DNA of 64,000 bases from Thiohalobacter sp. GTDB taxonomy: Bacteria; Pseudomonadota; Gammaproteobacteria; Thiohalobacterales; Thiohalobacteraceae. Position numbers and translations under genes: made by a program. Positions 1 through 64,000 of this stretch are shown piece by piece (positions within the stretch are counted from its first letter, which is position 1; the number at the start of each line of letters is the position of its first letter). Below the pieces are notes generated by a model. It searched no databases. It saw only the letters and a list, made by a program, of their open reading frames with translations, and was not told the origin of the DNA. The stretch lies in NCBI RefSeq assembly GCF_027000115.1, contig NZ_JALTON010000002.1, forward strand, positions 26,932-90,931, read 5' to 3'.

Positions 1-124
1 TCGGCGGCCGCATCCAGGCATCGCGCAACCGGCGGTTCTGTTTGCGGGTGCACGACACGGGCTGGCGCCACCCGGCCGGATGGCGGCCGCCGGCCAGGAT
101 CGGGCCAGCGCGACAAGCGGGCGG

Positions 125-442
125 TCACCGCGCGAGTGTCTGCACGGCCGCGTAGGCATCGCGTCCGCGGCGGCCGCTGGCCAGGCGTCCCAGATCCGCC
201 GCCAGGGCATCGCGCCGGGCGCCGGCGCGGGCGAGGATCCGCCGGTCGCGGGCGATCAGTTTCTCGATCACCGCACGAACGGCAACCGCTTCCGCGGGAT
301 CGACGGCCGCCAACGCCCTTTCGAGCAGGGGCCGCCGCCGCGCCTCCAGCGCCGCCACCTTGTCCCAGTCTTCCGCGTCGGCGGCCGCCTCCATCCCGGC
401 CGTGAGCGCCAGCGCGGCCGAAAGCGGCGCCTCCTCAGGCAC
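125..442 (-). CDS. fliT: FliT-like flagellar export chaperone
   Basis: Small (about 105 aa), alpha-helical, charged protein directly behind fliS, the usual place of FliT, the cytoplasmic chaperone for the filament cap FliD and regulator of export. The helical segment around EDWDKVAALEARRRPLLERA resembles FliT-type proteins, although FliT is poorly conserved, so the name rests mostly on position. I chose the GTG at 442, which overlaps the fliS stop by a few bases. The frame stays open to 562, but that would run 128 bp into fliS. A GAGGAGG sits just after this GTG, so a later start (ATG at 394) is also possible. Confidence 0.65.
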   Translation of the reverse strand: MPEEAPLSAALALTAGMEAAADAEDWDKVAALEARRRPLLERALAAVDPAEAVAVRAVIEKLIARDRRILARAGARRDALAADLGRLASGRRGRDAYAAVQTLAR

Positions 443-872
443 CGGCCGAAACCGCCGGCCCGTCGGCCTGGCCGTCGCCGCGCATCTCGGTGGGGATGGC
501 GTCCCAGGCCGACTTGATCTCGCGCAGCAGGCCCGCGACCTCGTCGAGAATGGCCGTGTCATCGCGCAGGTTGGCTTCGACCAGGCGCCGGCTCATGTAG
601 TCGTAGAGTTCATCGAGATTGCGCGCGATGTCGCCGCCCCGCTCCTTGTCCAGGCTGGCCTGAAGGCCCTCGATGACCGATATCGCCAGGCCGATGTGGC
701 GCCCCTTCTCGGCCACGTTGCCCAGTTCCATGAAACCGCGGGCGCGAGCCACCTTCTCCAGAGCGCCTTCCAGCAGCAACTGGACAATGCGATGGGGGCT
801 GGCGCTCATCACCTCGGAAGCGGTACCGATGCGCGCATACTGCTGTGCCTTGCCCATGGGCGTGTAGGTCAT
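435..872 (-). CDS. fliS: Flagellin export chaperone FliS
   Basis: 145 aa, the normal FliS length. FliS binds the C-terminus of newly made flagellin in the cytoplasm and keeps it unpolymerised until export. The N-terminal part (QQYARIGTASEVMSASPHRIVQLLLEGAL) and the helical core (FMELGNVAEKGRHIGLAI, DELYDYMSRRLVEANLRDD) are classic FliS signatures. The ATG has a purine-rich ribosome site (GAGGACAGAG) before it. It lies between fliD and fliT, the standard fliDST order. The C-terminal tail of about 15 residues is Gly/Ala/Asp-rich and probably disordered. Confidence 0.95.
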   Translation of the reverse strand: MTYTPMGKAQQYARIGTASEVMSASPHRIVQLLLEGALEKVARARGFMELGNVAEKGRHIGLAISVIEGLQASLDKERGGDIARNLDELYDYMSRRLVEANLRDDTAILDEVAGLLREIKSAWDAIPTEMRGDGQADGPAVSAGA

Positions 873-954
873 GATCTCTGTCCTCTATCCTCTGCAGGAT
901 ACTTGCGGATTGCGACAACCGGCCCCGGCGCGGTCGGGCGCCGGGCCGCCGGAC

Positions 955-2994
955 TCACTTCTGCGACCCGCCGGGGGTCAGCTTTGCCAGTGAACTCAAC
1001 TGCTGGGCGAGAAACTGGCTGGTCGAATTCAGTTGCGCCACCAGCGCATCCATGGCGTTGAACTGCCGGAACAGCCGCGCCTCCAGCGCCTGCATCCTCG
1101 CCTCCAGGCGCTCGCGGTCCTCGTTGATGTCCTCGATGCGGTCGTTCAGGCCGTCGATCCGGGTTTCCAGCAGGCCGTCATCGTCGAGCAACTGGTCCAG
1201 CAGGGTATCGAGCCGGTCGGCATAGCCGCGGGTGAAGGTGAGGTTGCCGCGCGCCCCGATGGCGCCGCCGTTGACCTGTATCTCCAGGCCGTTGGCCGTG
1301 AGCTTCTGGCCGGAACCCGCGCCGGCGACACCGCCGATGCTGCCCGCCACGTCCTGGCCCGCCGTGCCGGCACCCGTCGAAAGCCCCAGGGTCGCCGTGG
1401 TGTTGGTGTCCACCGCGGTGATCTCCACGCCGGAGGCGCTGCCGTAACGCGAGGAGGTGATGACGAGCTGGTTGCTCGCGTTCACCGTCACCGCCACGCT
1501 CACCCCGGCGTCCGCCAGGGCGCTGGCCCCGTTGATGCGGTTCTGGATCTCCTGGGCCAGCTCGGCGTTGGAGGCGTAGGTCTTCCGGGTCAGAGTGATG
1601 GTGCCGGCGTCCACGCCGTCCACCTTGATGGCAAAGGTGTCGTTGCTGGCATCCACCGTCAGCGAGCCGATGGCGCTGCCGGCGGTCAGGGCGCCCTGGG
1701 TCGCCAGGGCAGTCACATCGATGGCGTATTCTCCCGGCGCCACGTCCTCGTCCGCGCTCAGATACTCGATGGCGGCATCGCTTGGCGTGCCCACGGCGGC
1801 AAAGAGCTTCACCACCTGGTCCAGGTCGCTCGAAAGCGCGGCATCCAGCTTGCTCGAATCCAGAGACAGGGTGCCGTCGCGCTCGCTGACGATGCCGATG
1901 GCGGCCAGGGAATCGTAGGTTCCGGTCAGGTATTCCACCCGGTCGGAGATGATGTTGCGCAACTGCCCGGTGATGATCCTCAGGCTGGCATCGCCGTTCA
2001 GCACGCCCGCCGTCTCCGTCTCCGCATCGTAGGAGGTCATGGCGTCGATGGTCTGTATCAGCTCGTTGTAGCTGTTGACGAACCCGGTGATCTGGCTGGC
2101 GATCTCGCCCGTGTTGAGGCTGATCTCCATGCTGCTGGGGCTGCCGGGCGCTGCCTTGCGGAGGTCGAGCGTGACACCGGGAATGGCCGTCACCTGGTTG
2201 CTGTCGCTGTAGAGGGTAAGGCCATCGACCACCACCTCGGCATCCTGCCCCGCCACGGTCTGGACCATGTTGGTGGCGCCGTTGGCCAGCGCCAGGCGCG
2301 AGAGGCCGGCGCCGTCGGTATCGTTGCCGTCGTCGTCGGCCACGGTGATTTCTAGATTGTTGGCCGCCCCCGTGTCCTCGACGCTCAGCAACAGCCTGTA
2401 TGAATTGCTGCCCGAGCCGTCGTCCACGATGGTGGCGCGCACGCCGATGTCGGCATCGTTGATGGTGTCGCGCACCTCCTCCAGGGTGCTGCCCGCGGCG
2501 ATGCTGACCGTCTTGATGGCCTTGTCCGGGTCGGCGGTGAAGCTGTAGCTGCCGTCGCCGTATCCCGTGCCGTCGGCATAGCCGGAGGCCGTGCCGAACT
2601 TGAAAGTGAGGGTGCCGCCGCCGACCACGTCGCTCAGCGAGCCGAACTCGCCGGCGCGGGTGGCCAGGCTCTGGGCGGCAGCCAGTTGCCGCACCTCGAC
2701 CGACATCTTGCCGGTCGGCGCCGTGCTGGTCACGCTGGCGGAAAACAGGCTCTCGTCACCCACGCTCACGGTGCGCTGGCGGAAGCCGCTCAGGCTCCTG
2801 AGCGAGGAAAAGGAACTCTGAAAGGAGGCCAGCGCGCTCTTGAGGCTGCCCAGGGCGGACAGGCGCGCCTGTATGTCCGCTTCCTTCACATTCAGCCGAC
2901 CCTCCACGGGCTGCCGCTCCGCCGCGACCAGGCCGCTGACGATGCCGGACACATCGAGGCCGGAACCGATGCCGGGGGATGTCAGGGTTGCCAT
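955..2994 (-). CDS. fliD: Flagellar filament cap protein FliD (HAP2)
   Basis: 679 aa, larger than enterobacterial FliD (about 470 aa), with the excess in the central variable region. FliD forms the cap at the filament tip and guides flagellin polymerisation. The N-terminus (SPGIGSGLDVSGIVSGLVAAERQP) and the C-terminal coiled coil ending in RQFNAMDALVAQLNSTSQ with FLAQQL are typical of the family. The centre holds repetitive, Thr/Asp/Gly-rich beta segments as expected for surface-exposed domains. It is followed by fliS and preceded by flaG. A possible sigma-54 site lies upstream at 3028-3043. Confidence 0.96.
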   Translation of the reverse strand: MATLTSPGIGSGLDVSGIVSGLVAAERQPVEGRLNVKEADIQARLSALGSLKSALASFQSSFSSLRSLSGFRQRTVSVGDESLFSASVTSTAPTGKMSVEVRQLAAAQSLATRAGEFGSLSDVVGGGTLTFKFGTASGYADGTGYGDGSYSFTADPDKAIKTVSIAAGSTLEEVRDTINDADIGVRATIVDDGSGSNSYRLLLSVEDTGAANNLEITVADDDGNDTDGAGLSRLALANGATNMVQTVAGQDAEVVVDGLTLYSDSNQVTAIPGVTLDLRKAAPGSPSSMEISLNTGEIASQITGFVNSYNELIQTIDAMTSYDAETETAGVLNGDASLRIITGQLRNIISDRVEYLTGTYDSLAAIGIVSERDGTLSLDSSKLDAALSSDLDQVVKLFAAVGTPSDAAIEYLSADEDVAPGEYAIDVTALATQGALTAGSAIGSLTVDASNDTFAIKVDGVDAGTITLTRKTYASNAELAQEIQNRINGASALADAGVSVAVTVNASNQLVITSSRYGSASGVEITAVDTNTTATLGLSTGAGTAGQDVAGSIGGVAGAGSGQKLTANGLEIQVNGGAIGARGNLTFTRGYADRLDTLLDQLLDDDGLLETRIDGLNDRIEDINEDRERLEARMQALEARLFRQFNAMDALVAQLNSTSQFLAQQLSSLAKLTPGGSQK

Positions 2995-3027
2995 CAGGCC
3001 CTCCTGTGTTGAACCCGATGCAAGGAA

Positions 3028-3043
3028 TGCAAGATGGATGCCC
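3028..3043 (-). promoter_or_regulatory. Possible sigma-54 promoter before fliD
   Basis: On the minus strand the sequence reads GGGCATCCATCTTGCA, with the invariant GG and GC separated by 10 bases, as in the -24/-12 consensus TGGCACG-N4-TTGCW. The -12 half is good but the -24 half matches only GGCA. It lies about 35-50 bp upstream of the fliD start and next to the 3' end of flaG. It could let fliDST be expressed apart from fliC-flaG. Confidence 0.35.
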
Positions 3044-3045
3044 GT

Positions 3046-3453
3046 TCAGGCCTCGGTGGAGAGGAGCAGCCCCTGCTGCGCCGAGCGCGCCGCCTCGAGA
3101 CGCCGCGCCAGGGCCAGGGCCTCCTCCGAGGGGATCTGCCGCACCACCTCCTCGGTTTCGGCATCGACCACCTTGACCACCAGCCGGTCCGTGGTCTCGT
3201 CGATGCTGAACTCGAGATTGCGGCGCACCATCTGCACCTGCTCCTGCAGGCGGACCACGGCCCGGTCCAGCGCCTCGGCCGTGGCCTCCTCCAGCTCTGG
3301 CCGCCGCGCACCGTCATCCGGCCGGTCCGACCCTGCCAGCCGCGACAGGCGCCCCGGCTCCGGAACGGCCGGCGCCGGACCGCGCACGCCGGCACTCCCC
3401 GCGGCCTGGGCCTGCGGGGGACTGCCGGGCAAGGCGATGAGCATGGAAGTCAT
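3046..3453 (-). CDS. flaG: FlaG family flagellar protein
   Basis: 135 aa. The C-terminal two thirds (DRAVVRLQEQVQMVRRNLEF, then DRLVVKVVDAETEEVVRQIP and EEALALARRLEA) is the FlaG domain: a helix followed by a beta hairpin with the conserved VRQIP motif. The first ~55 residues are Pro/Gly/Ala-rich and likely unstructured. FlaG is linked to filament length and composition in polar flagella, though its exact role is uncertain. Position between fliC and fliD is standard. The ATG is preceded by GAGGAGGG. Confidence 0.92.
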   Translation of the reverse strand: MTSMLIALPGSPPQAQAAGSAGVRGPAPAVPEPGRLSRLAGSDRPDDGARRPELEEATAEALDRAVVRLQEQVQMVRRNLEFSIDETTDRLVVKVVDAETEEVVRQIPSEEALALARRLEAARSAQQGLLLSTEA

Positions 3454-3525
3454 TCAGACACCCTCCTCGCGCCGACGGCGCCCGCCGCCTTCCCTGGCAG
3501 CGGCATCGGCGCCTTGCGTCGCCGC

Positions 3526-5136
3526 TTACTGCAGGAGCTGCAGCGCGAGCTGGGGCACCGCATTGGCCTGGGCCAGCATGGCCACGCCGGCCTGCTGCAG
3601 GATCTGCATCCGGGTCATGTTGGCCGTCTCGGCCGCGAAGTCCGTGTCCCGGATCCGCGAGCGCGCGGCCGACAGGTTCTCGGACGTGGTCTGCAGGTTG
3701 GCGATGGTGGTCTCCACCCGGTTCTGGACGGCACCCAGCCTGGCGCGGGAGCTGTTGATGGTATCCAGCGCCGCATCCACCGCCAGGATCGCCGCGTTGG
3801 CGCCGGACACGTCCGAGATATCCACGGCGGAGATGGAGCCCGTGGCGCTCACGGTGGCCGAACCGAAACCGAGCAGGGCCTGGCCTGAATTGAAGGTGAT
3901 GTTGTCGCTGGACTGCAGTGTCACCTGCCCTTTGAAGGTCAGGTTCTGAGTTACGGAACCACTATCATCGCCAGCCGTTTCCGCCGCAAGGGGGTTGCTA
4001 CTGAATACCGTAGCCAAGGTACCACTAGACCCCGCTGCAGTGGTGTTGTCATTAAAAGCTATGGTTTCCGAAACCACGATATCGCGCCCGTCGTCTGCCT
4101 GCAACTGGAGCGCTCCAGCCGAGGTGATGGTCGCGGTAATACCGGTGTCGAACTGCTTGCTGTTGATGGCATCGACCGCCGCCTGCATGCTGATGGTGTT
4201 GGTCGTACCGTCCAGCGTGGTCCCGCTGAAGATCTGCTCGCCGTTGATGGTCAGGGTATAGGAGAGCGTATCCGTAGCTCCAAACGTAATACCGCTGGCA
4301 TCCAGGAAATTGTCTGCGCTGGCCTCGGCAAAGGTCTGGGTGTTGTCAGCGACTGCTGTCACGCCGGCGATGTTGCTGTCGTTGATGGCCCGGGCCTTGG
4401 CATAGGCGCTGGTATCACCCTGATAGGTCAGGTTGGCACCGACATAATCCACTGAGTCGTTGACGGGTTTACCATTGATCTGCAGATTCCCGCCGGAGAT
4501 GGCGTTGCCGTCGACGCCAGTATAATTCTGGGCATCAGACTGCAGGGTAGTGGCTGCGAAACCACCGCCTGCCCCGGCAGCCGTACCCGCGGAATAACTC
4601 TGATCACTGCTGGCATTCACATAGGCGCCGATATCGTCGGTGCGCATGCTGTCCACGCTGACGCTGAGGGTCTGGTTGGCGTTGGCGCCCACCTGGAACT
4701 GCTGGGCGGTGAAGGTGCCATCCAGCAGCTTGAGGCCGTTGAACTCGGTGGTGGTGGAGATGCGGTCCAGCTCCTCGACGAGCTGGTTGACCTCTTCCTG
4801 CAGGGCGGCGCGGTCGGAGGCCGAGTTGGTGGAGTTGGCCGACTGGATCGCCAGCTCGCGGATGCGCTGCAGGATGTCGGTGGCCGACGACATGGCGCCC
4901 TCGGCGGTCTGGGCCAGGGAGATGGCGTCGTTGGCGTTGCGCGCCGCCTGGTTCAGGCCGCGGATCTGTGCGCTCATGCGCTCGGAAATGGCCAGGCCGG
5001 CGGCGTCGTCCTTGGCGCTGTTGATGCGCAGGCCCGAGGACAGGCGCTGGATGGAAGTCGCCAGGGAGGTCTGGCTGCGGGTCAGGTTGCGCTGGGCGTT
5101 CAGCGACATGACGTTGGTATTGATGACCTGAGGCAT
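3526..5136 (-). CDS. fliC: Flagellin
   Basis: 536 aa flagellin, the filament subunit. The conserved N-terminal D0/D1 ([38 protein letters not shown]) and C-terminal D1/D0 ([20 protein letters not shown], ending [15 protein letters not shown]) flank a long variable D2/D3 region of roughly residues 170-430. The ATG at 5136 has a strong GAGGAGAG ribosome site and is the only start that gives the canonical N-terminus; the frame stays open to 5220 without support. A sigma-28 promoter lies at 5239-5265. The central part is visibly more AT-rich and uses more varied codons than the conserved ends. Confidence 0.98.
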
Positions 5137-5238
5137 GATCTGCTCTCCTCGTTTTCGTGCCCGGTCAGCGGCTTGCGCGATCCGGGTCTTGAACCTTGAC
5201 GGATATGCCCGTGCGGACATTCACCGTCCCCGACTGTG

Positions 5239-5265
5239 TCAACGGCCGCCCGAGGCAAAACTTTA
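5239..5265 (-). promoter_or_regulatory. Sigma-28 (FliA) promoter of fliC
   Basis: The minus strand reads TAAAGTTT, an 11-base spacer, then GCCGTTGA. The consensus is TAAAGTTT-N11-GCCGATAA, so the -35 is perfect and the -10 matches 6 of 8. It lies about 100 bp upstream of the flagellin ATG, as expected for a late-class flagellar gene. Confidence 0.85.
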
Positions 5266-5392
5266 ACCCGCGTATTGCACCTCAGGGGTGGGGATGACGG
5301 CGGCTCCGGGAAAACGGCAGGCCGGATCAGGCCCGAAGGGCCGTGATCCAACGGGCGCGGGCCAGTTCCATCCCGCGCGAGGGGATGCGGAA

Positions 5393-6301
5393 TCAGAGGA
5401 AGTTGAACAGCGAGAGGCCGCTGACCTTGACGTAGGCCTGCTGGGCGGCCTGGAGAACAACCATCTGGCGGTTGAGTTCGGTGGCGGCCTCGGCGATGTC
5501 GAGGTCCTCGATGCGGGAGCGCGTCTCGCGCAGCCGCACCAGGAAGCCCTCGTTGACATCCTGTTCCCGGTCCAGGGCGTTGAGCCGGGCGCCGACCCGG
5601 GCGCGGGTTGCCAGCACGCGCTCCAGGGCGTTGTCGATCTCGGTGAGGCTGTTTCCGCCGGGATTGTCGGCGTCGAGATCGGCGGCGAGCCGGTAGAGGC
5701 TGGTGAACACATCCTGATAGGCGGTGCCGGTGGCGTCCGGCACCTTCATGAAGACCTCCAGCCCGGAGTCGCTGTCGGCGACGCGCCTCGAGCTGCCCAC
5801 CTGCAGGCTGCGCTGACCCTGGTCGCCGGCGTAGGCGAAGCTGCCCCCGCCATTGTCGACGAAGGGCCGGGTGCCGGTCCGGGTGCCGGCGAACAGGTAG
5901 TCGCCGTTGCCGTCGCGGGTGTTGGCCAACGCGAGCAGCTCGTCGAGCAGTTCCCGGATCTCGACCGCGACAGCCTGCCGGTCTTGTGCGGTGAGGGTAT
6001 CATTGAGTCCCTGCACGGTCAGTTCGCGCGCCCGTTGCAACAGGTTGTCGACATTGCCGAGCACGGTATCTTCCAGCTCCAGGCGATTGCGCGCGGCCAG
6101 GATGTTTTGCTGGAACTGCTCGGTGCGCGCTATGGCCTCGGAAAGCCCGACCACCTGGGCGGCCGCGGTGGGATCGTCCGAGGGATCGAGAAAGCGCCGG
6201 CCGGTGGAGAGCTGCATCTGGCTTTCGAACACCCTTTGCTGCTGTTCCAGCATGGCGTCGACGCCGCCCTGGTAGAAGGTCGCGGAAGAGAGTCGGATCA
6301 T
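5393..6301 (-). CDS. flgL: Flagellar hook-filament junction protein FlgL (HAP3)
   Basis: 302 aa, normal for FlgL, the second junction protein joining hook to filament. The flagellin-like N-terminus (MIRLSSATFYQGGVDAMLEQ, then LSTGRRFLDPSDDPTAAAQV) and C-terminal helix (EAATELNRQMVVLQAAQQAY, ending KVSGLSLFNFL) are diagnostic. It starts 3 bp after the flgK stop, so the two are translationally coupled. About 90 bp after its stop (toward lower coordinates) no strong terminator is visible. Confidence 0.97.
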   Translation of the reverse strand: MIRLSSATFYQGGVDAMLEQQQRVFESQMQLSTGRRFLDPSDDPTAAAQVVGLSEAIARTEQFQQNILAARNRLELEDTVLGNVDNLLQRARELTVQGLNDTLTAQDRQAVAVEIRELLDELLALANTRDGNGDYLFAGTRTGTRPFVDNGGGSFAYAGDQGQRSLQVGSSRRVADSDSGLEVFMKVPDATGTAYQDVFTSLYRLAADLDADNPGGNSLTEIDNALERVLATRARVGARLNALDREQDVNEGFLVRLRETRSRIEDLDIAEAATELNRQMVVLQAAQQAYVKVSGLSLFNFL

Positions 6302-6304
6302 GGC

Positions 6305-8239
6305 CTACCTCTGGGTCGCCGAGAGCAGGGCCTGGAACATGGTGTCGGCCACCGTGATGACCTGGGCCATGGCCTGGTAGGCCTGCTGGTAGCGCAGGAG
6401 GTTGGCGGCCTCCTCGTCAAGGTTGACGCCCTGCACCGAGTCCCGCTGCTCGCGTGCGTGCTCGTTGAGTTTCGTCTGCGCATCACGGTTGATCTCGGCC
6501 TGGCGGGTGCGGGTGGCGCTGTCCGACAGCAGCCGGGCATAGGCGCCCTGCAGGTTGGCGGTGCCGTTTTCGGTCAGCAGCGCCGTCTGCAGATCGCCCA
6601 GTGCCAGGGCGTTGGCGTTGTCTCCGATCCCGCCGGTGTTGGCGTCGATGACGAACTGGTCGTTGGTGAGCGGGTTGCCATCGATGGTGAAGGTGATGCC
6701 GGCAACCGTGTAGCTGCTGCCGGCATCGGTCGCCGGGTCGTAGCCGAGGGTGTAGTTGTTGCCGCCCAGCGTATAGCTGAACAGGTTCGTGCTGTCGTCG
6801 TAGGTGAAGGTGATGGGCGCGCCCAGCGCGCTGAAGGTCGAATCCACCGACTGGAAACCGAAACGGCCGGTCCCGGTATTGACGGGCAGGCCGTTGGCGT
6901 TGGTCGCCTCGGTGATGCGCACCGGCGCCGCGGCGGCGATGCGGCGCGCGTCGCCGATCAGCAGGGCAATGTCATCGGCCCCGTCGCGGGTCGGCCGGAT
7001 CTGGAAGGAATCGCCGGCATTGGGCGTGCCGCCCACCACGATGCTCAGGCCATCAGCGGTGAAGGGCGAGGCAACGGTGCCCGCGCCGCTGAGGGCCACG
7101 GCGTTGCCGTCGCTGTCGGTCAGGGACCAGGCGGATCCGTCCCAGGAAAGGACATAGTCCTTTGTGGTCAGCCGGTCGAGATTGGCGGTGTCGTAGCTCA
7201 CGGTCAGGGTGCCGGTACCGCCGTTGCCACTGTGGGCCGACCAGGCCGGAGCGGCCGACTGGAAGAACGGCCCGCCCGGGTTGCCGTCCAGGTCCATGCC
7301 GAGCTGGTGCCGGGCGTTGAACTCGTTGGCCAGCACCACGCCGATGCGCCCGATGGCATTCTGCGCGGGATCCAGTATCTCGTCGCGAAAGGCCAGCAGC
7401 CCGGCCAGCTTGCCGCCCGTGATGTTGGGCGTAATGGTGGTGGAGAGATTGCCGACGCTGTACTGGATTTCCTTGTGATTGGCGTCATAGGGGCTGCCCG
7501 TCACCGACAGGGTGCCTGCCGAGCCGCCGGTGACCAGTGACTGGCCGTTGCCGATGAAGACATTCAGGGTGCCGTCGTCCTGTTGCACCGTCTTGACCGA
7601 GACAAAGGCGGACAGTTGCTCGATCATGCGGTCGCGCCGGTCCAGCAGATCGTTGGGCGGATTGCCGCCAGCGCGCCCGGTCGCCACCACGATATCCTCG
7701 TTGATATCGGCAATGGACTGGCTGAGGCTGTTGATTTCGGCCACCATCGACTCGAGCTGGCCATTGAGGTCGCGGCGCACGCTGGTGATCTGGTCGTCCA
7801 GGTAGCCGAAGCGCCCGACCAGGGACTCGGCCTCGGTGAGCAGGAGCTGCCGCTCCGGGATCGAGGCCGGATTGTCCGCCAGGGTCTGCACCGCCTGAAA
7901 GAAGCGCTCCAGTCCGCCGTTCAGGCCGGCCACCGGATCGCCAAGCACATCCGAGACACGCCCCGCGAACTGCTCGTAGATGGCGTAACGCTCGCTCGAC
8001 GACGTGGTATCGCGCACCCGCTCGGTCAGGAACTGGTCATAGGTCCGCCGGATGGAATCGATGGTGACCCCGCTGCCGATGTAGCCGCCGCCCGTGAACT
8101 GCGGTATCTGCGCACTGAGGTCCACCCGCTGGCGGGTATAGCCGGGCGTGTTGGCATTGGCGATGTTCTGCCCCGTCGTGCTCAGCAGCGCCTGGTAGGC
8201 GAGCAGTCCCGAGGTGGCGGTTCCGAAGATGGTGGACAT
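6305..8239 (-). CDS. flgK: Flagellar hook-filament junction protein FlgK (HAP1)
   Basis: 644 aa. FlgK is the first junction protein between hook and filament. The N-terminal rod/hook signature (MSTIFGTATSGLLAYQALLS, TGQNIANANTPGYTRQRVDL) and the C-terminal helix (NLDEEAANLLRYQQAYQAMA, QVITVADTMFQALL) are clear. The middle (roughly residues 300-520) is a beta-rich insertion typical of longer FlgK proteins. It sits 2 bp after flgJ and 3 bp before flgL. Confidence 0.97.
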   Translation of the reverse strand: MSTIFGTATSGLLAYQALLSTTGQNIANANTPGYTRQRVDLSAQIPQFTGGGYIGSGVTIDSIRRTYDQFLTERVRDTTSSSERYAIYEQFAGRVSDVLGDPVAGLNGGLERFFQAVQTLADNPASIPERQLLLTEAESLVGRFGYLDDQITSVRRDLNGQLESMVAEINSLSQSIADINEDIVVATGRAGGNPPNDLLDRRDRMIEQLSAFVSVKTVQQDDGTLNVFIGNGQSLVTGGSAGTLSVTGSPYDANHKEIQYSVGNLSTTITPNITGGKLAGLLAFRDEILDPAQNAIGRIGVVLANEFNARHQLGMDLDGNPGGPFFQSAAPAWSAHSGNGGTGTLTVSYDTANLDRLTTKDYVLSWDGSAWSLTDSDGNAVALSGAGTVASPFTADGLSIVVGGTPNAGDSFQIRPTRDGADDIALLIGDARRIAAAAPVRITEATNANGLPVNTGTGRFGFQSVDSTFSALGAPITFTYDDSTNLFSYTLGGNNYTLGYDPATDAGSSYTVAGITFTIDGNPLTNDQFVIDANTGGIGDNANALALGDLQTALLTENGTANLQGAYARLLSDSATRTRQAEINRDAQTKLNEHAREQRDSVQGVNLDEEAANLLRYQQAYQAMAQVITVADTMFQALLSATQR

Positions 8240-8241
8240 GC

Positions 8242-9252
8242 TCAGTCGACTCCCTGTTCATCGACCATGGCGAGCCGCCGCGGTCCCTGCAGTGCCGCGA
8301 GCGCGTCCCGCAGTTCGGGGCCGCGATAGATGCGCATTACCTTGTCCGCATAGGCCGGATCGGTGGCATAGCCGGCATCGGCGATCGCCCGCACATAGGA
8401 CTCGGCGTCACCGGCCCGCGCCAGCGCCTCTCGATACCGCGTGCTGCCGCGAATGAAGGCGGCATAGTCGGCCATGCTGTCGGCGGGCGATGCGTAGGCG
8501 CGGAAGACGGCGCGCTCCCGGTTCACCACGCCATCACGGTACTCCAGGGTGCCGCTGCCGACACGCTCGCCCGCCCAGCGCCGGTCGGCCTTGATGCCGA
8601 ACAGGTTGTAGCTGGGGCGACCATCCTCGTGGCGGGGCATGCGCCGGCCCCAGCCGGATTCCAGTGCGGCCTGGGCAATCAGAACCGCGGGATCCACCCC
8701 CAGCCCGGCGGCAGCCTCGCGGGCATGCGGCCACAGGCTGCGCACAAATTCGGCCGGGGTTCCGGGTGGCCAGTCGAGCGCCGCGTCCGGGGCCGCGGCG
8801 CGCGTCTCGCCGGAAGAAAAAGCGGTCCGGGGTGCCACCCTCCCTGGCGGCATCCGCGGACCCGTGGGTGCCGAAGGCGACCCACCGACGGGGGGTATGG
8901 CAAAGGGGTCCGAGGGCGATCGGGGTCGGGCCTCGGCCGCACTGCCGCCGCCGAGCTGGCGCACCAGCATGTCGGCAAGACCGAGCCCCCTGCCCTTCGT
9001 GAGTTCCAGACCGATCTGCTGGTCGTACATGCCCTGGTAGAAACGGGTCTGGTCGTTGTCCAGGAATCCGTCGCCCAGGCTCGCCTCGCGCATGCTCTTG
9101 AGCACCATGTTGACGAACAGGGCCTCGAACTGCCCGGCCACCTTGCGCAGGGTCTCCGGGTCGCGCCCGCCGTCCGCGCGCACCTGGCCCCGCAGGGCGG
9201 CAAGGCCCTGGAGATCGGTGTAGACGGAAGGATCGGCGGACAGGCCCATCAT
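8242..9252 (-). CDS. flgJ: Flagellar rod assembly protein / muramidase FlgJ
   Basis: 336 aa with two domains. Residues about 30-110 are the rod-capping domain (VAGQFEALFVNMVLKSMREA, MYDQQIGLELTKGRGLGLAD). After a Pro/Ala-rich linker, residues about 165-320 are a glucosaminidase/peptidoglycan hydrolase domain (FVRSLWPHAREAAAGLGVDP, LIAQAALESGWG, YNLFGIKAD), with the catalytic Glu in ALESGWG. It cuts the cell wall so the rod can pass. The linker of about 55 residues is longer than in enteric FlgJ. Two adjacent ATGs make the start uncertain by one codon. Confidence 0.96.
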   Translation of the reverse strand: MMGLSADPSVYTDLQGLAALRGQVRADGGRDPETLRKVAGQFEALFVNMVLKSMREASLGDGFLDNDQTRFYQGMYDQQIGLELTKGRGLGLADMLVRQLGGGSAAEARPRSPSDPFAIPPVGGSPSAPTGPRMPPGRVAPRTAFSSGETRAAAPDAALDWPPGTPAEFVRSLWPHAREAAAGLGVDPAVLIAQAALESGWGRRMPRHEDGRPSYNLFGIKADRRWAGERVGSGTLEYRDGVVNRERAVFRAYASPADSMADYAAFIRGSTRYREALARAGDAESYVRAIADAGYATDPAYADKVMRIYRGPELRDALAALQGPRRLAMVDEQGVD

Positions 9253-9262
9253 TGTTGCATCC

Positions 9263-10375
9263 TCAGAGCACGATCAGCTCGGCGCGCAGCGCACCGGCCT
9301 CCTTCAGCGCTTCGAGTATCGCCACCAGGTCACCGGGCGCGGCCCCGACCCGGTTGACCGCCAGCACGATGTCGTTGAGCGTGACGCCGGGCTCGAACAG
9401 GAACATGCGCCGGCCCGACTCTTCCACGGTCACGTCGCTGGAGGGGGTGACCACGGTCTGCCCGGCGGACAGCGGCGCGGGCTGGCTGACCTGCATGTCC
9501 TCGGTGATGGTCACGGTCAGGCTGCCGTGGGCGACCGCCGCCGGCATGACCCGTACATGGCTGCCGATCACCACGGTGCCGGTACGGGAGTTGACGATCA
9601 CCCGCGCCGGCGCGTCGCCCGGCATCACCTCGATGTTTTCCAGCATGGAGACGAAGGCCACCCGCTGGGCCGGATCGCGCGGCGCGTTGACGCGCACCGA
9701 GGAGGCGTCCAGGGGCCGCGCGGTGCCGGGGCCGACAGTGCGGTTTATGGACTCGGCCAGCCGGTTGGCCGTGGTGAAATCGGCCGTGTGCAGGTTCAGG
9801 GTCAGGCTGTCGCCCCGCGCGAAGGGCGAGCTGACCTCGCGCTCTACCGTCGCGCCGTTCGGGATGCGGCCGACGCTGGGTACGTTGACCGTGATGCGCG
9901 AGCCATCGCTGCCCTCTGCGCTGAGCCCGCCGACCACCAGGTTGCCCTGGGCCATGGCATAGACCTGCCCGTCGGCACCCTTGAGGGGGGTCATCAGCAA
10001 GGTGCCCCCGCGCAGGCTCTTGGCGTCGCCGATCGAGGAAACGGTGACATCGATGGTCTGGCCGCGCTTGGCGAAGGGCGGCAGGGTGGCGCTGATGGTG
10101 ACTGCGGCGACGTTCTTGGGCTTGGCATTGAGATCGGGCGGCACGGTGACGCCGAACCTGGCCAGCATGCTCTTGATGCTCTGCAGGGTATAGGGCACCT
10201 GCTGGGTCTTGTCACCGGTGCCGCTGAGCCCGACCACGATACCGTAGCCGACAAGCTGGTTGTCGCGCACGCCGGCCACGGCGGCAATGTCCTTGACCCG
10301 CTCGGCCAGGACCTGGCCCACGGCCAGCGGGAACAGCATTCCCAGGAGCACGAGTCTTTGAATCAGCCTGTTCAT
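9263..10375 (-). CDS. flgI: Flagellar P-ring protein FlgI
   Basis: 370 aa, typical length. FlgI forms the ring around the rod in the peptidoglycan layer. A cleavable signal peptide ([20 protein letters not shown], ending QVLA) is followed by the conserved start of the mature protein ([34 protein letters not shown]). The C-terminus ends [14 protein letters not shown], as in most FlgI. It lies between flgH and flgJ in the usual order. Confidence 0.97.
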
Positions 10376-10394
10376 GTTGGTCTCTCCCCCGCCT

Positions 10395-11111
10395 TCAGAA
10401 CGGCCATATGGGGCTGTTGAAGAAGCGCGTCAGCCAGCCCATGGTGTTGGCATCGGCCAGGGTGCCGCGTCCGCTGTAGGTGATGCGGGCATCGGCGACC
10501 TGGCTCGACAGCACCGTGTTGTCCGCCTTGACGTCCTCGGGTCGCACGATGCCGGAAATCTGGATGTACTCGTCGCCCTGGTTCAGGGTCAGCCACTTTT
10601 CCCCGCGCACATAGAGGTTGCCGTTGGGCAGGACCTCGGCCACGGTGACACTGATGTTGCCGGTCAGGCTGTTGGACTGCTGGCTGTCACCCGAGCCGTC
10701 GAACTCGTTGGTCGAGTCCATGGCCGTGCCCAGCGTGCGGGTGCTGTCCTTGAGCCCCGGCAACAGCGGCACGTCGTAGCGCAGCGCCGAGCCCAGCAGG
10801 GTCGGATTGGCCGTATTGACCTTGGTCTCCTTGCTGGTGCTGGTGGTGGCCTTCTTGCTGGCCTGGGTCTTCTCCTGCAGGACGATGGTCAGGATGTCCC
10901 CGACCCGGCGCGCGGTCCGATCCTCGAACAGCGCCAGACCGTAGCCCGGCTGGTAGATGGCACCGTCGGTCTGTGCCGGCGGCGCGGGCACCGGCGGCAT
11001 GGCGGCGCGGTAGTTGCCGGGCGCCACCGACTGGCTGGCACAACCACCCAGCAGCAGGGCGTACAGCGCCAGTACCGTAGTGACGAGGCTGTTCCGGGCT
11101 TCAGCGTTCAT
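10395..11111 (-). CDS. flgH: Flagellar L-ring lipoprotein FlgH
   Basis: 238 aa outer-membrane lipoprotein forming the L-ring. The N-terminus is a lipoprotein signal with lipobox LLGGC (Cys about residue 24). Conserved motifs include [20 protein letters not shown], the Thr/Ser/Lys-rich stretch after [27 protein letters not shown] and [20 protein letters not shown]. It proves a Gram-negative envelope. It sits between flgG and flgI. Confidence 0.97.
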
Positions 11112-11129
11112 TGGCCTGTCCCGCGTTCA

Positions 11130-11915
11130 TCAGAGGTTGTTGTTGACGTACTGCAGCATGCGATCGCTGGTCGAGATGGCCTTGGAGTTCATCTCATAGG
11201 CGCGCTGGGTCTCGATCATGTTCACCAGTTCCTCGACCACGTTCACGTTGGAAGTTTCCAACGCGCCCTGGACGAGGGTACCCATGCCGCTGATCCCGGG
11301 ATTGCCGGTGATGGGCGCGCCGCTGGAAGCCGTTTCCAGGAACAGGCTGTCGCCGATGGGCTGCAGGCCGGTGGGGTTGATGAAGTCGGCAAGCTGGATA
11401 TTGCCAAGCTGGGTCGGTGCCGCCTGCCCCGAGATCTGCACCGACACCGTGCCGTCCGAGCCGATGGTCACGCTCTGCGCATTCTCGGGAATGGTGATGG
11501 AAGGCTGGATCAGGTTGCCGTTGGCCGTGACCAGTTGCCCGGTGGCATCGGTCATCAGGGCGCCGCTGCGGGTGTAGGCCAGGGTGCCGTCGGGCAGCAG
11601 CACCTGCAGGAAGCCGCGGCCGGAGATGGCGACATCGAGGCTGTTGTTGGTCTGCACGATGTTGCCCTGGGTGTGCAGCTTCTGTGTGGCGACCGCGCGC
11701 ACGCCGGTGCCCATCATGAAGCCGGAGGGCAACTGGGTATCCTGCGAGGCCTGGGCACCGGCCTGGCGCACGTTCTGGTAGAGCAGATCCTCGAACAGCG
11801 CGCGGTCCTTCTTGAAACCGGTGGTGTTGACATTGGCCAGGTTATTGGAGATGACGCTCATGCGCGTCTGCTGCGCCTCCAGGCCCGTCATCGCAACCCA
11901 CATTGCCTTGTTCAT
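11130..11915 (-). CDS. flgG: Flagellar distal rod protein FlgG
   Basis: 261 aa, exactly the usual FlgG length. It builds the distal rod. N-terminal signature [20 protein letters not shown] followed by [21 protein letters not shown]-terminal signature [20 protein letters not shown] and [19 protein letters not shown]. It lies 18 bp before flgH and about 35 bp after flgF. Confidence 0.98.
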
Positions 11916-11951
11916 TGCCTTTCTCCCGTCTCGATTTCAGTGCCGGCCGCG

Positions 11952-12695
11952 TCAGCCGGAGATATTCATCAACCGCGCGGACGCGGCATCGTTGTCGCGC
12001 GCGGCCTCCATGATCTTGGTCTGGGCCTCGAACTGGCGGGCCAGGCTCATCATGTTCATCAGCGCCTCGACGGCATTGACGTTGCTGGACTCCAGCGCCC
12101 CGCTCACCAGCCGCACGCTGGCATCGGCCGCTGCCGGAACCCCGTCACGGGTACGCAGCAGGCCATCGGCACCCTTGACCAGGATGGCCGGATCCGGGGC
12201 CACCAGCTTGATGCGGCCGATGACCGCGAGTTCGCTGGCCGCCTGCCCGATCGGTCGCACGGACAGGGTGCCGTCCTCGGCGATCTCGAGCTTCTCGGAG
12301 GGCGGCACGACCAGGAGACCGCCATCGCCCACCACGGGATGACCGGCGGATGTTTCCAGGACACCCTCGGGGGACAGCCTGAGATCCCCGGCACGGGTAT
12401 AGGCCTCGCTGCCATCCGGCGCCTGCACGGCCAGCCAGCCCTGGCCGTTGATGGCCACGTCCAGCTCGCGACCGGTCGCCCGGATGGCACCCTTGTCGTG
12501 GTCCACCGCCGGCGTCTCGTTGGTCGCATACACCCGGCTTGGATACACAGGGCCGTATACCGGCCGCGACCGGGCCGCCGCGAGGTCGGCCTGAAAACCG
12601 GTGGTGGCGACGTTGGCCAGGTTGTTGGCATTGATCGCCTGGCGCTCCATGATCTGGCTGGCACCACTGGCGGCGATGTAGAGCATGCGGTCCAT
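11952..12695 (-). CDS. flgF: Flagellar proximal rod protein FlgF
   Basis: 247 aa rod protein. N-terminus MDRMLYIAASGASQIMERQA then INANNLANVATTGFQADL is the FlgF form of the rod/hook family. C-terminus reads NVNAVEALMNMMSLARQFEA. It sits between flgE and flgG with short gaps, in standard order. Confidence 0.96.
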   Translation of the reverse strand: MDRMLYIAASGASQIMERQAINANNLANVATTGFQADLAAARSRPVYGPVYPSRVYATNETPAVDHDKGAIRATGRELDVAINGQGWLAVQAPDGSEAYTRAGDLRLSPEGVLETSAGHPVVGDGGLLVVPPSEKLEIAEDGTLSVRPIGQAASELAVIGRIKLVAPDPAILVKGADGLLRTRDGVPAAADASVRLVSGALESSNVNAVEALMNMMSLARQFEAQTKIMEAARDNDAASARLMNISG

Positions 12696-12717
12696 GGTCG
12701 GTCAGCGCCTCTCAGCC

Positions 12718-14019
12718 CTAGCGGATATTGATGATGGTCTGGGTAACGGTATCGGCGGTGCTGATCACCTGCGAGTTGGCCTGGAAGTTGCGCTGGGCCG
12801 TGATCAGGTTGATCAACTGTTCCGCGATATCCACGTTAGACGCCTCCAGCGCGCCGGACTGCACCAGGCCGAAACTGGCGGTTCCGGCCTCGCCGACCAG
12901 CCGGTCGCCCGAGGCGAAGGTCTCGGCCCAGTTGGTGTCACCCAACTGGCGCAGGCCCTGCACGTTGGGGAAGTTGGCCAGCGCGATCTTGCCCAGCGCC
13001 GTGGACTGGCCGTTGGTGTAGCGCGCCGAAACGACACCGGTGTCGGAGATGTCCAGGCCGGTGAGACGACCCGTCGAGAAACCGTCCTGGCTCAGGCCGT
13101 TCACGGCGAAGTCGCTGCCGTACTGGGTCATGTCGTTATAGTCGAGGTCCAGGGCCAGCGGCGCTGCGCCGGTGGTGCCGGCCAGCGACAGATTGTCGTA
13201 GTCGATTACGCCGGCGGTACCCGAGGAATTCGCGGTGTCCAGGCTGCCGTCGGTGTTGAACACCAGCGTGGCATAGCTGTCGGCACCACCGTTGAAAGTC
13301 ACGTTCTGCGCCGTACCCGAGCCGTCGTCCACGTACAGCCAGCTGTACCAGGTGTTGGCTGCGTTGGGGTCCTTGAGGTAGTAGGTCGTCGCGGTATGCT
13401 CGGTACCCAGCGAGTCGAATACCGTGAAGGAGGTCGAGTAGTCGTAGGTAGCGGCATTGCTGGGCGAAAAGGCGGCAATGGCGGCGGCCGTGGACGCGGC
13501 CGTGGCCCCGGCCGAGGTGTCACCGGCGTCCAGGTTGATGGCCAGGTCCACGTCGACGGTTGCCTGCGGCGCGCCTTCGGTCAGCGATATCCGCAGGTCG
13601 TTCAGCGAGCCGGTATTGAAGGTATTGGTGTTGCCGATGGGCGAGAAGACCTGCAGGCGCTGGCCCGAGGCATTGACCACGTAGCCCTCGCGGTCGATGC
13701 CAAAGGAACCCGCGCGGGTATAGATGTTGGTGCCGCCGTCGCTGAGCACGAAGAAGCCCTCGCCGTTGATCGCCAGGTCGAGATTGTTGTTGGTGAACTC
13801 TATGTTGCCCTGGGAAAACTGCTGGGCCACGCTCGACAGGCGCACGCCGCCGCCGACCGCGGTGTTGCTGACACCGCCCAGCGAGGTTGCGTAGACATCC
13901 GCGAACTCGGCGCGCGAGGACTTGAAGCCGTTGGTGCTGGCGTTGGCGATGTTGTTGCCGGTGACCTTGAGGTCCGAGGAAGCGGCATTGAGTCCGCTGA
14001 GTGCAATCCGGAAAGGCAT
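12718..14019 (-). CDS. flgE: Flagellar hook protein FlgE
   Basis: 433 aa hook subunit. N-terminal signature MPFRIALSGLNAASSDLKVT then GNNIANASTNGFKSSRAEFA; C-terminal signature ALEASNVDIAEQLINLITAQ and RNFQANSQVISTADTVTQTI. The centre carries the Asn/Asp/Thr/Gly-rich beta domains of hook proteins. It lies 15 bp after flgD. Confidence 0.97.
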   Translation of the reverse strand: MPFRIALSGLNAASSDLKVTGNNIANASTNGFKSSRAEFADVYATSLGGVSNTAVGGGVRLSSVAQQFSQGNIEFTNNNLDLAINGEGFFVLSDGGTNIYTRAGSFGIDREGYVVNASGQRLQVFSPIGNTNTFNTGSLNDLRISLTEGAPQATVDVDLAINLDAGDTSAGATAASTAAAIAAFSPSNAATYDYSTSFTVFDSLGTEHTATTYYLKDPNAANTWYSWLYVDDGSGTAQNVTFNGGADSYATLVFNTDGSLDTANSSGTAGVIDYDNLSLAGTTGAAPLALDLDYNDMTQYGSDFAVNGLSQDGFSTGRLTGLDISDTGVVSARYTNGQSTALGKIALANFPNVQGLRQLGDTNWAETFASGDRLVGEAGTASFGLVQSGALEASNVDIAEQLINLITAQRNFQANSQVISTADTVTQTIINIR

Positions 14020-14034
14020 GGTGTTCCCTCCTCG

Positions 14035-14712
14035 TCAGAGAATCTGCTTGACCTGGTTGAAGTCGATGGCGCCGACGCCCTTGAGATCCAGCACCAGTCC
14101 GGCGCTGCCCAGGGTCACGGCCTCGACATCGTTGGCAATCAGGGTTTCGAGTGCCTCGGTGCGGCCATCGATGGTCGCATCCGCGGTCACGAAGTAGGCG
14201 CCGGGCGCGGCGAAGCTGCCGTCGTCCCGAATGCCATCCCACTGGAAGGGCACATTGCCCGCGGCTTGCGCGCCCATCTCCAGGCTGCGCACCAGCTGGC
14301 CGCTGCTGTCGTAGATCTTGATGCCCACGTCCGGGCTGCCGTCGGGCAGCACCAGTTCACCCCTTATGACCCCGCCCGGGCTCAGCGAGCCGACGCCCGT
14401 GGGCGCCAGTACCTGGCGCCCCACCAGTGCCGCGGCCTGCAGGGACTGGTTGGAGACCAGCGACTGGCTGAGTTCCTTGAAGGACTTCTGCAGGTCCTCG
14501 ATGCCGGAGACGGTGCCGAATTGCGCCATCTGCGACAGGAACTCGCCGTTTTCCATGGGCTCGAAGGGATCCTGGTTGCGCAACTGCGCGACCATCAGAT
14601 CGAGGAAATCCTCCTGACCCAGCTTGTTGCGATCGGCCTCCTTTGCCTGGCTCTGGGCTATGGTGCGCAGGCCGACGTCGGCAAAGGCATCCAGTCCGTT
14701 GTTCTCGATCAT
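14035..14712 (-). CDS. flgD: Flagellar hook assembly scaffold FlgD
   Basis: 225 aa, typical. FlgD caps the growing hook and is not retained in the mature structure. Conserved motif LGQEDFLDLMVAQLRNQDPF with EPMENGEFLSQMAQFGTVSG is diagnostic. The C-terminal half is the FlgD Ig-like/Tudor region (VLPDGSPDVGIKIYDSSGQL, PFQWDGIRDDG). It sits between flgC and flgE. Confidence 0.97.
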   Translation of the reverse strand: MIENNGLDAFADVGLRTIAQSQAKEADRNKLGQEDFLDLMVAQLRNQDPFEPMENGEFLSQMAQFGTVSGIEDLQKSFKELSQSLVSNQSLQAAALVGRQVLAPTGVGSLSPGGVIRGELVLPDGSPDVGIKIYDSSGQLVRSLEMGAQAAGNVPFQWDGIRDDGSFAAPGAYFVTADATIDGRTEALETLIANDVEAVTLGSAGLVLDLKGVGAIDFNQVKQIL

Positions 14713-14727
14713 CTCGCTTCATCTCCC

Positions 14728-15144
14728 TCACTGGCCCAGGCGCAGCGTGGCGAGCAGCATCTGCTTGGAGGTGTTGAGCACCTCGACGCTGTTCTGGTAG
14801 CTGCGGGACGCGGAAATCATGTTCACCATCTCATCCACCGGGTTGACGTTGGGCAGATAGATATAACCCTGCTCGTCGGCCAGCGGGTTGCCGGGATCGT
14901 ACTTCTGCTGCGGTGGCGCGGTGGACTCCGTGATGCCCAGCACCCGCACGCCGACCGCCGGATCGGACTGCGGGTCCAGGCCCTTCAACACCGCCGCGAA
15001 GACCGGCTGGCGTGCCCTGTAGGCCGCTTCCGGCGAACCGGCGGCGGTTTCGGCATTGGCCAGATTGCTGGCGGTGGTGTTCAGGCGCACGCTCTGCGCG
15101 CTCATGGCGGAACCGGCGATGTCGAACACCTTGAACAGTGACAT
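14728..15144 (-). CDS. flgC: Flagellar proximal rod protein FlgC
   Basis: 138 aa, the normal FlgC length. N-terminus MSLFKVFDIAGSAMSAQSVR and LNTTASNLANAETAAGSPEA; C-terminus NPVDEMVNMISASRSYQNSV and EVLNTSKQMLLATLRLGQ. It starts 3 bp after the flgB stop, so the pair is translationally coupled. Confidence 0.97.
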   Translation of the reverse strand: MSLFKVFDIAGSAMSAQSVRLNTTASNLANAETAAGSPEAAYRARQPVFAAVLKGLDPQSDPAVGVRVLGITESTAPPQQKYDPGNPLADEQGYIYLPNVNPVDEMVNMISASRSYQNSVEVLNTSKQMLLATLRLGQ

Positions 15145-15147
15145 GGC

Positions 15148-15543
15148 TTATTCCCCCTTGATGGCAGCCTTCAGGCCCTTGATGCGGCCACTGAGAAAGG
15201 TCAGCGTCGCCTGATACCTGACGGCGTTTTCGGAAAAGGCGGCCTGCTCGACCTGACTGTCGACCGTGTTGCCGTCGAGCGAGGGCTGGCTGGGAACGCG
15301 GAACTTGAGCGGGGCGCCGCCGTAGGCAGGCTCGCCAAGGGGAATATGGCCGGGTTGAGTGACCCGCATGGCCAGGCGACGACCCTGCGCCTGGTCGAAG
15401 GCAGCGCGAAAGTCGATGTCGCGGGCCTTGTAGTTGGGCGTGTCGGCATTGGCCAGATTCGAGGCCAGCACCTCGGTGCGCCGGGCACGCAGCTTGAGTG
15501 CCTGCGGCAGCGGACCCAGAGCGGAATCGAAACTTATCGGCAT
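15148..15543 (-). CDS. flgB: Flagellar proximal rod protein FlgB
   Basis: 131 aa, typical. MPISFDSALGPLPQALKLRA with LASNLANADTPNYKARDIDF is the FlgB signature. The ATG at 15543 gives the right N-terminus; the frame is open upstream to 15669 but that part is not FlgB-like and would cover the sigma-54 promoter. It is the first gene of the flgBCDEFGHIJKL run, with a consensus sigma-54 site about 40-55 bp upstream. Confidence 0.97.
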   Translation of the reverse strand: MPISFDSALGPLPQALKLRARRTEVLASNLANADTPNYKARDIDFRAAFDQAQGRRLAMRVTQPGHIPLGEPAYGGAPLKFRVPSQPSLDGNTVDSQVEQAAFSENAVRYQATLTFLSGRIKGLKAAIKGE

Positions 15544-15875
15544 GGCGTCCTCGAACTTGAGCGTTTCCTGCCCAGTGCATAGCAACGCCCGTGCCATGCC
15601 GGCATTCCGTCGCCGTCCGACAGGCCCTCCGCCATGCGTGCCCGGCCACCGGGGAGGCCCGGAGCGCAACCCCGGATTCAGATCGAATGGACTTTGAGAT
15701 CAATCAATTGCAGAGGGAGAACCGCACACACCGGAGGCCATGGGCTGCCCCGTGACGGGCTAAAAGCGGGGGCAGACAAGGCCGGGGCAGCGCGTGGCCG
15801 CCAGTGGCACCGAGGGGACGGACGGGGCGGCAAGGCGGCAAGATCCCGCCGCCTGACGGCAAGGTGGCCGGCCGC
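15544..15875. other. 332-bp spacer between cheR and flgB
   Basis: The flgB-proximal end carries a sigma-54 promoter (15581-15596). The remaining roughly 280 bp shows no supportable gene. It is GC-rich and could hold an activator binding site for the sigma-54 promoter, but I see no clear dyad that I can assign. Confidence 0.5.
15581..15596 (-). promoter_or_regulatory. Sigma-54 promoter of the flgB operon
   Basis: The minus strand reads TGGCACGGGCGTTGCT, a full match to TGGCACG-N4-TTGCW with GG and GC correctly spaced. It lies 38-53 bp upstream of the flgB ATG. In bacteria with FleQ/FlrC-type control such a site drives the rod-hook operon. Confidence 0.9.
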
Positions 15876-16763
15876 TCAGGCCCGGCGGCTGTTCAGGGCC
15901 GGTCGCGGTGTGGCCCCGGCGAGCCGCGGCAGATCGTCCTTGACCCGGTACACCGAACCGCGGCGCGCCTTAACCATCTCGAACTCGTCCGAGTACTGGG
16001 TGATGGACTCGGACGAACCCAGGAACAGATAGCCGCCGGGATTCAGCGCCCGGGCCATGCGCGCCAGGATGTCGCGCTTGGATTCCGTGGAGAAGTAGAT
16101 CAGCACATTGCGACAGAAGATGACGTCGAACTTGCCCAGCAGGGTATAGCTCTGCATCAGGTTGAGCTGGCTGAATCTCACCCGCCCTGTGATCTCCGGC
16201 TTGACCTTCCAGTCACGGCCGAAGGGCATGAAGAAGCGCTCCCGGCGTTCCTCGGACAGGCCGCGCGCCACCGCCAGCGCATCGTAGCGCGCGGCCCTGG
16301 CCTCCTCGAGAATGGCCGGCGAGATGTCGGTGGCCAGGATCTCGACCTCGCCCAGTCGGCCCGGATGGGCGCTCAGGTATTCCTGCGCCGTCATGCTGAT
16401 GGAATAGGGCTCCTGGCCCGACGAACAGGCGGCCGACCAGATGCGGACCTTGCGTACCCGGCGCTCGGCCAGGTCGGGAAATATGATCTCTTTCAGGATG
16501 TCGAACGGAAAGGCATCGCGAAACCAGAAGGTCTCGTTGGTGGTCATGGCCTCGACCACCTGCTCGCGCAGGCGCCGCCCCGAGGCCGCCTTCAGGCGCT
16601 TCACCAGTTCACCCAGGTCCGGAATATCTTCCTCGATCAGCAGGCGACCCAGCCGGCTCATGACCAGGTAGTGCTTGTTGTCGCCCAGCAGGATGCCGCA
16701 GGCCTCTTCCAGGTAGTCCCGGAAGGCATCATAGTGGTCGTCGTTGATTGCGCTGCGTGTCAA
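15876..16763 (-). CDS. cheR: Chemotaxis protein methyltransferase CheR
   Basis: About 295 aa. CheR uses S-adenosylmethionine to methylate glutamates on chemoreceptors. The N-terminal CheR domain (YDAFRDYLEEACGILLGDNK, MTTNETFWFRD) and C-terminal SAM-binding domain (RIWSAACSSGQEPYSISMTA, ILATDISPAILEEARAARYD, DVIFCRNVLIYFS, GGYLFLGSSESI) are complete. No ATG fits the N-terminus. I prefer the TTG at 16763 (LTRSAINDDHYDAF), which has AGGGA upstream; another in-frame TTG at 16826 would add 21 residues. It follows cheV by roughly 40-100 bp and likely shares its sigma-28 promoter. Confidence 0.95.
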   Translation of the reverse strand: MTRSAINDDHYDAFRDYLEEACGILLGDNKHYLVMSRLGRLLIEEDIPDLGELVKRLKAASGRRLREQVVEAMTTNETFWFRDAFPFDILKEIIFPDLAERRVRKVRIWSAACSSGQEPYSISMTAQEYLSAHPGRLGEVEILATDISPAILEEARAARYDALAVARGLSEERRERFFMPFGRDWKVKPEITGRVRFSQLNLMQSYTLLGKFDVIFCRNVLIYFSTESKRDILARMARALNPGGYLFLGSSESITQYSDEFEMVKARRGSVYRVKDDLPRLAGATPRPALNSRRA

Positions 16764-16867
16764 ACCGGGATCCCTGCTTGTTCCCTTGCTGCTTCCGTAC
16801 CGGCGGGTGCCGTCACGCTTCCGCAAGCGCCCGGCGGGCGCCCACGGGACAGGCGTCCGGTGACCGG

Positions 16868-17818
16868 TCAGTCACCTCGGAGCTGCGCGCGCTTGCGATC
16901 CACCTGCTTGAGCACGGACTTGGCCAGCAGGTCCGGCTTGAACTTGGCGATGAACTCGTTGGCGCCGACCTTCTCCACCATCGCGTTGTTGAACACGCCG
17001 GACAGCGAGGTGTGCAGCAGGATATACAGATGCTGAAGCTGCGGGTGCTCGCGTACCTTGGTGGTAAAGGTATAGCCGTCCATTTCCGGCATCTCCACGT
17101 CGGAGATCACCATGGACAGGCGCTCGACCCGCTGCGGATCTTCCTCCAGCCAGGTGAGCAACTGGTTGAGCGCCTTCTTGCCGTCGGTGGCCAGGGTGCA
17201 CTCGATGCCGAGCTGGTCGAGCGTGCGCTTGATCTGGTTGCGTGCCACCATCGAGTCGTCCGCCACCAGGACATGAGGGCGCTCCAGGATATCGTCATCA
17301 TCGGCCCGGGCCTCTTCCAGCACCTCGGCGGAAACCGTCTCCTCCATCCGGATGACCTCGGACAACACCTGTTCGACATCGATGATCTCGACCAGATCGC
17401 CATCGATCTCGGTGACCGCGGTGAGATAGTTGTCCTTTCCGGCTCCCTGTGGCGGCGGCATGATCTGTTCCCAGTTCATGTTGACGATCCGGTCCACCAT
17501 ACGCACCAGGAAGCCCTGCACGCTGCGGTTGAACTCGGTAACGATGACGAAGGCATCCTTGGGATCGGCGGACCCGGCACCAATGGCCATGCCCAGATCC
17601 AGCACCGGAATGGTCTTGCCACGCATGTTGGCAATGCCCCGCACGACCGGATGGGCATGCGGCACGTCGGTCAACGGCGGACACTGGATCACTTCCTGGA
17701 TCTTGAACACGTTGATCCCGAAACGCTGCGGGGTTCCGAGCTGGAACATGAGGATTTCCAGGCGGTTGTGGCCGGCGAGTTGGGTGCGCTGGTCGACGCT
17801 GGCGAGTACGCTGCTCAT
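16868..17818 (-). CDS. cheV: Chemotaxis coupling protein CheV (CheW-receiver fusion)
   Basis: 316 aa. The N-terminal CheW-like domain (about 15-165; LEILMFQLGTPQRFGINVFK, ANMRGKTIPVLDLGMAIGA) links receptors to CheA. The C-terminal receiver domain (about 185-310) has the acidic pair in VLVADDSMVARN, the phospho-acceptor Asp in MVISDVEMPEMDGY and the conserved Lys in FIAKFKPD. The ATG has AGGAGAACGG before it. A sigma-28 promoter lies at 17865-17891. Together with cheR it forms a two-gene chemotaxis unit next to the rod-hook operon. Confidence 0.97.
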   Translation of the reverse strand: MSSVLASVDQRTQLAGHNRLEILMFQLGTPQRFGINVFKIQEVIQCPPLTDVPHAHPVVRGIANMRGKTIPVLDLGMAIGAGSADPKDAFVIVTEFNRSVQGFLVRMVDRIVNMNWEQIMPPPQGAGKDNYLTAVTEIDGDLVEIIDVEQVLSEVIRMEETVSAEVLEEARADDDDILERPHVLVADDSMVARNQIKRTLDQLGIECTLATDGKKALNQLLTWLEEDPQRVERLSMVISDVEMPEMDGYTFTTKVREHPQLQHLYILLHTSLSGVFNNAMVEKVGANEFIAKFKPDLLAKSVLKQVDRKRAQLRGD

Positions 17819-17864
17819 TCCCGTTCTCCTGTGCTCAGGGCTGAATGCGAGGGGTCATGCCCGA

Positions 17865-17891
17865 TTATCGGCGCGTGGCCACCTTCCTTTA
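17865..17891 (-). promoter_or_regulatory. Sigma-28 promoter of cheV-cheR
   Basis: The minus strand reads TAAAGGAA, an 11-base spacer, then GCCGATAA. The -10 is a perfect FliA element and the -35 matches 6 of 8. It lies about 50-70 bp upstream of cheV and abuts the divergent sigma-54 site of flgA. Confidence 0.85.
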
Positions 17892-17893
17892 CC

Positions 17894-17909
17894 CGGCACG
17901 GCACTTGCA
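17894..17909 (+). promoter_or_regulatory. Sigma-54 promoter of flgA
   Basis: The plus strand reads CGGCACGGCACTTGCA: one mismatch to TGGCACG-N4-TTGCW, with GG and GC 10 bases apart. It is 35-50 bp upstream of the flgA ATG and only 2 bp from the -35 of the opposing cheV promoter. Confidence 0.75.
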
Positions 17910-17943
17910 TCGCTCCTGCGCAGAGGACATCGCGAGGAAACCC

Positions 17944-18657
17944 ATGCTCAACGGAATCCGACTTATCCGTATGCTCGCCGCGCTGCCGCTGGCCCTGGCC
18001 GGATGGACCGTTGCCGCACCCGCGGCGCAGGACCTGGCAGCCATCCGCGCCAGCGCCGAGGCCCTGCTGCTGGAACAGGCCTCCGCCCACCACAGTGGGC
18101 GGGTCGAGGTCCGTATCGGCCGCCTGGACCCCCGGCTCAAGCTGGCACCCTGCCGGCAGCCGCTGGAAGCCCGGTTGCCGGATGGCGCCCGCCTGATCGG
18201 CCGCAGCAGCGTCCAGGTCAGCTGCCCCGACCTGCCCGGCTGGAGCCTGTATGTCACTGGACAGATTGATGTTTTCCAGAAGATGCTGGTCACGCGCCGG
18301 GCCATTGCGCGAGGCGAGACGCTCAGCCGCGACGACCTGGTGCTGGCCGAACGCAACCTCGCCCGTCTGCAGGGCGGCGGTTTCGACGACCCCGCCGAGA
18401 TCCTGGGCAAGGTCGCCGTGCGCGCCCTGCCCGCCGGCACCCCGCTGCGGCCGGCACTGGTGCGCGGACGCAAGCTGATCAGCCGCGGCGACCGGGTCAC
18501 GCTGGTCGCCGATCAGGGGGGTATCCAGGTCCGCATGCAGGGCGAGGCGGTCAGCGACGGCCGCGCCGGCGAGCGGGTCCGGGTCCGCGCCCTCAGCTCC
18601 CGGCGCATTGTCGAGGGACGGGTTGCCGGCGCAGGTGTCGTAAAAGTGACGCTTTAG
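17944..18657 (+). CDS. flgA: Flagellar P-ring assembly chaperone FlgA
   Basis: 237 aa periplasmic protein needed for FlgI polymerisation. A signal peptide (MLNGIRLIRMLAALPLALAG, ending TVAAPA) precedes the mature protein. The C-terminal SAF/chaperone part carries VTRRAIARGETLSRDDLVLA, LPAGTPLRPALVRG, SRGDRVTLVADQGGIQVRMQ and GRAGERVRVRALSSRRIVEG, all standard for FlgA. The ATG at 17944 is chosen for the signal peptide and a GAGGAAA ribosome site; the frame is open from 17845 but that would read through the promoter. Confidence 0.95.
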   Translation: MLNGIRLIRMLAALPLALAGWTVAAPAAQDLAAIRASAEALLLEQASAHHSGRVEVRIGRLDPRLKLAPCRQPLEARLPDGARLIGRSSVQVSCPDLPGWSLYVTGQIDVFQKMLVTRRAIARGETLSRDDLVLAERNLARLQGGGFDDPAEILGKVAVRALPAGTPLRPALVRGRKLISRGDRVTLVADQGGIQVRMQGEAVSDGRAGERVRVRALSSRRIVEGRVAGAGVVKVTL

Positions 18658-18679
18658 TGGCGCCCCGACAAAATGGCGC

Positions 18680-18706
18680 TAAAGTTATTGAAACAGCAAC
18701 CGATAC
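18680..18706 (+). promoter_or_regulatory. Sigma-28 promoter of flgMN
   Basis: TAAAGTTA, an 11-base spacer, then ACCGATAC: 7 of 8 and 6 of 8 matches to TAAAGTTT-N11-GCCGATAA. It lies in the 115-bp flgA-flgM gap, about 70-90 bp before the flgM ATG, so flgM can be made by sigma-28 as well as by read-through from flgA. Confidence 0.85.
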
Positions 18707-18772
18707 CCTGATCGAGCCGGACGGAAAAACCGGCATCGAAATTACCGGAACAGCAGTCAGGAGACGACCGAG

Positions 18773-19099
18773 ATGGCAATTGAAATCAACAACCTTCCTC
18801 CCTCGCACGTGGGACTGGACGGCCAGGCCGGCAGCCAGGGCGTGGGCAATGCCAACCCGCAGCAGGCCGAGGACGGCAAGACCGGCGCCCCGGCACCGGG
18901 CAGCGATCAGGTCACCCTGACGCCGCAGGCCCGGCAGCTGCGCGCCCTGGAGGCCCGCATCGCCGAACAGCCCGAGGTGGACGGCAACCGGGTGGCGCAG
19001 ATCCGCGAGGCGCTGGCCAACGGCACCTTTGAGGTAAACGCCGAGCGCATCGCCGCGAAAATGAGCAGCCTGGAACGCGCGCTCGGCGACGCAAGCTGA
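18773..19099 (+). CDS. flgM: Anti-sigma-28 factor FlgM
   Basis: 108 aa. FlgM binds FliA until the hook is finished and is then exported. The N-terminal half is Gly/Gln/Asp-rich and disordered, as expected. The C-terminal half (DQVTLTPQARQLRALEARIA, NRVAQIREALANGTFEVNAE, RIAAKMSSLERAL) is the conserved sigma-binding region. An AGGAG lies upstream of the ATG. It precedes flgN by 1 bp, and a sigma-28 promoter is at 18680-18706. Confidence 0.95.
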   Translation: MAIEINNLPPSHVGLDGQAGSQGVGNANPQQAEDGKTGAPAPGSDQVTLTPQARQLRALEARIAEQPEVDGNRVAQIREALANGTFEVNAERIAAKMSSLERALGDAS

Positions 19100-19100
19100 G

Positions 19101-19586
19101 ATGGGCCGCACACCCTACCAACAGACCGAGGCACTCCTCGACGCCCATGAGGCCGCCGTCGACCGGCTGGCCGAGGCGCTGGAGCAGGAAATCGAGGTGC
19201 TCGCCGAGCGCGACCTGGCCCGCATGGCCGACGTCGCCCAGCGCAAGCTGGCCTGCTTCGCCGAACTCGAGCAGCTCGACGGCACGCGGCGCGCCCTGCT
19301 CGACCGGGCACGCCAGCCCGACACCGCCGCGGGCATGCAGGCCCTGCTCGCCGCAGTCGACCGCAGCGGCCGACTGCGCGAACGCTGGCGCGCCCTGCTG
19401 CTGCGACTGGAAGACTGCCAGCGACTCAATCGTGCCAACGGCGCCCACGTGGAACTCAGCCGCCGCCATGTCGAGGACGCCCTGGCGATTCTGCGCGGCC
19501 GCCAGCCCGGCACCCTCACCTATGGCGAACGCGGCGAACGTACCCCGGCCCCCGGCACTGTCGGGCGCAATCTCGGATCCGCCTGA
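19101..19586 (+). CDS. flgN: Flagellar export chaperone FlgN
   Basis: 161 aa, helical, follows flgM directly. FlgN keeps FlgK and FlgL ready for export. The pattern EALLDAHEAAVDRLAEALEQ with ERDLARMADVAQRKLACFAE and the C-terminal NGAHVELSRRHVEDALAILR fits the family. The tail (GTLTYGERGERTPAPGT) resembles the Gly-rich FlgN C-terminus seen in many gammaproteobacteria. Confidence 0.92.
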   Translation: MGRTPYQQTEALLDAHEAAVDRLAEALEQEIEVLAERDLARMADVAQRKLACFAELEQLDGTRRALLDRARQPDTAAGMQALLAAVDRSGRLRERWRALLLRLEDCQRLNRANGAHVELSRRHVEDALAILRGRQPGTLTYGERGERTPAPGTVGRNLGSA

Positions 19587-19601
19587 CATTACCGGACATT
19601 A

Positions 19602-19882
19602 TTAACCCGGCAACCCAATATATCGTATTCAGGATGCAGAGAAAGGCGGTGAACAAGGCGTGGCTCACAGGCAATGGCCCTGCCCTTGGCAAGCGCCACA
19701 ACGCAGTGCAGGGGCTTTCTCTGCATCCCTGACAGGTTCAAGATCAAGGGAAAGGCCGGGCTGTACCGGCCCACAGTCTGCGTTGTCGTCGCTTGCTGTA
19801 GGGGTGCTACAGCGGCGCGCCGACGCCTTGCTGTGGGCCGGCACAGCCTGGCTGAACACGATATATTGGGTTGCCGGGTTAA
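19602..19882. mobile_element. MITE-like element with long terminal inverted repeats
   Basis: A 281-bp non-coding insert between flgN and ycgR. The ends are inverted repeats of about 31-33 bp with a single mismatch (TTAACCCGGCAACCCAATAT inward), flanked on both sides by TA at 19600-19601 and 19883-19884. Two further internal inverted repeats are present: GGATGCAGAGAAAG at 19632-19645 with its complement at 19715-19728, and a 22-bp pair (20 matches) at 19755-19776 and 19831-19852. TA duplication and no transposase fit a non-autonomous element of the IS630/mariner type. Attribution to that family is inference. Confidence 0.75.
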
Positions 19883-19964
19883 TACTCTGCAAGCGTTTGG
19901 AATTCCGTGACTTGCTGCGTATCATGGAGGTCCTTCGGGGACGGATACAGACAAGGCTCTGCAG

Positions 19965-20708
19965 ATGGCCGAGGCACCACCCAGGGGGCAGGCTTCACGG
20001 TATGAAAGCAAGGCCGAGAAGGTCACCCACTTTCCACAGATCGTCGGCCTGCTGAGACGCATCCGCGACAGCCGCAATCTGCTCACCATCCGCATCCCCG
20101 GCAGCGAACTGACCTTCAACAGCATGCTGCTGGAGGTCGACGCCGACGAGGGCTACATCCTCCTCGACGAACTCAACCAACCCCGCGGTCACGAACTGGT
20201 GCAGGAAAAGGGTGTGCTGCGCGCCTTCTGCCGCTGCCAGGGAGTGGAGATCAATTTCGTCTGCAGGGTGCAGGTGGAACAGAGCCGCGACGGCGTCGCC
20301 TTCTACCGCGGCGGGATCCCCGATTCCCTCAGCTACTATCAGCGCCGCTCGGCCTACCGGGTGCATGTCACCCTGGACACCGACATCCCGGTCCTGCTGA
20401 CCCTCGATGAAGGGGAGCGCCTGCAGGGCCATCTGCACGACCTGTCGGTTGGCGGCATCGGGCTGACCCTGGACACCGAAAAGGAGTTGCGCCAGGGCCT
20501 GGTGATCCCCGACTGCACCCTCAAGCTGCCCAAGGGCGATCCCGTCCGGACCGATGTCGAGGTGCGTTTCGCCCGCACAGACACCGAAAAGCACGTCACC
20601 CGCATAGGCGGCCGCTTCCTGCACCTGCCCCCGAAGATCGAGACCCGCCTCAGCCGCTTCGTCGCGCAGCTCGAGCGCGACCTGCTGCGCCGCAAGACCC
20701 GCCGCTGA
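19965..20708 (+). CDS. ycgR: YcgR-type flagellar brake protein (c-di-GMP receptor)
   Basis: 247 aa. An N-terminal YcgR domain (about 20-120; HFPQIVGLLRRIRDSRNLLT, SMLLEVDADEGYILLDEL) is followed by a PilZ domain (about 125-240). The c-di-GMP motifs are present: RxxxR at residues 128-132 (RSAYR) and DxSxxG at 159-164 (DLSVGG). The family slows flagellar rotation when c-di-GMP is high by binding motor or stator proteins. Its place at the end of the flagellar region fits. No sigma-28 site is visible between the MITE and this gene. Confidence 0.93.
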   Translation: MAEAPPRGQASRYESKAEKVTHFPQIVGLLRRIRDSRNLLTIRIPGSELTFNSMLLEVDADEGYILLDELNQPRGHELVQEKGVLRAFCRCQGVEINFVCRVQVEQSRDGVAFYRGGIPDSLSYYQRRSAYRVHVTLDTDIPVLLTLDEGERLQGHLHDLSVGGIGLTLDTEKELRQGLVIPDCTLKLPKGDPVRTDVEVRFARTDTEKHVTRIGGRFLHLPPKIETRLSRFVAQLERDLLRRKTRR

Positions 20709-20726
20709 GGTACAATGCCCTTTCCC

Positions 20727-20803
20727 GCCCCGGTAGCTCAGTTGGATAGAGCGAGCGCCTCCTAAGCGCTAGGTCGGACGTTCGAGTCGTCTCCGGGGCG
20801 CCA
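20727..20803 (+). tRNA. tRNA-Arg (anticodon CCT)
   Basis: A 77-nt cloverleaf with encoded CCA. Acceptor arms GCCCCGG and CCGGGGC pair fully. The D arm contains AGCTCAGTTGGATAGAGC. The anticodon stem AGCGC/GCGCT encloses loop CTCCTAA, giving CCT (decodes AGG). The T loop is TTCGAGT. A TACAAT box lies about 10 bp before the 5' end (20711-20716), just after ycgR. Confidence 0.95.
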
Positions 20804-20987
20804 TTCATTTCCTTCGGTACCGGACAGCCTGGGTGATCCGCAGCGCCGCAGCTGACCACCCGACTCGAACGGCCGACCTGTCGGCATCGGCGGAACAAAT
20901 GCCGAGAACGCAGAGACGCCGAGTTCACCGAGGCAGGGCGCACAGGGGAAGGACATTGCCGCCCCTTGCATCTCCGGCCCACCGCAA

Positions 20988-23198
20988 TCAGCGCGCCTTG
21001 CGCCGCGCCTCCACCACGTTGGGCAACTGGCTGATCCTGCTCAGCACCCGGCTCAGCGAACCGAGGTCGCTGATCTCGACCGTGAGCTGCATGTGGGCGG
21101 CGTGATCCCGCTTGTCGGTGTGGGTGTTCACCGCCAGCACGTTGATCTTCTCGCCCGCCAGCACCGAGGTGACGTCGCGCAGCAGCCCGGCGCGGTCGAA
21201 GGCCAGGATCTGGATGTCCACCGGATAGGTCTGGCCGCCCCCCTCGCCCCATTCCACCTCGATCAGGCGATCGCGGTCCTCGGGCCGCAGACGCAGCATG
21301 TTGGGGCAGTCCTGACGATGGATGGTCACCCCCCGGCCCCGGGTGATGTAACCGACGATGGCATCGCTAGGCAGTGGCCGGCAGCACTGGGCGACATGGG
21401 TCAGCAGGTTGCCCACCCCCTGTATCCGAATGCCGCGTTCGCCCTCGCCGCGCCGCCGTCGCGCAGGGGCAGTGGCCGGGGTTTCCGCAGTTTCGCTACG
21501 GGTGAGTTCGCTGGCAGCGCCCACCAGCTGGGCGGAATTGAGATCGCCACTGCCGATGGCCGCGAGCATGGCATCCACCTCGGCGAAGCCCAGGCGCTCG
21601 GCCAGCCGCTCCCAGGCCAGGCCCTCGATGCCCAGCCGCGACAGTTCGCGCTCCAGCGCGGCGCGACCGGCAGCGATGTTCTTTTCCTGGTCCTGCTGGC
21701 GGAACCAGTGCCGTACCTTGGCGCGTGCCCGCGGCGTGCGCAGGTAGCCGAGATGCGGGCTCAGCCAGTCGCGGCTGGGCGCGCCCTGGCGGGTGGTCAG
21801 CACCTCCACCTGCTCGCCGTTCTGCAGTTCGTAGGTGAGCGGTACGATGCGGCCGTTGACCTTGGCCCCGCGGCAGCGGTGGCCGATCTCGGTATGGATG
21901 TAGTAGGCGAAGTCCAGCGGCGTCGCCCCCTGCGGCAGGTCGACCACCTCGCCGTCGGGCGTGAGCACGTATACCCGCTCATGACCCGACTCGGCCTTGA
22001 AGCGGTCGACGAAATCGGTGGCCGAGGATTCCTCGTCCTTCCACTCCAGCAGCTGCCGCAACCAGGCAATCTTCTGCTCGAAGGCGGCATCGAAACGGGC
22101 GCCTTCCTTGTAGCGCCAGTGTGCGGCCACGCCCAGCTCGGCATGCTCGTGCATGTCTCGGGTTCGGATCTGCACCTCCAGCGTCTTGCCGCCCGGCCCG
22201 ACCACGGCGGTGTGCAGCGAGCGGTAGTTGTTCTGCTTGGGATTGGCGATGTAGTCGTCGAATTCCTTCGGGATGTGATGCCACAGACTGTGCACCACGC
22301 CCAGCGCCGCATAGCAGTCCGCCACCGACTCGGTGAGGATACGCACCGCCCGCACGTCGAAGATCTGGTGGAAATCGACGTTCTTGCGCTGCATCTTCTT
22401 CCAGATGCTGTAGATGTGCTTGGGGCGCCCGGTGACCTCGGCGCGCACGCCGGCGTGGGCCAGCTCCCGCTGCAACTGGCGCACCACGCGCTCGATGTAG
22501 CGCTCGCGGTCCACACGCTTCTCGTCCAGCCGCGCCGCAATGTCGCGGTAGGTGTCCGGGTCCAGGTAGCGCAGCGACAGGTCCTCGAGTTCCCACTTCA
22601 CCTGGCCCATACCCAGCCGGTTGGCCAGCGGCGCGTAGATCTCCAGCGTCTCGCGCGCAATGCGGCGCTGGCGTTCGCCACTCAGGTACTTGAGGGTGCG
22701 CATGTTGTGCAGCCGGTCGGCCAGCTTTATCAGCACCACGCGCACATCCTCGACCATGGCCAGCAGCAGCTTGCGCACGCTCTCGGCCTGGTCGCGGGCG
22801 CGCTCGGAGGCATCGCGGAAGCGGCTCAGGTGACCCATCTTGGTGACGCCGTCAACCAGCCGCGCCACCACCTCGCCGAACTCGGCGGCGATGTCGGCGC
22901 GTGTCAATTCGGTGTCTTCCAGGGTATCGTGCAAAATGCCGGCAACGATGGCCTCGGCGTCCAGGTGCTGCTCCTGCAGGATGGCAGCCACCGCCAGGCA
23001 GTGCTCGACATAGGGCTCGCCGGAGGCCCGCCGCTGGCCGGCATGGGCGGCCTCGGCACGCTCGATGGCGCGCGCGATCAGAACCCGTTCCGCGTCGGAG
23101 CGGCCCTCGCCCAGACGGGCCAGCCAGTGCCCGCGATCCGCCACCGGCACCAGACCGGTGCTGTCATGCCTTGCTTCGACCACGGATCGAGTCTCCAT
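20988..23198 (-). CDS. relA: (p)ppGpp synthetase, RelA/SpoT family, RelA-like with intact HD motifs
   Basis: 736 aa with the full long-RSH layout: HD hydrolase (about 45-200), synthetase (about 250-365), TGS (about 405-470) and a C-terminal ACT domain (YPVDIQILAFDRAGLLRDVT). The synthetase carries EFDD at 312-315, the EXDD form of RelA rather than the RXKD form of SpoT/Rel, and nearby sequence also looks RelA-like (KMQRKNVDFHQIFDVRAVRI). Yet the hydrolase residues H66, H90-D91, E94-D95 and D161 are all present, whereas RelA of enteric bacteria has lost them. So it may both make and degrade ppGpp. The ATG overlaps the preceding lipoprotein gene by about 120 bp; GTG starts a few codons in are possible. 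Confidence 0.93.
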   Translation of the reverse strand: METRSVVEARHDSTGLVPVADRGHWLARLGEGRSDAERVLIARAIERAEAAHAGQRRASGEPYVEHCLAVAAILQEQHLDAEAIVAGILHDTLEDTELTRADIAAEFGEVVARLVDGVTKMGHLSRFRDASERARDQAESVRKLLLAMVEDVRVVLIKLADRLHNMRTLKYLSGERQRRIARETLEIYAPLANRLGMGQVKWELEDLSLRYLDPDTYRDIAARLDEKRVDRERYIERVVRQLQRELAHAGVRAEVTGRPKHIYSIWKKMQRKNVDFHQIFDVRAVRILTESVADCYAALGVVHSLWHHIPKEFDDYIANPKQNNYRSLHTAVVGPGGKTLEVQIRTRDMHEHAELGVAAHWRYKEGARFDAAFEQKIAWLRQLLEWKDEESSATDFVDRFKAESGHERVYVLTPDGEVVDLPQGATPLDFAYYIHTEIGHRCRGAKVNGRIVPLTYELQNGEQVEVLTTRQGAPSRDWLSPHLGYLRTPRARAKVRHWFRQQDQEKNIAAGRAALERELSRLGIEGLAWERLAERLGFAEVDAMLAAIGSGDLNSAQLVGAASELTRSETAETPATAPARRRRGEGERGIRIQGVGNLLTHVAQCCRPLPSDAIVGYITRGRGVTIHRQDCPNMLRLRPEDRDRLIEVEWGEGGGQTYPVDIQILAFDRAGLLRDVTSVLAGEKINVLAVNTHTDKRDHAAHMQLTVEISDLGSLSRVLSRISQLPNVVEARRKAR

Positions 23199-23878
23199 GA
23201 GATCGGGCCATTCCCCGCCTCTTCAAAGTGTAGACCGGAAATCGAGGTTTCAAGGTCGGCCCTTGGCATCCGGGCCAATGCCTCCGCCAGTCGCCGCTGC
23301 CAGTCGGCATGGATTTCTGCCAGCAGGGAACGGAAGGCCGCGACCGTATCGTAGGCCCGCGCCGGAACCGGCGACGACCAGCGGTCGTAGTCGGCGCGCG
23401 CCAGCACCCGATCACTGCGGCTGTCGACCAGCCGCAGCTGCAGATGCAGGTGGGCGCGCGCCTGCGCGCCGTCGTAGATCTGGTCGAGCGCGGCGATGTG
23501 GCCCTGCACCCGGTAGCGGGCGGGCGCGCCCTCCCCCGCCAGTCGCGCCTCCAGCCCGGCGGCGCGCAGCCAGTGTACCTGGGCCCGCGCCAGCATGAGC
23601 GGCGGCGCCTCGTGCCAGTAATGATAGTGGTGACGCACCAGCGCCAGCGGACGGTCGGCCTCGCCGTGCACCAGCTCGCGACCGCGATACAGGGGCGAGG
23701 CGGTGAAGCGTTCAACCACCACGGCCGGCAGCGCTGCCAGCGCCGGATCGGCCGCCGGCAGTTCCGGATCCAGCCGGTAGTAGCGAGTCTCCGGTGCCAC
23801 GGCCCCGCCGCCGCAGGCCGTCAGCAGCCAGGCACACACCAGCAGCAGCAGGCTTCCCTGTCTCACGCGCTTCATCAC
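23078..23878 (-). CDS. ABC-type transport auxiliary lipoprotein (PqiC-like)
   Basis: 266 aa. A lipoprotein signal (LLLLVCAWLLTAC, Cys about 22) is followed by YYRLDPELP and VVVERFTASPLYRGRELVH, matching the family of outer-membrane lipoproteins (PqiC/YmbA type) that partner MCE lipid transporters. It overlaps the MCE gene stop by 4 bp, so it belongs to the same operon. The last ~40 residues lie inside the relA start region in another frame and do not look like the family, so the end may be a read-through extension. Confidence 0.8.
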   Translation of the reverse strand: MMKRVRQGSLLLLVCAWLLTACGGGAVAPETRYYRLDPELPAADPALAALPAVVVERFTASPLYRGRELVHGEADRPLALVRHHYHYWHEAPPLMLARAQVHWLRAAGLEARLAGEGAPARYRVQGHIAALDQIYDGAQARAHLHLQLRLVDSRSDRVLARADYDRWSSPVPARAYDTVAAFRSLLAEIHADWQRRLAEALARMPRADLETSISGLHFEEAGNGPISWRLDPWSKQGMTAPVWCRWRIAGTGWPVWARAAPTRNGF

Positions 23879-24816
23879 GGACGCTCCCGGTCGGCCGGCG
23901 GCCGGCTGTTGAGCAGCACGCCGGGGTTGCTGCGCAACTGGCGGCTGAACTCGTTCATGTTGCGGCTGGCGCTCTCCAGGTCGGCCAGCATGCCATCCAG
24001 CGAACGCGCGATGCGATCCATGCTCTGGCGTAGGCCGCGCACCGTCTCGCGCACGTCGCCGGCATTGTCGTTGACCAGGCCCCGGGCTTCGCCGATCAGC
24101 GCGGTCAGCTCCTGCTCGGAATTGCGCAGCGTTGCCGACAGGCTGGCCAGATCGGCGGACATGCGCTCGGCGTTGACCAGGATGTTGTCCACCCGCTGTT
24201 CGTTGTCGCCATCCAGTATCCGCGACAGGGTGGCGGCACTGGCATCCAGCCGGCCGACCAGGCTCTCGACATCGGCGAGGATGCGCGGCACCCGCTCGCC
24301 GAGCGCGCCGCCGACGGTGCCGATCTGCCGGTCGAGGTTCTCCAGCAGCGGCTTGAGCGTGCCGCGGGTGAGGCCACCGACATCCTCGGCCACCTCGCTC
24401 AGAACCGCGAACAGGTCCATGCCAGGGGCGCCCTCGATCTCGGCACCGGGCGGCAGGAATTCGCGTGCCTTGCCCTCGTCGATGTCGATCACCGTCTCTG
24501 CCAGCAGTCCCGAGGCGTGGATGCGCGCCCGGCTGTCCACCGGAATGCGCCAGTCGTCGCGGATGCGCAGTTCCAGCCGGTAGCGGGTGCCGCTGTCGGT
24601 CTGCTGCGGCTCGATGGCACGCACATAGCCGACCTGGAAGCCCTCGTAGGTCACCACCGTGCCGCTGCCCAGGCCGGCGATGTTGGCATAGCTCACGTAA
24701 TAGGGTTCGGTGTCGCCCACCCGCCCGGTGATGCGATACAGGGCGACCAGCGCCACCGCCAGCATCAGGATCACGAACAGGCCGACGGCCAGGTAATTGA
24801 TGTTGTCGCGCTTCAT
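23875..24816 (-). CDS. MCE-domain substrate-binding protein (MlaD-like)
   Basis: About 313 aa. An N-terminal membrane anchor (NYLAVGLFVILMLAVALVAL) is followed by one MCE domain (about 40-120; YYVSYANIAGLGSGTVVTYE, GFQVGYVRAIEPQQ, SGLLAETVIDIDEG) and a long helical C-terminus. MlaD-type proteins form hexamers in the periplasm and carry phospholipids between membranes. The C-terminal region is longer than in E. coli MlaD (183 aa). The ATG at 24816 (MKRDNINYL) is chosen because the upstream frame is not family-like. Confidence 0.92.
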   Translation of the reverse strand: MKRDNINYLAVGLFVILMLAVALVALYRITGRVGDTEPYYVSYANIAGLGSGTVVTYEGFQVGYVRAIEPQQTDSGTRYRLELRIRDDWRIPVDSRARIHASGLLAETVIDIDEGKAREFLPPGAEIEGAPGMDLFAVLSEVAEDVGGLTRGTLKPLLENLDRQIGTVGGALGERVPRILADVESLVGRLDASAATLSRILDGDNEQRVDNILVNAERMSADLASLSATLRNSEQELTALIGEARGLVNDNAGDVRETVRGLRQSMDRIARSLDGMLADLESASRNMNEFSRQLRSNPGVLLNSRPPADRERP

Positions 24817-24821
24817 CGCAC

Positions 24822-25640
24822 TCAGTTCATCCTTGTCAGTCGCTCGAGGTAGGCCTCGGCGTCGATGGCTTCCGTGTCCGGCGTGCGATTGAGCAGTGCC
24901 TGGATGCGTTCGTTGTCGCAATGCCTCAGTTCATCCGGTGTGCCCGTCATCAGGATGCGGCCGCGATCCAGTACCGTGATGCGGTCGGCGATCTTGAAGG
25001 CGCTGTCCAGCTCGTGGGTCACCACCACCATGGTGATGCCCATGGCCTCGCGCAGGCGCAGGATCAGTTCGTCCAGCTCGGCCGAGACCACCGGGTCGAG
25101 ACCGGCCGAGGGCTCGTCGAAGAACAGCACCTGCGGATCCATGACGATGGCCCGTGCAAGCGCGGCGCGCTTGACCATGCCACCCGAGAGCTGGGCCGGC
25201 ATCAGGTCCTCGAAGCCGGCCAGGTTGACCACTTCCAGCTTCATGCGCGCCATGATGCGCATGGTCTTCTCGTCCAGCCGGGTGTGCTCACGCAGCGGGA
25301 ATTCCACGTTCTCGCCCACGGTCATGGAATTGAACAGCGCCCCGCCCTGGAAGGACACGCCGATGCGGCGTCGCAGTTCGTACATCTCGCGGGCGCTCAG
25401 CCTGTGCAGGTCGCGGCCGAACAGGCGGATCTCGCCCGCGCTGGGGCGGTTCAGGCCCAGCAGATGGCGCAGCAGGGTCGACTTGCCCGAGCCGCTGCCA
25501 CCCATGATGACGCGGATCTCGCCTGCTTCCACGCGCAGGTCGACCTGGTCCAGAATGCGCCGCTCGCCATAGTGGGTAACCAGGCCGCGGACCTCGATCA
25601 CGGGCTCGGCGGGACGGGATTGGGTGTCGGTCGCCTGCAT
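24822..25640 (-). CDS. ABC transporter ATP-binding protein (MlaF-like)
   Basis: 272 aa cytoplasmic ATPase of the MCE lipid transporter. Walker A GGSGSGKST, Q-loop (SFQGGALFNSMTVGENVEFP), signature LSGGMVKRAALARAIV, Walker B VLFFDEPSAGLDP and the switch His in VVVTHELDSAFKIADRI are all present. It lies between the permease and the MCE gene with gaps of 7 and 5 bp. Confidence 0.96.
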   Translation of the reverse strand: MQATDTQSRPAEPVIEVRGLVTHYGERRILDQVDLRVEAGEIRVIMGGSGSGKSTLLRHLLGLNRPSAGEIRLFGRDLHRLSAREMYELRRRIGVSFQGGALFNSMTVGENVEFPLREHTRLDEKTMRIMARMKLEVVNLAGFEDLMPAQLSGGMVKRAALARAIVMDPQVLFFDEPSAGLDPVVSAELDELILRLREAMGITMVVVTHELDSAFKIADRITVLDRGRILMTGTPDELRHCDNERIQALLNRTPDTEAIDAEAYLERLTRMN

Positions 25641-25647
25641 GCCCGCC

Positions 25648-26436
25648 TCAGCGACTCAGGAAGAAGGTGAAGATCATGTCGGCGATCACGATGGCGGCGA
25701 TGCACAGCACCACCGAGCGCGTGGTGAAGCGCCCCAGCCCTTCGGAACCGCCGGTAGCCAGAAAGCCGTTGATGCAGGCCACCAGCGTGATGAGCACCGC
25801 GAACACCAGGCTCTTGGCCAAACCCTGTATGGGATCGTCCAGCACCATGGCGGCAAAGGTCGCATCCCAGAAGGCACCCAGGCTCATGTGCAACTGGAAG
25901 CTGCACAGCAGGCCACCGCCGGTCAGCGCCGCGGCATTGGCAAGCACGGTCAGCGCCGGGAACATGACCAGCATGGCCACCAGAATGGGCGCGACGAGCT
26001 GGCGCACGGGATTGACGCCCAGCACGCGCAGGGCGTCGATTTCCTGCGACATCTGCATGGCGCCGATGCGCGCCGCGATCGCCGAGCCCGAGCGGCCGGC
26101 GACCACGATGCCCACGATCAGCGCGCCGAATTCGCGGGTAATGGACAACGCGAGTCCGGGGATGACCTGGGACTCGGCGCCGAAATCACGCAGGGTATGG
26201 ATACCCTGCAGCGCCATCATCACCCCGTTGGCGAAGGCCAGAATCACGACCACCGGGATGGCGCTGACACCGATGCGCATCATTTCGGTGGCCACTGCCG
26301 AGAGGCGCACCGGCTGCTGCTGCCAGGGGCCCGCGAACAGCCAGTACAGGGATTCGGCCAGCAGCGCCGAGCCGTAGCCGAATTCCTCCACGCCGTTGAC
26401 CACCCGGCGCCCGAGGCTTTCCATCGCCGCGCGCAT
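25648..26436 (-). CDS. ABC transporter permease (MlaE-like)
   Basis: 262 aa integral membrane protein with about five hydrophobic segments. GFGRESQVIPGL-type motifs are seen as DFGAESQVIPGLALSITREF and the highly conserved VAGRSGSAIAARIGAMQMSQ with EIDALRVLGVNPVRQLVAPI, typical of MlaE permeases. It starts 7 bp after the STAS gene stop, so the two are likely co-transcribed. Confidence 0.95.
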   Translation of the reverse strand: MRAAMESLGRRVVNGVEEFGYGSALLAESLYWLFAGPWQQQPVRLSAVATEMMRIGVSAIPVVVILAFANGVMMALQGIHTLRDFGAESQVIPGLALSITREFGALIVGIVVAGRSGSAIAARIGAMQMSQEIDALRVLGVNPVRQLVAPILVAMLVMFPALTVLANAAALTGGGLLCSFQLHMSLGAFWDATFAAMVLDDPIQGLAKSLVFAVLITLVACINGFLATGGSEGLGRFTTRSVVLCIAAIVIADMIFTFFLSR

Positions 26437-26443
26437 GAGGGTC

Positions 26444-26773
26444 TCAGGCCGCCTGCGGTATTTCCGCCAGGCTGCGGTAGAGGGTGAACACCTGGTCCAG
26501 ACGCGCCAGCTTGAGCACGTTCAGCGCTGTGGCGCTGACCCCGACCAGAGCGAACTGCAGGCCGCGCTCCCGCGCGTGTTGCAGTCCCTCGACCAGACTG
26601 GCGACGCCCGAACTGTCGATATAGTCGACGGCAGACAGGTCGACCAGGGTCGGCTGGCCATCGTCCAGACAGCCCAGGATCACCGCGCGGGCCTCCGGAC
26701 TCCGATGCATATCGATCTCGCCGCTGAGCCCCACCACGGCCCAGCCCTTCTCACGGCTCACTGCGTAACTCAT
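26444..26773 (-). CDS. STAS-domain protein (anti-anti-sigma / MlaB-like)
   Basis: 109 aa single STAS domain. The phosphorylatable position is in VDYIDSSGVASL, the usual DSSG motif. It can be read two ways: as the antagonist of the anti-sigma kinase encoded just upstream, which it overlaps by 23 bp, or as the MlaB-like STAS partner of the ABC transporter encoded just downstream. The gene order allows both roles at once. I cannot tell which applies. Confidence 0.9.
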   Translation of the reverse strand: MSYAVSREKGWAVVGLSGEIDMHRSPEARAVILGCLDDGQPTLVDLSAVDYIDSSGVASLVEGLQHARERGLQFALVGVSATALNVLKLARLDQVFTLYRSLAEIPQAA

Positions 26774-27206
26774 GGTTTCCCTCTTGCTGGTACAGGTGAA
26801 CCTGCATGATCAGGCGATTGCCGGTCCCGCCGGGGTCCGGCCGGTATTCGACGGAGTCCATCAGGCTGCGCATGAAGTGCACGCCGAGACCACCGGGGCG
26901 GACGGTGGCCAGGTCGCGCGGCTGCACGCGGGCCGGGTCCAGCGCGGGCGCCCCGTCCTCGATGCAGACCTCCAGCCGGTCGCCATCCAACCCCAGCGTG
27001 ACCCCGATCCAGCCGGGGCGACCGGCGTAGCCATGCTGGATGACGTTCATGCAGGCTTCGTTGACTGCCATCACCACGGCATCGCGCCGGCTTCCCGTCA
27101 CGCCCGCATCCTCCAGCGCCGCGCGCAATCCGTCGCGGATTCGCTGCAACTCGGCCGGGCTCGCATCGAAACGACCCGAAAACAGGGTCTCAGCCACCGT
27201 TTCCAC
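26751..27206 (-). CDS. Anti-sigma regulatory factor, RsbW-like Ser/Thr kinase
   Basis: About 151 aa GHKL-type ATPase. N box VMAVNEACMNVIQHGYAG and G1/G2 motifs (EVCIEDGAPALDP, RPGGLGVHFMRSLMD) are intact. Such proteins bind a sigma factor or phosphorylate a STAS antagonist. The GTG at 27206 overlaps the end of the upstream phosphatase gene; the frame is open to 27281 but that part copies the neighbour. It overlaps the STAS gene by 23 bp, so the phosphatase, kinase and STAS genes form one coupled unit. Confidence 0.88.
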   Translation of the reverse strand: METVAETLFSGRFDASPAELQRIRDGLRAALEDAGVTGSRRDAVVMAVNEACMNVIQHGYAGRPGWIGVTLGLDGDRLEVCIEDGAPALDPARVQPRDLATVRPGGLGVHFMRSLMDSVEYRPDPGGTGNRLIMQVHLYQQEGNHELRSEP

Positions 27207-28905
27207 CCCGCATGGCGCCGCTGTCGACGACCAGCAGGGTGAGGTCGTCCGCGGCCGATTCCTGACGTCCCTGGACTCCATGCAGGATCTGATGCAAGCG
27301 CCGTTCCAGCGGCGCCCCGGCGTGCTCGCGGATCAGCCGCTTCAGTCCGCCCAGGCCCAGCTCGCCGCCACCGGGCTGTCGCGCCTCGGTCACGCCGTCG
27401 GTGAACAGATACAGCGCGCCCTCTTCCAGCCGGAATTCGAGATTCTCGTAGCGGCTGTCCGGCAACACGCCCAGCGGCGGCCCACTGGCCGGCCATTCGC
27501 GGAAGGCACCGTCGCCCCGCAATTGCAGCACCGGCAGGTGACCGGCATTGGCCAGCCGGCCGCGCCCGGTTTCGGGGTCGAAGATGCCCGCCGCCATGGT
27601 CACGAACATGCCGCGGATGGCGTTCTCGCTCAGCTCGCGGTTGAGCATGGCCAGCAGCGCCGAGGGATCGGTGACACCCTTGCCCAGACAGTGGAACAGG
27701 CTGCTGGTCTTGGCCATCAGCAGCGCCGCATGCATGCCCTTGCCCGACACATCGGCGATGGCGAAGTAGCGCCAGCCATCGCGGGCGGTGAAGTGGTCGT
27801 AGAAATCGCCGGAAACCTGGCGGGCGGAGAGATTCAGTCCCAGCACACCTTCCTCGGGTGTGCTGCGGCGCGGCAGCAGCGCGCACTGCACCTCGCGCGC
27901 CAGGGCCAGCTCGCGGTCGAGTTCCGCGGCCAGGGCGTCGCGCTCGGCCAGGGTCTGCTGCAGGCGCCAGGTGAGTTCCTGGAAGCTGAGGTTTTCCTCG
28001 GCCAGACGCAGGTTCGCCTCGCGCAGGACTTCCTCCAGCGCCGGTTGGCGGTCGATGCGAAAGCCCAGCAGGCTGGCCGCCTCGGCAATGGCCTCGCCGA
28101 CACCGTCCAGCAGGCCGTCGACGGCCTCGGCATCCAGATCGAAGTGTTCGTCCAGTACCTTGCCGCAGCGCGCATAGACGATGCGCTTGTCGGCCGCGGA
28201 AAACACCGCGGCCATCCAGTCCGCGCAGCGCGCCACGCGGCAGAGTTGCCGGATCTCGCCGGACAGTTCGCCGAACACCGGCGCATGATGATGACCGATG
28301 GCCGCGGCCAGATCCTCGGGCAGCCCCCAGGCAGCGGCCAGCGCCTGCCCGGCCTGCTCGTGGGTATGGCCAAAGAGCTGTCGCTCGAGTTCCAGCCGGT
28401 CGTCGGGATTGGCCGCCTCCAGCCGCGCCCATTCGCTCACGCGGTCGGGATACAGGTAGAACAGGACCAGCAGACCGAAATCCTGCAGCAGGCCGGCAGT
28501 GAAGCATTCATCGACGTCCAGTCCCGCAATGTCTGCCAATGCCCGCGCGCAGACCGCACGCCGCAAGGCAGCCTCCCAGAAGCGGTCCAGGGGCATGCCC
28601 GGAATGGCCTCCTTGCGCAGGGCATCGCGCATGGCGATACAGAGCGCGAGGTTGCGCAGGGCGCGTTGACCGAGCAGCGCGACCGCGTGGGCGGCGGACC
28701 TGACCTGGGAGCGAAAGCCGAAGAAGGCCGAATTGGCCACCCGCAGCAATTCGGCCGTGAGCACCGGGTCGCGGGTGATGAATTCGCCCAGGCGACGCGC
28801 ATCGATGTCCGGGCGCGAACAGGCCTGAACGATCTGCAGCGCGGCCTGAGGCGGCGCGGGCAGGTCGGTGGGGCGCAGCTGGTCGAGGGCGAGGGCTTCT
28901 TCCAT
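27190..28905 (-). CDS. HDOD domain / PP2C (SpoIIE-type) phosphatase, RsbU-like
   Basis: About 571 aa. The N-terminal HDOD domain (about 15-210; DLPAPPQAALQIVQACSRPD, LLRVANSAFFGFRSQVRSAA) has the short helices of the family. After a coiled coil (about 290-340) comes a SpoIIE/PP2C phosphatase (about 345-565) with the metal-binding motifs SGDFYDHF, IADVSGKGMHAALLM, NAGHLPVL and LYLFTDGVTEA. It would dephosphorylate the STAS antagonist. The ATG at 28905 gives a clean N-terminus; the frame runs on to 29418 without support. Confidence 0.9.
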   Translation of the reverse strand: MEEALALDQLRPTDLPAPPQAALQIVQACSRPDIDARRLGEFITRDPVLTAELLRVANSAFFGFRSQVRSAAHAVALLGQRALRNLALCIAMRDALRKEAIPGMPLDRFWEAALRRAVCARALADIAGLDVDECFTAGLLQDFGLLVLFYLYPDRVSEWARLEAANPDDRLELERQLFGHTHEQAGQALAAAWGLPEDLAAAIGHHHAPVFGELSGEIRQLCRVARCADWMAAVFSAADKRIVYARCGKVLDEHFDLDAEAVDGLLDGVGEAIAEAASLLGFRIDRQPALEEVLREANLRLAEENLSFQELTWRLQQTLAERDALAAELDRELALAREVQCALLPRRSTPEEGVLGLNLSARQVSGDFYDHFTARDGWRYFAIADVSGKGMHAALLMAKTSSLFHCLGKGVTDPSALLAMLNRELSENAIRGMFVTMAAGIFDPETGRGRLANAGHLPVLQLRGDGAFREWPASGPPLGVLPDSRYENLEFRLEEGALYLFTDGVTEARQPGGGELGLGGLKRLIREHAGAPLERRLHQILHGVQGRQESAADDLTLLVVDSGAMRGGNGG

Positions 28906-29219
28906 GAGCGGTTCTTCGTCGGTCGGCAGCGGCTGCACCCGCTGCCGCCTGAGTGGCAATGCGCGGGCCGCCCGGCCCGTGCCTTCGGCCGGGTTATCGG
29001 CGCCGGGGAGGAATTCTGTACCAGGCCCGCCGCCGGGCGCGCGATGGCGGGCGTCATCCGGATACGCCGACAGCAGGCCAGCCGGGTGAACAGGACACAT
29101 CGGGTTCCCGCTTCGAAAATACAGGGATTTGCGGGCATTTCCTCGTCCCCGTGGTGAAACCCGCGGGTCGCGGGTAAGCTGAAAATCCTCACGGGCGAGA
29201 CGCAAGGACCCCAAACCGC
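28906..29219. other. 314-bp divergent intergenic region
   Basis: It lies between the RsbU-like gene (minus) and the CDP-archaeol synthase-like gene (plus) and must hold both promoters. Reading frames stay open here because of GC bias, but none has a credible start or family signature. I see no clear repeat or strong consensus promoter. Confidence 0.4.
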
Positions 29220-29714
29220 ATGCCGGAACCCTGGATCGACGCCCTGATCGTCCTGGGCCTGCTGATTCTGGCCAACGGCGCGCCCATCCTGGCGCGCCTG
29301 CTCGCGGGCGGCCGCGAGGGCCGACCGGTGGACGGCGGACGGCGGGCGCCCGACGGCCGGCCCTGGCTCGGGCCGTCCAAGACCTGGCGGGGCATCCTGG
29401 CCGCGGTGCTGCTGACACCGCTGGCGGCCTGGGTGCTGGGCGAGCCGGCGCTGGCCGGCCTGCTGATCGGCATCGGGGCGATGGCGGGCGACCTGCTGGC
29501 CAGCTTCGTCAAGCGCCGGATGGGCATCCCCTCCAGCGGCATGGCGCTGGGCCTGGACCAGATTCCCGAAAGTCTGCTGCCGCTGCTGCTGGTGGAACCC
29601 CTCTACCGTTTCGGCCCCTGGCAACTCCTGGCCATGGTGATGCTGTTCCTGGTCGCCGAGCTGGTGCTGTCACGCATCCTCTACGCCCTGCACATCCGCA
29701 AGCACCCCTGGTGA
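29220..29714 (+). CDS. CDP-archaeol synthase-like membrane protein (DUF46/CarS family)
   Basis: 164 aa with four to five hydrophobic segments. The pattern ANGAPILARLL, DGRPWLGPSKTWRGILAAVL and GDLLASFVKRRMGIPSSGMA with GLDQIPESLLPLLL matches the CarS/DUF46 family of CDP-alcohol-forming enzymes, whose archaeal members activate archaetidic acid with CTP. In bacteria the substrate is unknown. It stands alone, transcribed away from its neighbours. Assignment is from motif memory. Confidence 0.75.
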   Translation: MPEPWIDALIVLGLLILANGAPILARLLAGGREGRPVDGGRRAPDGRPWLGPSKTWRGILAAVLLTPLAAWVLGEPALAGLLIGIGAMAGDLLASFVKRRMGIPSSGMALGLDQIPESLLPLLLVEPLYRFGPWQLLAMVMLFLVAELVLSRILYALHIRKHPW

Positions 29715-29841
29715 CATCCCTGGCCGGACAGGGGGTCCATGACGCGAAGGGAAAGGGAGAGGACGGCCTGCACATGAACATGCTCTGCAACCTCAGCATT
29801 GAGGAAGCTACGCTCAAATAAAGACATCAAAGACCCCGCTA

Positions 29842-30807
29842 TCAGCCGCGCGTCAGCCGATGCACCACCACCTCGGGCGGGCAGTTGAGACGCACGTCGA
29901 CCACGCAGGCACCGGAACCGGTCGAGGTGTAGCCCTGCAGGTCGCGAAAGCGCCATGCGCCCCGGCAGAAGCGACGCGGGGCACGCGCATTGCACATCAC
30001 GGGAATGCCGCCGGGCAGACAGATCTGGCCACCGTGGGTATGGCCGCAGAGCATGAGGTCGAAGCCGGCATAGGCGGCGTGGCGGTAGATCTCGGGGGAA
30101 TGGGCCAGCAGCAGGCTGACGGCATCGCCCGGTATGGCCTCGGCAGCCCGTTCCAGATTGTCGGCACGGTGGAAGTGCGGATCGTCGATACCGGCTACAT
30201 GCAGCGCCGCCTCGCGGCGGGTGACGACGGTGGATTCGTTGAGCAGCACCCGGATGTCCAGCGCCTCGATGTCCGGGACCATGCGGATGGTATCGTGATT
30301 GCCCAGCACCGCCAGCACCGGGCCGCGCAGGTACGGCCGCACCCTCGCCAGGCCCTCGACGGCCGCCTGGAACGGCCCGAAGGTACGGGCACGGAAGTCG
30401 CCGGTGAGCACGCACAGATCGTATTCCAGCCCGCGCACGGCCTCGATCAGCGCCGCCGGCATGTCGTCGGCCATGTCGAGATGAAGATCCGACACCTGCA
30501 GGATGCGGAAACCCTCGAAGGCCGGATCCAGCCGTGGCAGGGCCACCGATCGCTCGCGGATCCGGATACGCCGCGCGTTGCGTTGGCCACGTCCGTGCAG
30601 GCCACTGAGTCGCAGCAGGCCGCGCATCCAGCCGTGGATGGAATACCAGTTCTCGATGTGGAAGAAGGTGCGGCCGGGCGCGAACACCCGGGCCTCGTAG
30701 TCGCATTCCATGCCCAGGCGCTGGGCGAGATGGGTGCGGCCGATGCGGGCCTCGAGCTGCTCGCGCACCGTCTCCGGCATGGGCGGACAGCGCAGGGCCT
30801 CATTCAT
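29842..30807 (-). CDS. Metallophosphoesterase
   Basis: 321 aa calcineurin-like phosphoesterase with the full metal-binding set: SDLHLD, TGDF, GNHD, LLAHSPE and GHTHGGQ. The C-terminus (LQGYTSTGSGACVVDVRLNC, PPEVVVHRL) resembles YkuE/YaeI-type enzymes, but the N-terminal ~100 residues are soluble rather than membrane-bound. The ATG at 30807 overlaps the rhomboid stop by 8 bp, so the two are coupled. Substrate unknown. Confidence 0.88.
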   Translation of the reverse strand: MNEALRCPPMPETVREQLEARIGRTHLAQRLGMECDYEARVFAPGRTFFHIENWYSIHGWMRGLLRLSGLHGRGQRNARRIRIRERSVALPRLDPAFEGFRILQVSDLHLDMADDMPAALIEAVRGLEYDLCVLTGDFRARTFGPFQAAVEGLARVRPYLRGPVLAVLGNHDTIRMVPDIEALDIRVLLNESTVVTRREAALHVAGIDDPHFHRADNLERAAEAIPGDAVSLLLAHSPEIYRHAAYAGFDLMLCGHTHGGQICLPGGIPVMCNARAPRRFCRGAWRFRDLQGYTSTGSGACVVDVRLNCPPEVVVHRLTRG

Positions 30808-31510
30808 GCCAGGAACGCCCGTGATGCGGCGGCTGCCACAGCCGCACTTCCCGACGCTTGAACAGTGGCACCAGCAGCATGCCGGCGACGAAACCGCCGA
30901 TGTGGGCACCGAAGGCCACGCCGCCGCTACTGGCCGGCGCCGCCGCCGAACTGATGAGCTGGAACAGGAACCAGAAGCCCAGTACCCAGCCGGCGGGCAG
31001 CACCATGGTGTGCAGCAGGAACCCCAGCGGGATGCCCACCACCACCCGGGCGTGGGGATAGAGCAGCAGATAGGCGCCGAGCACACCGGAGATGGCGCCA
31101 CTGGCACCGATCATGGGAATGGTCGATTCGGGATTCGGCAGCGCCTGGGCAAACACCGCCGCCACCCCGCAGACCAGATAGAACAGCAGGAAGCGGCCGT
31201 GGCCCATGGCATCCTCGACATTGTTGCCGAAGATCCACAGGTAGAGCATGTTGCCGATCAGGTGCATCCAGCCGCCGTGCAGGAACATGCTGGTGAAGAC
31301 GGTGGTCCAGGGCGGCACCCAGGCCAGCTGGGGATCGAGCTGGGCGTGGCCGAACAGCACCCCCGGTATGACACCCAGCGCCATCACCGCCACCTGCCCC
31401 GCGCGTCCCAGGCTGAGCTGCCACAGGAACACCAGGATGCACAGCCCCATCAGGGTCACCGTGACAATGGGCGGGCGTTCGGTCGGGTTGTCGTCGTGCA
31501 GCGGAATCAT
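30800..31510 (-). CDS. Rhomboid-family intramembrane serine protease
   Basis: 236 aa with about six membrane segments. Family motifs are HGGWMHLIGNMLYLWIFGNN, catalytic Ser in IGASGAISGVLGAY, and catalytic His in AFGAHIGGFVAGM. It cleaves membrane proteins within the bilayer. The ATG at 31510 is right after the CDGSH gene (overlap of 4 bp). The frame runs upstream to 31999, but that part copies the CDGSH gene out of frame. Confidence 0.93.
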   Translation of the reverse strand: MIPLHDDNPTERPPIVTVTLMGLCILVFLWQLSLGRAGQVAVMALGVIPGVLFGHAQLDPQLAWVPPWTTVFTSMFLHGGWMHLIGNMLYLWIFGNNVEDAMGHGRFLLFYLVCGVAAVFAQALPNPESTIPMIGASGAISGVLGAYLLLYPHARVVVGIPLGFLLHTMVLPAGWVLGFWFLFQLISSAAAPASSGGVAFGAHIGGFVAGMLLVPLFKRREVRLWQPPHHGRSWHE

Positions 31511-31938
31511 GCGCCGGCGTCCGCCTCGCCATCGATGGCGAATCCGCAGCGGCGGTGGCTGGCGTCGCAGAAGGGCCGGTTGCCCGACTGCCCGCAGCGG
31601 CACAGCGCGGCCTTGTTGCGGGTAGTGCAGCTGCCGTCGGCGCCGACGATTTCCACGGGACCGCGCACGATCAGCATGGCGTTGCGCCGCACCGTGATCT
31701 GCAGCGGGCCGGTCGCCGCCCCGGGTACCTCCGCCTTCTCGTCCTCGACATGGCCGGGATCGGCAAAGCCGGCCACCCGGTGGCTGCCATCGCAGAAGGG
31801 CGGGGTGCCGGTGTGGCCACAACGGCACAGGGCAGTATCCCCGGGGCGCTCCACGCGGCTGCCGTCCGGCAGCTCGATGACGAGGGGCTGGTCGATGTAC
31901 AACGGCCCGTTGGGGCGCAGGCGGATGGTGGTGGTCAT
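31507..31938 (-). CDS. Double CDGSH iron-sulfur protein
   Basis: 143 aa with two CDGSH zinc-finger-like motifs that bind 2Fe-2S clusters. The first is CRCGHTGTPPFCDGSH; the second is CRCGQSGNRPFCDASH, where the usual Gly is Ala but the Cys3His ligands remain. The protein probably carries two redox-active clusters. The ATG at 31938 (MTTTIRLRPNGPLYIDQPL) gives the family N-terminus. It overlaps the rhomboid gene by 4 bp. Confidence 0.9.
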   Translation of the reverse strand: MTTTIRLRPNGPLYIDQPLVIELPDGSRVERPGDTALCRCGHTGTPPFCDGSHRVAGFADPGHVEDEKAEVPGAATGPLQITVRRNAMLIVRGPVEIVGADGSCTTRNKAALCRCGQSGNRPFCDASHRRCGFAIDGEADAGA

Positions 31939-32014
31939 GGACGCTCCGGCAACAACAAGGGTCTGCCGCCATTCTGACGCCCGGGCGGACCTCGGGCAAC
32001 GCCGCACCCCGGAC

Positions 32015-33091
32015 TCAGAACAGATCGAGCTGCCGATCGTCACCCGCCCGCGGCGGGCGAAAGCCGCTGCAGTCGAGTGGCGGCAGCCCCGGAAACCCCA
32101 GCCTCCGCCGGGCCAGCCGGAAGCGCTGGGCGATCAGATCCGCATAGGGCCCGGTACCCGTCATGCGCGCGCCGAAGCGGCTGTCGTAGAGCGCTCCGCC
32201 CCGGCAGTCGCGCAGCCGCGCCAGCACGTGCGCGGCTCGACGGGGCTCGTGCACGGCCAGCCAGTCCTCGAACAGCGGTGCCACCTCGCGCGGCAGCCGC
32301 AGCAGCACATGGCCGGCATCGAGCGCGCCCGCCTCGCGGGCCGCCGCCAGCAGCGTTTCCAGCTCGCCGTCGGTAAGCACCGGGATCACCGGCGCCACCA
32401 GCACGCTGACCGGGATGCCCGCCTCGCTCAGCCTGCGAATCATCTCCAGCCGCCGGCGCGGGGCCGCGGCGCGCGGTTCCATGCGCCGCGCCAGTTCCGC
32501 ATCCAGGGTGGTGAGCGACACCGCGACCGACACCCGTCCGGCCTCGGCCATCGGCACCAGCAGGTCGAGGTCACGCTCCACGCCTGCCGACTTGGTGACG
32601 ATGCTCACGGGGTGGCCGCACCCCGCCAGCACCTCCAGCAGTCGCCGGGTCAGCCGCAACCGCCGCTCGATCGGCTGGTAGGCGTCGGTATTGATGCCCA
32701 GCGCGAGAGGTGCACAACGGTAGCCGGGGCGCGCCAGCTCCCGGCGCAGGATCTCCGGCGCGTCCGGCTTCCAGGTCAGGCGGGTCTCGAAGTCCAGCCC
32801 CGGCGACCAGCCCAGCCAGGCATGCGCAGGCCGCGCGAAACAGTAGATGCAGCCGTGCTCGCAGCCGCGATAGGGATTGATGGAACGGTCGAAGGGCACG
32901 TCGGGCGAATCGTTGTACGCAATGACGCTGCGCGCGCGATCGACGTGCAGCTCGGTGGGAATGCGGTCCGGACGGGCCTCGAGCGAACCCCAGCCGTCAT
33001 CGACATACTCCAGTGCCCGGGTGTCGTAACGGTTGTCGGAATTGCCGAGCGCACCGCGCCCGCGCAGCGGCTTGTCGTGGCGAAGGGCCAT
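32015..33091 (-). CDS. Radical SAM protein, PA0069/SplB-like family
   Basis: 358 aa. The cluster motif CEHGCIYC lies near residue 75, in the context NPYRGCEHGCIYCFARPAHA. NTDAYQPIERRLRLTRRLLE and VSIVTKSAGVERDLDLL are typical of the group that resembles spore photoproduct lyase. Function is not established. It ends about 75 bp before the CDGSH gene on the same strand. Confidence 0.9.
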   Translation of the reverse strand: MALRHDKPLRGRGALGNSDNRYDTRALEYVDDGWGSLEARPDRIPTELHVDRARSVIAYNDSPDVPFDRSINPYRGCEHGCIYCFARPAHAWLGWSPGLDFETRLTWKPDAPEILRRELARPGYRCAPLALGINTDAYQPIERRLRLTRRLLEVLAGCGHPVSIVTKSAGVERDLDLLVPMAEAGRVSVAVSLTTLDAELARRMEPRAAAPRRRLEMIRRLSEAGIPVSVLVAPVIPVLTDGELETLLAAAREAGALDAGHVLLRLPREVAPLFEDWLAVHEPRRAAHVLARLRDCRGGALYDSRFGARMTGTGPYADLIAQRFRLARRRLGFPGLPPLDCSGFRPPRAGDDRQLDLF

Positions 33092-33142
33092 GCGCCCATT
33101 GCAGCAGCCGGCGCCGCCGCGGGCAAGGGCCGGGACAGGAAA

Positions 33143-33910
33143 TCAGTGCCGGGCGCGGCGTGCGCTTTCGGGCCGGGCCCTCACGCCGCCCAGCAGGTCC
33201 AGCAGACCCGCCTCCAGCGCGCGCGCCTGGCGTTGCGCGGCCTGCTCCAGCGTGGCCCGCACCAGGCCGCCGAGCTGCGGCGCCAGGCCTTCCTGAAGCC
33301 GCGAAGTCAACTGCGTGGCCAGGTCGCCCGACAACCGTTCGAGATCGGCACGCAGGGCGGCCTCCGAGGCCGCAAGCGCCTGCTCCAGATGCCGGCGCAT
33401 GAGCGCCGGGAGCTGCTCGGCCAGCACTCCGGCAAGGGTTTCGGCGACCCGTCGCGCGGCATCGCCCGCCCAGACATCGGCATCGCTCGGCGCCGGGTCC
33501 GGCTGCGGGGCAGGCGCCTCTGCGTGCAGGGGGATACTGCGCGCACTCAGCAGATCGTCCAGCAGGCGACAGAGCTGACGGGGATCGTCGCCCTTGCGCA
33601 CCACCGCGCGCACGCCGAAGCTCCGCGCCCGGCGCTCCAGGCCCTCGTCCACGCCGGCGCTGACCAGCACCACCGGGATCGACGAGGTCAGGGTCGAACT
33701 GGCCAGCTCCAGCGCGGCGTCACAGCCGTCCATGCCCGGCATGAGATTGTCCATGACCACGGCATCGGGTCGCAGGACGGGAATCACGCGCAGGGCAATC
33801 TCCGCAGCACCGGCTTCCTCCACCCGATAACCGCAGCCTTCCAGCAGCCGACGCGTGACGAGACGCGCCGACGGCGAATCGTCGACCACCAGGATCGTAT
33901 GTTGGCTCAT
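33143..33910 (-). CDS. Response regulator with helical C-terminal region
   Basis: 255 aa. Residues 1-120 are a receiver domain: acidic pair D10-D11, phospho-acceptor D54 (VVMDNLMPGMDG), and a Lys near 113 (VVRKGDD). The remaining ~135 residues are Ala/Leu/Glu-rich helices (VAETLAGVLAEQLPALMRRH, LTSRLQEGLAPQLGGLVRAT) with no DNA-binding or enzyme domain I recognise. No histidine kinase is adjacent. Confidence 0.88.
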   Translation of the reverse strand: MSQHTILVVDDSPSARLVTRRLLEGCGYRVEEAGAAEIALRVIPVLRPDAVVMDNLMPGMDGCDAALELASSTLTSSIPVVLVSAGVDEGLERRARSFGVRAVVRKGDDPRQLCRLLDDLLSARSIPLHAEAPAPQPDPAPSDADVWAGDAARRVAETLAGVLAEQLPALMRRHLEQALAASEAALRADLERLSGDLATQLTSRLQEGLAPQLGGLVRATLEQAAQRQARALEAGLLDLLGGVRARPESARRARH

Positions 33911-34116
33911 TGTGGCTCCATCCTCTGGAGGGCGGCCGCGTCATCCTGCTGCGGCCGGCTCTTCTTGTTGTGGTCGGTTGAACATAGTCAATGGCCGCGG
34001 AATTTACAACTGATTACGCGGGATTATGCGGAAGCCGGCTCTAAGCGACTGAACAGGCTTGTATTCAGGCGTGATGGCGATACCATGCGAGGAGCAATCC
34101 CGCTGCGGAGTCCGGC

Positions 34117-34500
34117 ATGAACCTGGAAAAGGTCGTCTTTGCGTTCTTCATTCTGCTTGCCCTCACCCTCAACTTCGGCTTCGTGATGGGCGAGATCGAC
34201 AATCCCGATCATCACAATCGCTACGAGCTGTTCAGCGCACTGATCGTCAGCCTCATCGCCACCGTGCTCAAGTTCGGTGACCGCACCCACATCGGTGCCG
34301 TACTGCTGGCCACCAGCCTGGTAGCCGACCTGCAGTTGCTGGCCGCCGTGGGGGTGTGGGGCTATGCGACCTACGTGGCGGAACTGGGCGTAGACGGCCG
34401 CATCATGGCAGACATCGTGGCACTGTCCGGAGGCGCGCTGGTTGCCAACGTCTGTTCGGTGGTGCTGCTCATCATCGAGACAGTCATGATGCGACGCTGA
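34117..34500 (+). CDS. DUF6394-like membrane protein
   Basis: 127 aa with about four predicted membrane segments (KVVFAFFILLALTLNFGFVM, RYELFSALIVSLIATVLKFG, GAVLLATSLVADLQLLAAVG, and a C-terminal segment LVANVCSVVLLIIETVMM). I recall this as the DUF6394 family, of unknown function. It is 9 bp upstream of a K+ channel gene and likely co-transcribed, so a role in ion homeostasis is a reasonable guess. Confidence 0.75.
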   Translation: MNLEKVVFAFFILLALTLNFGFVMGEIDNPDHHNRYELFSALIVSLIATVLKFGDRTHIGAVLLATSLVADLQLLAAVGVWGYATYVAELGVDGRIMADIVALSGGALVANVCSVVLLIIETVMMRR

Positions 34501-34509
34501 GGCCGGAAG

Positions 34510-36213
34510 GTGGAACACGTCGTCTCCCTCGTCCTGCGCCGCATGCGGCGGCCGCTGATCGTACTGATCACGGCCTACGCCATCTCCATCCTTGGCTACA
34601 CACTCATCGAGGGCGTGGACGACCAGGGACAGCCCTGGCGCATGGGTTTCTTCCATGCATTCTACGTGGTCAGCTACATGGGCTCGACCATCGGCTTCGG
34701 CGAACTGCCCTACCCGTTCACCGATGCCCAGCGGTTGTGGACCACGGTCATGATCTACCTCACGGTGATTTCCTGGCTGTATGCCATCGGCTCGTTGCTC
34801 ACCATCCTGCGTGACGAGAACTTCCGCCGGGTGCTGGCCTTCTCAAGCTTCTCCCGCCGCGCTGCTGCCCTGCGCGAGCCCTTCTACGTCATCTGTGGCT
34901 ATGGCGACACCGGCAGCCTGATCGTGCGCGAGCTGGCCGAGCGCGGCATTCCGGCCACTGTCATGGATATCGACGAAGACAGGTTGCACGCCCTGGAACT
35001 GGAGGACCTGCCCCTGTACATGCCAGGGCTGTGTGCCGATGCCAATGACATCGCCAACCTGCGCGCCGCGGGACTGGATCACCCGGCCTGTCGCGGCGTG
35101 GTCGCCGTCACCAACCGTGACGCCACCAACCTGAAGATCGCACTGACCGTCAAGCTGCTGCGGCCGGACATGAAGGTGATTGCCCGCGCCGAGCACCGCG
35201 ACAGCGCCGCCAACATGGCCTCCTTCGGGACCGATCACATCATCAATCCTTTCGAGACCTTCGGTGACCTGTTCGGAATGCTGTTCCATTCCCCGGCCAT
35301 GCACCTGGTTCATGAATGGATCACCGCCATACACGATGCCCCGCTGGAGGAATTCGTCACCCCGCCGTCGGGCGGCTGGATACTCTGCGGCTACGGGCGG
35401 TTCGGCAAGGCCGTCCGGCGCTACCTCAACTTCGAGGGCGTCGACGCCCGCGTGGTGGAAGCCGATCCGGTCTCGACCGATCCGCCGGAAAAAAGCGTGA
35501 TCGGACGCGGCACCGAGGCCCACACCCTGCTCGAGGCCGGTATCCGCGATGCCGTCGGCATCATCGCAGGCACCGACGACGATACCAACAATCTTTCCAT
35601 TCTGATCACGGCCAAGGATCTCAACCCGAAGCTGTTCACGGTCGCCCGACAGAACCAGATCGACAATGACGACATCTTCCACGCCTTCGATCCCGACCTG
35701 CTGATGCAGCCGAGCACCATCACTGCCCGGCGCATGCTGTCGCTGATCCTCACACCGCTGCTGGCGGACTTCTTCGAACTCGCCCGCGAGCAGGACGAGG
35801 CCTGGGCCAACGTCCTGGTGAGCCGGGTAACCGGCGTGGTCACCGACCGCTCGCCACAGACCTGGGAAATCCTGCTCGACGAGGAACAGGCCCCGGCGGT
35901 GACCACCCTGATCGGGGAAGGTCTGCAGATTCGCCTGGCGCACCTGCTCACCGACCCGCACCAGCGCGACCGCGCACTGCGCTGCGTCTGCCTTCTGCAT
36001 CGTCACGGCAGCCGCCGCACGCTGTTGCCCGACGAAGACCTGGTCCTCGCGCCGGGCGACCGCCTGCTGTTCTGTGGCAACGCCCGCGAGCGTTCGGCCA
36101 TGGCCTTCACCTGTCTCAATCTGAACATTCTCAATTTCGTGGTGACCGGGGAGGATCGTCCGGCGGGCATGGTCTGGAGCTGGCTCGCACGGCGCAGGGC
36201 GGCCACGGGCTGA
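34510..36213 (+). CDS. Potassium channel with two RCK/TrkA domains
   Basis: 567 aa. Two membrane helices surround a pore loop with the filter TIGFGE at residues 60-65, a variant of TVGYGD. Two Rossmann RCK domains follow: VICGYGDTGSLIVRELAERG (about 128) and WILCGYGRFGKAVRRYLNFE (about 294), each with the GxGxxG nucleotide-binding loop. A C-terminal TrkA-C-like segment is also present. It starts with GTG, with GGAAGG nearby. The family conducts K+ under control of NAD(H) or other ligands. Confidence 0.88.
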   Translation: MEHVVSLVLRRMRRPLIVLITAYAISILGYTLIEGVDDQGQPWRMGFFHAFYVVSYMGSTIGFGELPYPFTDAQRLWTTVMIYLTVISWLYAIGSLLTILRDENFRRVLAFSSFSRRAAALREPFYVICGYGDTGSLIVRELAERGIPATVMDIDEDRLHALELEDLPLYMPGLCADANDIANLRAAGLDHPACRGVVAVTNRDATNLKIALTVKLLRPDMKVIARAEHRDSAANMASFGTDHIINPFETFGDLFGMLFHSPAMHLVHEWITAIHDAPLEEFVTPPSGGWILCGYGRFGKAVRRYLNFEGVDARVVEADPVSTDPPEKSVIGRGTEAHTLLEAGIRDAVGIIAGTDDDTNNLSILITAKDLNPKLFTVARQNQIDNDDIFHAFDPDLLMQPSTITARRMLSLILTPLLADFFELAREQDEAWANVLVSRVTGVVTDRSPQTWEILLDEEQAPAVTTLIGEGLQIRLAHLLTDPHQRDRALRCVCLLHRHGSRRTLLPDEDLVLAPGDRLLFCGNARERSAMAFTCLNLNILNFVVTGEDRPAGMVWSWLARRRAATG

Positions 36214-36217
36214 AACC

Positions 36218-36754
36218 ATGCAGCTTTACCTGATGCGACACGGCCACAGCGAATACAACGCGCTGGGACTGTGCAACGACGATCCCGGGGTTCCGGTACA
36301 TCTCACCCGGAAGGGACGTGCCCAGGCGGAGGCTGCAGCGGCAAGACTGCGCGAGGTGCCCCTGGAGGCAATGATCGCCTCGGAACTGCCGCGGACCCGA
36401 GAGACGGCCGAGATCGTCAACCGCTTCCATGGCGTGCCCATCCATGTCCATCCCGCGCTCAACGACATCCGCACCGGCTTCGACGGTCGCCCGGTTGCGG
36501 AATACTTTGCCGCCACCCGCCCCGACCGGCTGCGCATACGGCCGCCCGGGGGCGAGTCGGTACTCGACTATCGCGAGCGCGTACTGGGCTTTGTGGACTG
36601 GCTGGCACAGCAGCCCTGGCAAGTGCTGCTGGTGGTGGCACACGAGGAGACGCTGCGCATTCTGAATGCCCACTTCACCGGGCTGCCCGAAGACCGTCTG
36701 CTCGACCAGGACTTCGCCAACTGCGAGATATTGCGGTTCCGCCTTGAACCCTGA
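36218..36754 (+). CDS. Histidine phosphatase family protein
   Basis: 178 aa. RHG motif at residues 7-9 (MQLYLMRHGHSEYN), second Arg in ASELPRTRETAEIV, and the second catalytic His in VLLVVAHEETLRIL. These enzymes remove phosphate via a phosphohistidine. It starts 4 bp after the channel gene, so the two are linked; substrate unknown. Confidence 0.9.
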   Translation: MQLYLMRHGHSEYNALGLCNDDPGVPVHLTRKGRAQAEAAAARLREVPLEAMIASELPRTRETAEIVNRFHGVPIHVHPALNDIRTGFDGRPVAEYFAATRPDRLRIRPPGGESVLDYRERVLGFVDWLAQQPWQVLLVVAHEETLRILNAHFTGLPEDRLLDQDFANCEILRFRLEP

Positions 36755-36818
36755 CCCGCATAGAGTGCACCAGGACACGAGACACCTCAGCCGACAGGGG
36801 CACAAGCCGTCCCGCCAG

Positions 36819-37457
36819 TCAGGGCAGCGGACAATCGACGCCGGTGCCACCGAGGCCACAGTAGCCGCCGGGATTCTTCGCCAGATACTGCTGGTGGTAG
36901 TCCTCGGCATAGTAGAAGGCCGGCATCCGCAGTATCTCGGTGGTGATGGTTCCCAGGCCCGCGGCCGCGAGCGCGGCCTGGTAACGCGCACGAGAGGCCT
37001 CGGCGGCTCCTAACTGTTCGTCGTTCGCGCAGTAGATGCCGGAGCGGTACTGGGTGCCGAGATCATTGCCCTGGCGCATGCCCTGGGTCGGATCATGTCC
37101 TTCCCAGAAGTGCGCCAGCAGCCGCTCGAACCCGATCCGTTCCGGGTCGTACACCACCCGCACCACCTCGTTGTGGCCGGTCAACCCGCTGCAGACCTCC
37201 TCATAGGTCGGATTGGGCGTGTAGCCACCGGCATAGCCGACGGCGGTGACCCACACCCCGTCCAGCATCCAGAAGCGTCGTTCCGCCCCCCAGAAGCAGC
37301 CCATGCCGAACAGTACCTCTGCCAGGCCTTCCGGAAAGGGCGGCAGCAGCGGACGGCCACTGACGTGATGGCGGTTGGTCACCGGCATGGGGGTGTCCCG
37401 TCCCGGCAGGGCTGCCTCCGGCGTCACCATGCGTGTCTTTCGGATCATCCAGTCCAT
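36819..37457 (-). CDS. msrA: Peptide-methionine (S)-S-oxide reductase MsrA
   Basis: 212 aa. The catalytic motif [11 protein letters not shown] and supporting motifs ([42 protein letters not shown]) are intact. MsrA repairs oxidised methionine using thioredoxin. The ATG at 37457 has a strong GAGGAGG 6 bp upstream and is preferred over the ATG at 37481. It is convergent with the phosphatase gene. Confidence 0.96.
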
Positions 37458-37596
37458 GTGCGCCTCCTCGTCGCCACGCACATGCTAACGCTGCCGCTCG
37501 TCCATTGCGAACAAGCCCTGCGCGCCCGCAGGCACCGCGCGTCCCGGGCGTCGCACGGGTATACTCGGCGCCACCGAAACCGCTTCGAGGATAGCC

Positions 37597-38250
37597 GTGA
37601 ACTCCGCTCCGACATCGCCCGACGCCCGCCTCTACATCGGCACCCATTGTCCCCACTGCCCCACCGTACTGGCCGCTCTCACCGAACAGGTCAAGCAGGG
37701 CCGGCTCGGACGACTGGAGGTGATCAATGTCGAGCAACGCCCGGACCTCGCCCGGGAGGCGGACGTGCGCGGCGTGCCCTTCCTGCAGCTCGGGCCGTTC
37801 GAACTGGAAGGCAACCACAGCGCCGCCGAACTGAAGCAGTGGATCGAGCGCGCGGCGACACCGGAGGGCCTGCAGGCCTACATCAGCGAAATGCTCGCCA
37901 CCGGCCAGATCGCGCGCGTGGAACGGCTGCTCCGGCGCGACCCGCTGGCCTTTCATGCCCTGCTGCCGCTGCTGTCCGATCCCGATACCGAGCTGTCGGT
38001 GCGCATTGGCATCGGCGCCCTGATGGAAACCTTCGCCGGCACGCCGGGGTTGCAGGCGCTGGTCCCCGAACTCGGCGCACTCACCCGAGCGGAAGATGCC
38101 CGCACCCGCAACGATGCGGCCTATTATCTGGGACTGAGTCACGCCCCCGAGGCCCGGCACTGGCTCGAACCCCTGCGTGAAGACACGGATGCGGACGTGC
38201 GCGAGACGGCCATCGAGGCCCTGGACGCGCTGGACCGGGCCGGCGCCTGA
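37597..38250 (+). CDS. Thioredoxin-like domain fused to HEAT-like repeats
   Basis: 217 aa. Residues about 8-85 are a glutaredoxin/thioredoxin fold with an active-site CPHC at C18-C21 (GTHCPHC) and the cis-Pro region VRGVPFLQL. Residues about 90-215 look like alpha-helical HEAT repeats (VRIGIGALMETFAG, ARTRNDAAYYLGLS, VRETAIEALDALD). It starts with GTG after GAGG. It is divergent from msrA, whose product needs a thiol reductant, but a direct link is only a guess. Confidence 0.8.
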   Translation: MNSAPTSPDARLYIGTHCPHCPTVLAALTEQVKQGRLGRLEVINVEQRPDLAREADVRGVPFLQLGPFELEGNHSAAELKQWIERAATPEGLQAYISEMLATGQIARVERLLRRDPLAFHALLPLLSDPDTELSVRIGIGALMETFAGTPGLQALVPELGALTRAEDARTRNDAAYYLGLSHAPEARHWLEPLREDTDADVRETAIEALDALDRAGA

Positions 38251-38375
38251 TCCGTTCTCGGCCAGGGGCCGCGTGTGTGGCTTGTCCTTCACCCAACCAT
38301 GCGCTGCGCGGGGTTGAGACAGGCGAGCCGCGGATTCATGTAAGGAAGCAACCATCGACACAAAGGGCAAAACGC

Positions 38376-39119
38376 ATGGCTGACTGGATCGAAGCCACAG
38401 TCACCGACCGGCGGGAGTGGAGTCCGGGCCTGATCTCGCTGTATTTCGATGCCGGACTACCGGCGTTCAAGGCGGGCCAGTTCGTGCGCGTGGGGCTCGA
38501 CCTGGAGGGCGAAAGGGTGGCCCGGCCCTATTCTCTGGTCAATGCACCGGGGGAACGGCCGGCTGAAATCCTCTTCAACGTTGTACCCGAGGGTCCTCTG
38601 TCACCGAGACTGGCGGAACTCGCGCCCGGCGACCGGCTGTGGATCGGCCCCCAGGCCAACGGCTTTCTGGTACTTGACGAGATCCCGGATGCCGACAGCC
38701 TCTGGCTGCTGGCGACCGGCACCGGGCTCGGCCCCTTCCTGTCCATCCTCAAGACGCAACAACCCTGGCAACGCTTCGGGCGGGTGGTGCTGGTGCACTC
38801 CACCGGCACGGCCGCGGGCCTGACCCACACCGGGCTGCTGGAAAGACTGCAGGCCGAACACCCGGACCGCTTTCGCTGGCTGCCCACGCTCACCCGCGAG
38901 CGTCGCCCCGGCATGCTGGATGCGCGCATCCCGGCACTGATCGAGTCCGGCCGGCTGGAGGCCGCCGCAGACACGCCACTCGCACCCGACAGCGCCCACG
39001 TCATGCTGTGCGGCAACTCGGCCATGATCGCCGACACCACTGCCGTGCTCGAGGCCCGCGGCATGAAACGCCACCGACGCCGCGACCCGGGGCACATCAC
39101 GGTGGAAAAATATCACTGA
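38376..39119 (+). CDS. fpr: Ferredoxin-NADP+ reductase
   Basis: 247 aa, the length of Fpr. FAD-binding RPYSLVNAPGERPAEILFNV and the NADP-binding stretch LLATGTGLGPFLSILKT are conserved, as is the C-terminal HVMLCGNSAMI. The end GHITVEKYH fits subclass I bacterial Fpr. The ATG at 38376 gives the right N-terminus (MADWIEATVTDRREW). It supplies electrons between NADPH and ferredoxin or flavodoxin, for example under oxidative stress. Confidence 0.93.
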   Translation: MADWIEATVTDRREWSPGLISLYFDAGLPAFKAGQFVRVGLDLEGERVARPYSLVNAPGERPAEILFNVVPEGPLSPRLAELAPGDRLWIGPQANGFLVLDEIPDADSLWLLATGTGLGPFLSILKTQQPWQRFGRVVLVHSTGTAAGLTHTGLLERLQAEHPDRFRWLPTLTRERRPGMLDARIPALIESGRLEAAADTPLAPDSAHVMLCGNSAMIADTTAVLEARGMKRHRRRDPGHITVEKYH

Positions 39120-39169
39120 GGCCTGCACGGTATCGAGGCTGGCGGGCTGAAAGGCGAAAAGCGAAAAGA

Positions 39170-39261
39170 GCCACGAAACCCACCGAATCCACGAAAGGGA
39201 AAAGGGCGCCAGAGTACGTCGTGCGCCCGGAAGCCTCCGTGGATGCAGTGGATTCCGTGGC
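39170..39261. repeat. Imperfect inverted repeat rich in CCACGAA-type units
   Basis: Left arm 39170-39195 (GCCACGAAACCCACCGAATC start) and right arm 39236-39261 match in inverted orientation at 20 of 26 positions. It lies in the 178-bp gap between fpr and tcdA, which are convergent. It might act as a transcription end structure or be an interspersed repeat; no U run is visible. Confidence 0.45.
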
Positions 39262-39297
39262 CATCCCCATCCCCGCCGCCACGGCGCACGCTGCCGG

Positions 39298-40107
39298 TCA
39301 GTCCCGCGCGATGGCGTGACCGAGCTTGCGCCTCAGGCTGCGGTTGATGGCGCGCGAGGCGGCAACCAGGCCGAAGGTCGCCGTCACCAGACTGGTCGAG
39401 CCGTAGCCGAGACTACAGTCCAGGGTCACACCCTGCACGCCCGGCTTGGCATGCCCCACCGTCCCGTCCCCGCGCGGATAGAGCTGCTGCTGGGCAGAGA
39501 ACACGCATTCCACCCCGAAACGGCGCTTCGGATTGCGGGTCCAGCCATGGTCGGCACGCAGCCGCGAGCGGACCTTGGCGGCCAGCGGGTCATTGTATGT
39601 GAGCGTGAGGTCGGCCACCCTGACCTGGGTGGGGTCGGTCAGGCCACCTGCACCGCCGGTGGCAATGATCGGAATCCGGTTGCGCTTGCAGTGATAGATG
39701 AGCGCCGCCTTGAAGCGGATGCTGTCGATGGCGTCGATGACATAGTCGTATTCCGATGTGATCAGCTCGGGCAGGTTCTTCAGGGTAAGGAAATCGTCCA
39801 CCGGGCGGCATTCGCAGCCGGGATGGATGGCCGCCACGCGTTTGGCCATGGCCGCTACCTTGGGCTGGCCCAGGGTCGAGGTGAGGGTATGCACCTGGCG
39901 GTTGATGTTGGACAGGACGATGTCGTCCGGGTCGATCAGCGTGAGCTGGCCCACGCCGCTGCGTGCCAGCGCTTCCGCAGCCCAGGAGCCGACGCCGCCG
40001 ATGCCGACCACGCAGACCCTGAGTCCCCGCAGCAGGCCCGCGGCCTCGGTGCCATAGAGTCGCTCGATGCCGCCGAAGCGGGCCTGCCAGTCGTCGGTGT
40101 CGTTCAT
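39298..40107 (-). CDS. tcdA: tRNA threonylcarbamoyladenosine dehydratase TcdA (CsdL)
   Basis: 269 aa, E1/ThiF-like. ATP-binding loop VVGIGGVGSWAAEALARSGV, DPDDIVLSNINRQVHTLTST, and DAIDSIRFKAALIYHCKRNR are typical. It cyclises t6A37 to ct6A37 in tRNAs that read ANN codons. Complete length and motifs. Confidence 0.95.
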   Translation of the reverse strand: MNDTDDWQARFGGIERLYGTEAAGLLRGLRVCVVGIGGVGSWAAEALARSGVGQLTLIDPDDIVLSNINRQVHTLTSTLGQPKVAAMAKRVAAIHPGCECRPVDDFLTLKNLPELITSEYDYVIDAIDSIRFKAALIYHCKRNRIPIIATGGAGGLTDPTQVRVADLTLTYNDPLAAKVRSRLRADHGWTRNPKRRFGVECVFSAQQQLYPRGDGTVGHAKPGVQGVTLDCSLGYGSTSLVTATFGLVAASRAINRSLRRKLGHAIARD

Positions 40108-40192
40108 CCTGCCCCCGGAGAAAGGCGGGATTATAGCGATGCCGGGGGCGAGGGCGGGATGCCGGCGGCCGCAGGGCCGCCGGCGGGAGGCA

Positions 40193-40399
40193 TCATTCCA
40201 TGATCATTTCCGGCCAGAAGACCTTGTCCGGCTCCTTGGCCGCCAGCTCGGCCGCCTTCTTCTCGGCCTCGCCATAGGTCATCTCCTCGTCGAAATGGCC
40301 CCGCTCGAACTTGTACTTGTACTTCCAGCCGATGCGATAGCCCTTGTCGGACGCACGCCGCAGCAAGGGGTCAGCCTTGTTGGTGTAGGTACCCGTCAT
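40193..40399 (-). CDS. Small unknown protein (68 aa)
   Basis: 68 aa, rich in Lys, Tyr and Glu (RIGWKYKYKFERGHFDEEMT). The ATG at 40399 follows a clear GGAGG and is preferred over 40435. No domain is recognised. The ribosome site, codon use and soluble charged composition support a real gene. Confidence 0.7.
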   Translation of the reverse strand: MTGTYTNKADPLLRRASDKGYRIGWKYKYKFERGHFDEEMTYGEAEKKAAELAAKEPDKVFWPEMIME

Positions 40400-40587
40400 T
40401 TTCGGACCTCCTCTGTTGACAGTGAACGCAAGCATCCCGTTCAGGACCGGAAGGCGCAGTATACCCGCCGCGCCACCGGGCCAAAATCATTTCAAGACCA
40501 TGAAAATATGGTGGTTTTTCGCTCTTGAAAAAGTCCCTGCACACCCCATCATCCCGCTCGTCAACAATCATCCAAGGAGGACAAGCC

Positions 40588-40803
40588 ATGAGCGAAACCC
40601 TGACCCTGAAACCCCGTCACTACGACAAGCTGGGCGTGGTCCACTGCGGTGTGGGCGAGCGCGGTTTCGTGGCCGTGGCCGGCGATACCGTGACCCTGGC
40701 CAAAGGCGAATCCCACACCTTTCCCCGCACCGGCATCACGGTCACCCGCAAGGGCGACGAGTACACCTTCACCCGCTCGGTGACCGAGTCCCGGGCAGCC
40801 TGA
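40588..40803 (+). CDS. Small unknown protein (71 aa)
   Basis: 71 aa, mostly beta by pattern (ERGFVAVAGDTVTLAKGESH, TGITVTRKGDEYTFTRSV). A strong AAGGAGG precedes the ATG at 40588; the frame opens at 40525 but lacks a ribosome site there. It is divergent from the 68-aa gene. No family recognised. Confidence 0.7.
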   Translation: MSETLTLKPRHYDKLGVVHCGVGERGFVAVAGDTVTLAKGESHTFPRTGITVTRKGDEYTFTRSVTESRAA

Positions 40804-40843
40804 CTGTCCGGCCGCGCGGAAGCCCCGCGCGGCCTGGGTCCGG

Positions 40844-41236
40844 TCATTCGTCCTCGGGCTCACCCTGCCACAGCATCTCGTAACCGATCTCGTAGGTTTC
40901 GGTACAGTACTGCTTGAGCGCCTCGAACTTTTCCTTGAACACATGGTCAGCATGAGACTTCTCATGATGTTCGAAGGACTTCCAGTAGGTGACGATGGCC
41001 ACATGATCATCGGTTGACTGCTTGGAGTCGAAAGAGCCCTGCTCCGAAACGAACCCCGTGTACTTGAACACCTGGCCACCGATGAAACCACCCTCTTCAT
41101 CGCCGTAGGTATTCTTGACCACGTTGCACATCTCACCCAGCGCCAGCTCCAGATCCTCGCGGCTGACACCCTCCTTGAGCTTGACAACGTTGAACAGCAT
41201 CACGGCACCAAAGGGAATCGTGAGCGGTTGAAACAT
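40844..41236 (-). CDS. Unknown 130-aa protein, ABM-like alpha/beta fold
   Basis: 130 aa. AVMLFNVVKLKEGVSREDLE, HVAIVTYWKSFEHHEKSHAD and HVFKEKFEALKQYCTETYEI resemble a dimeric alpha/beta barrel (antibiotic-monooxygenase-like) protein, but I do not recognise a specific family. The ATG at 41236 has GAGGAGA upstream and is preferred over the ORF start at 41401. Confidence 0.7.
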   Translation of the reverse strand: MFQPLTIPFGAVMLFNVVKLKEGVSREDLELALGEMCNVVKNTYGDEEGGFIGGQVFKYTGFVSEQGSFDSKQSTDDHVAIVTYWKSFEHHEKSHADHVFKEKFEALKQYCTETYEIGYEMLWQGEPEDE

Positions 41237-41549
41237 GGCTGTTCTCCTCAAATCCGGTTGGCAAGAGAGCGGGTTGCGACACAGCCCGGATGACTGTCGT
41301 AGTCGCGGCCCATTCCGGTCGCAAATGGTGACGGATACGCTTCCGCCGACGCGCGACGCACCGGTGTCCGGCCCCGCAACTGGGACATCTGCCGACCCCA
41401 TATGGTGTCGACCGCCAACCGTTTCAAGTCATTTGACCTTTCGGGGAGCGAGGGTGCAGGATGTGAAAGGCACCCACGCCGCCACCCTGCTCCGGTTCAC
41501 CGGCACGAGCGGCGCAATGTACCTGTGGCCCACAGGAAGGTGATACCCC
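41237..41549. other. 313-bp divergent intergenic region
   Basis: It separates the 130-aa gene (minus) from the holin-like gene (plus). A TTGACC hexamer near 41438 could be a -35 element, but the matching -10 is poor. No repeat or RNA structure stands out. Confidence 0.35.
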
Positions 41550-41957
41550 ATGATGTTGCTCGGCTTGTTGCTGCTCTGGTTGCTCACAGCCTTCGGCCTC
41601 TGGCTGACCAGCCTGCTGGTGCCGGGCATTCGCATCCGCTCGGGCACGGACCTGCTGCTGGCCGCGCTGGTGCTGGGCCTGATGAACGCGCTCATCCGTC
41701 CGCTGCTGTGGGTCCTGACACTGCCGCTGACGGTGCTGACCTTCGGCCTGTTCGCGCTGCTGGTGAACGCCTTCATCCTGTGGCTGACCGGGCGGCTGGT
41801 ACCGGGCTTCGAGGTCCGCGATTTCGCCAGTGCGCTGCTGGGCGCCCTGATCATGGCCCTGCTGGGTGTTGCGGCAATGATCCTGCTTCAGTTCGGGATG
41901 ATGGGCACGGTGCACTGGGTCACGATCGAGCCCGGCACGCCGCCGATGGCGTTCTGA
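41550..41957 (+). CDS. Phage-holin-like 4TM membrane protein (YvlD-type)
   Basis: 135 aa with four hydrophobic segments. The pattern LLVPGIRIRSG, LMNALIRPLLWVLTLPLTVL, TFGLFALLVNAFILWLTGRL and VPGFEVRDF is the Phage_holin_4_2/YvlD family, found widely on bacterial chromosomes with unknown function and not implying a prophage. Two adjacent ATGs make the start uncertain by one codon. Confidence 0.85.
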   Translation: MMLLGLLLLWLLTAFGLWLTSLLVPGIRIRSGTDLLLAALVLGLMNALIRPLLWVLTLPLTVLTFGLFALLVNAFILWLTGRLVPGFEVRDFASALLGALIMALLGVAAMILLQFGMMGTVHWVTIEPGTPPMAF

Positions 41958-41970
41958 GCCACCGACCCGC

Positions 41971-43347
<1,377 letters not shown>

Positions 43348-43360
43348 GCGGCCGTCCGCC

Positions 43361-44251
43361 TCAGCGCTGCATGGTTTCGTTCAGCATCTGCACGGCATTG
43401 TCGAGACTGCGCTGCATGCGATTGAAGGACCGCGCCAGCGAAGAGATCTCGTCATTGCCCTCGGCGGGCAGTTCCTCGAGTTCGGTATCGCCGGTGGAAA
43501 TGCGCTCGGCCTGGGCCGACATGCGCGCCACCGGGCGGATGACGTACCGCCCCAGCAGCCAGTTCAATACCAGGGCGATGAGGATGAAGATACCGATCAG
43601 TGCGGCCATGAACAGCAGGAACTTGTCGCGCGCTCGCTCCAGTGGCCCGGCCTGGGGGACCGAGACCACCTGTGCGCCGACCACCTCGTCCAGCTTCCAG
43701 CCGAAGCCGTTGACCGAACCGTACTTCTTCACCATGGCGGCCGGTGCCTGATCCGGCGTGGAGTGGCAGCTCAGGCAGGCCGCGTTGGTGATGCGGATGG
43801 GGCGGCTGAAATAGAGCGAGGGCCCGGTCGGCGTCTGCCGCTCGCCGACCAGTTCCCTGGCATCGGGGTGGCCGCGGAAATACTCGATGATGTCCGCCTC
43901 CCAGTCGGTGGCACGATGCACGGGATTGGTGGGATTGAGTGCCGCCTCCTTGTAGGCATAGTCGGGATATTTCTTCTGCAGGTGTTCAACGTAGCGGGTC
44001 GCGGCATAGGCCGGCACCGTCTGCGGATGGAACTCGCCTTCCTGCAGTTGCGCGATCAGCGGGCGTACCTCCTCGACCGTGTAGCGACGCACCGCGCGCG
44101 CGCTTTCCATGAGGATGTTGGCCGACTCCATCACCTCCTCGCGGGTATGCTCGGCGAACACCCGATAGGAAATCAGCGCTGCGGCGACCAGGCCGGCCGC
44201 GGTAACCAGCATCAGGATCAGGTTGAAACGAACCCTCAGTGTCATGACCAC
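43361..44251 (-). CDS. c-type heme sensor with HAMP domain (DUF3365/Tll0287-like)
   Basis: 296 aa. A first membrane helix (LILMLVTAAGLVAAALISY) precedes a periplasmic domain of about 180 residues with one heme-binding motif CLSCH. A second helix (FLLFMAALIGIFILIALVLN) leads to a HAMP domain (RPVARMSAQAERISTGDTEL). No kinase or methyl-accepting domain follows, so any output must go through another protein, for example the adjacent Ser/Thr kinase. The layout matches DUF3365 redox/gas sensors. Confidence 0.87.
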   Translation of the reverse strand: MVMTLRVRFNLILMLVTAAGLVAAALISYRVFAEHTREEVMESANILMESARAVRRYTVEEVRPLIAQLQEGEFHPQTVPAYAATRYVEHLQKKYPDYAYKEAALNPTNPVHRATDWEADIIEYFRGHPDARELVGERQTPTGPSLYFSRPIRITNAACLSCHSTPDQAPAAMVKKYGSVNGFGWKLDEVVGAQVVSVPQAGPLERARDKFLLFMAALIGIFILIALVLNWLLGRYVIRPVARMSAQAERISTGDTELEELPAEGNDEISSLARSFNRMQRSLDNAVQMLNETMQR

Positions 44252-44324
44252 CCTTTGTGATTGTTCGTGTTTTCAGCAGGATAGTACACTATAGCGGATA
44301 TCCTGCCAGCTTCTTGAGAATCCC

Positions 44325-44783
44325 GTGACACCGCGCCGCCTGTTCGCCCATACCCTCCTCACCGCCCTGGTGCAGAGCCTGCTGCTCGGCGGTCTGTTCA
44401 TGTACGCCGCCTACCGCCGCGCCCTGACCCTGCCGGCCGAGGCGCTGGCCCCCTGCGCGCGCGTGGCCGAACCGGCACGCCAGGCGGATTGTCTGAACCT
44501 CGCCCTGCACGCCCACCTCACCGCCCCACCGCATCTGGCGCTGCTGTTCGTGGTGCTGCTGGTCGCGGCCCTGTTGCCGGCGTGGCTGGCCGCGCGTGCC
44601 GCCGGCAGTCAGGCGCTGGGTCAGGCCCTGCTCATTGCCATGAGTTCGGCCGCGCTCCTGCTCGCCTTCATGGAACCGGGCCGGCTGCCGGCACTCGCGG
44701 CCTTCGTCGGCAGCGTCCTCGCGGGCCTGATCGTCGCCCGTTTCGGACACGCGCGGATGGCCACGCCGAACACGGGTGCTTGA
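44325..44783 (+). CDS. Unknown membrane protein (152 aa)
   Basis: 152 aa with about four hydrophobic helices (LLTALVQSLLLGGLFMYAAY, LALLFVVLLVAALLPAWLAA, ALLIAMSSAALLLAF and AFVGSVLAGLIVARF). It starts with GTG at 44325. It stands first in front of the Tad locus with a 149-bp gap to the pilin, and divergent from the heme-sensor gene. No family recognised. Confidence 0.65.
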   Translation: MTPRRLFAHTLLTALVQSLLLGGLFMYAAYRRALTLPAEALAPCARVAEPARQADCLNLALHAHLTAPPHLALLFVVLLVAALLPAWLAARAAGSQALGQALLIAMSSAALLLAFMEPGRLPALAAFVGSVLAGLIVARFGHARMATPNTGA

Positions 44784-44807
44784 TTTTTGACGGGCACGAT
44801 TTATGCT
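44780..44807 (+). promoter_or_regulatory. Possible sigma-70 promoter of the Flp pilin
   Basis: TTGATT, 16 bases, then TATGCT, located in the AT-richer gap before the pilin gene. The leader to the pilin ATG is about 120 bp. Confidence 0.35.
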
Positions 44808-44932
44808 TGGTCCAGTTCCGTACCGGACGACGCGGATCCCATGGGGGGGTTGGAATTCGCGTCGGGGTGGCGATGTCTCCATGCCGCCCCCGTCCAGATC
44901 ATCCCCCCGACCGACATGCAGGAGAACTCGCC

Positions 44933-45190
44933 ATGCGCAACCGTTTCCGTCAACTGGGTCAGGGAATGACGGAGTACATCATCATCGTCGCCCTCATCGC
45001 CATTGCCGCCATCGCCGTCTACGGCCTGTTCGGCGATACCATCCGCGGCCAGATGGGCGCCATGACGCAGGAACTGGCGGGTCAAGACGGCTCCTCCAGC
45101 CTCAAGAAAGCGGATGATGCCGGCAAGGCTGCGGCCGGCGCGGCCTCGGACAAGAAGACGCTGAGCGACTATACCGGTCAGTCCAACTGA
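44933..45190 (+). CDS. flp: Flp/Tad-type major pilin
   Basis: 85 aa. A short basic leader (MRNRFRQLGQG) is followed by the prepilin core MTEYIIIVALIAIAAIAVYG, with Gly before Met as cleavage site and Glu at +3 (counting Met as +1). The Ala/Lys/Asp-rich C-terminal half would be the exposed part. AGGAG lies 8 bp before the ATG. It is first of the Tad operon and the likely main fibre subunit. Confidence 0.88.
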   Translation: MRNRFRQLGQGMTEYIIIVALIAIAAIAVYGLFGDTIRGQMGAMTQELAGQDGSSSLKKADDAGKAAAGAASDKKTLSDYTGQSN

Positions 45191-45230
45191 CCGGTGTCTT
45201 CCGGCCGAAGCGCTCACCCTTGCTTCGTTC

Positions 45231-47003
45231 ATGATGCCCGGACCTGACCGGGACAGGATGCGATCGCCTGGCGGACGTCAGTCAGGCCAGGCGATCCTGC
45301 TCGTCCTGCTGCTCACCGTGGTCGGCATCCTTGCCGGGCTGATGCTGGTGTCCAACGGCATCCTGACCAGCGAGAAGATGCAGCTCCAGAACGCGGCCGA
45401 CGCCTCCGCCTACGGCGTGGCACTGGCCGAGGCGCGCGACCTCAATTTTGCCGCCTACATCAACCGCGCCATGATCGCCAACGAGGTGGCCATCGGCCAG
45501 CTGGTGGGGCTGATGTCATGGGCGGCCATGGTGCGCTCGGTGCCGGGTTTCCTCGACATCTACTACGGGCCCATGATCAAGGCCCTGCTCGCCAGTCCAC
45601 TGGCACCCATCGGTGCCGTTCTGCAGGGCATCATCACCGCCCTGCAGATCACCGGCAACATCGTCTACCAGGGCACCCGTGCCTTCACCCGCCTGTTCAC
45701 CCGCGCCTATGCCGCGCTCAACCGCGGCCTGAGCCTGGCACAGCGTGCCATGCACACGGCCACCTTCATGTTCACCATCGGCGCCCTGGACGACAGCATC
45801 CGCAACAACGCGAAGAAGGCCCAGCTCTCCTGGTTCGGGGCCTTTGCCCTGGCCCGCCACTACACCACCTATTTCGAGAACCTTGCCATACGCAAGCGTG
45901 GGGACAACTATGTCTCCAGCTATCGCCAGAGCCACAGTTGGGACAGCTTCGTCGAGCGGCGGCTGAGCAAGCGGCTGTCGCCCTCCGATGCCAGCCAGAA
46001 GGCGGGCATGGCCCGCTTCGCCGCCATGGTCAACGCCTCGCGCGATCCCTTCAGTGACAATCGCGCCGGTGGCTGGGCCATCCCGCTGATGCCGCCCATC
46101 AACATCAACATCAATGCCGGCAACATCCCGCTCACCAATCGCTGCATCCTCTGCATCAACTTCAACTTCTCGGTGCACATGGAACGCAAGGGCGGCACCG
46201 ATGTCCGCGGCGTGAAGGCGGGGCGCGAGACCCACTACAACTGGTCGGCGGTGGACCTGGTACAGGCCACCTCGCGCTTCCGGCTGCGCATCGTGGTGCT
46301 GGGCGTGACCCTGTTCAACCAGCGCTATGCCGGCGGACCGCCGCACGGCATCGGCGCGGCCCGCGCAGCGGCCGACGCCGGCGATGACATTTCTACCTTC
46401 CAGCCACGCGACGTGCTGCCGAAATACCTGGGCGGCACCATGCCGGAGCAGGAATACGGCCATACCGCCATCCCCGCCTACGCGGCGGTCTGGGCCTGGC
46501 CCCTGCCCTGGCCCGGCAACGGCAATCCCTATCTCGCCATGCAGACCAACAATGTGTATCCGGCCCACCGTGGCCTGCCGCGCTACATGGACACCCGCGC
46601 CCAGCCCTTCGCGGCGCGCATCGACGGCAAGCTGCATTTCGGCATCGAGGCGCCCTATGTGCTGATCGGCCTGGTCAAGGAAGAAGAACACCTGGTCGAC
46701 ACCTCCACCCGCGGCCGCTTCCGGCTCGATCCCGACTATGCCGCCGACCAGCTGGCCGTGCTGGGCAAGGCCCAGGTGTACTTCAGCCGCCCCAACGACC
46801 TGCCCTGGTTCCGGCGCCGTGACGGCAAGCTGGAACTGGCGAACACCTTCAATCCCTACTGGGATGCGCGGCTGGTGGATACCAGCTACCTGGACCGCAC
46901 CATGGCCCTGGCCATGCAGCAGCGCCAGCCCTGGCTGCCGCGCGACGTCAATGCCGCCTTCAATGGTCTCAACCGGCTGGTGAGCCTGCTGCCCACGCCA
47001 TGA
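45231..47003 (+). CDS. TadG-like pilus assembly protein
   Basis: 590 aa. The N-terminal part (RQSGQAILLVLLLTVVGILA, then QNAADASAYGVALAEARDLN) matches the TadG/Flp N-terminal module, anchored with the bulk outside the cytoplasm. The rest is a long soluble domain with no recognised fold; a von Willebrand domain is not evident. It overlaps the following TadE gene by 4 bp. Start could be 45231, 45234 or 45258. Confidence 0.8.
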   Translation: MMPGPDRDRMRSPGGRQSGQAILLVLLLTVVGILAGLMLVSNGILTSEKMQLQNAADASAYGVALAEARDLNFAAYINRAMIANEVAIGQLVGLMSWAAMVRSVPGFLDIYYGPMIKALLASPLAPIGAVLQGIITALQITGNIVYQGTRAFTRLFTRAYAALNRGLSLAQRAMHTATFMFTIGALDDSIRNNAKKAQLSWFGAFALARHYTTYFENLAIRKRGDNYVSSYRQSHSWDSFVERRLSKRLSPSDASQKAGMARFAAMVNASRDPFSDNRAGGWAIPLMPPINININAGNIPLTNRCILCINFNFSVHMERKGGTDVRGVKAGRETHYNWSAVDLVQATSRFRLRIVVLGVTLFNQRYAGGPPHGIGAARAAADAGDDISTFQPRDVLPKYLGGTMPEQEYGHTAIPAYAAVWAWPLPWPGNGNPYLAMQTNNVYPAHRGLPRYMDTRAQPFAARIDGKLHFGIEAPYVLIGLVKEEEHLVDTSTRGRFRLDPDYAADQLAVLGKAQVYFSRPNDLPWFRRRDGKLELANTFNPYWDARLVDTSYLDRTMALAMQQRQPWLPRDVNAAFNGLNRLVSLLPTP

Positions 47004-47938
47004 CCCGCGACCGACGACAACAAACCGGACAGGCCATGACCGAGTTCGTGATCTCGGCTGCCTTCGTGCTGGTGCCGCTGTTCCTGATCGTGCCGGCGGT
47101 GGGCAAGTACATCGACATGAAACACGCGGCAGTGGCCTCGGCCCGCTACAGCACCTGGGAATACACCGCGCACTATGCCCGTGCCGGTGACCAGTCTTCC
47201 GGCTTCAGCGCCGTCAGCCGTGCCCAGCGACCGGTCAAGCCCTTGCGCGATGTGGCACTGGAGGCCGAACGCCGCCACTATGGCAACAGCGCGCTGCCGC
47301 TGGACACCCATGCCGACCGTGGCGGCCTGGCCCAGTCCGAGCTGCGACCGCTGTGGCGCTATCACGATGGCACACCCATGTACCTGGCCGCCGCCAACCG
47401 CCCCGTCTCCGCCGTCGGCCCCGGACGCACGCCGGACCCCACCGGCATCTTCAGCGGCGTGCTCACCGCCTTCAACAAGCTGGCCCGCGCCCTTGCCGGC
47501 GCACTCGGGGCGCTGGGCGTGGACGGCGGCTTCGATGCCGTCAACGACCGGGGCCGCTTCGGTGTGGAAGTGGCGATGCGCGCAGAGAACGCCCCGCGCT
47601 GGACACCGCTGAAGAAGGCCAACCGCGCCCCGCTGTTCCTGCAGGACCTGAACCTAGTCATGACCGCGCGCGGCGCCCTGCTCACCGATGGCTGGGCCGC
47701 GGGCGGCGTACAGCATGCCAACCGCCAGTCGCGGGGACTGGTGGCCGGCGCCCTGCTGGACCCCATCCTCAATCGCTGGATCCCGATCCAGTCCCTGGCC
47801 TCGACCATCCTGCTCAGCCCCGAACTTGGGCCGAACAATCTGCAGTTCGGCATCATGCCCACCGACGATGTGCCGCCGGGCAAGCTGTCGCCCGATACCC
47901 GCTCGGTGTCCTGTCCGGGAGGCTACTGTGAATACTGA
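47000..47938 (+). CDS. TadE-like pseudopilin
   Basis: 312 aa. The N-terminus GQAMTEFVISAAFVLVPLFL followed by a hydrophobic helix is the TadE form (prepilin-like GQ-x-M-x-E). The C-terminal ~280 residues are larger than normal TadE (about 150-200 aa) and not recognised. It overlaps its neighbours by 4 bp and 11 bp. Confidence 0.78.
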   Translation: MTRDRRQQTGQAMTEFVISAAFVLVPLFLIVPAVGKYIDMKHAAVASARYSTWEYTAHYARAGDQSSGFSAVSRAQRPVKPLRDVALEAERRHYGNSALPLDTHADRGGLAQSELRPLWRYHDGTPMYLAAANRPVSAVGPGRTPDPTGIFSGVLTAFNKLARALAGALGALGVDGGFDAVNDRGRFGVEVAMRAENAPRWTPLKKANRAPLFLQDLNLVMTARGALLTDGWAAGGVQHANRQSRGLVAGALLDPILNRWIPIQSLASTILLSPELGPNNLQFGIMPTDDVPPGKLSPDTRSVSCPGGYCEY

Positions 47939-48629
47939 GCCGCGACGCCTGCCCCTGACCCTGCTGCTGGCCCTCGGCGGCCTCGCGCTGGCGGCCCAGG
48001 CGCGCGACGATTTCCCGCCCCCGCCCGACAGCCGGGTGGAACTGGTGGCCGGGGAGACCACGGCGCTGGGCATGCAGCTGGCCATCCGCCGCTTCCGCAG
48101 TGACCTCAAGGCCGAACAGGTAATCGATTTCTACCGCAAGCTCTGGGGCAAAGACGCCGCGGTCAGTGAAGCGCCGCCCTGGCGTATGGTCGGCACCGTC
48201 GACGATGGCCACTATCTCAATGTCCAGGTCCGGGACGAGGCCGACGGCAGCGAGGGCCTGCTCAGCAAAAGCGACTTGCCCGAGCGCCTCAGCAGCGGCC
48301 GCTACCAGCCCGCGCCACGCCACACGGACTTCCCGCGCATGAGCGGCAGCGATCTCATATCGATCAGCAACAGCCGCGATGCGGGCAAGACCGGCCGCCT
48401 GGTGCAACTGCAGAACGACTTCTCCGTGGCCAGCAATGCCCGCTTCTATCGCCGCCACTACGAGGGCCAGGGCTACACCACGGTGATGGACGAGGCGGTG
48501 GCGCCACGCGAGCAGGGCCGCGTGCTCTACTTCCAGCGCGGACCGCATAACGTGACCGTTACCATCAACCGGGTCGAGGACCGAACTTCCGTCATCGCCA
48601 GCGACGTCAGCGAGGGATTCCTGCCATGA
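47928..48629 (+). CDS. Secreted unknown protein in Tad operon
   Basis: 233 aa beginning with GTG at 47928 (GGGAGG before it), overlapping the TadE-like gene by 11 bp. A signal peptide (LPLTLLLALGGLALAAQA) is clear. The mature protein (VIDFYRKLWGK, VTVTINRVEDRTSVIASDVS) has no family I recognise. Tight overlaps on both sides make it part of the Tad operon. Confidence 0.72.
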   Translation: MNTEPRRLPLTLLLALGGLALAAQARDDFPPPPDSRVELVAGETTALGMQLAIRRFRSDLKAEQVIDFYRKLWGKDAAVSEAPPWRMVGTVDDGHYLNVQVRDEADGSEGLLSKSDLPERLSSGRYQPAPRHTDFPRMSGSDLISISNSRDAGKTGRLVQLQNDFSVASNARFYRRHYEGQGYTTVMDEAVAPREQGRVLYFQRGPHNVTVTINRVEDRTSVIASDVSEGFLP

Positions 48630-49018
48630 ACCGCAACGCAGGCCGCCAGGGCGGCCAGTCAATGGTCGAGTACACCGTCATCCTGGCCGCGCTCACGGCC
48701 GCCCTGCTGGCGGCGGGGCCGGGCTCGGTGGAGGAACTGCGCCAGGGCGTGGTCGACAAGCAGCGCGGCTACAGCTATGCCGTCTCGCTGTCGGAGATCC
48801 CCGAGTCGGGCGATCTGCAGGAGATTGCGGCCTACTACAAGCGTCTGGGCAAGTATCCGGCGTTGCAGCCGCAGCTCGCCGCCGGGGGGCAGAAGCTGAG
48901 CCAGTTCGTCAGCCAGCTGGAACAGGCCGACAAGCTGTTGTCGCAATTCGATCCCGCCAATGCCGGCAAGCCGCTGCAGCACCTGCCCGGCTGGCCTCCG
49001 CCACTGCCCGGGCTGTAG
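48626..49018 (+). CDS. Small pilin-like protein
   Basis: 130 aa. A prepilin-like N-terminus GGQSMVEYTVILAALTAALL (Gly-Gln before Met, Glu at +3) is followed by a mostly helical C-terminal part rich in Gln and Leu and ending in Pro-rich LPGWPPPLPGL. It overlaps the previous gene by 4 bp. It may be a minor pilin. Confidence 0.78.
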   Translation: MNRNAGRQGGQSMVEYTVILAALTAALLAAGPGSVEELRQGVVDKQRGYSYAVSLSEIPESGDLQEIAAYYKRLGKYPALQPQLAAGGQKLSQFVSQLEQADKLLSQFDPANAGKPLQHLPGWPPPLPGL

Positions 49019-49067
49019 CCGGCCGATCCGACCGCACTCACCGAAACCGACGGGGACAAGAAGAAAC

Positions 49068-50888
49068 GTGGACAAGAAGAACCTCAAGCTGCTGCTCATC
49101 GCCCTGGGCCTCGGCGCACTGGCCGCCCTGCTCTCCTTCCTCTATCTCAAGGCCCGCGAGGCCGAGCTGCGTGCCCAGCTCACGCCACACGAGGAAATGG
49201 TCGAGGTCGTCGTCGCCTCGCGTGACCTGGTCAAGGGCGACAAGCTCAACGCCAGCAATCTCGCCGTGCGCAGTGTCCCGGCCAAGTATGTCGATGACAA
49301 TGCCGTACGCCCGAGCCAGTTCGAGGAAATCGACGGCCAGGTGCTGAACCAGAACCTGGCCTCGGGACGGCCGCTGATGCGCAGTTATGTGGCGCGCGAG
49401 TTTCCCCTGGACTTCTCCGATACCATTCCGCTCAAGCGCCGTGCCATGACCATACAGGTCGACGAGGTGAACTCGGTGTCCGGCTTCGTCCGTCCGGGTG
49501 ACCGCATCGACCTGTTCGCCCTGCTGCCGCCGGGTGCCGTGGACGAGAAGGACGACAGTCACCAGGTCATGCCCCTGCTCGAAAACGTGGAGGTGCTGGC
49601 CACCGGCCGCGACGCCGCCCGCGACTACGAGGAAAAGGTGCGCCTGCTGCGGGGCGGGGTTGCCGCCCAGCCGGATGACAGTTACACCACCCTCACCCTC
49701 AACGTGACCCCGCGCGAGGCCGCGGTGCTGGCGACCGCGCGCGAGAAGGGTGACCTGCTGGCCGTGCTGCGCAATCGCAAGGACGACAGCGGTTCCGGCT
49801 TCACCCGCGTCACGCCTGCGGATCTGCGTTCCAACGCCGAACGCCTCGCCCAGGCCGCGGCGGTGCGTGCCAGCACGGAACAGCTCGGCGAGGTGCGTCG
49901 CGACGCCGACGGCAACATCATCACGGCCGACGGGCGAAAGATCGCCGGCGACAAGCTGGTGGTGGCCGAGGATGGCACCCTGATGACCCGCGATGGCGTG
50001 GTCCTGTCCGGCCGCGGCCTGCAGGTCAACGACAAGGGCCAGCTGATCACGCCGGACGGCAAGGTGGTCGACCCCGACCGGGTCCGTGTCGCCGCCGACG
50101 GCAGCCTGATCACCGCCGACGGCACGGTGGTGGCGGGTGCCCCGGGCACCCGCACCAGTGGCGTAACCGTCAACCCCGACGGCACCGTCACCACCGCCGA
50201 CGGCCGGGTACTGACCGGCGTCGAGCTCAACAAGGACGGCAAGATCGTCCTGCCCGACGGCACCGTGGTCGATCCCAGGGACGTGGTCGTGCGTGCCGAC
50301 GGCACCGTGCTCACCCGCGACGGCAAGGTGCTGGCGGGCGTGGGCACTACCCAGGCAGCCGGCACCCTGACCCGCAATGCCGACGGCTCGGTGACCACGG
50401 CCGACGGCACCGTGCTGGCCGGGGCCAGACTCGACAAGGACGGCAAGCTGGTACTGGCCGACGGCACCGTGGTCGACCCGAAGGACGTGGTCATCCATCC
50501 CGACGGCACCGTGACCACCCGTGACGGCAAGGTGCTCAAGGGCATCCAGGCCGGCGAGGCGGCCGGCAGCCTGCGCGCCGATGCCGACGGCACCATCCGC
50601 ACTGCCTCGGGTGCCATCATCGAGGGCGCCACCCTGCGCGAGGACGGCAAGCTGGTGCTCCCCGACGGCACCGTGGTCGATCCGAAGGACGTGATCGTCC
50701 ACCCCGACGGCAGCGTGACCACCCGTGACGGCAAGGTGCTCAAGGGGCTGACGGCACGCAATGTGCGCCGTGCCGGTGTCGCGCCGAAGATCACCGCCAC
50801 CACCCCGTTGTACGAAGTGGACTACATCGTCGGCGGAGACAGCGACAATGGCGTCGCCAACGTCCGAAAGATTCCGGTGATGCCCTGA
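49068..50888 (+). CDS. cpaB: CpaB/RcpC-like protein with tandem DG-repeat C-terminus
   Basis: 606 aa, about twice the usual CpaB length. Residues 1-270 are normal CpaB: a membrane helix (LLLIALGLGALAALLSFLYL), a SAF domain (MVEVVVASRDLVKGDKLNAS), and IPLKRRAMTIQVDEVNSVSG with FVRPGDRIDL. From about 278 to 565 the protein consists of short repeats of the type DGTVTTxDGKVLxG, with a 68-residue super-period. A CpaB-like tail (TTPLYEVDYIVGGDSDN) follows. CpaB helps the secretin during pilus assembly. GTG at 49068 is the likely start. Confidence 0.9.
   Translation: MDKKNLKLLLIALGLGALAALLSFLYLKAREAELRAQLTPHEEMVEVVVASRDLVKGDKLNASNLAVRSVPAKYVDDNAVRPSQFEEIDGQVLNQNLASGRPLMRSYVAREFPLDFSDTIPLKRRAMTIQVDEVNSVSGFVRPGDRIDLFALLPPGAVDEKDDSHQVMPLLENVEVLATGRDAARDYEEKVRLLRGGVAAQPDDSYTTLTLNVTPREAAVLATAREKGDLLAVLRNRKDDSGSGFTRVTPADLRSNAERLAQAAAVRASTEQLGEVRRDADGNIITADGRKIAGDKLVVAEDGTLMTRDGVVLSGRGLQVNDKGQLITPDGKVVDPDRVRVAADGSLITADGTVVAGAPGTRTSGVTVNPDGTVTTADGRVLTGVELNKDGKIVLPDGTVVDPRDVVVRADGTVLTRDGKVLAGVGTTQAAGTLTRNADGSVTTADGTVLAGARLDKDGKLVLADGTVVDPKDVVIHPDGTVTTRDGKVLKGIQAGEAAGSLRADADGTIRTASGAIIEGATLREDGKLVLPDGTVVDPKDVIVHPDGSVTTRDGKVLKGLTARNVRRAGVAPKITATTPLYEVDYIVGGDSDNGVANVRKIPVMP
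49899..50760 (+). repeat. Tandem repeats inside cpaB (204-bp period)
   Basis: Near-identical GACGGCACCGTGGTCGA blocks start at 50256, 50460 and 50664, exactly 204 bp (68 codons) apart. A diverged relative, GACGGCAAGGTGGTCGA, occurs at 50055, 201 bp before the first. Inside each period the codons for DG recur every 8-18 residues. Sequence is most alike in the last copies, implying recent duplication at the 3' end. Confidence 0.9.
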
Positions 50889-50928
50889 TCCGGTCGTGGA
50901 ACAAGAAATCGAAAAACGGGAAAGACAG

Positions 50929-52386
50929 ATGAAAAACACCATCAACCGAAGCCTGCTGGGCATCCTGCTTGTGCTGTTCATGGCCTGGGCGCTGCAAGCC
51001 CAGGCTGACAGCCTGCTGCGACTCTATGTCGGCGACATGCAGGTCCTGCCGCTGGGCGAGATCAAGCGCGTCGCCGTCGGCAACGGCGGCGTGCTGAGCA
51101 CTTCCATCCTCGAGGACGGCCAGTTGCTGGTGCTGGCAGAGAAGGAGGGCGAGACCGAAATGCGGGTCTGGCTCACCGACGGCAGCGAGCGGGTATACAA
51201 GATCAGCATCGCCAAGCAGGACACGCTGCAGGCCTCTTCCGAGGCACGCTCCGCCCTGCGCAACCTGCCTGGCGTGACCCTGCGCCGGGTAGGCAACAAC
51301 ATCGTGGTCGAGGGCAAGGTAGACGGCGACGGCAAGGCACTGATCGAGAAGATCAACGCCACCTACAAGCTGATCGATCTCACGGTGCAGAACGACCGCA
51401 TCCCGCTGAAGGAGATCCTGGCCAACATCCCGGGCATCCAGGTGCGCGAGGTCGGCAAGTTCTCGGTGGTGGAGGGACAGGCCGACGAGCCCACCGCCAA
51501 GCTGATCGAATCCGTGATCAAGAACTTCCCCAACGTGGTGAACCTGGTGCGCACCGACCTGGTGAAGCCCGAGCGCATGGTGTACATGAAGGTACAGATC
51601 ACCGAGTTCAACACCAGCCGGCTGGAGAATCTCGGCATCGCCTGGGAAACCAGCTTCCCCGGGCCCGCGGCCGGCGTCGCCGTCGACTTCACCCGCAAGG
51701 GCGACCTCAGCGCGCTTGCAGGCAGCGTGCTGTCGGGCGTGACCAGCCAGACGGCCGCCACATCGGCCATCGGCTACTTCGGCCTCGCCACCCAGATCTC
51801 GTCGACCATCAACCTGGCCATCTCCAACGGCGATGCCCTGCTGCTCGCCTCCCCCACCCTGAGCGCAGCCAGTGGTGGCAAGGCCGAGTTTCTCTCCGGC
51901 GGCGAGGTGCCCGTGCCGGTGCCCGGGCCCGATCTCACCACCACCATCGAGTACAAGCAGTTCGGCATCATCCTCAACATCGAGCCGACCGCCGACGACA
52001 AGGGCAACGTGCGCGCCAAGGTCGAAACCGAGGTCAGCAGCATCGACCAGTCCACTGCGGTGGACAACACGCCCGGCTTCCGCACCCGGCGCACCAGCGC
52101 CGAGGTCAGTCTCAAGCAGGGGCAGACCCTGGTCATCAGCGGCCTGGTCAACCGAGAGGTGGCCGAGGATGTCTCCAAGCTGGCCGGACTGGGTGATCTG
52201 CCCATCCTGGGTGCGCTGTTCCGCTCCAGCAACTTCCGCAACGGCCACAGCGATCTGGTCATCTTCATCACACCCTATGTGTATGACGCCGATTCCCCGG
52301 TCAACAGGGCCCAGCTCGAGCGCGCGGACCAGTTGCGCGCCCGTTTCCTGAAGAACATCGAGAAGAACGGCGACATACTGGACTGA
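50929..52386 (+). CDS. cpaC: Tad pilus secretin CpaC/RcpA
   Basis: 485 aa. A signal peptide (SLLGILLVLFMAWALQAQA) precedes the pilus-secretin N domain (LYVGDMQVLPLGEIKRVAVG), BON-like segments, and the secretin domain (QISSTINLAISNGDALLLAS, GKAEFLSGGEVPVPVPG, LKQGQTLVISGLVNREVAED). It forms the outer-membrane pore for the pilus. The ATG at 50929 has GGGAAAGACAG upstream; the ORF opens at 50896 but lacks a signal peptide there. Confidence 0.95.
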   Translation: MKNTINRSLLGILLVLFMAWALQAQADSLLRLYVGDMQVLPLGEIKRVAVGNGGVLSTSILEDGQLLVLAEKEGETEMRVWLTDGSERVYKISIAKQDTLQASSEARSALRNLPGVTLRRVGNNIVVEGKVDGDGKALIEKINATYKLIDLTVQNDRIPLKEILANIPGIQVREVGKFSVVEGQADEPTAKLIESVIKNFPNVVNLVRTDLVKPERMVYMKVQITEFNTSRLENLGIAWETSFPGPAAGVAVDFTRKGDLSALAGSVLSGVTSQTAATSAIGYFGLATQISSTINLAISNGDALLLASPTLSAASGGKAEFLSGGEVPVPVPGPDLTTTIEYKQFGIILNIEPTADDKGNVRAKVETEVSSIDQSTAVDNTPGFRTRRTSAEVSLKQGQTLVISGLVNREVAEDVSKLAGLGDLPILGALFRSSNFRNGHSDLVIFITPYVYDADSPVNRAQLERADQLRARFLKNIEKNGDILD

Positions 52387-52390
52387 GAAC

Positions 52391-54100
52391 ATGTTTGACA
52401 TCATCGTCATCACGGACAAGGGCAAGACCACCAAGCGGGTGCGCTGCATGATCAAGCAGTGCACCATCGGCAAGTCCCGGGACAACCTCATCCAGATCCG
52501 CGGCTGGCGCATCGCCCCGGTTCACTGCCGGATCGAAATGACCGACAAGGGCATCTACATCGAGGACACCAGCGAGGGCATCGGAACCCAGGTCAACGGC
52601 GAGAAGGTCCAGTACTACGGGCCGCTGCGCGGTGCCGACATCATCAGCATAGGTGCCTACGAATTCCGCATCGGCGCGGTGTCGACCGACGATGCCGAGG
52701 AGGTCGTCAGCAACTACCAGGAACTGCCGGAGAGCAGCGACTGGACAGTGGAAACCTTCTTCGGACCCGCCGCCGCAGCCGGCAGCGGCGAGGACGGTGC
52801 CGATGCCCGGCCGAGCGAGGAGGAAATCAACCGCCAGCGCACGGCCATGTGGCGCAACCGGCTTCACCAGGACGTGCTGCGCATGATGGACCTGCGTCGT
52901 ACCGACGTGGCCGACATGGACGATGAGGAGCTGCGCAACAGCGTCGAGGCCATGATCGACGAGGTCCTTGGTGCCCATGCCGCGGAACTGCCCGACTACA
53001 TCGACCGCGACCGACTGAAGCGGGAGGTGCTCAACGAGGCCATCGGCCTCGGGCCACTGGAGGAGTTGCTCGCGGACGAGGCCGTCACCGAGATCATGGT
53101 CAACGCCCATGACGATATCTTCGTGGAACGCGAGGGCAAGCTGACCCGTTCCGAGGTCACCTTCTCCAGCAATGCCGCTGTCATGTCCGCCATCGAACGC
53201 ATCGTCACCCCGCTGGGCCGGCGCATTGACGAGAGTTCGCCCATGGTCGATGCCCGACTCAAGGACGGCTCGCGCGTCAACGCCATCATCCCGCCGCTGG
53301 CACTGAAGGGCCCCACGATCACCATCCGCAAGTTCTCCAAGAAGAAGCTGGAGGACAGCGATCTGATCCGCTTCGGCTCCATCAACGAGCCCATGGTCAG
53401 GCTGCTGCGCACGGCCGTCGAGCAGCGCTGCAACATCATCATCTCGGGCGGTACCGGCTCGGGCAAGACCACCCTGCTCAATGTGCTGTCCAACTTCATT
53501 CCGCATTCCGAGCGCGTGATCACCGTCGAGGATGCCGCCGAACTGCAGCTGGCGCAGCCGCATCTGGTGTCGCTGGAATCACGACCGCCCAACCTCGAGG
53601 GAAAGGGCGCCATCACCATCCGCGACCTGGTCAAGAACTGCCTGCGCATGCGCCCCGACCGCATCGTGGTTGGCGAGTGTCGTGGCGGCGAGGCATTGGA
53701 CATGCTGCAGGCGATGAACACCGGCCATGACGGCTCGCTGACCACTGTGCATGCCAACTCGCCACGCGACGTCATCTCCCGCCTTGAGGTGATGGTCATG
53801 ATGTCCGGCATGGAGCTGCCGGTGCGCGCCATCCGCGAGCAGGTGGCCTCGGCGGTAGACCTGATCGTGCAGCAGACGCGCTTCTCGGATGGCTCTCGCC
53901 GCGTCACCCACATCACCGAGGTTACGGGCGTGGAAGGCGACATCGTTCAGCTCAACGACATCTTCCTGTTCAAGCAGGAAGGCTTCGACAGCGAGGGCCG
54001 GCTGCTCGGACATTTCGAGGCCACCGGCTCGGTACCGCACTTCTACCAGGACCTGCGCGAGCGTGGCATCCCGGTGGACATGAGCATCTTCGCGTCATGA
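52391..54100 (+). CDS. tadA: FHA domain fused to TadA/CpaF pilus ATPase
   Basis: 569 aa. Residues 1-100 form an N-terminal FHA domain (CTIGKSRDNLIQIRGW, PVHCRIEM, IYIEDTSEGIGTQVNGEKV). Residues about 150-560 are a type II/IV secretion ATPase: Walker A GGTGSGKT at 353-360, TVEDAAELQL, Walker B-like RPDRIVVGECRGGEALDMLQ, and TGHDGSLTTVHANS. It powers Flp pilus assembly. The FHA core is atypical: IGR is IGK and the Ser of SxxH is Ala (APVH), so phosphothreonine binding is uncertain. It overlaps tadB by 4 bp. Confidence 0.95.
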   Translation: MFDIIVITDKGKTTKRVRCMIKQCTIGKSRDNLIQIRGWRIAPVHCRIEMTDKGIYIEDTSEGIGTQVNGEKVQYYGPLRGADIISIGAYEFRIGAVSTDDAEEVVSNYQELPESSDWTVETFFGPAAAAGSGEDGADARPSEEEINRQRTAMWRNRLHQDVLRMMDLRRTDVADMDDEELRNSVEAMIDEVLGAHAAELPDYIDRDRLKREVLNEAIGLGPLEELLADEAVTEIMVNAHDDIFVEREGKLTRSEVTFSSNAAVMSAIERIVTPLGRRIDESSPMVDARLKDGSRVNAIIPPLALKGPTITIRKFSKKKLEDSDLIRFGSINEPMVRLLRTAVEQRCNIIISGGTGSGKTTLLNVLSNFIPHSERVITVEDAAELQLAQPHLVSLESRPPNLEGKGAITIRDLVKNCLRMRPDRIVVGECRGGEALDMLQAMNTGHDGSLTTVHANSPRDVISRLEVMVMMSGMELPVRAIREQVASAVDLIVQQTRFSDGSRRVTHITEVTGVEGDIVQLNDIFLFKQEGFDSEGRLLGHFEATGSVPHFYQDLRERGIPVDMSIFAS

Positions 54101-54966
54101 GCCTGGATCCCGCCGCCCTCCTCCTGCTGCTGTCGCCGCTGCTGTTCTTCACCAGCGTGTTTGCGCTGGGCCTGGTCGCCGCGCGCAAGGGTGAGGAAGT
54201 CTGGGACGACTACGAATCGGTATTCAAGGAGACCGCGCGGACCAATCTCGAGGACATGTTCCTGTTCATCGATCCACAGCAGCTGTTCCTGGTCAACGTG
54301 GTCGCCATCCTGGTACTGCCCGCGCTCACCCTGCTGGTCACCGGCGACCTGCTGATCGCGCTGGCGGTCATGGCACTGGTCATGTTCGTGCCCTTCTATG
54401 TCTACCGGGCCATGCGCCAGCACCGCCTGCGGACCTTCGAGAAACAGCTCCCCGATGCACTCAGCCTGATCTCCAGCGCGCTGAATGCGGGCGTCAGCCT
54501 GAACATCGCCCTGGAGAACCTGATCCGCGAACAACCCGCGCCCCTGTCCCAGGAATTCATGCTGTTCATGCGTGAACAGCGACTCGGCGTCGACTTCGAC
54601 ACCTCGCTCCGAAACATGGAGCGGCGCCTGCCGCTGGACGACTTCCGCATGTTCACCTCGGCCCTGCGCATCGCCCGCGAAGTCGGCGGCAACCTGGGCG
54701 AGATCCTGGAGCGGCTGGCGGATACCCTGCGCCGCAAGGCGGTCATGGAGGGCAAGATCGACAGTCTCACCGCCCAGGGCCGCATGCAGGGCCTGGTCAT
54801 GACCGGCCTGCCGGTCCTGCTGGGCCTGCTGCTGTTCTTCCTGGAACCCGACGCCATGCGGCTGATGTTCACTACCCCGGCCGGCTGGGCCACGCTGGCA
54901 GTGATCGTGGTCATGGAGGTACTCGGCTATGTCTTCATACGCAAGATCACGCGAATCGATGTCTAG
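54097..54966 (+). CDS. tadB: Tad inner-membrane platform protein TadB
   Basis: 289 aa type II secretion F-domain protein. N-terminal hydrophobic helices (LLLLSPLLFFTSVFALGLVA and LVNVVAILVLPALTLLVTGD), cytoplasmic GspF-like core (QLPDALSLISSALNAGVSLN, REVGGNLGEILERLADTLR), and C-terminal helices. Located between tadA and tadC as usual. Length typical (about 280-320 aa). Confidence 0.95.
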   Translation: MSLDPAALLLLLSPLLFFTSVFALGLVAARKGEEVWDDYESVFKETARTNLEDMFLFIDPQQLFLVNVVAILVLPALTLLVTGDLLIALAVMALVMFVPFYVYRAMRQHRLRTFEKQLPDALSLISSALNAGVSLNIALENLIREQPAPLSQEFMLFMREQRLGVDFDTSLRNMERRLPLDDFRMFTSALRIAREVGGNLGEILERLADTLRRKAVMEGKIDSLTAQGRMQGLVMTGLPVLLGLLLFFLEPDAMRLMFTTPAGWATLAVIVVMEVLGYVFIRKITRIDV

Positions 54967-55134
54967 CCCGGCACGAAGCCGCCGAGAACTTGGGATATAC
55001 CGATGGTTACAAAGAATATTTTTCCTGTATCAGCGGGTAGCGGTTTACTCCCGCACCGCTCTGCCGGCGTCTGCGCGCCAGACGCACATCCATCCGGCAG
55101 CTTCGTGCAACTTTCGGGCTAGGAGCAACTGGCA
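54967..55134. other. 168-bp gap inside the Tad operon
   Basis: The only sizeable break in an otherwise overlapping gene run. It is AT-richer around 55000-55030 and contains two overlapping short inverted repeats (GCGGG/CCCGC and AGCGGT/ACCGCT) that could form alternative hairpins near 55035-55070. It may be an internal promoter or attenuator; nothing conclusive. Confidence 0.4.
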
Positions 55135-56007
55135 ATGGAGCTGTTGATCTATCTCAGTGCCCTGGCTGCCGGCGGCAGTATCCTGCTCATGGTGGTCTTC
55201 GTCGATCGCATGACACCCGAGGTCGACGCCACCGACCGTGCCTGGATGGACCCCTTGCCGCCCATGCTGCGGATCATCTGGCCGCTGGTCCGGCTGGTCG
55301 CGGACACCGTTACCCCGCTGTACAGCAATCGCTACCTCGACAGCGTGGAGGAACACCTGCAAAAGACGGGGGCATCCTATCTCCTCACCGGCGAGGAATT
55401 CGTCGCGCTGCGCATCGTCTCCGCGATTATCTGCCTGCTGCTGGCACTGATACTGGTCGCCTCGTTGCATGCCGGCCAGCCGCTGCTGATCCTGCTGCTG
55501 GCCACCGCAGGGGGCTATTTCTTCCCGCTGGTATGGCTCAAGGACACCCGCCAGCGGCGCGAGCGCGATGTCATTCGCGCCCTGCCCGTTTATCTGGATT
55601 TCATCACCATGGCGGTCGAGGCCGGACTGAACCTGACCGGTGCCCTGCAGCAGGCCATGCAGAAGGCCCCGGAAGGCGCACTGCGCAACGAGTTCGCCAC
55701 CGTGCTGCGCGACGTGCGTTCCGGCGTCAAGCGCGCCGACGCCCTGCGGCGCATGGCGGACCGCCTCGACATCCCCGATGTCACCAGCTTCGTCAATGCC
55801 GTCATCCAGGCCGAGCGCATGGGCTCCAGCATGGCGGCGGTACTGCGGGTGCAGGCGGAGCAGCGCCGGTCCGAGCGCTTCCAGCGTGCGGAGAAACAGG
55901 CCATGCAGGCGCCGGTAAAGCTGATCTTCCCGCTGATCGTGTTCATCTTTCCCGTGACCTTCATCGTGCTCGGCTTCCCGATCGCGATGAAGTTCCTGCA
56001 CCAGTGA
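55135..56007 (+). CDS. tadC: Tad inner-membrane platform protein TadC
   Basis: 290 aa. It has the GspF-like core typical of TadC (LPVYLDFITMAVEAGLNLTG, ALQQAMQKAP, VTSFVNAVIQAERMGSSMAA) and flanking membrane helices, including the C-terminal LIFPLIVFIFPVTFIVLGFP. It follows tadB after a 168-bp gap and overlaps the DUF192 gene by 4 bp (GTGA). Confidence 0.95.
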   Translation: MELLIYLSALAAGGSILLMVVFVDRMTPEVDATDRAWMDPLPPMLRIIWPLVRLVADTVTPLYSNRYLDSVEEHLQKTGASYLLTGEEFVALRIVSAIICLLLALILVASLHAGQPLLILLLATAGGYFFPLVWLKDTRQRRERDVIRALPVYLDFITMAVEAGLNLTGALQQAMQKAPEGALRNEFATVLRDVRSGVKRADALRRMADRLDIPDVTSFVNAVIQAERMGSSMAAVLRVQAEQRRSERFQRAEKQAMQAPVKLIFPLIVFIFPVTFIVLGFPIAMKFLHQ

Positions 56008-56366
56008 CCGTGCGCCGGGGCAGCCTGACCTTCGCCGCCGCGGACGGCCGACAGGCGCGGCTCGATACCGTCTGGCGCACGGAGAGTTTCCTGGAACGCA
56101 ATCGCGGCCTGCTCGGCCGGGCGCCGCTGAAGGAGGCCGAGGGGCTGCTCATCACGCCCTGCAACGCCGTGCACAGCCTGGGCATGCGCTATGCCATTGA
56201 CCTCGCCTACCTCGACCGTCGGGGCCGAATTCGGCGCCTGGTGCGTCACCTGCGGCCCTGGCGTGCCAGCCTGTGCCTGGCTGCGGCCTCGGTACTGGAA
56301 ATGCCGGCCGGCGCGGTCGACCGGCTGGGACTGACCCCCGACATGGAGGCCATCTGGCATGACTGA
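56004..56366 (+). CDS. DUF192 domain protein
   Basis: 120 aa, GTG start overlapping the tadC stop. Family motifs are present: ESFLERNRGLLGRAPLKEAE, GLLITPCNAVHSLGMRYAID, LAYLDRRGRI and VLEMPAGAVDRLGL. DUF192 proteins are small beta proteins of unknown role, often exported; no signal peptide is visible here. Tight coupling to tadC and the TPR gene ties it to this operon. Confidence 0.9.
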   Translation: MTVRRGSLTFAAADGRQARLDTVWRTESFLERNRGLLGRAPLKEAEGLLITPCNAVHSLGMRYAIDLAYLDRRGRIRRLVRHLRPWRASLCLAAASVLEMPAGAVDRLGLTPDMEAIWHD

Positions 56367-56823
56367 TCTCCTGCGACTGCCGGCCCTGCTGCTGGCGGCG
56401 AGCCTGCTAGCCGGCTGCCCGGCCACTGCGCCGGTGCGCTCCACCGATCTCATGGATCTGCAACGGGAGGCCGCGGCCGCCTACCAGGCCGAGCAGTGGG
56501 AACAGGCGCTTCCGGCCTACCAGACCCTCACCCGCCGGGTTCCGCGTGATCCCGAACTCTGGTTCCGGCTCGGCAACGTGCATGCCCGACTCCGGCAGCC
56601 GGAAGAAGCCGTCGCTGCCTGGCAGCACGCCCTGACCCTCAACCCGCGCGATGGCCGTGCCTGGCACAACATCGGCATCACCCGCCTGCGCCAGGCCGCC
56701 AATGCCTTCACCCAGATGGCCCAGTCCCTGCCCCCGGACGATCCCCTGCAACCGCGGGCGCTGGAACTGGCAGAGCAGGTCCTGAACATCCTCGAGCCCG
56801 ATGCCGCTGCCAAGACCGAATGA
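56359..56823 (+). CDS. TPR lipoprotein (TadD-like)
   Basis: 154 aa. A lipoprotein signal with lipobox LLAGC (Cys about 20) is followed by TPR repeats (AAAYQAEQWEQALPAYQTLT, PELWFRLGNVHARLRQPEEA, RAWHNIGITRLRQAANAF). TadD in other Tad loci is a TPR lipoprotein that aids outer-membrane assembly of the pilus. It overlaps DUF192 and the next gene. Confidence 0.85.
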   Translation: MTDLLRLPALLLAASLLAGCPATAPVRSTDLMDLQREAAAAYQAEQWEQALPAYQTLTRRVPRDPELWFRLGNVHARLRQPEEAVAAWQHALTLNPRDGRAWHNIGITRLRQAANAFTQMAQSLPPDDPLQPRALELAEQVLNILEPDAAAKTE

Positions 56824-57535
56824 GCGCCGGCACGGCGGACAGGCCATGGTGGAGACCGTCATCATCCTGTTCGTGACCCTGCTGCTGTTGCTGGGCATCA
56901 TCCAGTTCGCGCTCATCTATGACGCCAAGAACACCCTCAACTACGCCGCCTTCGAGGCCGCGCGGGCGGGCGCCGTCAACTATGCCGACCGTCAGGCCGT
57001 GGAATACGGCCTGGCCCGCGGCCTGGCACCCCTCTATACCAGCCTCGAGGCCAGCGCCGGGCGTCGCCAGCACGTGAGCGCGGTGCAGGCCGCGCGTGAC
57101 CGGGTGCTTGCGGAAATCCGGCAGGGCGGCAAGGTCTGCATCGAACGCATCAACCCCGCACCCGATGCCTTCCGTGCCTACGGCATCCGCGATCCCATGG
57201 GGCGCTTCAAGGGCCTGGTGATCCCCAACGACCATCTGCGCTATCGCTCGGCGCGCAACATGCGCGCCAAGGTCAACATCCAGGACGCCAACCTGCTCAA
57301 GCTGCGGGTGACCTACTGCTATCCCATGTACACGCCCTTCATCTCGCAGGTGATCCAGCGGCTGATGGGCGTACGCCCCGACCCCGACCCGCCCCGGGGC
57401 TGGCAGGCGCCGGAGCTGGGCAGCTTCCGTCGGGCCTGTTATGCCGAGGGACGCTTCCCCATCGTCGCCCAGGCGCTGGTGCGGATGCAGACGCCGGCCT
57501 GGGAAGATCCCAGCTACGATACCGACTGCCGATAG
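56801..57535 (+). CDS. tadE: TadE-like pseudopilin
   Basis: 244 aa. N-terminal GGQAMVETVIILFVTLLLLL, then an extracytoplasmic part starting with IIQFALIYDAKNTLNYAAFE, AARAGAV, the typical TadE/TadF sequence. Last gene of the operon, overlapping the TPR gene by 23 bp. Confidence 0.85.
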   Translation: MPLPRPNERRHGGQAMVETVIILFVTLLLLLGIIQFALIYDAKNTLNYAAFEAARAGAVNYADRQAVEYGLARGLAPLYTSLEASAGRRQHVSAVQAARDRVLAEIRQGGKVCIERINPAPDAFRAYGIRDPMGRFKGLVIPNDHLRYRSARNMRAKVNIQDANLLKLRVTYCYPMYTPFISQVIQRLMGVRPDPDPPRGWQAPELGSFRRACYAEGRFPIVAQALVRMQTPAWEDPSYDTDCR

Positions 57536-57753
57536 ACAAAGACTCTGCGAAGCGGACCCCGTGGATTGTCGCGGGGAACAGCCGTCAGGGCTGGAAGGTC
57601 TCGATCTCCAGCGTGCCACCCTGGCGCAGCCGGTAACGCGCGCCGAGTTCCGTGCCCGTCAGTGGCAGGAATCCACCCGCCGCATGGCCCGCATATTGCG
57701 CCAGGGGCTGCGGATGATGGCGGATTTGCAGCCGGACTCGGGCCGGGCTGCGT

Positions 57754-58016
57754 GCCTCCGGCGCTGGTCGAACACCGTTTGAAGTCGGAGGTTCGAACCC
57801 TTCCGGGCGCATGAAACGACAAACCCGCCTAGGGGGCGGGTCTGTCGTTCCATTTGGCGCGCCCGGAAGGATTAGCGGCCTGCGGCCGATCTGCGCGCCT
57901 CCGGCGCTGGTCGAACACCGTTTGAAGTCGGAGGTTCGAACCCTTCCGGGCGCATGAAACGACAAACCCGCCTAGGGGGCGGGTCTGTCGTTCCATTTGG
58001 CGCGCCCGGAAGGATT
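57754..58016. repeat. Tandem duplication downstream of tRNA-Arg(ACG), period 143 bp
   Basis: Copy 1 (57754-57873) and copy 2 (57897-58016) are nearly identical over 120 bp and offset by 143 bp. Each contains an inverted partial copy of the tRNA 3' half (57784-57810 and 57927-57953), a long hairpin, and the first ~15 bp of the tRNA 3' end in the same orientation as the tRNA. Copy 2 runs into the real tRNA-Arg. So the tRNA end was duplicated with its trailer. Confidence 0.9.
57958..57992 (-). terminator. Hairpin behind tRNA-Arg(ACG), possible terminator
   Basis: A 15-bp stem with one internal mismatch (AACGACA-AACCCGCC with GGGCGGGT-CTGTCGTT on the plus strand) and a 5-base loop. On the minus strand it follows the tRNA after 5 bases and ends with only about three T residues, so it is a weak intrinsic terminator. 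An identical hairpin lies at 57815-57849. Confidence 0.6.
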
Positions 58017-58074
58017 CGAACCTCCGACCGCCTGGTTCGTAGCCAGGTACTCTATCCAGCTGAGCTACGGGCGC
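57998..58074 (-). tRNA. tRNA-Arg (anticodon ACG)
   Basis: 77 nt with encoded CCA. Acceptor stem GCGCCCG/CGGGCGC. D arm contains AGCTCAGCTGGATAGAGT. Anticodon stem CCTGG/CCAGG surrounds loop CTACGAA, giving ACG (inosine-modified, decodes CGN). T loop TTCGAAT. It is minus strand, like the tRNA-Ser upstream of it. Confidence 0.96.
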
Positions 58075-58163
58075 TTGGGAGCGGGAAATTATCCAGAAAT
58101 TCGGGCGTTGTGCAAGGGTCCCGGCGATTCCGGTCACCTTCGGCCAGGAATCAGTTTCGACCG

Positions 58164-58657
58164 GCGAGGGATTGATTCGGGGCGCCTCCGCTGCGCTGCG
58201 GCGTCGTCTCGCTCGCCGCGCTCGCTCGGCTCGAACCGAAGGCTTCTCATCGGGCCTCTCTCTCCGCCATATAAAAAGGGGCCCCGGAGACTCCGATTAC
58301 CCTCTTCCGCAAACCGGGCCGCCTTGGCGAGGGATTGATTCGGCGCTGCGCGCCTCACCCCTTCGGGGCGCCTCCGCTGCGCTGCGGCGTCGTCTCGCTC
58401 GCTGCGCTCGCTCGGCTCGAACCGAAGGCTTCTCATCGGGCCGCTCTCTCCGCCATATAAAAAGGGGCCCCGGAGACTCCGATTACCCTCTTCCGCAAAC
58501 CGGGCCGCCTTGGCGAGGGATTGATTCGGCGCTGCGCGCCTCACCCCTTCAGGGCGCCTCCGCTGCGCTGCGGCGTCGTCTCGCTCGCTGCGCTCGCTCG
58601 GCTCGAACCGAAGGCTTCTCATCGGGCCTCTCTCTCCGCCATATAAAAAGGGGGCCC
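58164..58657. repeat. Three tandem repeats downstream of tRNA-Ser(GCT), period 186 bp
   Basis: Copies start with GCGAGGGATTGATTCGG at 58164, 58327 and 58513. Copies 2 and 3 are 186 bp apart; copy 1 is 163 bp because of a 23-bp deletion after that block. Each holds GGCTTCTCAT (58241, 58427, 58613) and then a plus-strand version of the tRNA-Ser 3' end plus trailer (CTCTCTCCGCCATATAAAAA). Copy 3 ends where it meets the true tRNA-Ser trailer and forms a perfect palindrome with it. Confidence 0.9.
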
Positions 58658-58676
58658 GCTGGGCCCCCTTTTTATA
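58641..58676 (-). terminator. tRNA-Ser(GCT) terminator within a 65-bp palindrome
   Basis: Inverted repeat 58627-58657 and 58661-58691, 31 bp perfect, with a 3-base loop (GCT). On the minus strand the GC-rich core (GGGGGCCC/GGGCCCCC) is followed by a run of five T residues, as in an intrinsic terminator; by symmetry it can also act on the plus strand. The outer part of the palindrome overlaps the tRNA acceptor 3' end. Confidence 0.85.
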
Positions 58677-58769
58677 TGGCGGAGAGAGAGGGATTCGAAC
58701 CCTCGATGGAGCTTTTAACCCCATACTCCCTTAGCAGGGGAGCGCCTTCAGCCGCTCGGCCATCTCTCC
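58677..58769 (-). tRNA. tRNA-Ser (anticodon GCT)
   Basis: 93 nt with encoded CCA. Acceptor stem GGAGAGA/TCTCTCC. Anticodon stem CTCCC/GGGAG encloses loop CTGCTAA, giving GCT (decodes AGC/AGU). The long variable arm expected for tRNA-Ser is present. T loop TTCGAAT. It sits just downstream of csrA, the usual csrA-serX order of gammaproteobacteria. Confidence 0.97.
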
Positions 58770-58846
58770 AGCTGCAGCAGCACTGCACGCAGCGGAGACG
58801 TAGGATACCGTCGGCCATCGCACAGGTAAAGCGCTCCAGGTCTCCT

Positions 58847-59038
58847 TCAGCCAACGGCATTGCCGTCCTCTTCCTGTTCGCGGCGGATGCGCTCGTAGAT
58901 CTCCTCACGATGCACCGCGACTTCCTTGGGGGCGTTGACGCCGATGCGCACCTGATTGCCCTTGACGCCCAGCACCGTGACGGTCACTTCGTCGCCGATC
59001 ATCAGCGTTTCGCCCACCCGTCGGGTCAAAATCAACAT
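58847..59038 (-). CDS. csrA: Carbon storage regulator CsrA/RsmA
   Basis: 63 aa, typical Csr[41 protein letters not shown] and [11 protein letters not shown] are canonical; the RNA-binding Arg in HREEIY is present. AAGGAGAT precedes the ATG at 59038. CsrA represses or activates mRNAs by binding GGA sites. It lies between lysC and tRNA-Ser. Confidence 0.98.
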
Positions 59039-59233
59039 GTTTGTATCTCCTTGACTTGCACTTCCAGCCCAGTCATCCATTCGGACGGCACGCCCCGACA
59101 CGCAGGCGAGCGCGACCAACCTAGTTGTCGGCATCCCTGTCCGAAACTACAGTCCCTTAACTAATTGATTGTTTTTATTGTTGATTTACTTGGCGCGATG
59201 AAACCATCGAAATCGCCGCAAGGCGAACGCCAG

Positions 59234-60466
59234 TCAAGCGGATTGCGGTGCCTGGTCGAGATGAAAGGCATCATGCAACGCGCGCACGCCGAGTTCCAGA
59301 TACTTTTCATCCACCACCACCGAAATCTTGATCTCGGATGTGGAAATCATGCGGATGTTGATGCCCTCCCGAGCGAGGGCCTCGAACATGGTCGAAGCGA
59401 TGCCGGCATGGGAACGCATGCCCACACCGACCAGGGAAATCTTGACGATGCGGTTGTCACCCGAGACCTCGCGCGCGCCCATCTCGCCGGCCACCCTGCG
59501 CACCAGTTCCAGCGCGCGATCGTAGTCGTTGCGGTGCACGGTAAAGGTGAAGTCGGTGGTCTGGTCATCAGGCGCGATGTTCTGGATGATCATGTCCACT
59601 TCGATGTTGGCGTCGGCCACGGCACCCAGCAGGCGATGCGCAATGCCCGGCTGGTCCGGCACGCCCAGCACGGTGATCTTAGCCTCGTCACGATTGAAGG
59701 CGATGCCCGAGATCAGCGCGTTTTCCATCTGTTCGTCCTCGTAGGTGATCAGGGTACCCTCGCCTTCCTCGAAGGAAGACAGCACCCGTAGGGGGACATT
59801 GTACTTGCCCGCGAACTCCACCGAGCGGATCTGCAACACCTTGGAGCCGAGGCTGGCCATTTCCAGCATTTCCTCGAAGGTGATGCGTTCCAGCCGTCGC
59901 GCCTCGGGCACGACCCGCGGATCGGTGGTATAGACGCCATCGACGTCGGTAAAGATCTGACACTCGTCGGCCTTGAGGGCCGCCGCCAGCGCCACCGCAG
60001 TGGTGTCTGAGCCGCCACGACCGAGGGTGGTGATGTTGCCCTCGGCATCCACACCCTGAAAGCCGGCCACCACCACCACGCGGCCTGCATCCAGATCGGC
60101 GCGCACACGGGCGTCGTCGATCTCCTGGATACGCGCCTTGTTGTGGGCACTGTCGGTCAGGATATGCACCTGGCTGCCGGTGTAGGAACGTGCCGGGCAG
60201 CCACGCTTCTCCAGCGCCATGACCAGCAGGGCGATGGTGACCTGTTCACCCGTCGACAGCAGCACGTCCAGCTCCCGCGGCGGTGGGCGGTCGGTGATGG
60301 CCTTCGCCAGACCGATCAGGCGGTCGGTCTCTCCGCTCATGGCGGACACCACGACCACAAGCTGATGTCCCTGCGCGCGGTAGCGCAGGACCTTGTCGGC
60401 CACGGCCTCGATGCGCTCGGGCGAGCCCACCGAGGTGCCACCGAATTTTTGCACGATCAGAGCCAT
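59234..60466 (-). CDS. lysC: Aspartate kinase
   Basis: 410 aa. Catalytic N-terminal domain with KFGGTSVGSPERIEAVADKV and GRGGSDTTAVALAAALKADE; C-terminal tandem ACT domains (ITVLGVPDQPGIAHRLLGAV, ISLVGVGMRSHAGIASTMFE) for feedback control by lysine/threonine. It phosphorylates aspartate as the first step to Lys, Met, Thr and diaminopimelate. Complete, between alaS and csrA. Confidence 0.97.
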   Translation of the reverse strand: MALIVQKFGGTSVGSPERIEAVADKVLRYRAQGHQLVVVVSAMSGETDRLIGLAKAITDRPPPRELDVLLSTGEQVTIALLVMALEKRGCPARSYTGSQVHILTDSAHNKARIQEIDDARVRADLDAGRVVVVAGFQGVDAEGNITTLGRGGSDTTAVALAAALKADECQIFTDVDGVYTTDPRVVPEARRLERITFEEMLEMASLGSKVLQIRSVEFAGKYNVPLRVLSSFEEGEGTLITYEDEQMENALISGIAFNRDEAKITVLGVPDQPGIAHRLLGAVADANIEVDMIIQNIAPDDQTTDFTFTVHRNDYDRALELVRRVAGEMGAREVSGDNRIVKISLVGVGMRSHAGIASTMFEALAREGINIRMISTSEIKISVVVDEKYLELGVRALHDAFHLDQAPQSA

Positions 60467-60565
60467 CGGCCTCTATCCACGCGAACGCGCTCCCCGGAGC
60501 GCGCAAAGCCGGGAATTAAACACCAAAAGTAGCCGGGAGGGAACCGCGCGGGCGGAACATGCCGC

Positions 60566-63205
<2,640 letters not shown>

Positions 63206-63298
63206 GGGAAACTGGGGTTAATGAGTTGATTTGCAATGCGCGAAGCTTACCGCAAGGGCCGGTCGGCGTCACTCGCCGGAAAGGGCGGCGGCCAGCCC

Positions 63299-63325
63299 GC
63301 ATGTTTCACTAGGGGGGAAACATGC
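63299..63325 (-). terminator. Hairpin at the recX stop codon
   Basis: A perfect 9-bp stem (GCATGTTTC with GAAACATGC, 63299-63307 and 63317-63325) encloses the recX stop codon (63309-63311) in its loop. No T run follows, so a classic terminator is not certain; it may instead stabilise the recA-recX mRNA end. Confidence 0.4.
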
Positions 63326-63770
63326 AAGCCAACTGATCGGCATCGAAGCCCCGGTTCTGCAGGAAGCGCATTTGCCGGGCGCGAGTGGGGAAATCCTCGG
63401 GCAGGGCCTGCCCGAAGCGCTTGCGGCGCGCGGCCTCGGCGAGCTGCCCCCAGTCGGCCTCGGCGGCCTCGAGGGCAGCCTCGATATCGGCCTCGGACAC
63501 GCCGCGTTCGCGCAGCTCGGCACGGATCCGCACCGGGCCATAGCCACGACCGGCACGGGAATGGACATACTGTTCGGCGAAACGCGCATCGCTGAGCAGG
63601 CGCGCCTCGACCAGTTCATCCAGCACCTGCGCAACCAGCGCCTCGGGCCGGCCGCGCTGTCGCAGCTTGCGGGCCAGTTCGAGACGACTGTGCTCCCGTC
63701 GGGCCAGCAGGCGGAGAGCGGCGGCCCGCACCTCCGCCTGTTCGTCCCCGGGTGATGGTTGCCCGTCCAT
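63309..63770 (-). CDS. recX: Regulatory protein RecX
   Basis: 153 aa. Typical three-helix repeats: ALRLLARREHSRLELARKLR, VLDELVEARLLSDARFAEQY, GPVRIRAELRERGVSEADIE. RecX binds RecA filaments and limits their growth. It starts 22 bp after recA and is followed by alaS. Confidence 0.95.
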   Translation of the reverse strand: MDGQPSPGDEQAEVRAAALRLLARREHSRLELARKLRQRGRPEALVAQVLDELVEARLLSDARFAEQYVHSRAGRGYGPVRIRAELRERGVSEADIEAALEAAEADWGQLAEAARRKRFGQALPEDFPTRARQMRFLQNRGFDADQLACMFPP

Positions 63771-63792
63771 CGGGAGGGATTGGCAGCAGGGA

Positions 63793-64000
63793 TCAGTTGA
63801 GGGTCTCGGCCTCCGGGGCCTCTTCGTCGGCCTCGGCAGCCGCGACCGGCCTGTTCAGCAGGCGGGCACGCAGCTGGGCCTCGATCTCGGCCGCCATGTC
63901 CGGGTTTTCCTTCAGGAACTGGCGGACGTTTTCCTTGCCCTGGCCGATGCGGTCGCCGTTGTAGCTGTACCAGGCGCCGGACTTGTCGACGATGCCCTCG
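63793..64000 (-). CDS. recA: Recombinase RecA, C-terminal part (cut by window edge)
   Basis: The last 68 residues: [20 protein letters not shown], then [20 protein letters not shown], and an acidic tail rich in Glu, Asp and Ala. This matches RecA's C-terminal end. The gene continues past 64000, so its start and core are not in view. Confidence 0.95.

Follow-up and report, generated by a model that had tools for sequence, protein, structure and literature searches.

How pilus machines span the gap between the inner and outer membranes, across envelopes of varying thickness, is an open question, and it is raised here by a cpaB gene within 64,000 nucleotides of DNA from Thiohalobacter sp., a stretch that was analyzed as a whole and is termed the window. 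The gene (49068..50888, + strand) starts with GTG, stops at 50888 and encodes a CpaB/RcpC protein of 606 aa with an array of DG repeats, scoring 149.2 bits with the CpaB profile TIGR03177 against a curated cut-off of 71. The initial annotation had set the usual length of CpaB at 260-330 aa, which roughly agrees with the plain frames of our class-wide sample, mostly about 230-415 aa when read from stop to stop, apart from one frame of 130 aa and two (532 and 603) that are long solely upstream. No published description of CpaB DG arrays was found in open-access papers, as judged by title and start of abstract.

The layout of the protein, all on the + strand, can be followed from its N-terminus. 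A predicted helix, likely transmembrane (residues 1-38; 49068..49181), is modelled by AlphaFold at residues 3-38, its membrane role being taken from the study of P. aeruginosa RcpC (PMC12307814). It is followed by D1, a Pfam-matched SAF domain (PF08666, residues 46-107; 49203..49388), and by D2, the RcpC domain (PF16976, 88.2 bits, residues 116-235; 49413..49772), a predicted ring domain that matches RcpC in 9gzr. The expected CpaB/RcpC order of SAF and RcpC domains is thereby present, and the fold of the whole core matches 9gzr. A helix modelled by AlphaFold at residues 250-273 (49815..49886) stands, by comparison with 9gzr, where RcpC has the initial part of its linker L3. The DG-repeat array (residues 271-562; 49878..50753) comprises about 4.3 units with a 68-residue period, the first unit being diverged, and is joined by a low-confidence link (residues 563-582; 50754..50813; pLDDT below 50 at 572-583) to the conserved C-terminal motif EVDYIVGGDSDNGVANVRKIPV (50814..50876), which is predicted with low confidence as a hairpin of strands 583-593 and 596-603. 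The earlier description of an insert between a CpaB core and a short tail thus stands, with the core intact and roughly 290 residues of array ahead of the conserved motif.

Periodicity of the array was evident in both protein and DNA. The best self-offset was 68 residues (42% identity) followed by 136 (26%), whereas the best offset reached at most 19% in 500 shuffles and 13% in the CpaB core; at the DNA level, TRF reported a 204-bp period over 50176-50746 with 2.8 copies and a score of 633, matching the proposed 68-residue super-period across some 290 residues. With the 204-bp units aligned on the 68-residue repeat, identity was 63% between units 2 and 3 and 73% between units 3 and 4, unit 1 shared less than 40% with every other unit, and a value of 92% was confined to the opening 60 nt of units 4 and 5. 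By these figures, the claim of near-identity at the DNA level for the last copies was too strong. Neither is the repeat a lone oddity, since 118 of the 120 homologues among the matches listed, the window protein included, carry at least five DGx[VIL] motifs. Glycines at several positions of the array do not vary in an alignment of 58 relatives.

The array is predicted to adopt a regular, beta-rich structure. When array and tail were modelled alone with AlphaFold, the mean pLDDT was 82.6 and the pTM 0.62, with 10-residue array blocks at 84-97 and a single block at 70; in the model of the whole protein the array blocks lay at 67-92. The tail with its preceding link was at 36-66 across the two models. 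Of the suggested beta-solenoid, the regular beta structure is retained as a prediction, whereas no solved structure matched the array in fold over its length, so that the solenoid itself stays a suggestion. A calcium-binding fold had also been put forward, and Ca2+-binding repeats acting to make the protein stiffer would suit the numerous Asp-Gly turns. The RTX-like pattern GG.G.D and the EF-hand-like pattern D.D.[DN]G are, however, both absent from the window's array, across 139 arrays glycine is preceded by Asp in 45% of cases and by Asn in 10%, and Asp-Gly also favours plain beta-turns; we regard calcium binding as very improbable. Weak matches of the DG motif to two Pfam models were observed inside the array. 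The flagellar hook/rod D1 model PF22692 (FlgE/F/G D1) gave 47.8 bits for the whole protein against a cut-off of 27, and DUF3659 (PF12396), which precomputed tables assign to many relatives, gave 21.1 bits, below its gathering cut-off of 24.8; yet no stretch passes singly, and the neighbourhood of the gene is that of a Tad system and not a flagellar one.

The window's cpaB sits in a Tad locus and adjoins the secretin gene, with all the genes named here on the + strand. Upstream lie an Flp pilin gene (44933..45190; weak PF04964 match, 20.8 bits against a cut-off of 32.2), a gene lying between those for TadE and Flp2 that encodes a conserved protein of 233 aa (47928..48629; no Pfam match, similar genes in array and plain loci alike), and Flp2, a second Flp-like pilin gene with a 75-aa C-terminal tail (48626..49018; no Pfam match). 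Downstream lie the cpaC secretin gene (50896..52386; PF13629 N-domain and PF00263), tadA for an ATPase with an N-terminal FHA domain (52391..54100; family matches and locus similarity), tadB (54097..54966) and tadC (55135..56007), the last two being named by gene order, with similar genes at the same place in other loci. Elsewhere in the window, near-identical tandem repeats at 57741-58016 (143 bp, 1.9 copies, 97%) and 58176-58658 (186 bp, 2.6 copies, 98%) adjoin tRNA-Arg (57998-58074) and tRNA-Ser (58677-58769).

Array loci share the order Flp1, TadG, TadE, a protein of about 230 aa, Flp2, CpaB, CpaC, FHA-TadA, TadB and TadC, as read from similarity to the window's genes, with some loci truncated where the contig or the fetched stretch ends, or missing single matches. 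CpaC and TadA follow CpaB in 10 of the 11 fetched array loci, the eleventh being cut by its contig end, and many plain loci from the TadA lineage of the array loci are arranged alike. In a tree built from 28 TadA rows, 10 of the 11 array rows fell into one clade (98/95), while the position of the eleventh, L047 (G249), was not resolved. Flp2 carries a C-terminal tail of 59-222 aa in long-array loci (n=10 read, the window's 75 included) and of 5 and 15 aa in two short-array loci, while among 12 plain sister loci the Flp2-like frame stops within about 6 residues in 10 (8 of these by eye) and no such frame was found in the remaining 2. Owing to shared descent, this link between long arrays and tailed Flp2 is an association and no proof of joint function. 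At one locus (L051, G364 contig 218) the CpaB frame runs out with its contig, in a stretch resembling translated sequencing adapter.

PF16976 was present in 53 of the 369 genomes of the class-wide sample; CpaB was read in 45 of these, and the remaining 8 were assessed from the length of the frame alone (268-331 aa, with one of 130 aa that is possibly cut). Repeats between D2 and the tail were found in 12 class genomes, the window's included (G000, G196, G300, G249, G342, G130, G254, G364, G129, G018, G335 and G045). The filler is not uniform: G045 (L056) combines a short DG part with collagen-like GAPGAPGAPG before the conserved tail, and G342 carries a different short repeat. Two further candidates, G267 and G282, proved to be plain CpaBs with a frame longer just upstream. 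In the window's own family the array type occurs in 2 of 11 genomes, the second (G003) having a 754-aa frame that ends inside the array at a contig end. Across the phylum at least 166 of 398 genomes have PF16976, a count from matches that all score above the window's own protein and that is silent on rarity outside the class.

Lengths of the linker were compared using protein searches that scored about 8000 candidates sharing most words, retaining the best 120 of 271 matches for the whole protein and the best 120 of 194 for the array. Among the matches listed, 113 of 120 relatives have 184-569 aa from the D2 anchor to the tail; in 7 the anchor could not be placed. Overall, the spacing from D2 to the tail is 131-569 residues in array CpaBs against 33-47 in plain CpaBs of the class (5 measured; six others tried yielded no value). 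Variation in copy number between strains had been suggested, and whole pieces of array do differ between close relatives: an indel of 85 aa is all that separates P0103 from P0113 at a precision of two decimals, P0069 is 89% identical to P0083 with a length difference of 61 aa, and a single clean block of 68 aa sets the window CpaB apart from P0004 and P0006, with the reservation that array lengths derived from metagenomes may include assembly collapse of repeats. No general 68-aa ladder of lengths was seen: among 1458 pairs sharing 60% or more of their core and differing in length by over 20, 291 fell within 5 of a multiple of 68 and 260 within 5 of a half-way value.

The array is nearly restricted to CpaB among the matches listed, since 119 of the 120 from the array-only search have a CpaB domain. 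The exception, P0122, is a metagenome protein of 520 aa with a signal-like N-terminus (by eye) and a pilus secretin N-domain (PF13629, 59.1 bits); its N-region is identical to residues 14-217 of the window's CpaC at 86 of 206 positions, and its array and tail are identical to those of CpaB P0012 at 151 of 282, with the open frame kept. A secretin barrel gave no match in P0122, and no second hybrid of this kind was found, with none of the 369 class genomes giving a match across both halves (at most 4 candidates scored per genome). P0122 may have arisen in one step by tandem duplication from mid-cpaB to mid-cpaC. It joins the array and tail module to the very domain that the hairpin reportedly binds.

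From these observations, the array is probably an expanded, length-variable, beta-rich spacer between the predicted CpaB ring and a likely secretin-docking hairpin. The short linker ahead of the CpaB C-terminal motif would have been expanded into a DG array of about 290 residues, which would carry the hairpin away from the ring, in series between the two. Such a reading supposes that the window CpaB forms an RcpC-like ring and has the hairpin of RcpC as its tail; the array would then set or tolerate the reach between ring and secretin. With a twelve-subunit assembly like that of RcpC, the pilus path would be ringed by twelve arrays, adding one tier in the periplasm. A spacer in series is the most economical reading, with both spacer role and docking inferred; the ruler proposed by the initial annotation is weakened in its strict, fixed-length sense, as the array length ranges threefold and changes by indels between otherwise identical proteins. 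A bolder version, which we hold to be somewhat unlikely, is an adjustable periplasmic conduit, in which a palisade of twelve arrays forms a tier between the CpaB ring and the secretin whose height is tuned by gain and loss of repeats. P0122 would then be a natural tier-adding adaptor, with its secretin N-domain as socket, then the array, then the hairpin as plug, inserting one more tier in series.

The array could instead bulge outwards as a collar with a binding partner in the periplasm, be it peptidoglycan, the pilus itself or a minor pilin (the tailed Flp2, for example), while the hairpin docks at D2 as in RcpC. The RcpC model, in which the secretin N-domain contacts D2 as well as the hairpin (PMC12307814), points that way, as the array would then loop out instead of spanning; tolerance of array length and the long Flp2 tails of long-array loci fit as well. 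Family profile searches, however, recognised no binding domain in the array, the order of N-domain, array and hairpin in P0122 suits a link in series, and the Flp2 association may reflect shared descent within one TadA clade, making a collar unlikely on balance. It might also be asked whether the array has simply grown by tandem expansion in a linker loose enough to tolerate it, tethering the hairpin with no further selected role and drifting in length, as the threefold range, the indels between near-identical proteins and the other fillers of G045 and G342 would allow. Against such drift stand a regular fold predicted with good confidence, the invariant array glycines, and the open frame and identity to P0012 kept by the array and tail of P0122, and we consider it quite improbable. 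Returning to the spacer in series, the natural series of CpaB linkers from about 40 to more than 500 residues, together with the P0122 hybrid, makes the bridging question testable by comparing relatives.

With reference to known systems, the closest counterpart is RcpC of the P. aeruginosa Tad pilus (9gzr, PMC12307814), which shares the likely transmembrane helix, the SAF-type D1, D2, a helix-containing linker, the position of the predicted C-terminal hairpin and probably the secretin as partner, but is 303 aa long with a short L3 where the window CpaB has its array of about 290 aa. Its D2 forms a 12-fold ring, and its hairpin, unresolved in 9gzr, was modelled to complete a sheet in the N-domain of the secretin, to which it is required for binding, with a mismatch of 21 versus 24 nm left to the linkers (PMC12307814). 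Judged by position and a short sequence pattern, the window's tail would be equivalent to that hairpin. Plain CpaBs of other Tad loci in the class (L022, L025, L040) share the core domains and the tails VQFIVGGL, VEFIIGGI and IEYIIGGS, but have 41-47 aa from D2 anchor to tail, without an array. The short tail pattern was missed in 12 of 35 plain rows, and some plain CpaBs lacking DG repeats have longer ends, at most 159 residues past the core profile.

A Caulobacter study (PMC13170226) holds that Tad systems join the two membranes differently, Caulobacter crescentus doing so via CpaI. As described there, CpaI resembles the window's array as a proposed periplasmic link from the CpaB hairpin to the secretin but is a separate protein, whereas the array sits inside CpaB; P0122 could be a link of the CpaI sort, but it carries an array and a hairpin of its own. 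A candidate for a CpaI-type bridge, sought as a PF13629 protein besides the secretin, was absent from the window's genome (G000), where CpaC is the sole match. Since that sole match is the secretin itself, a longer reach of CpaB would be another way of linking the two membranes.
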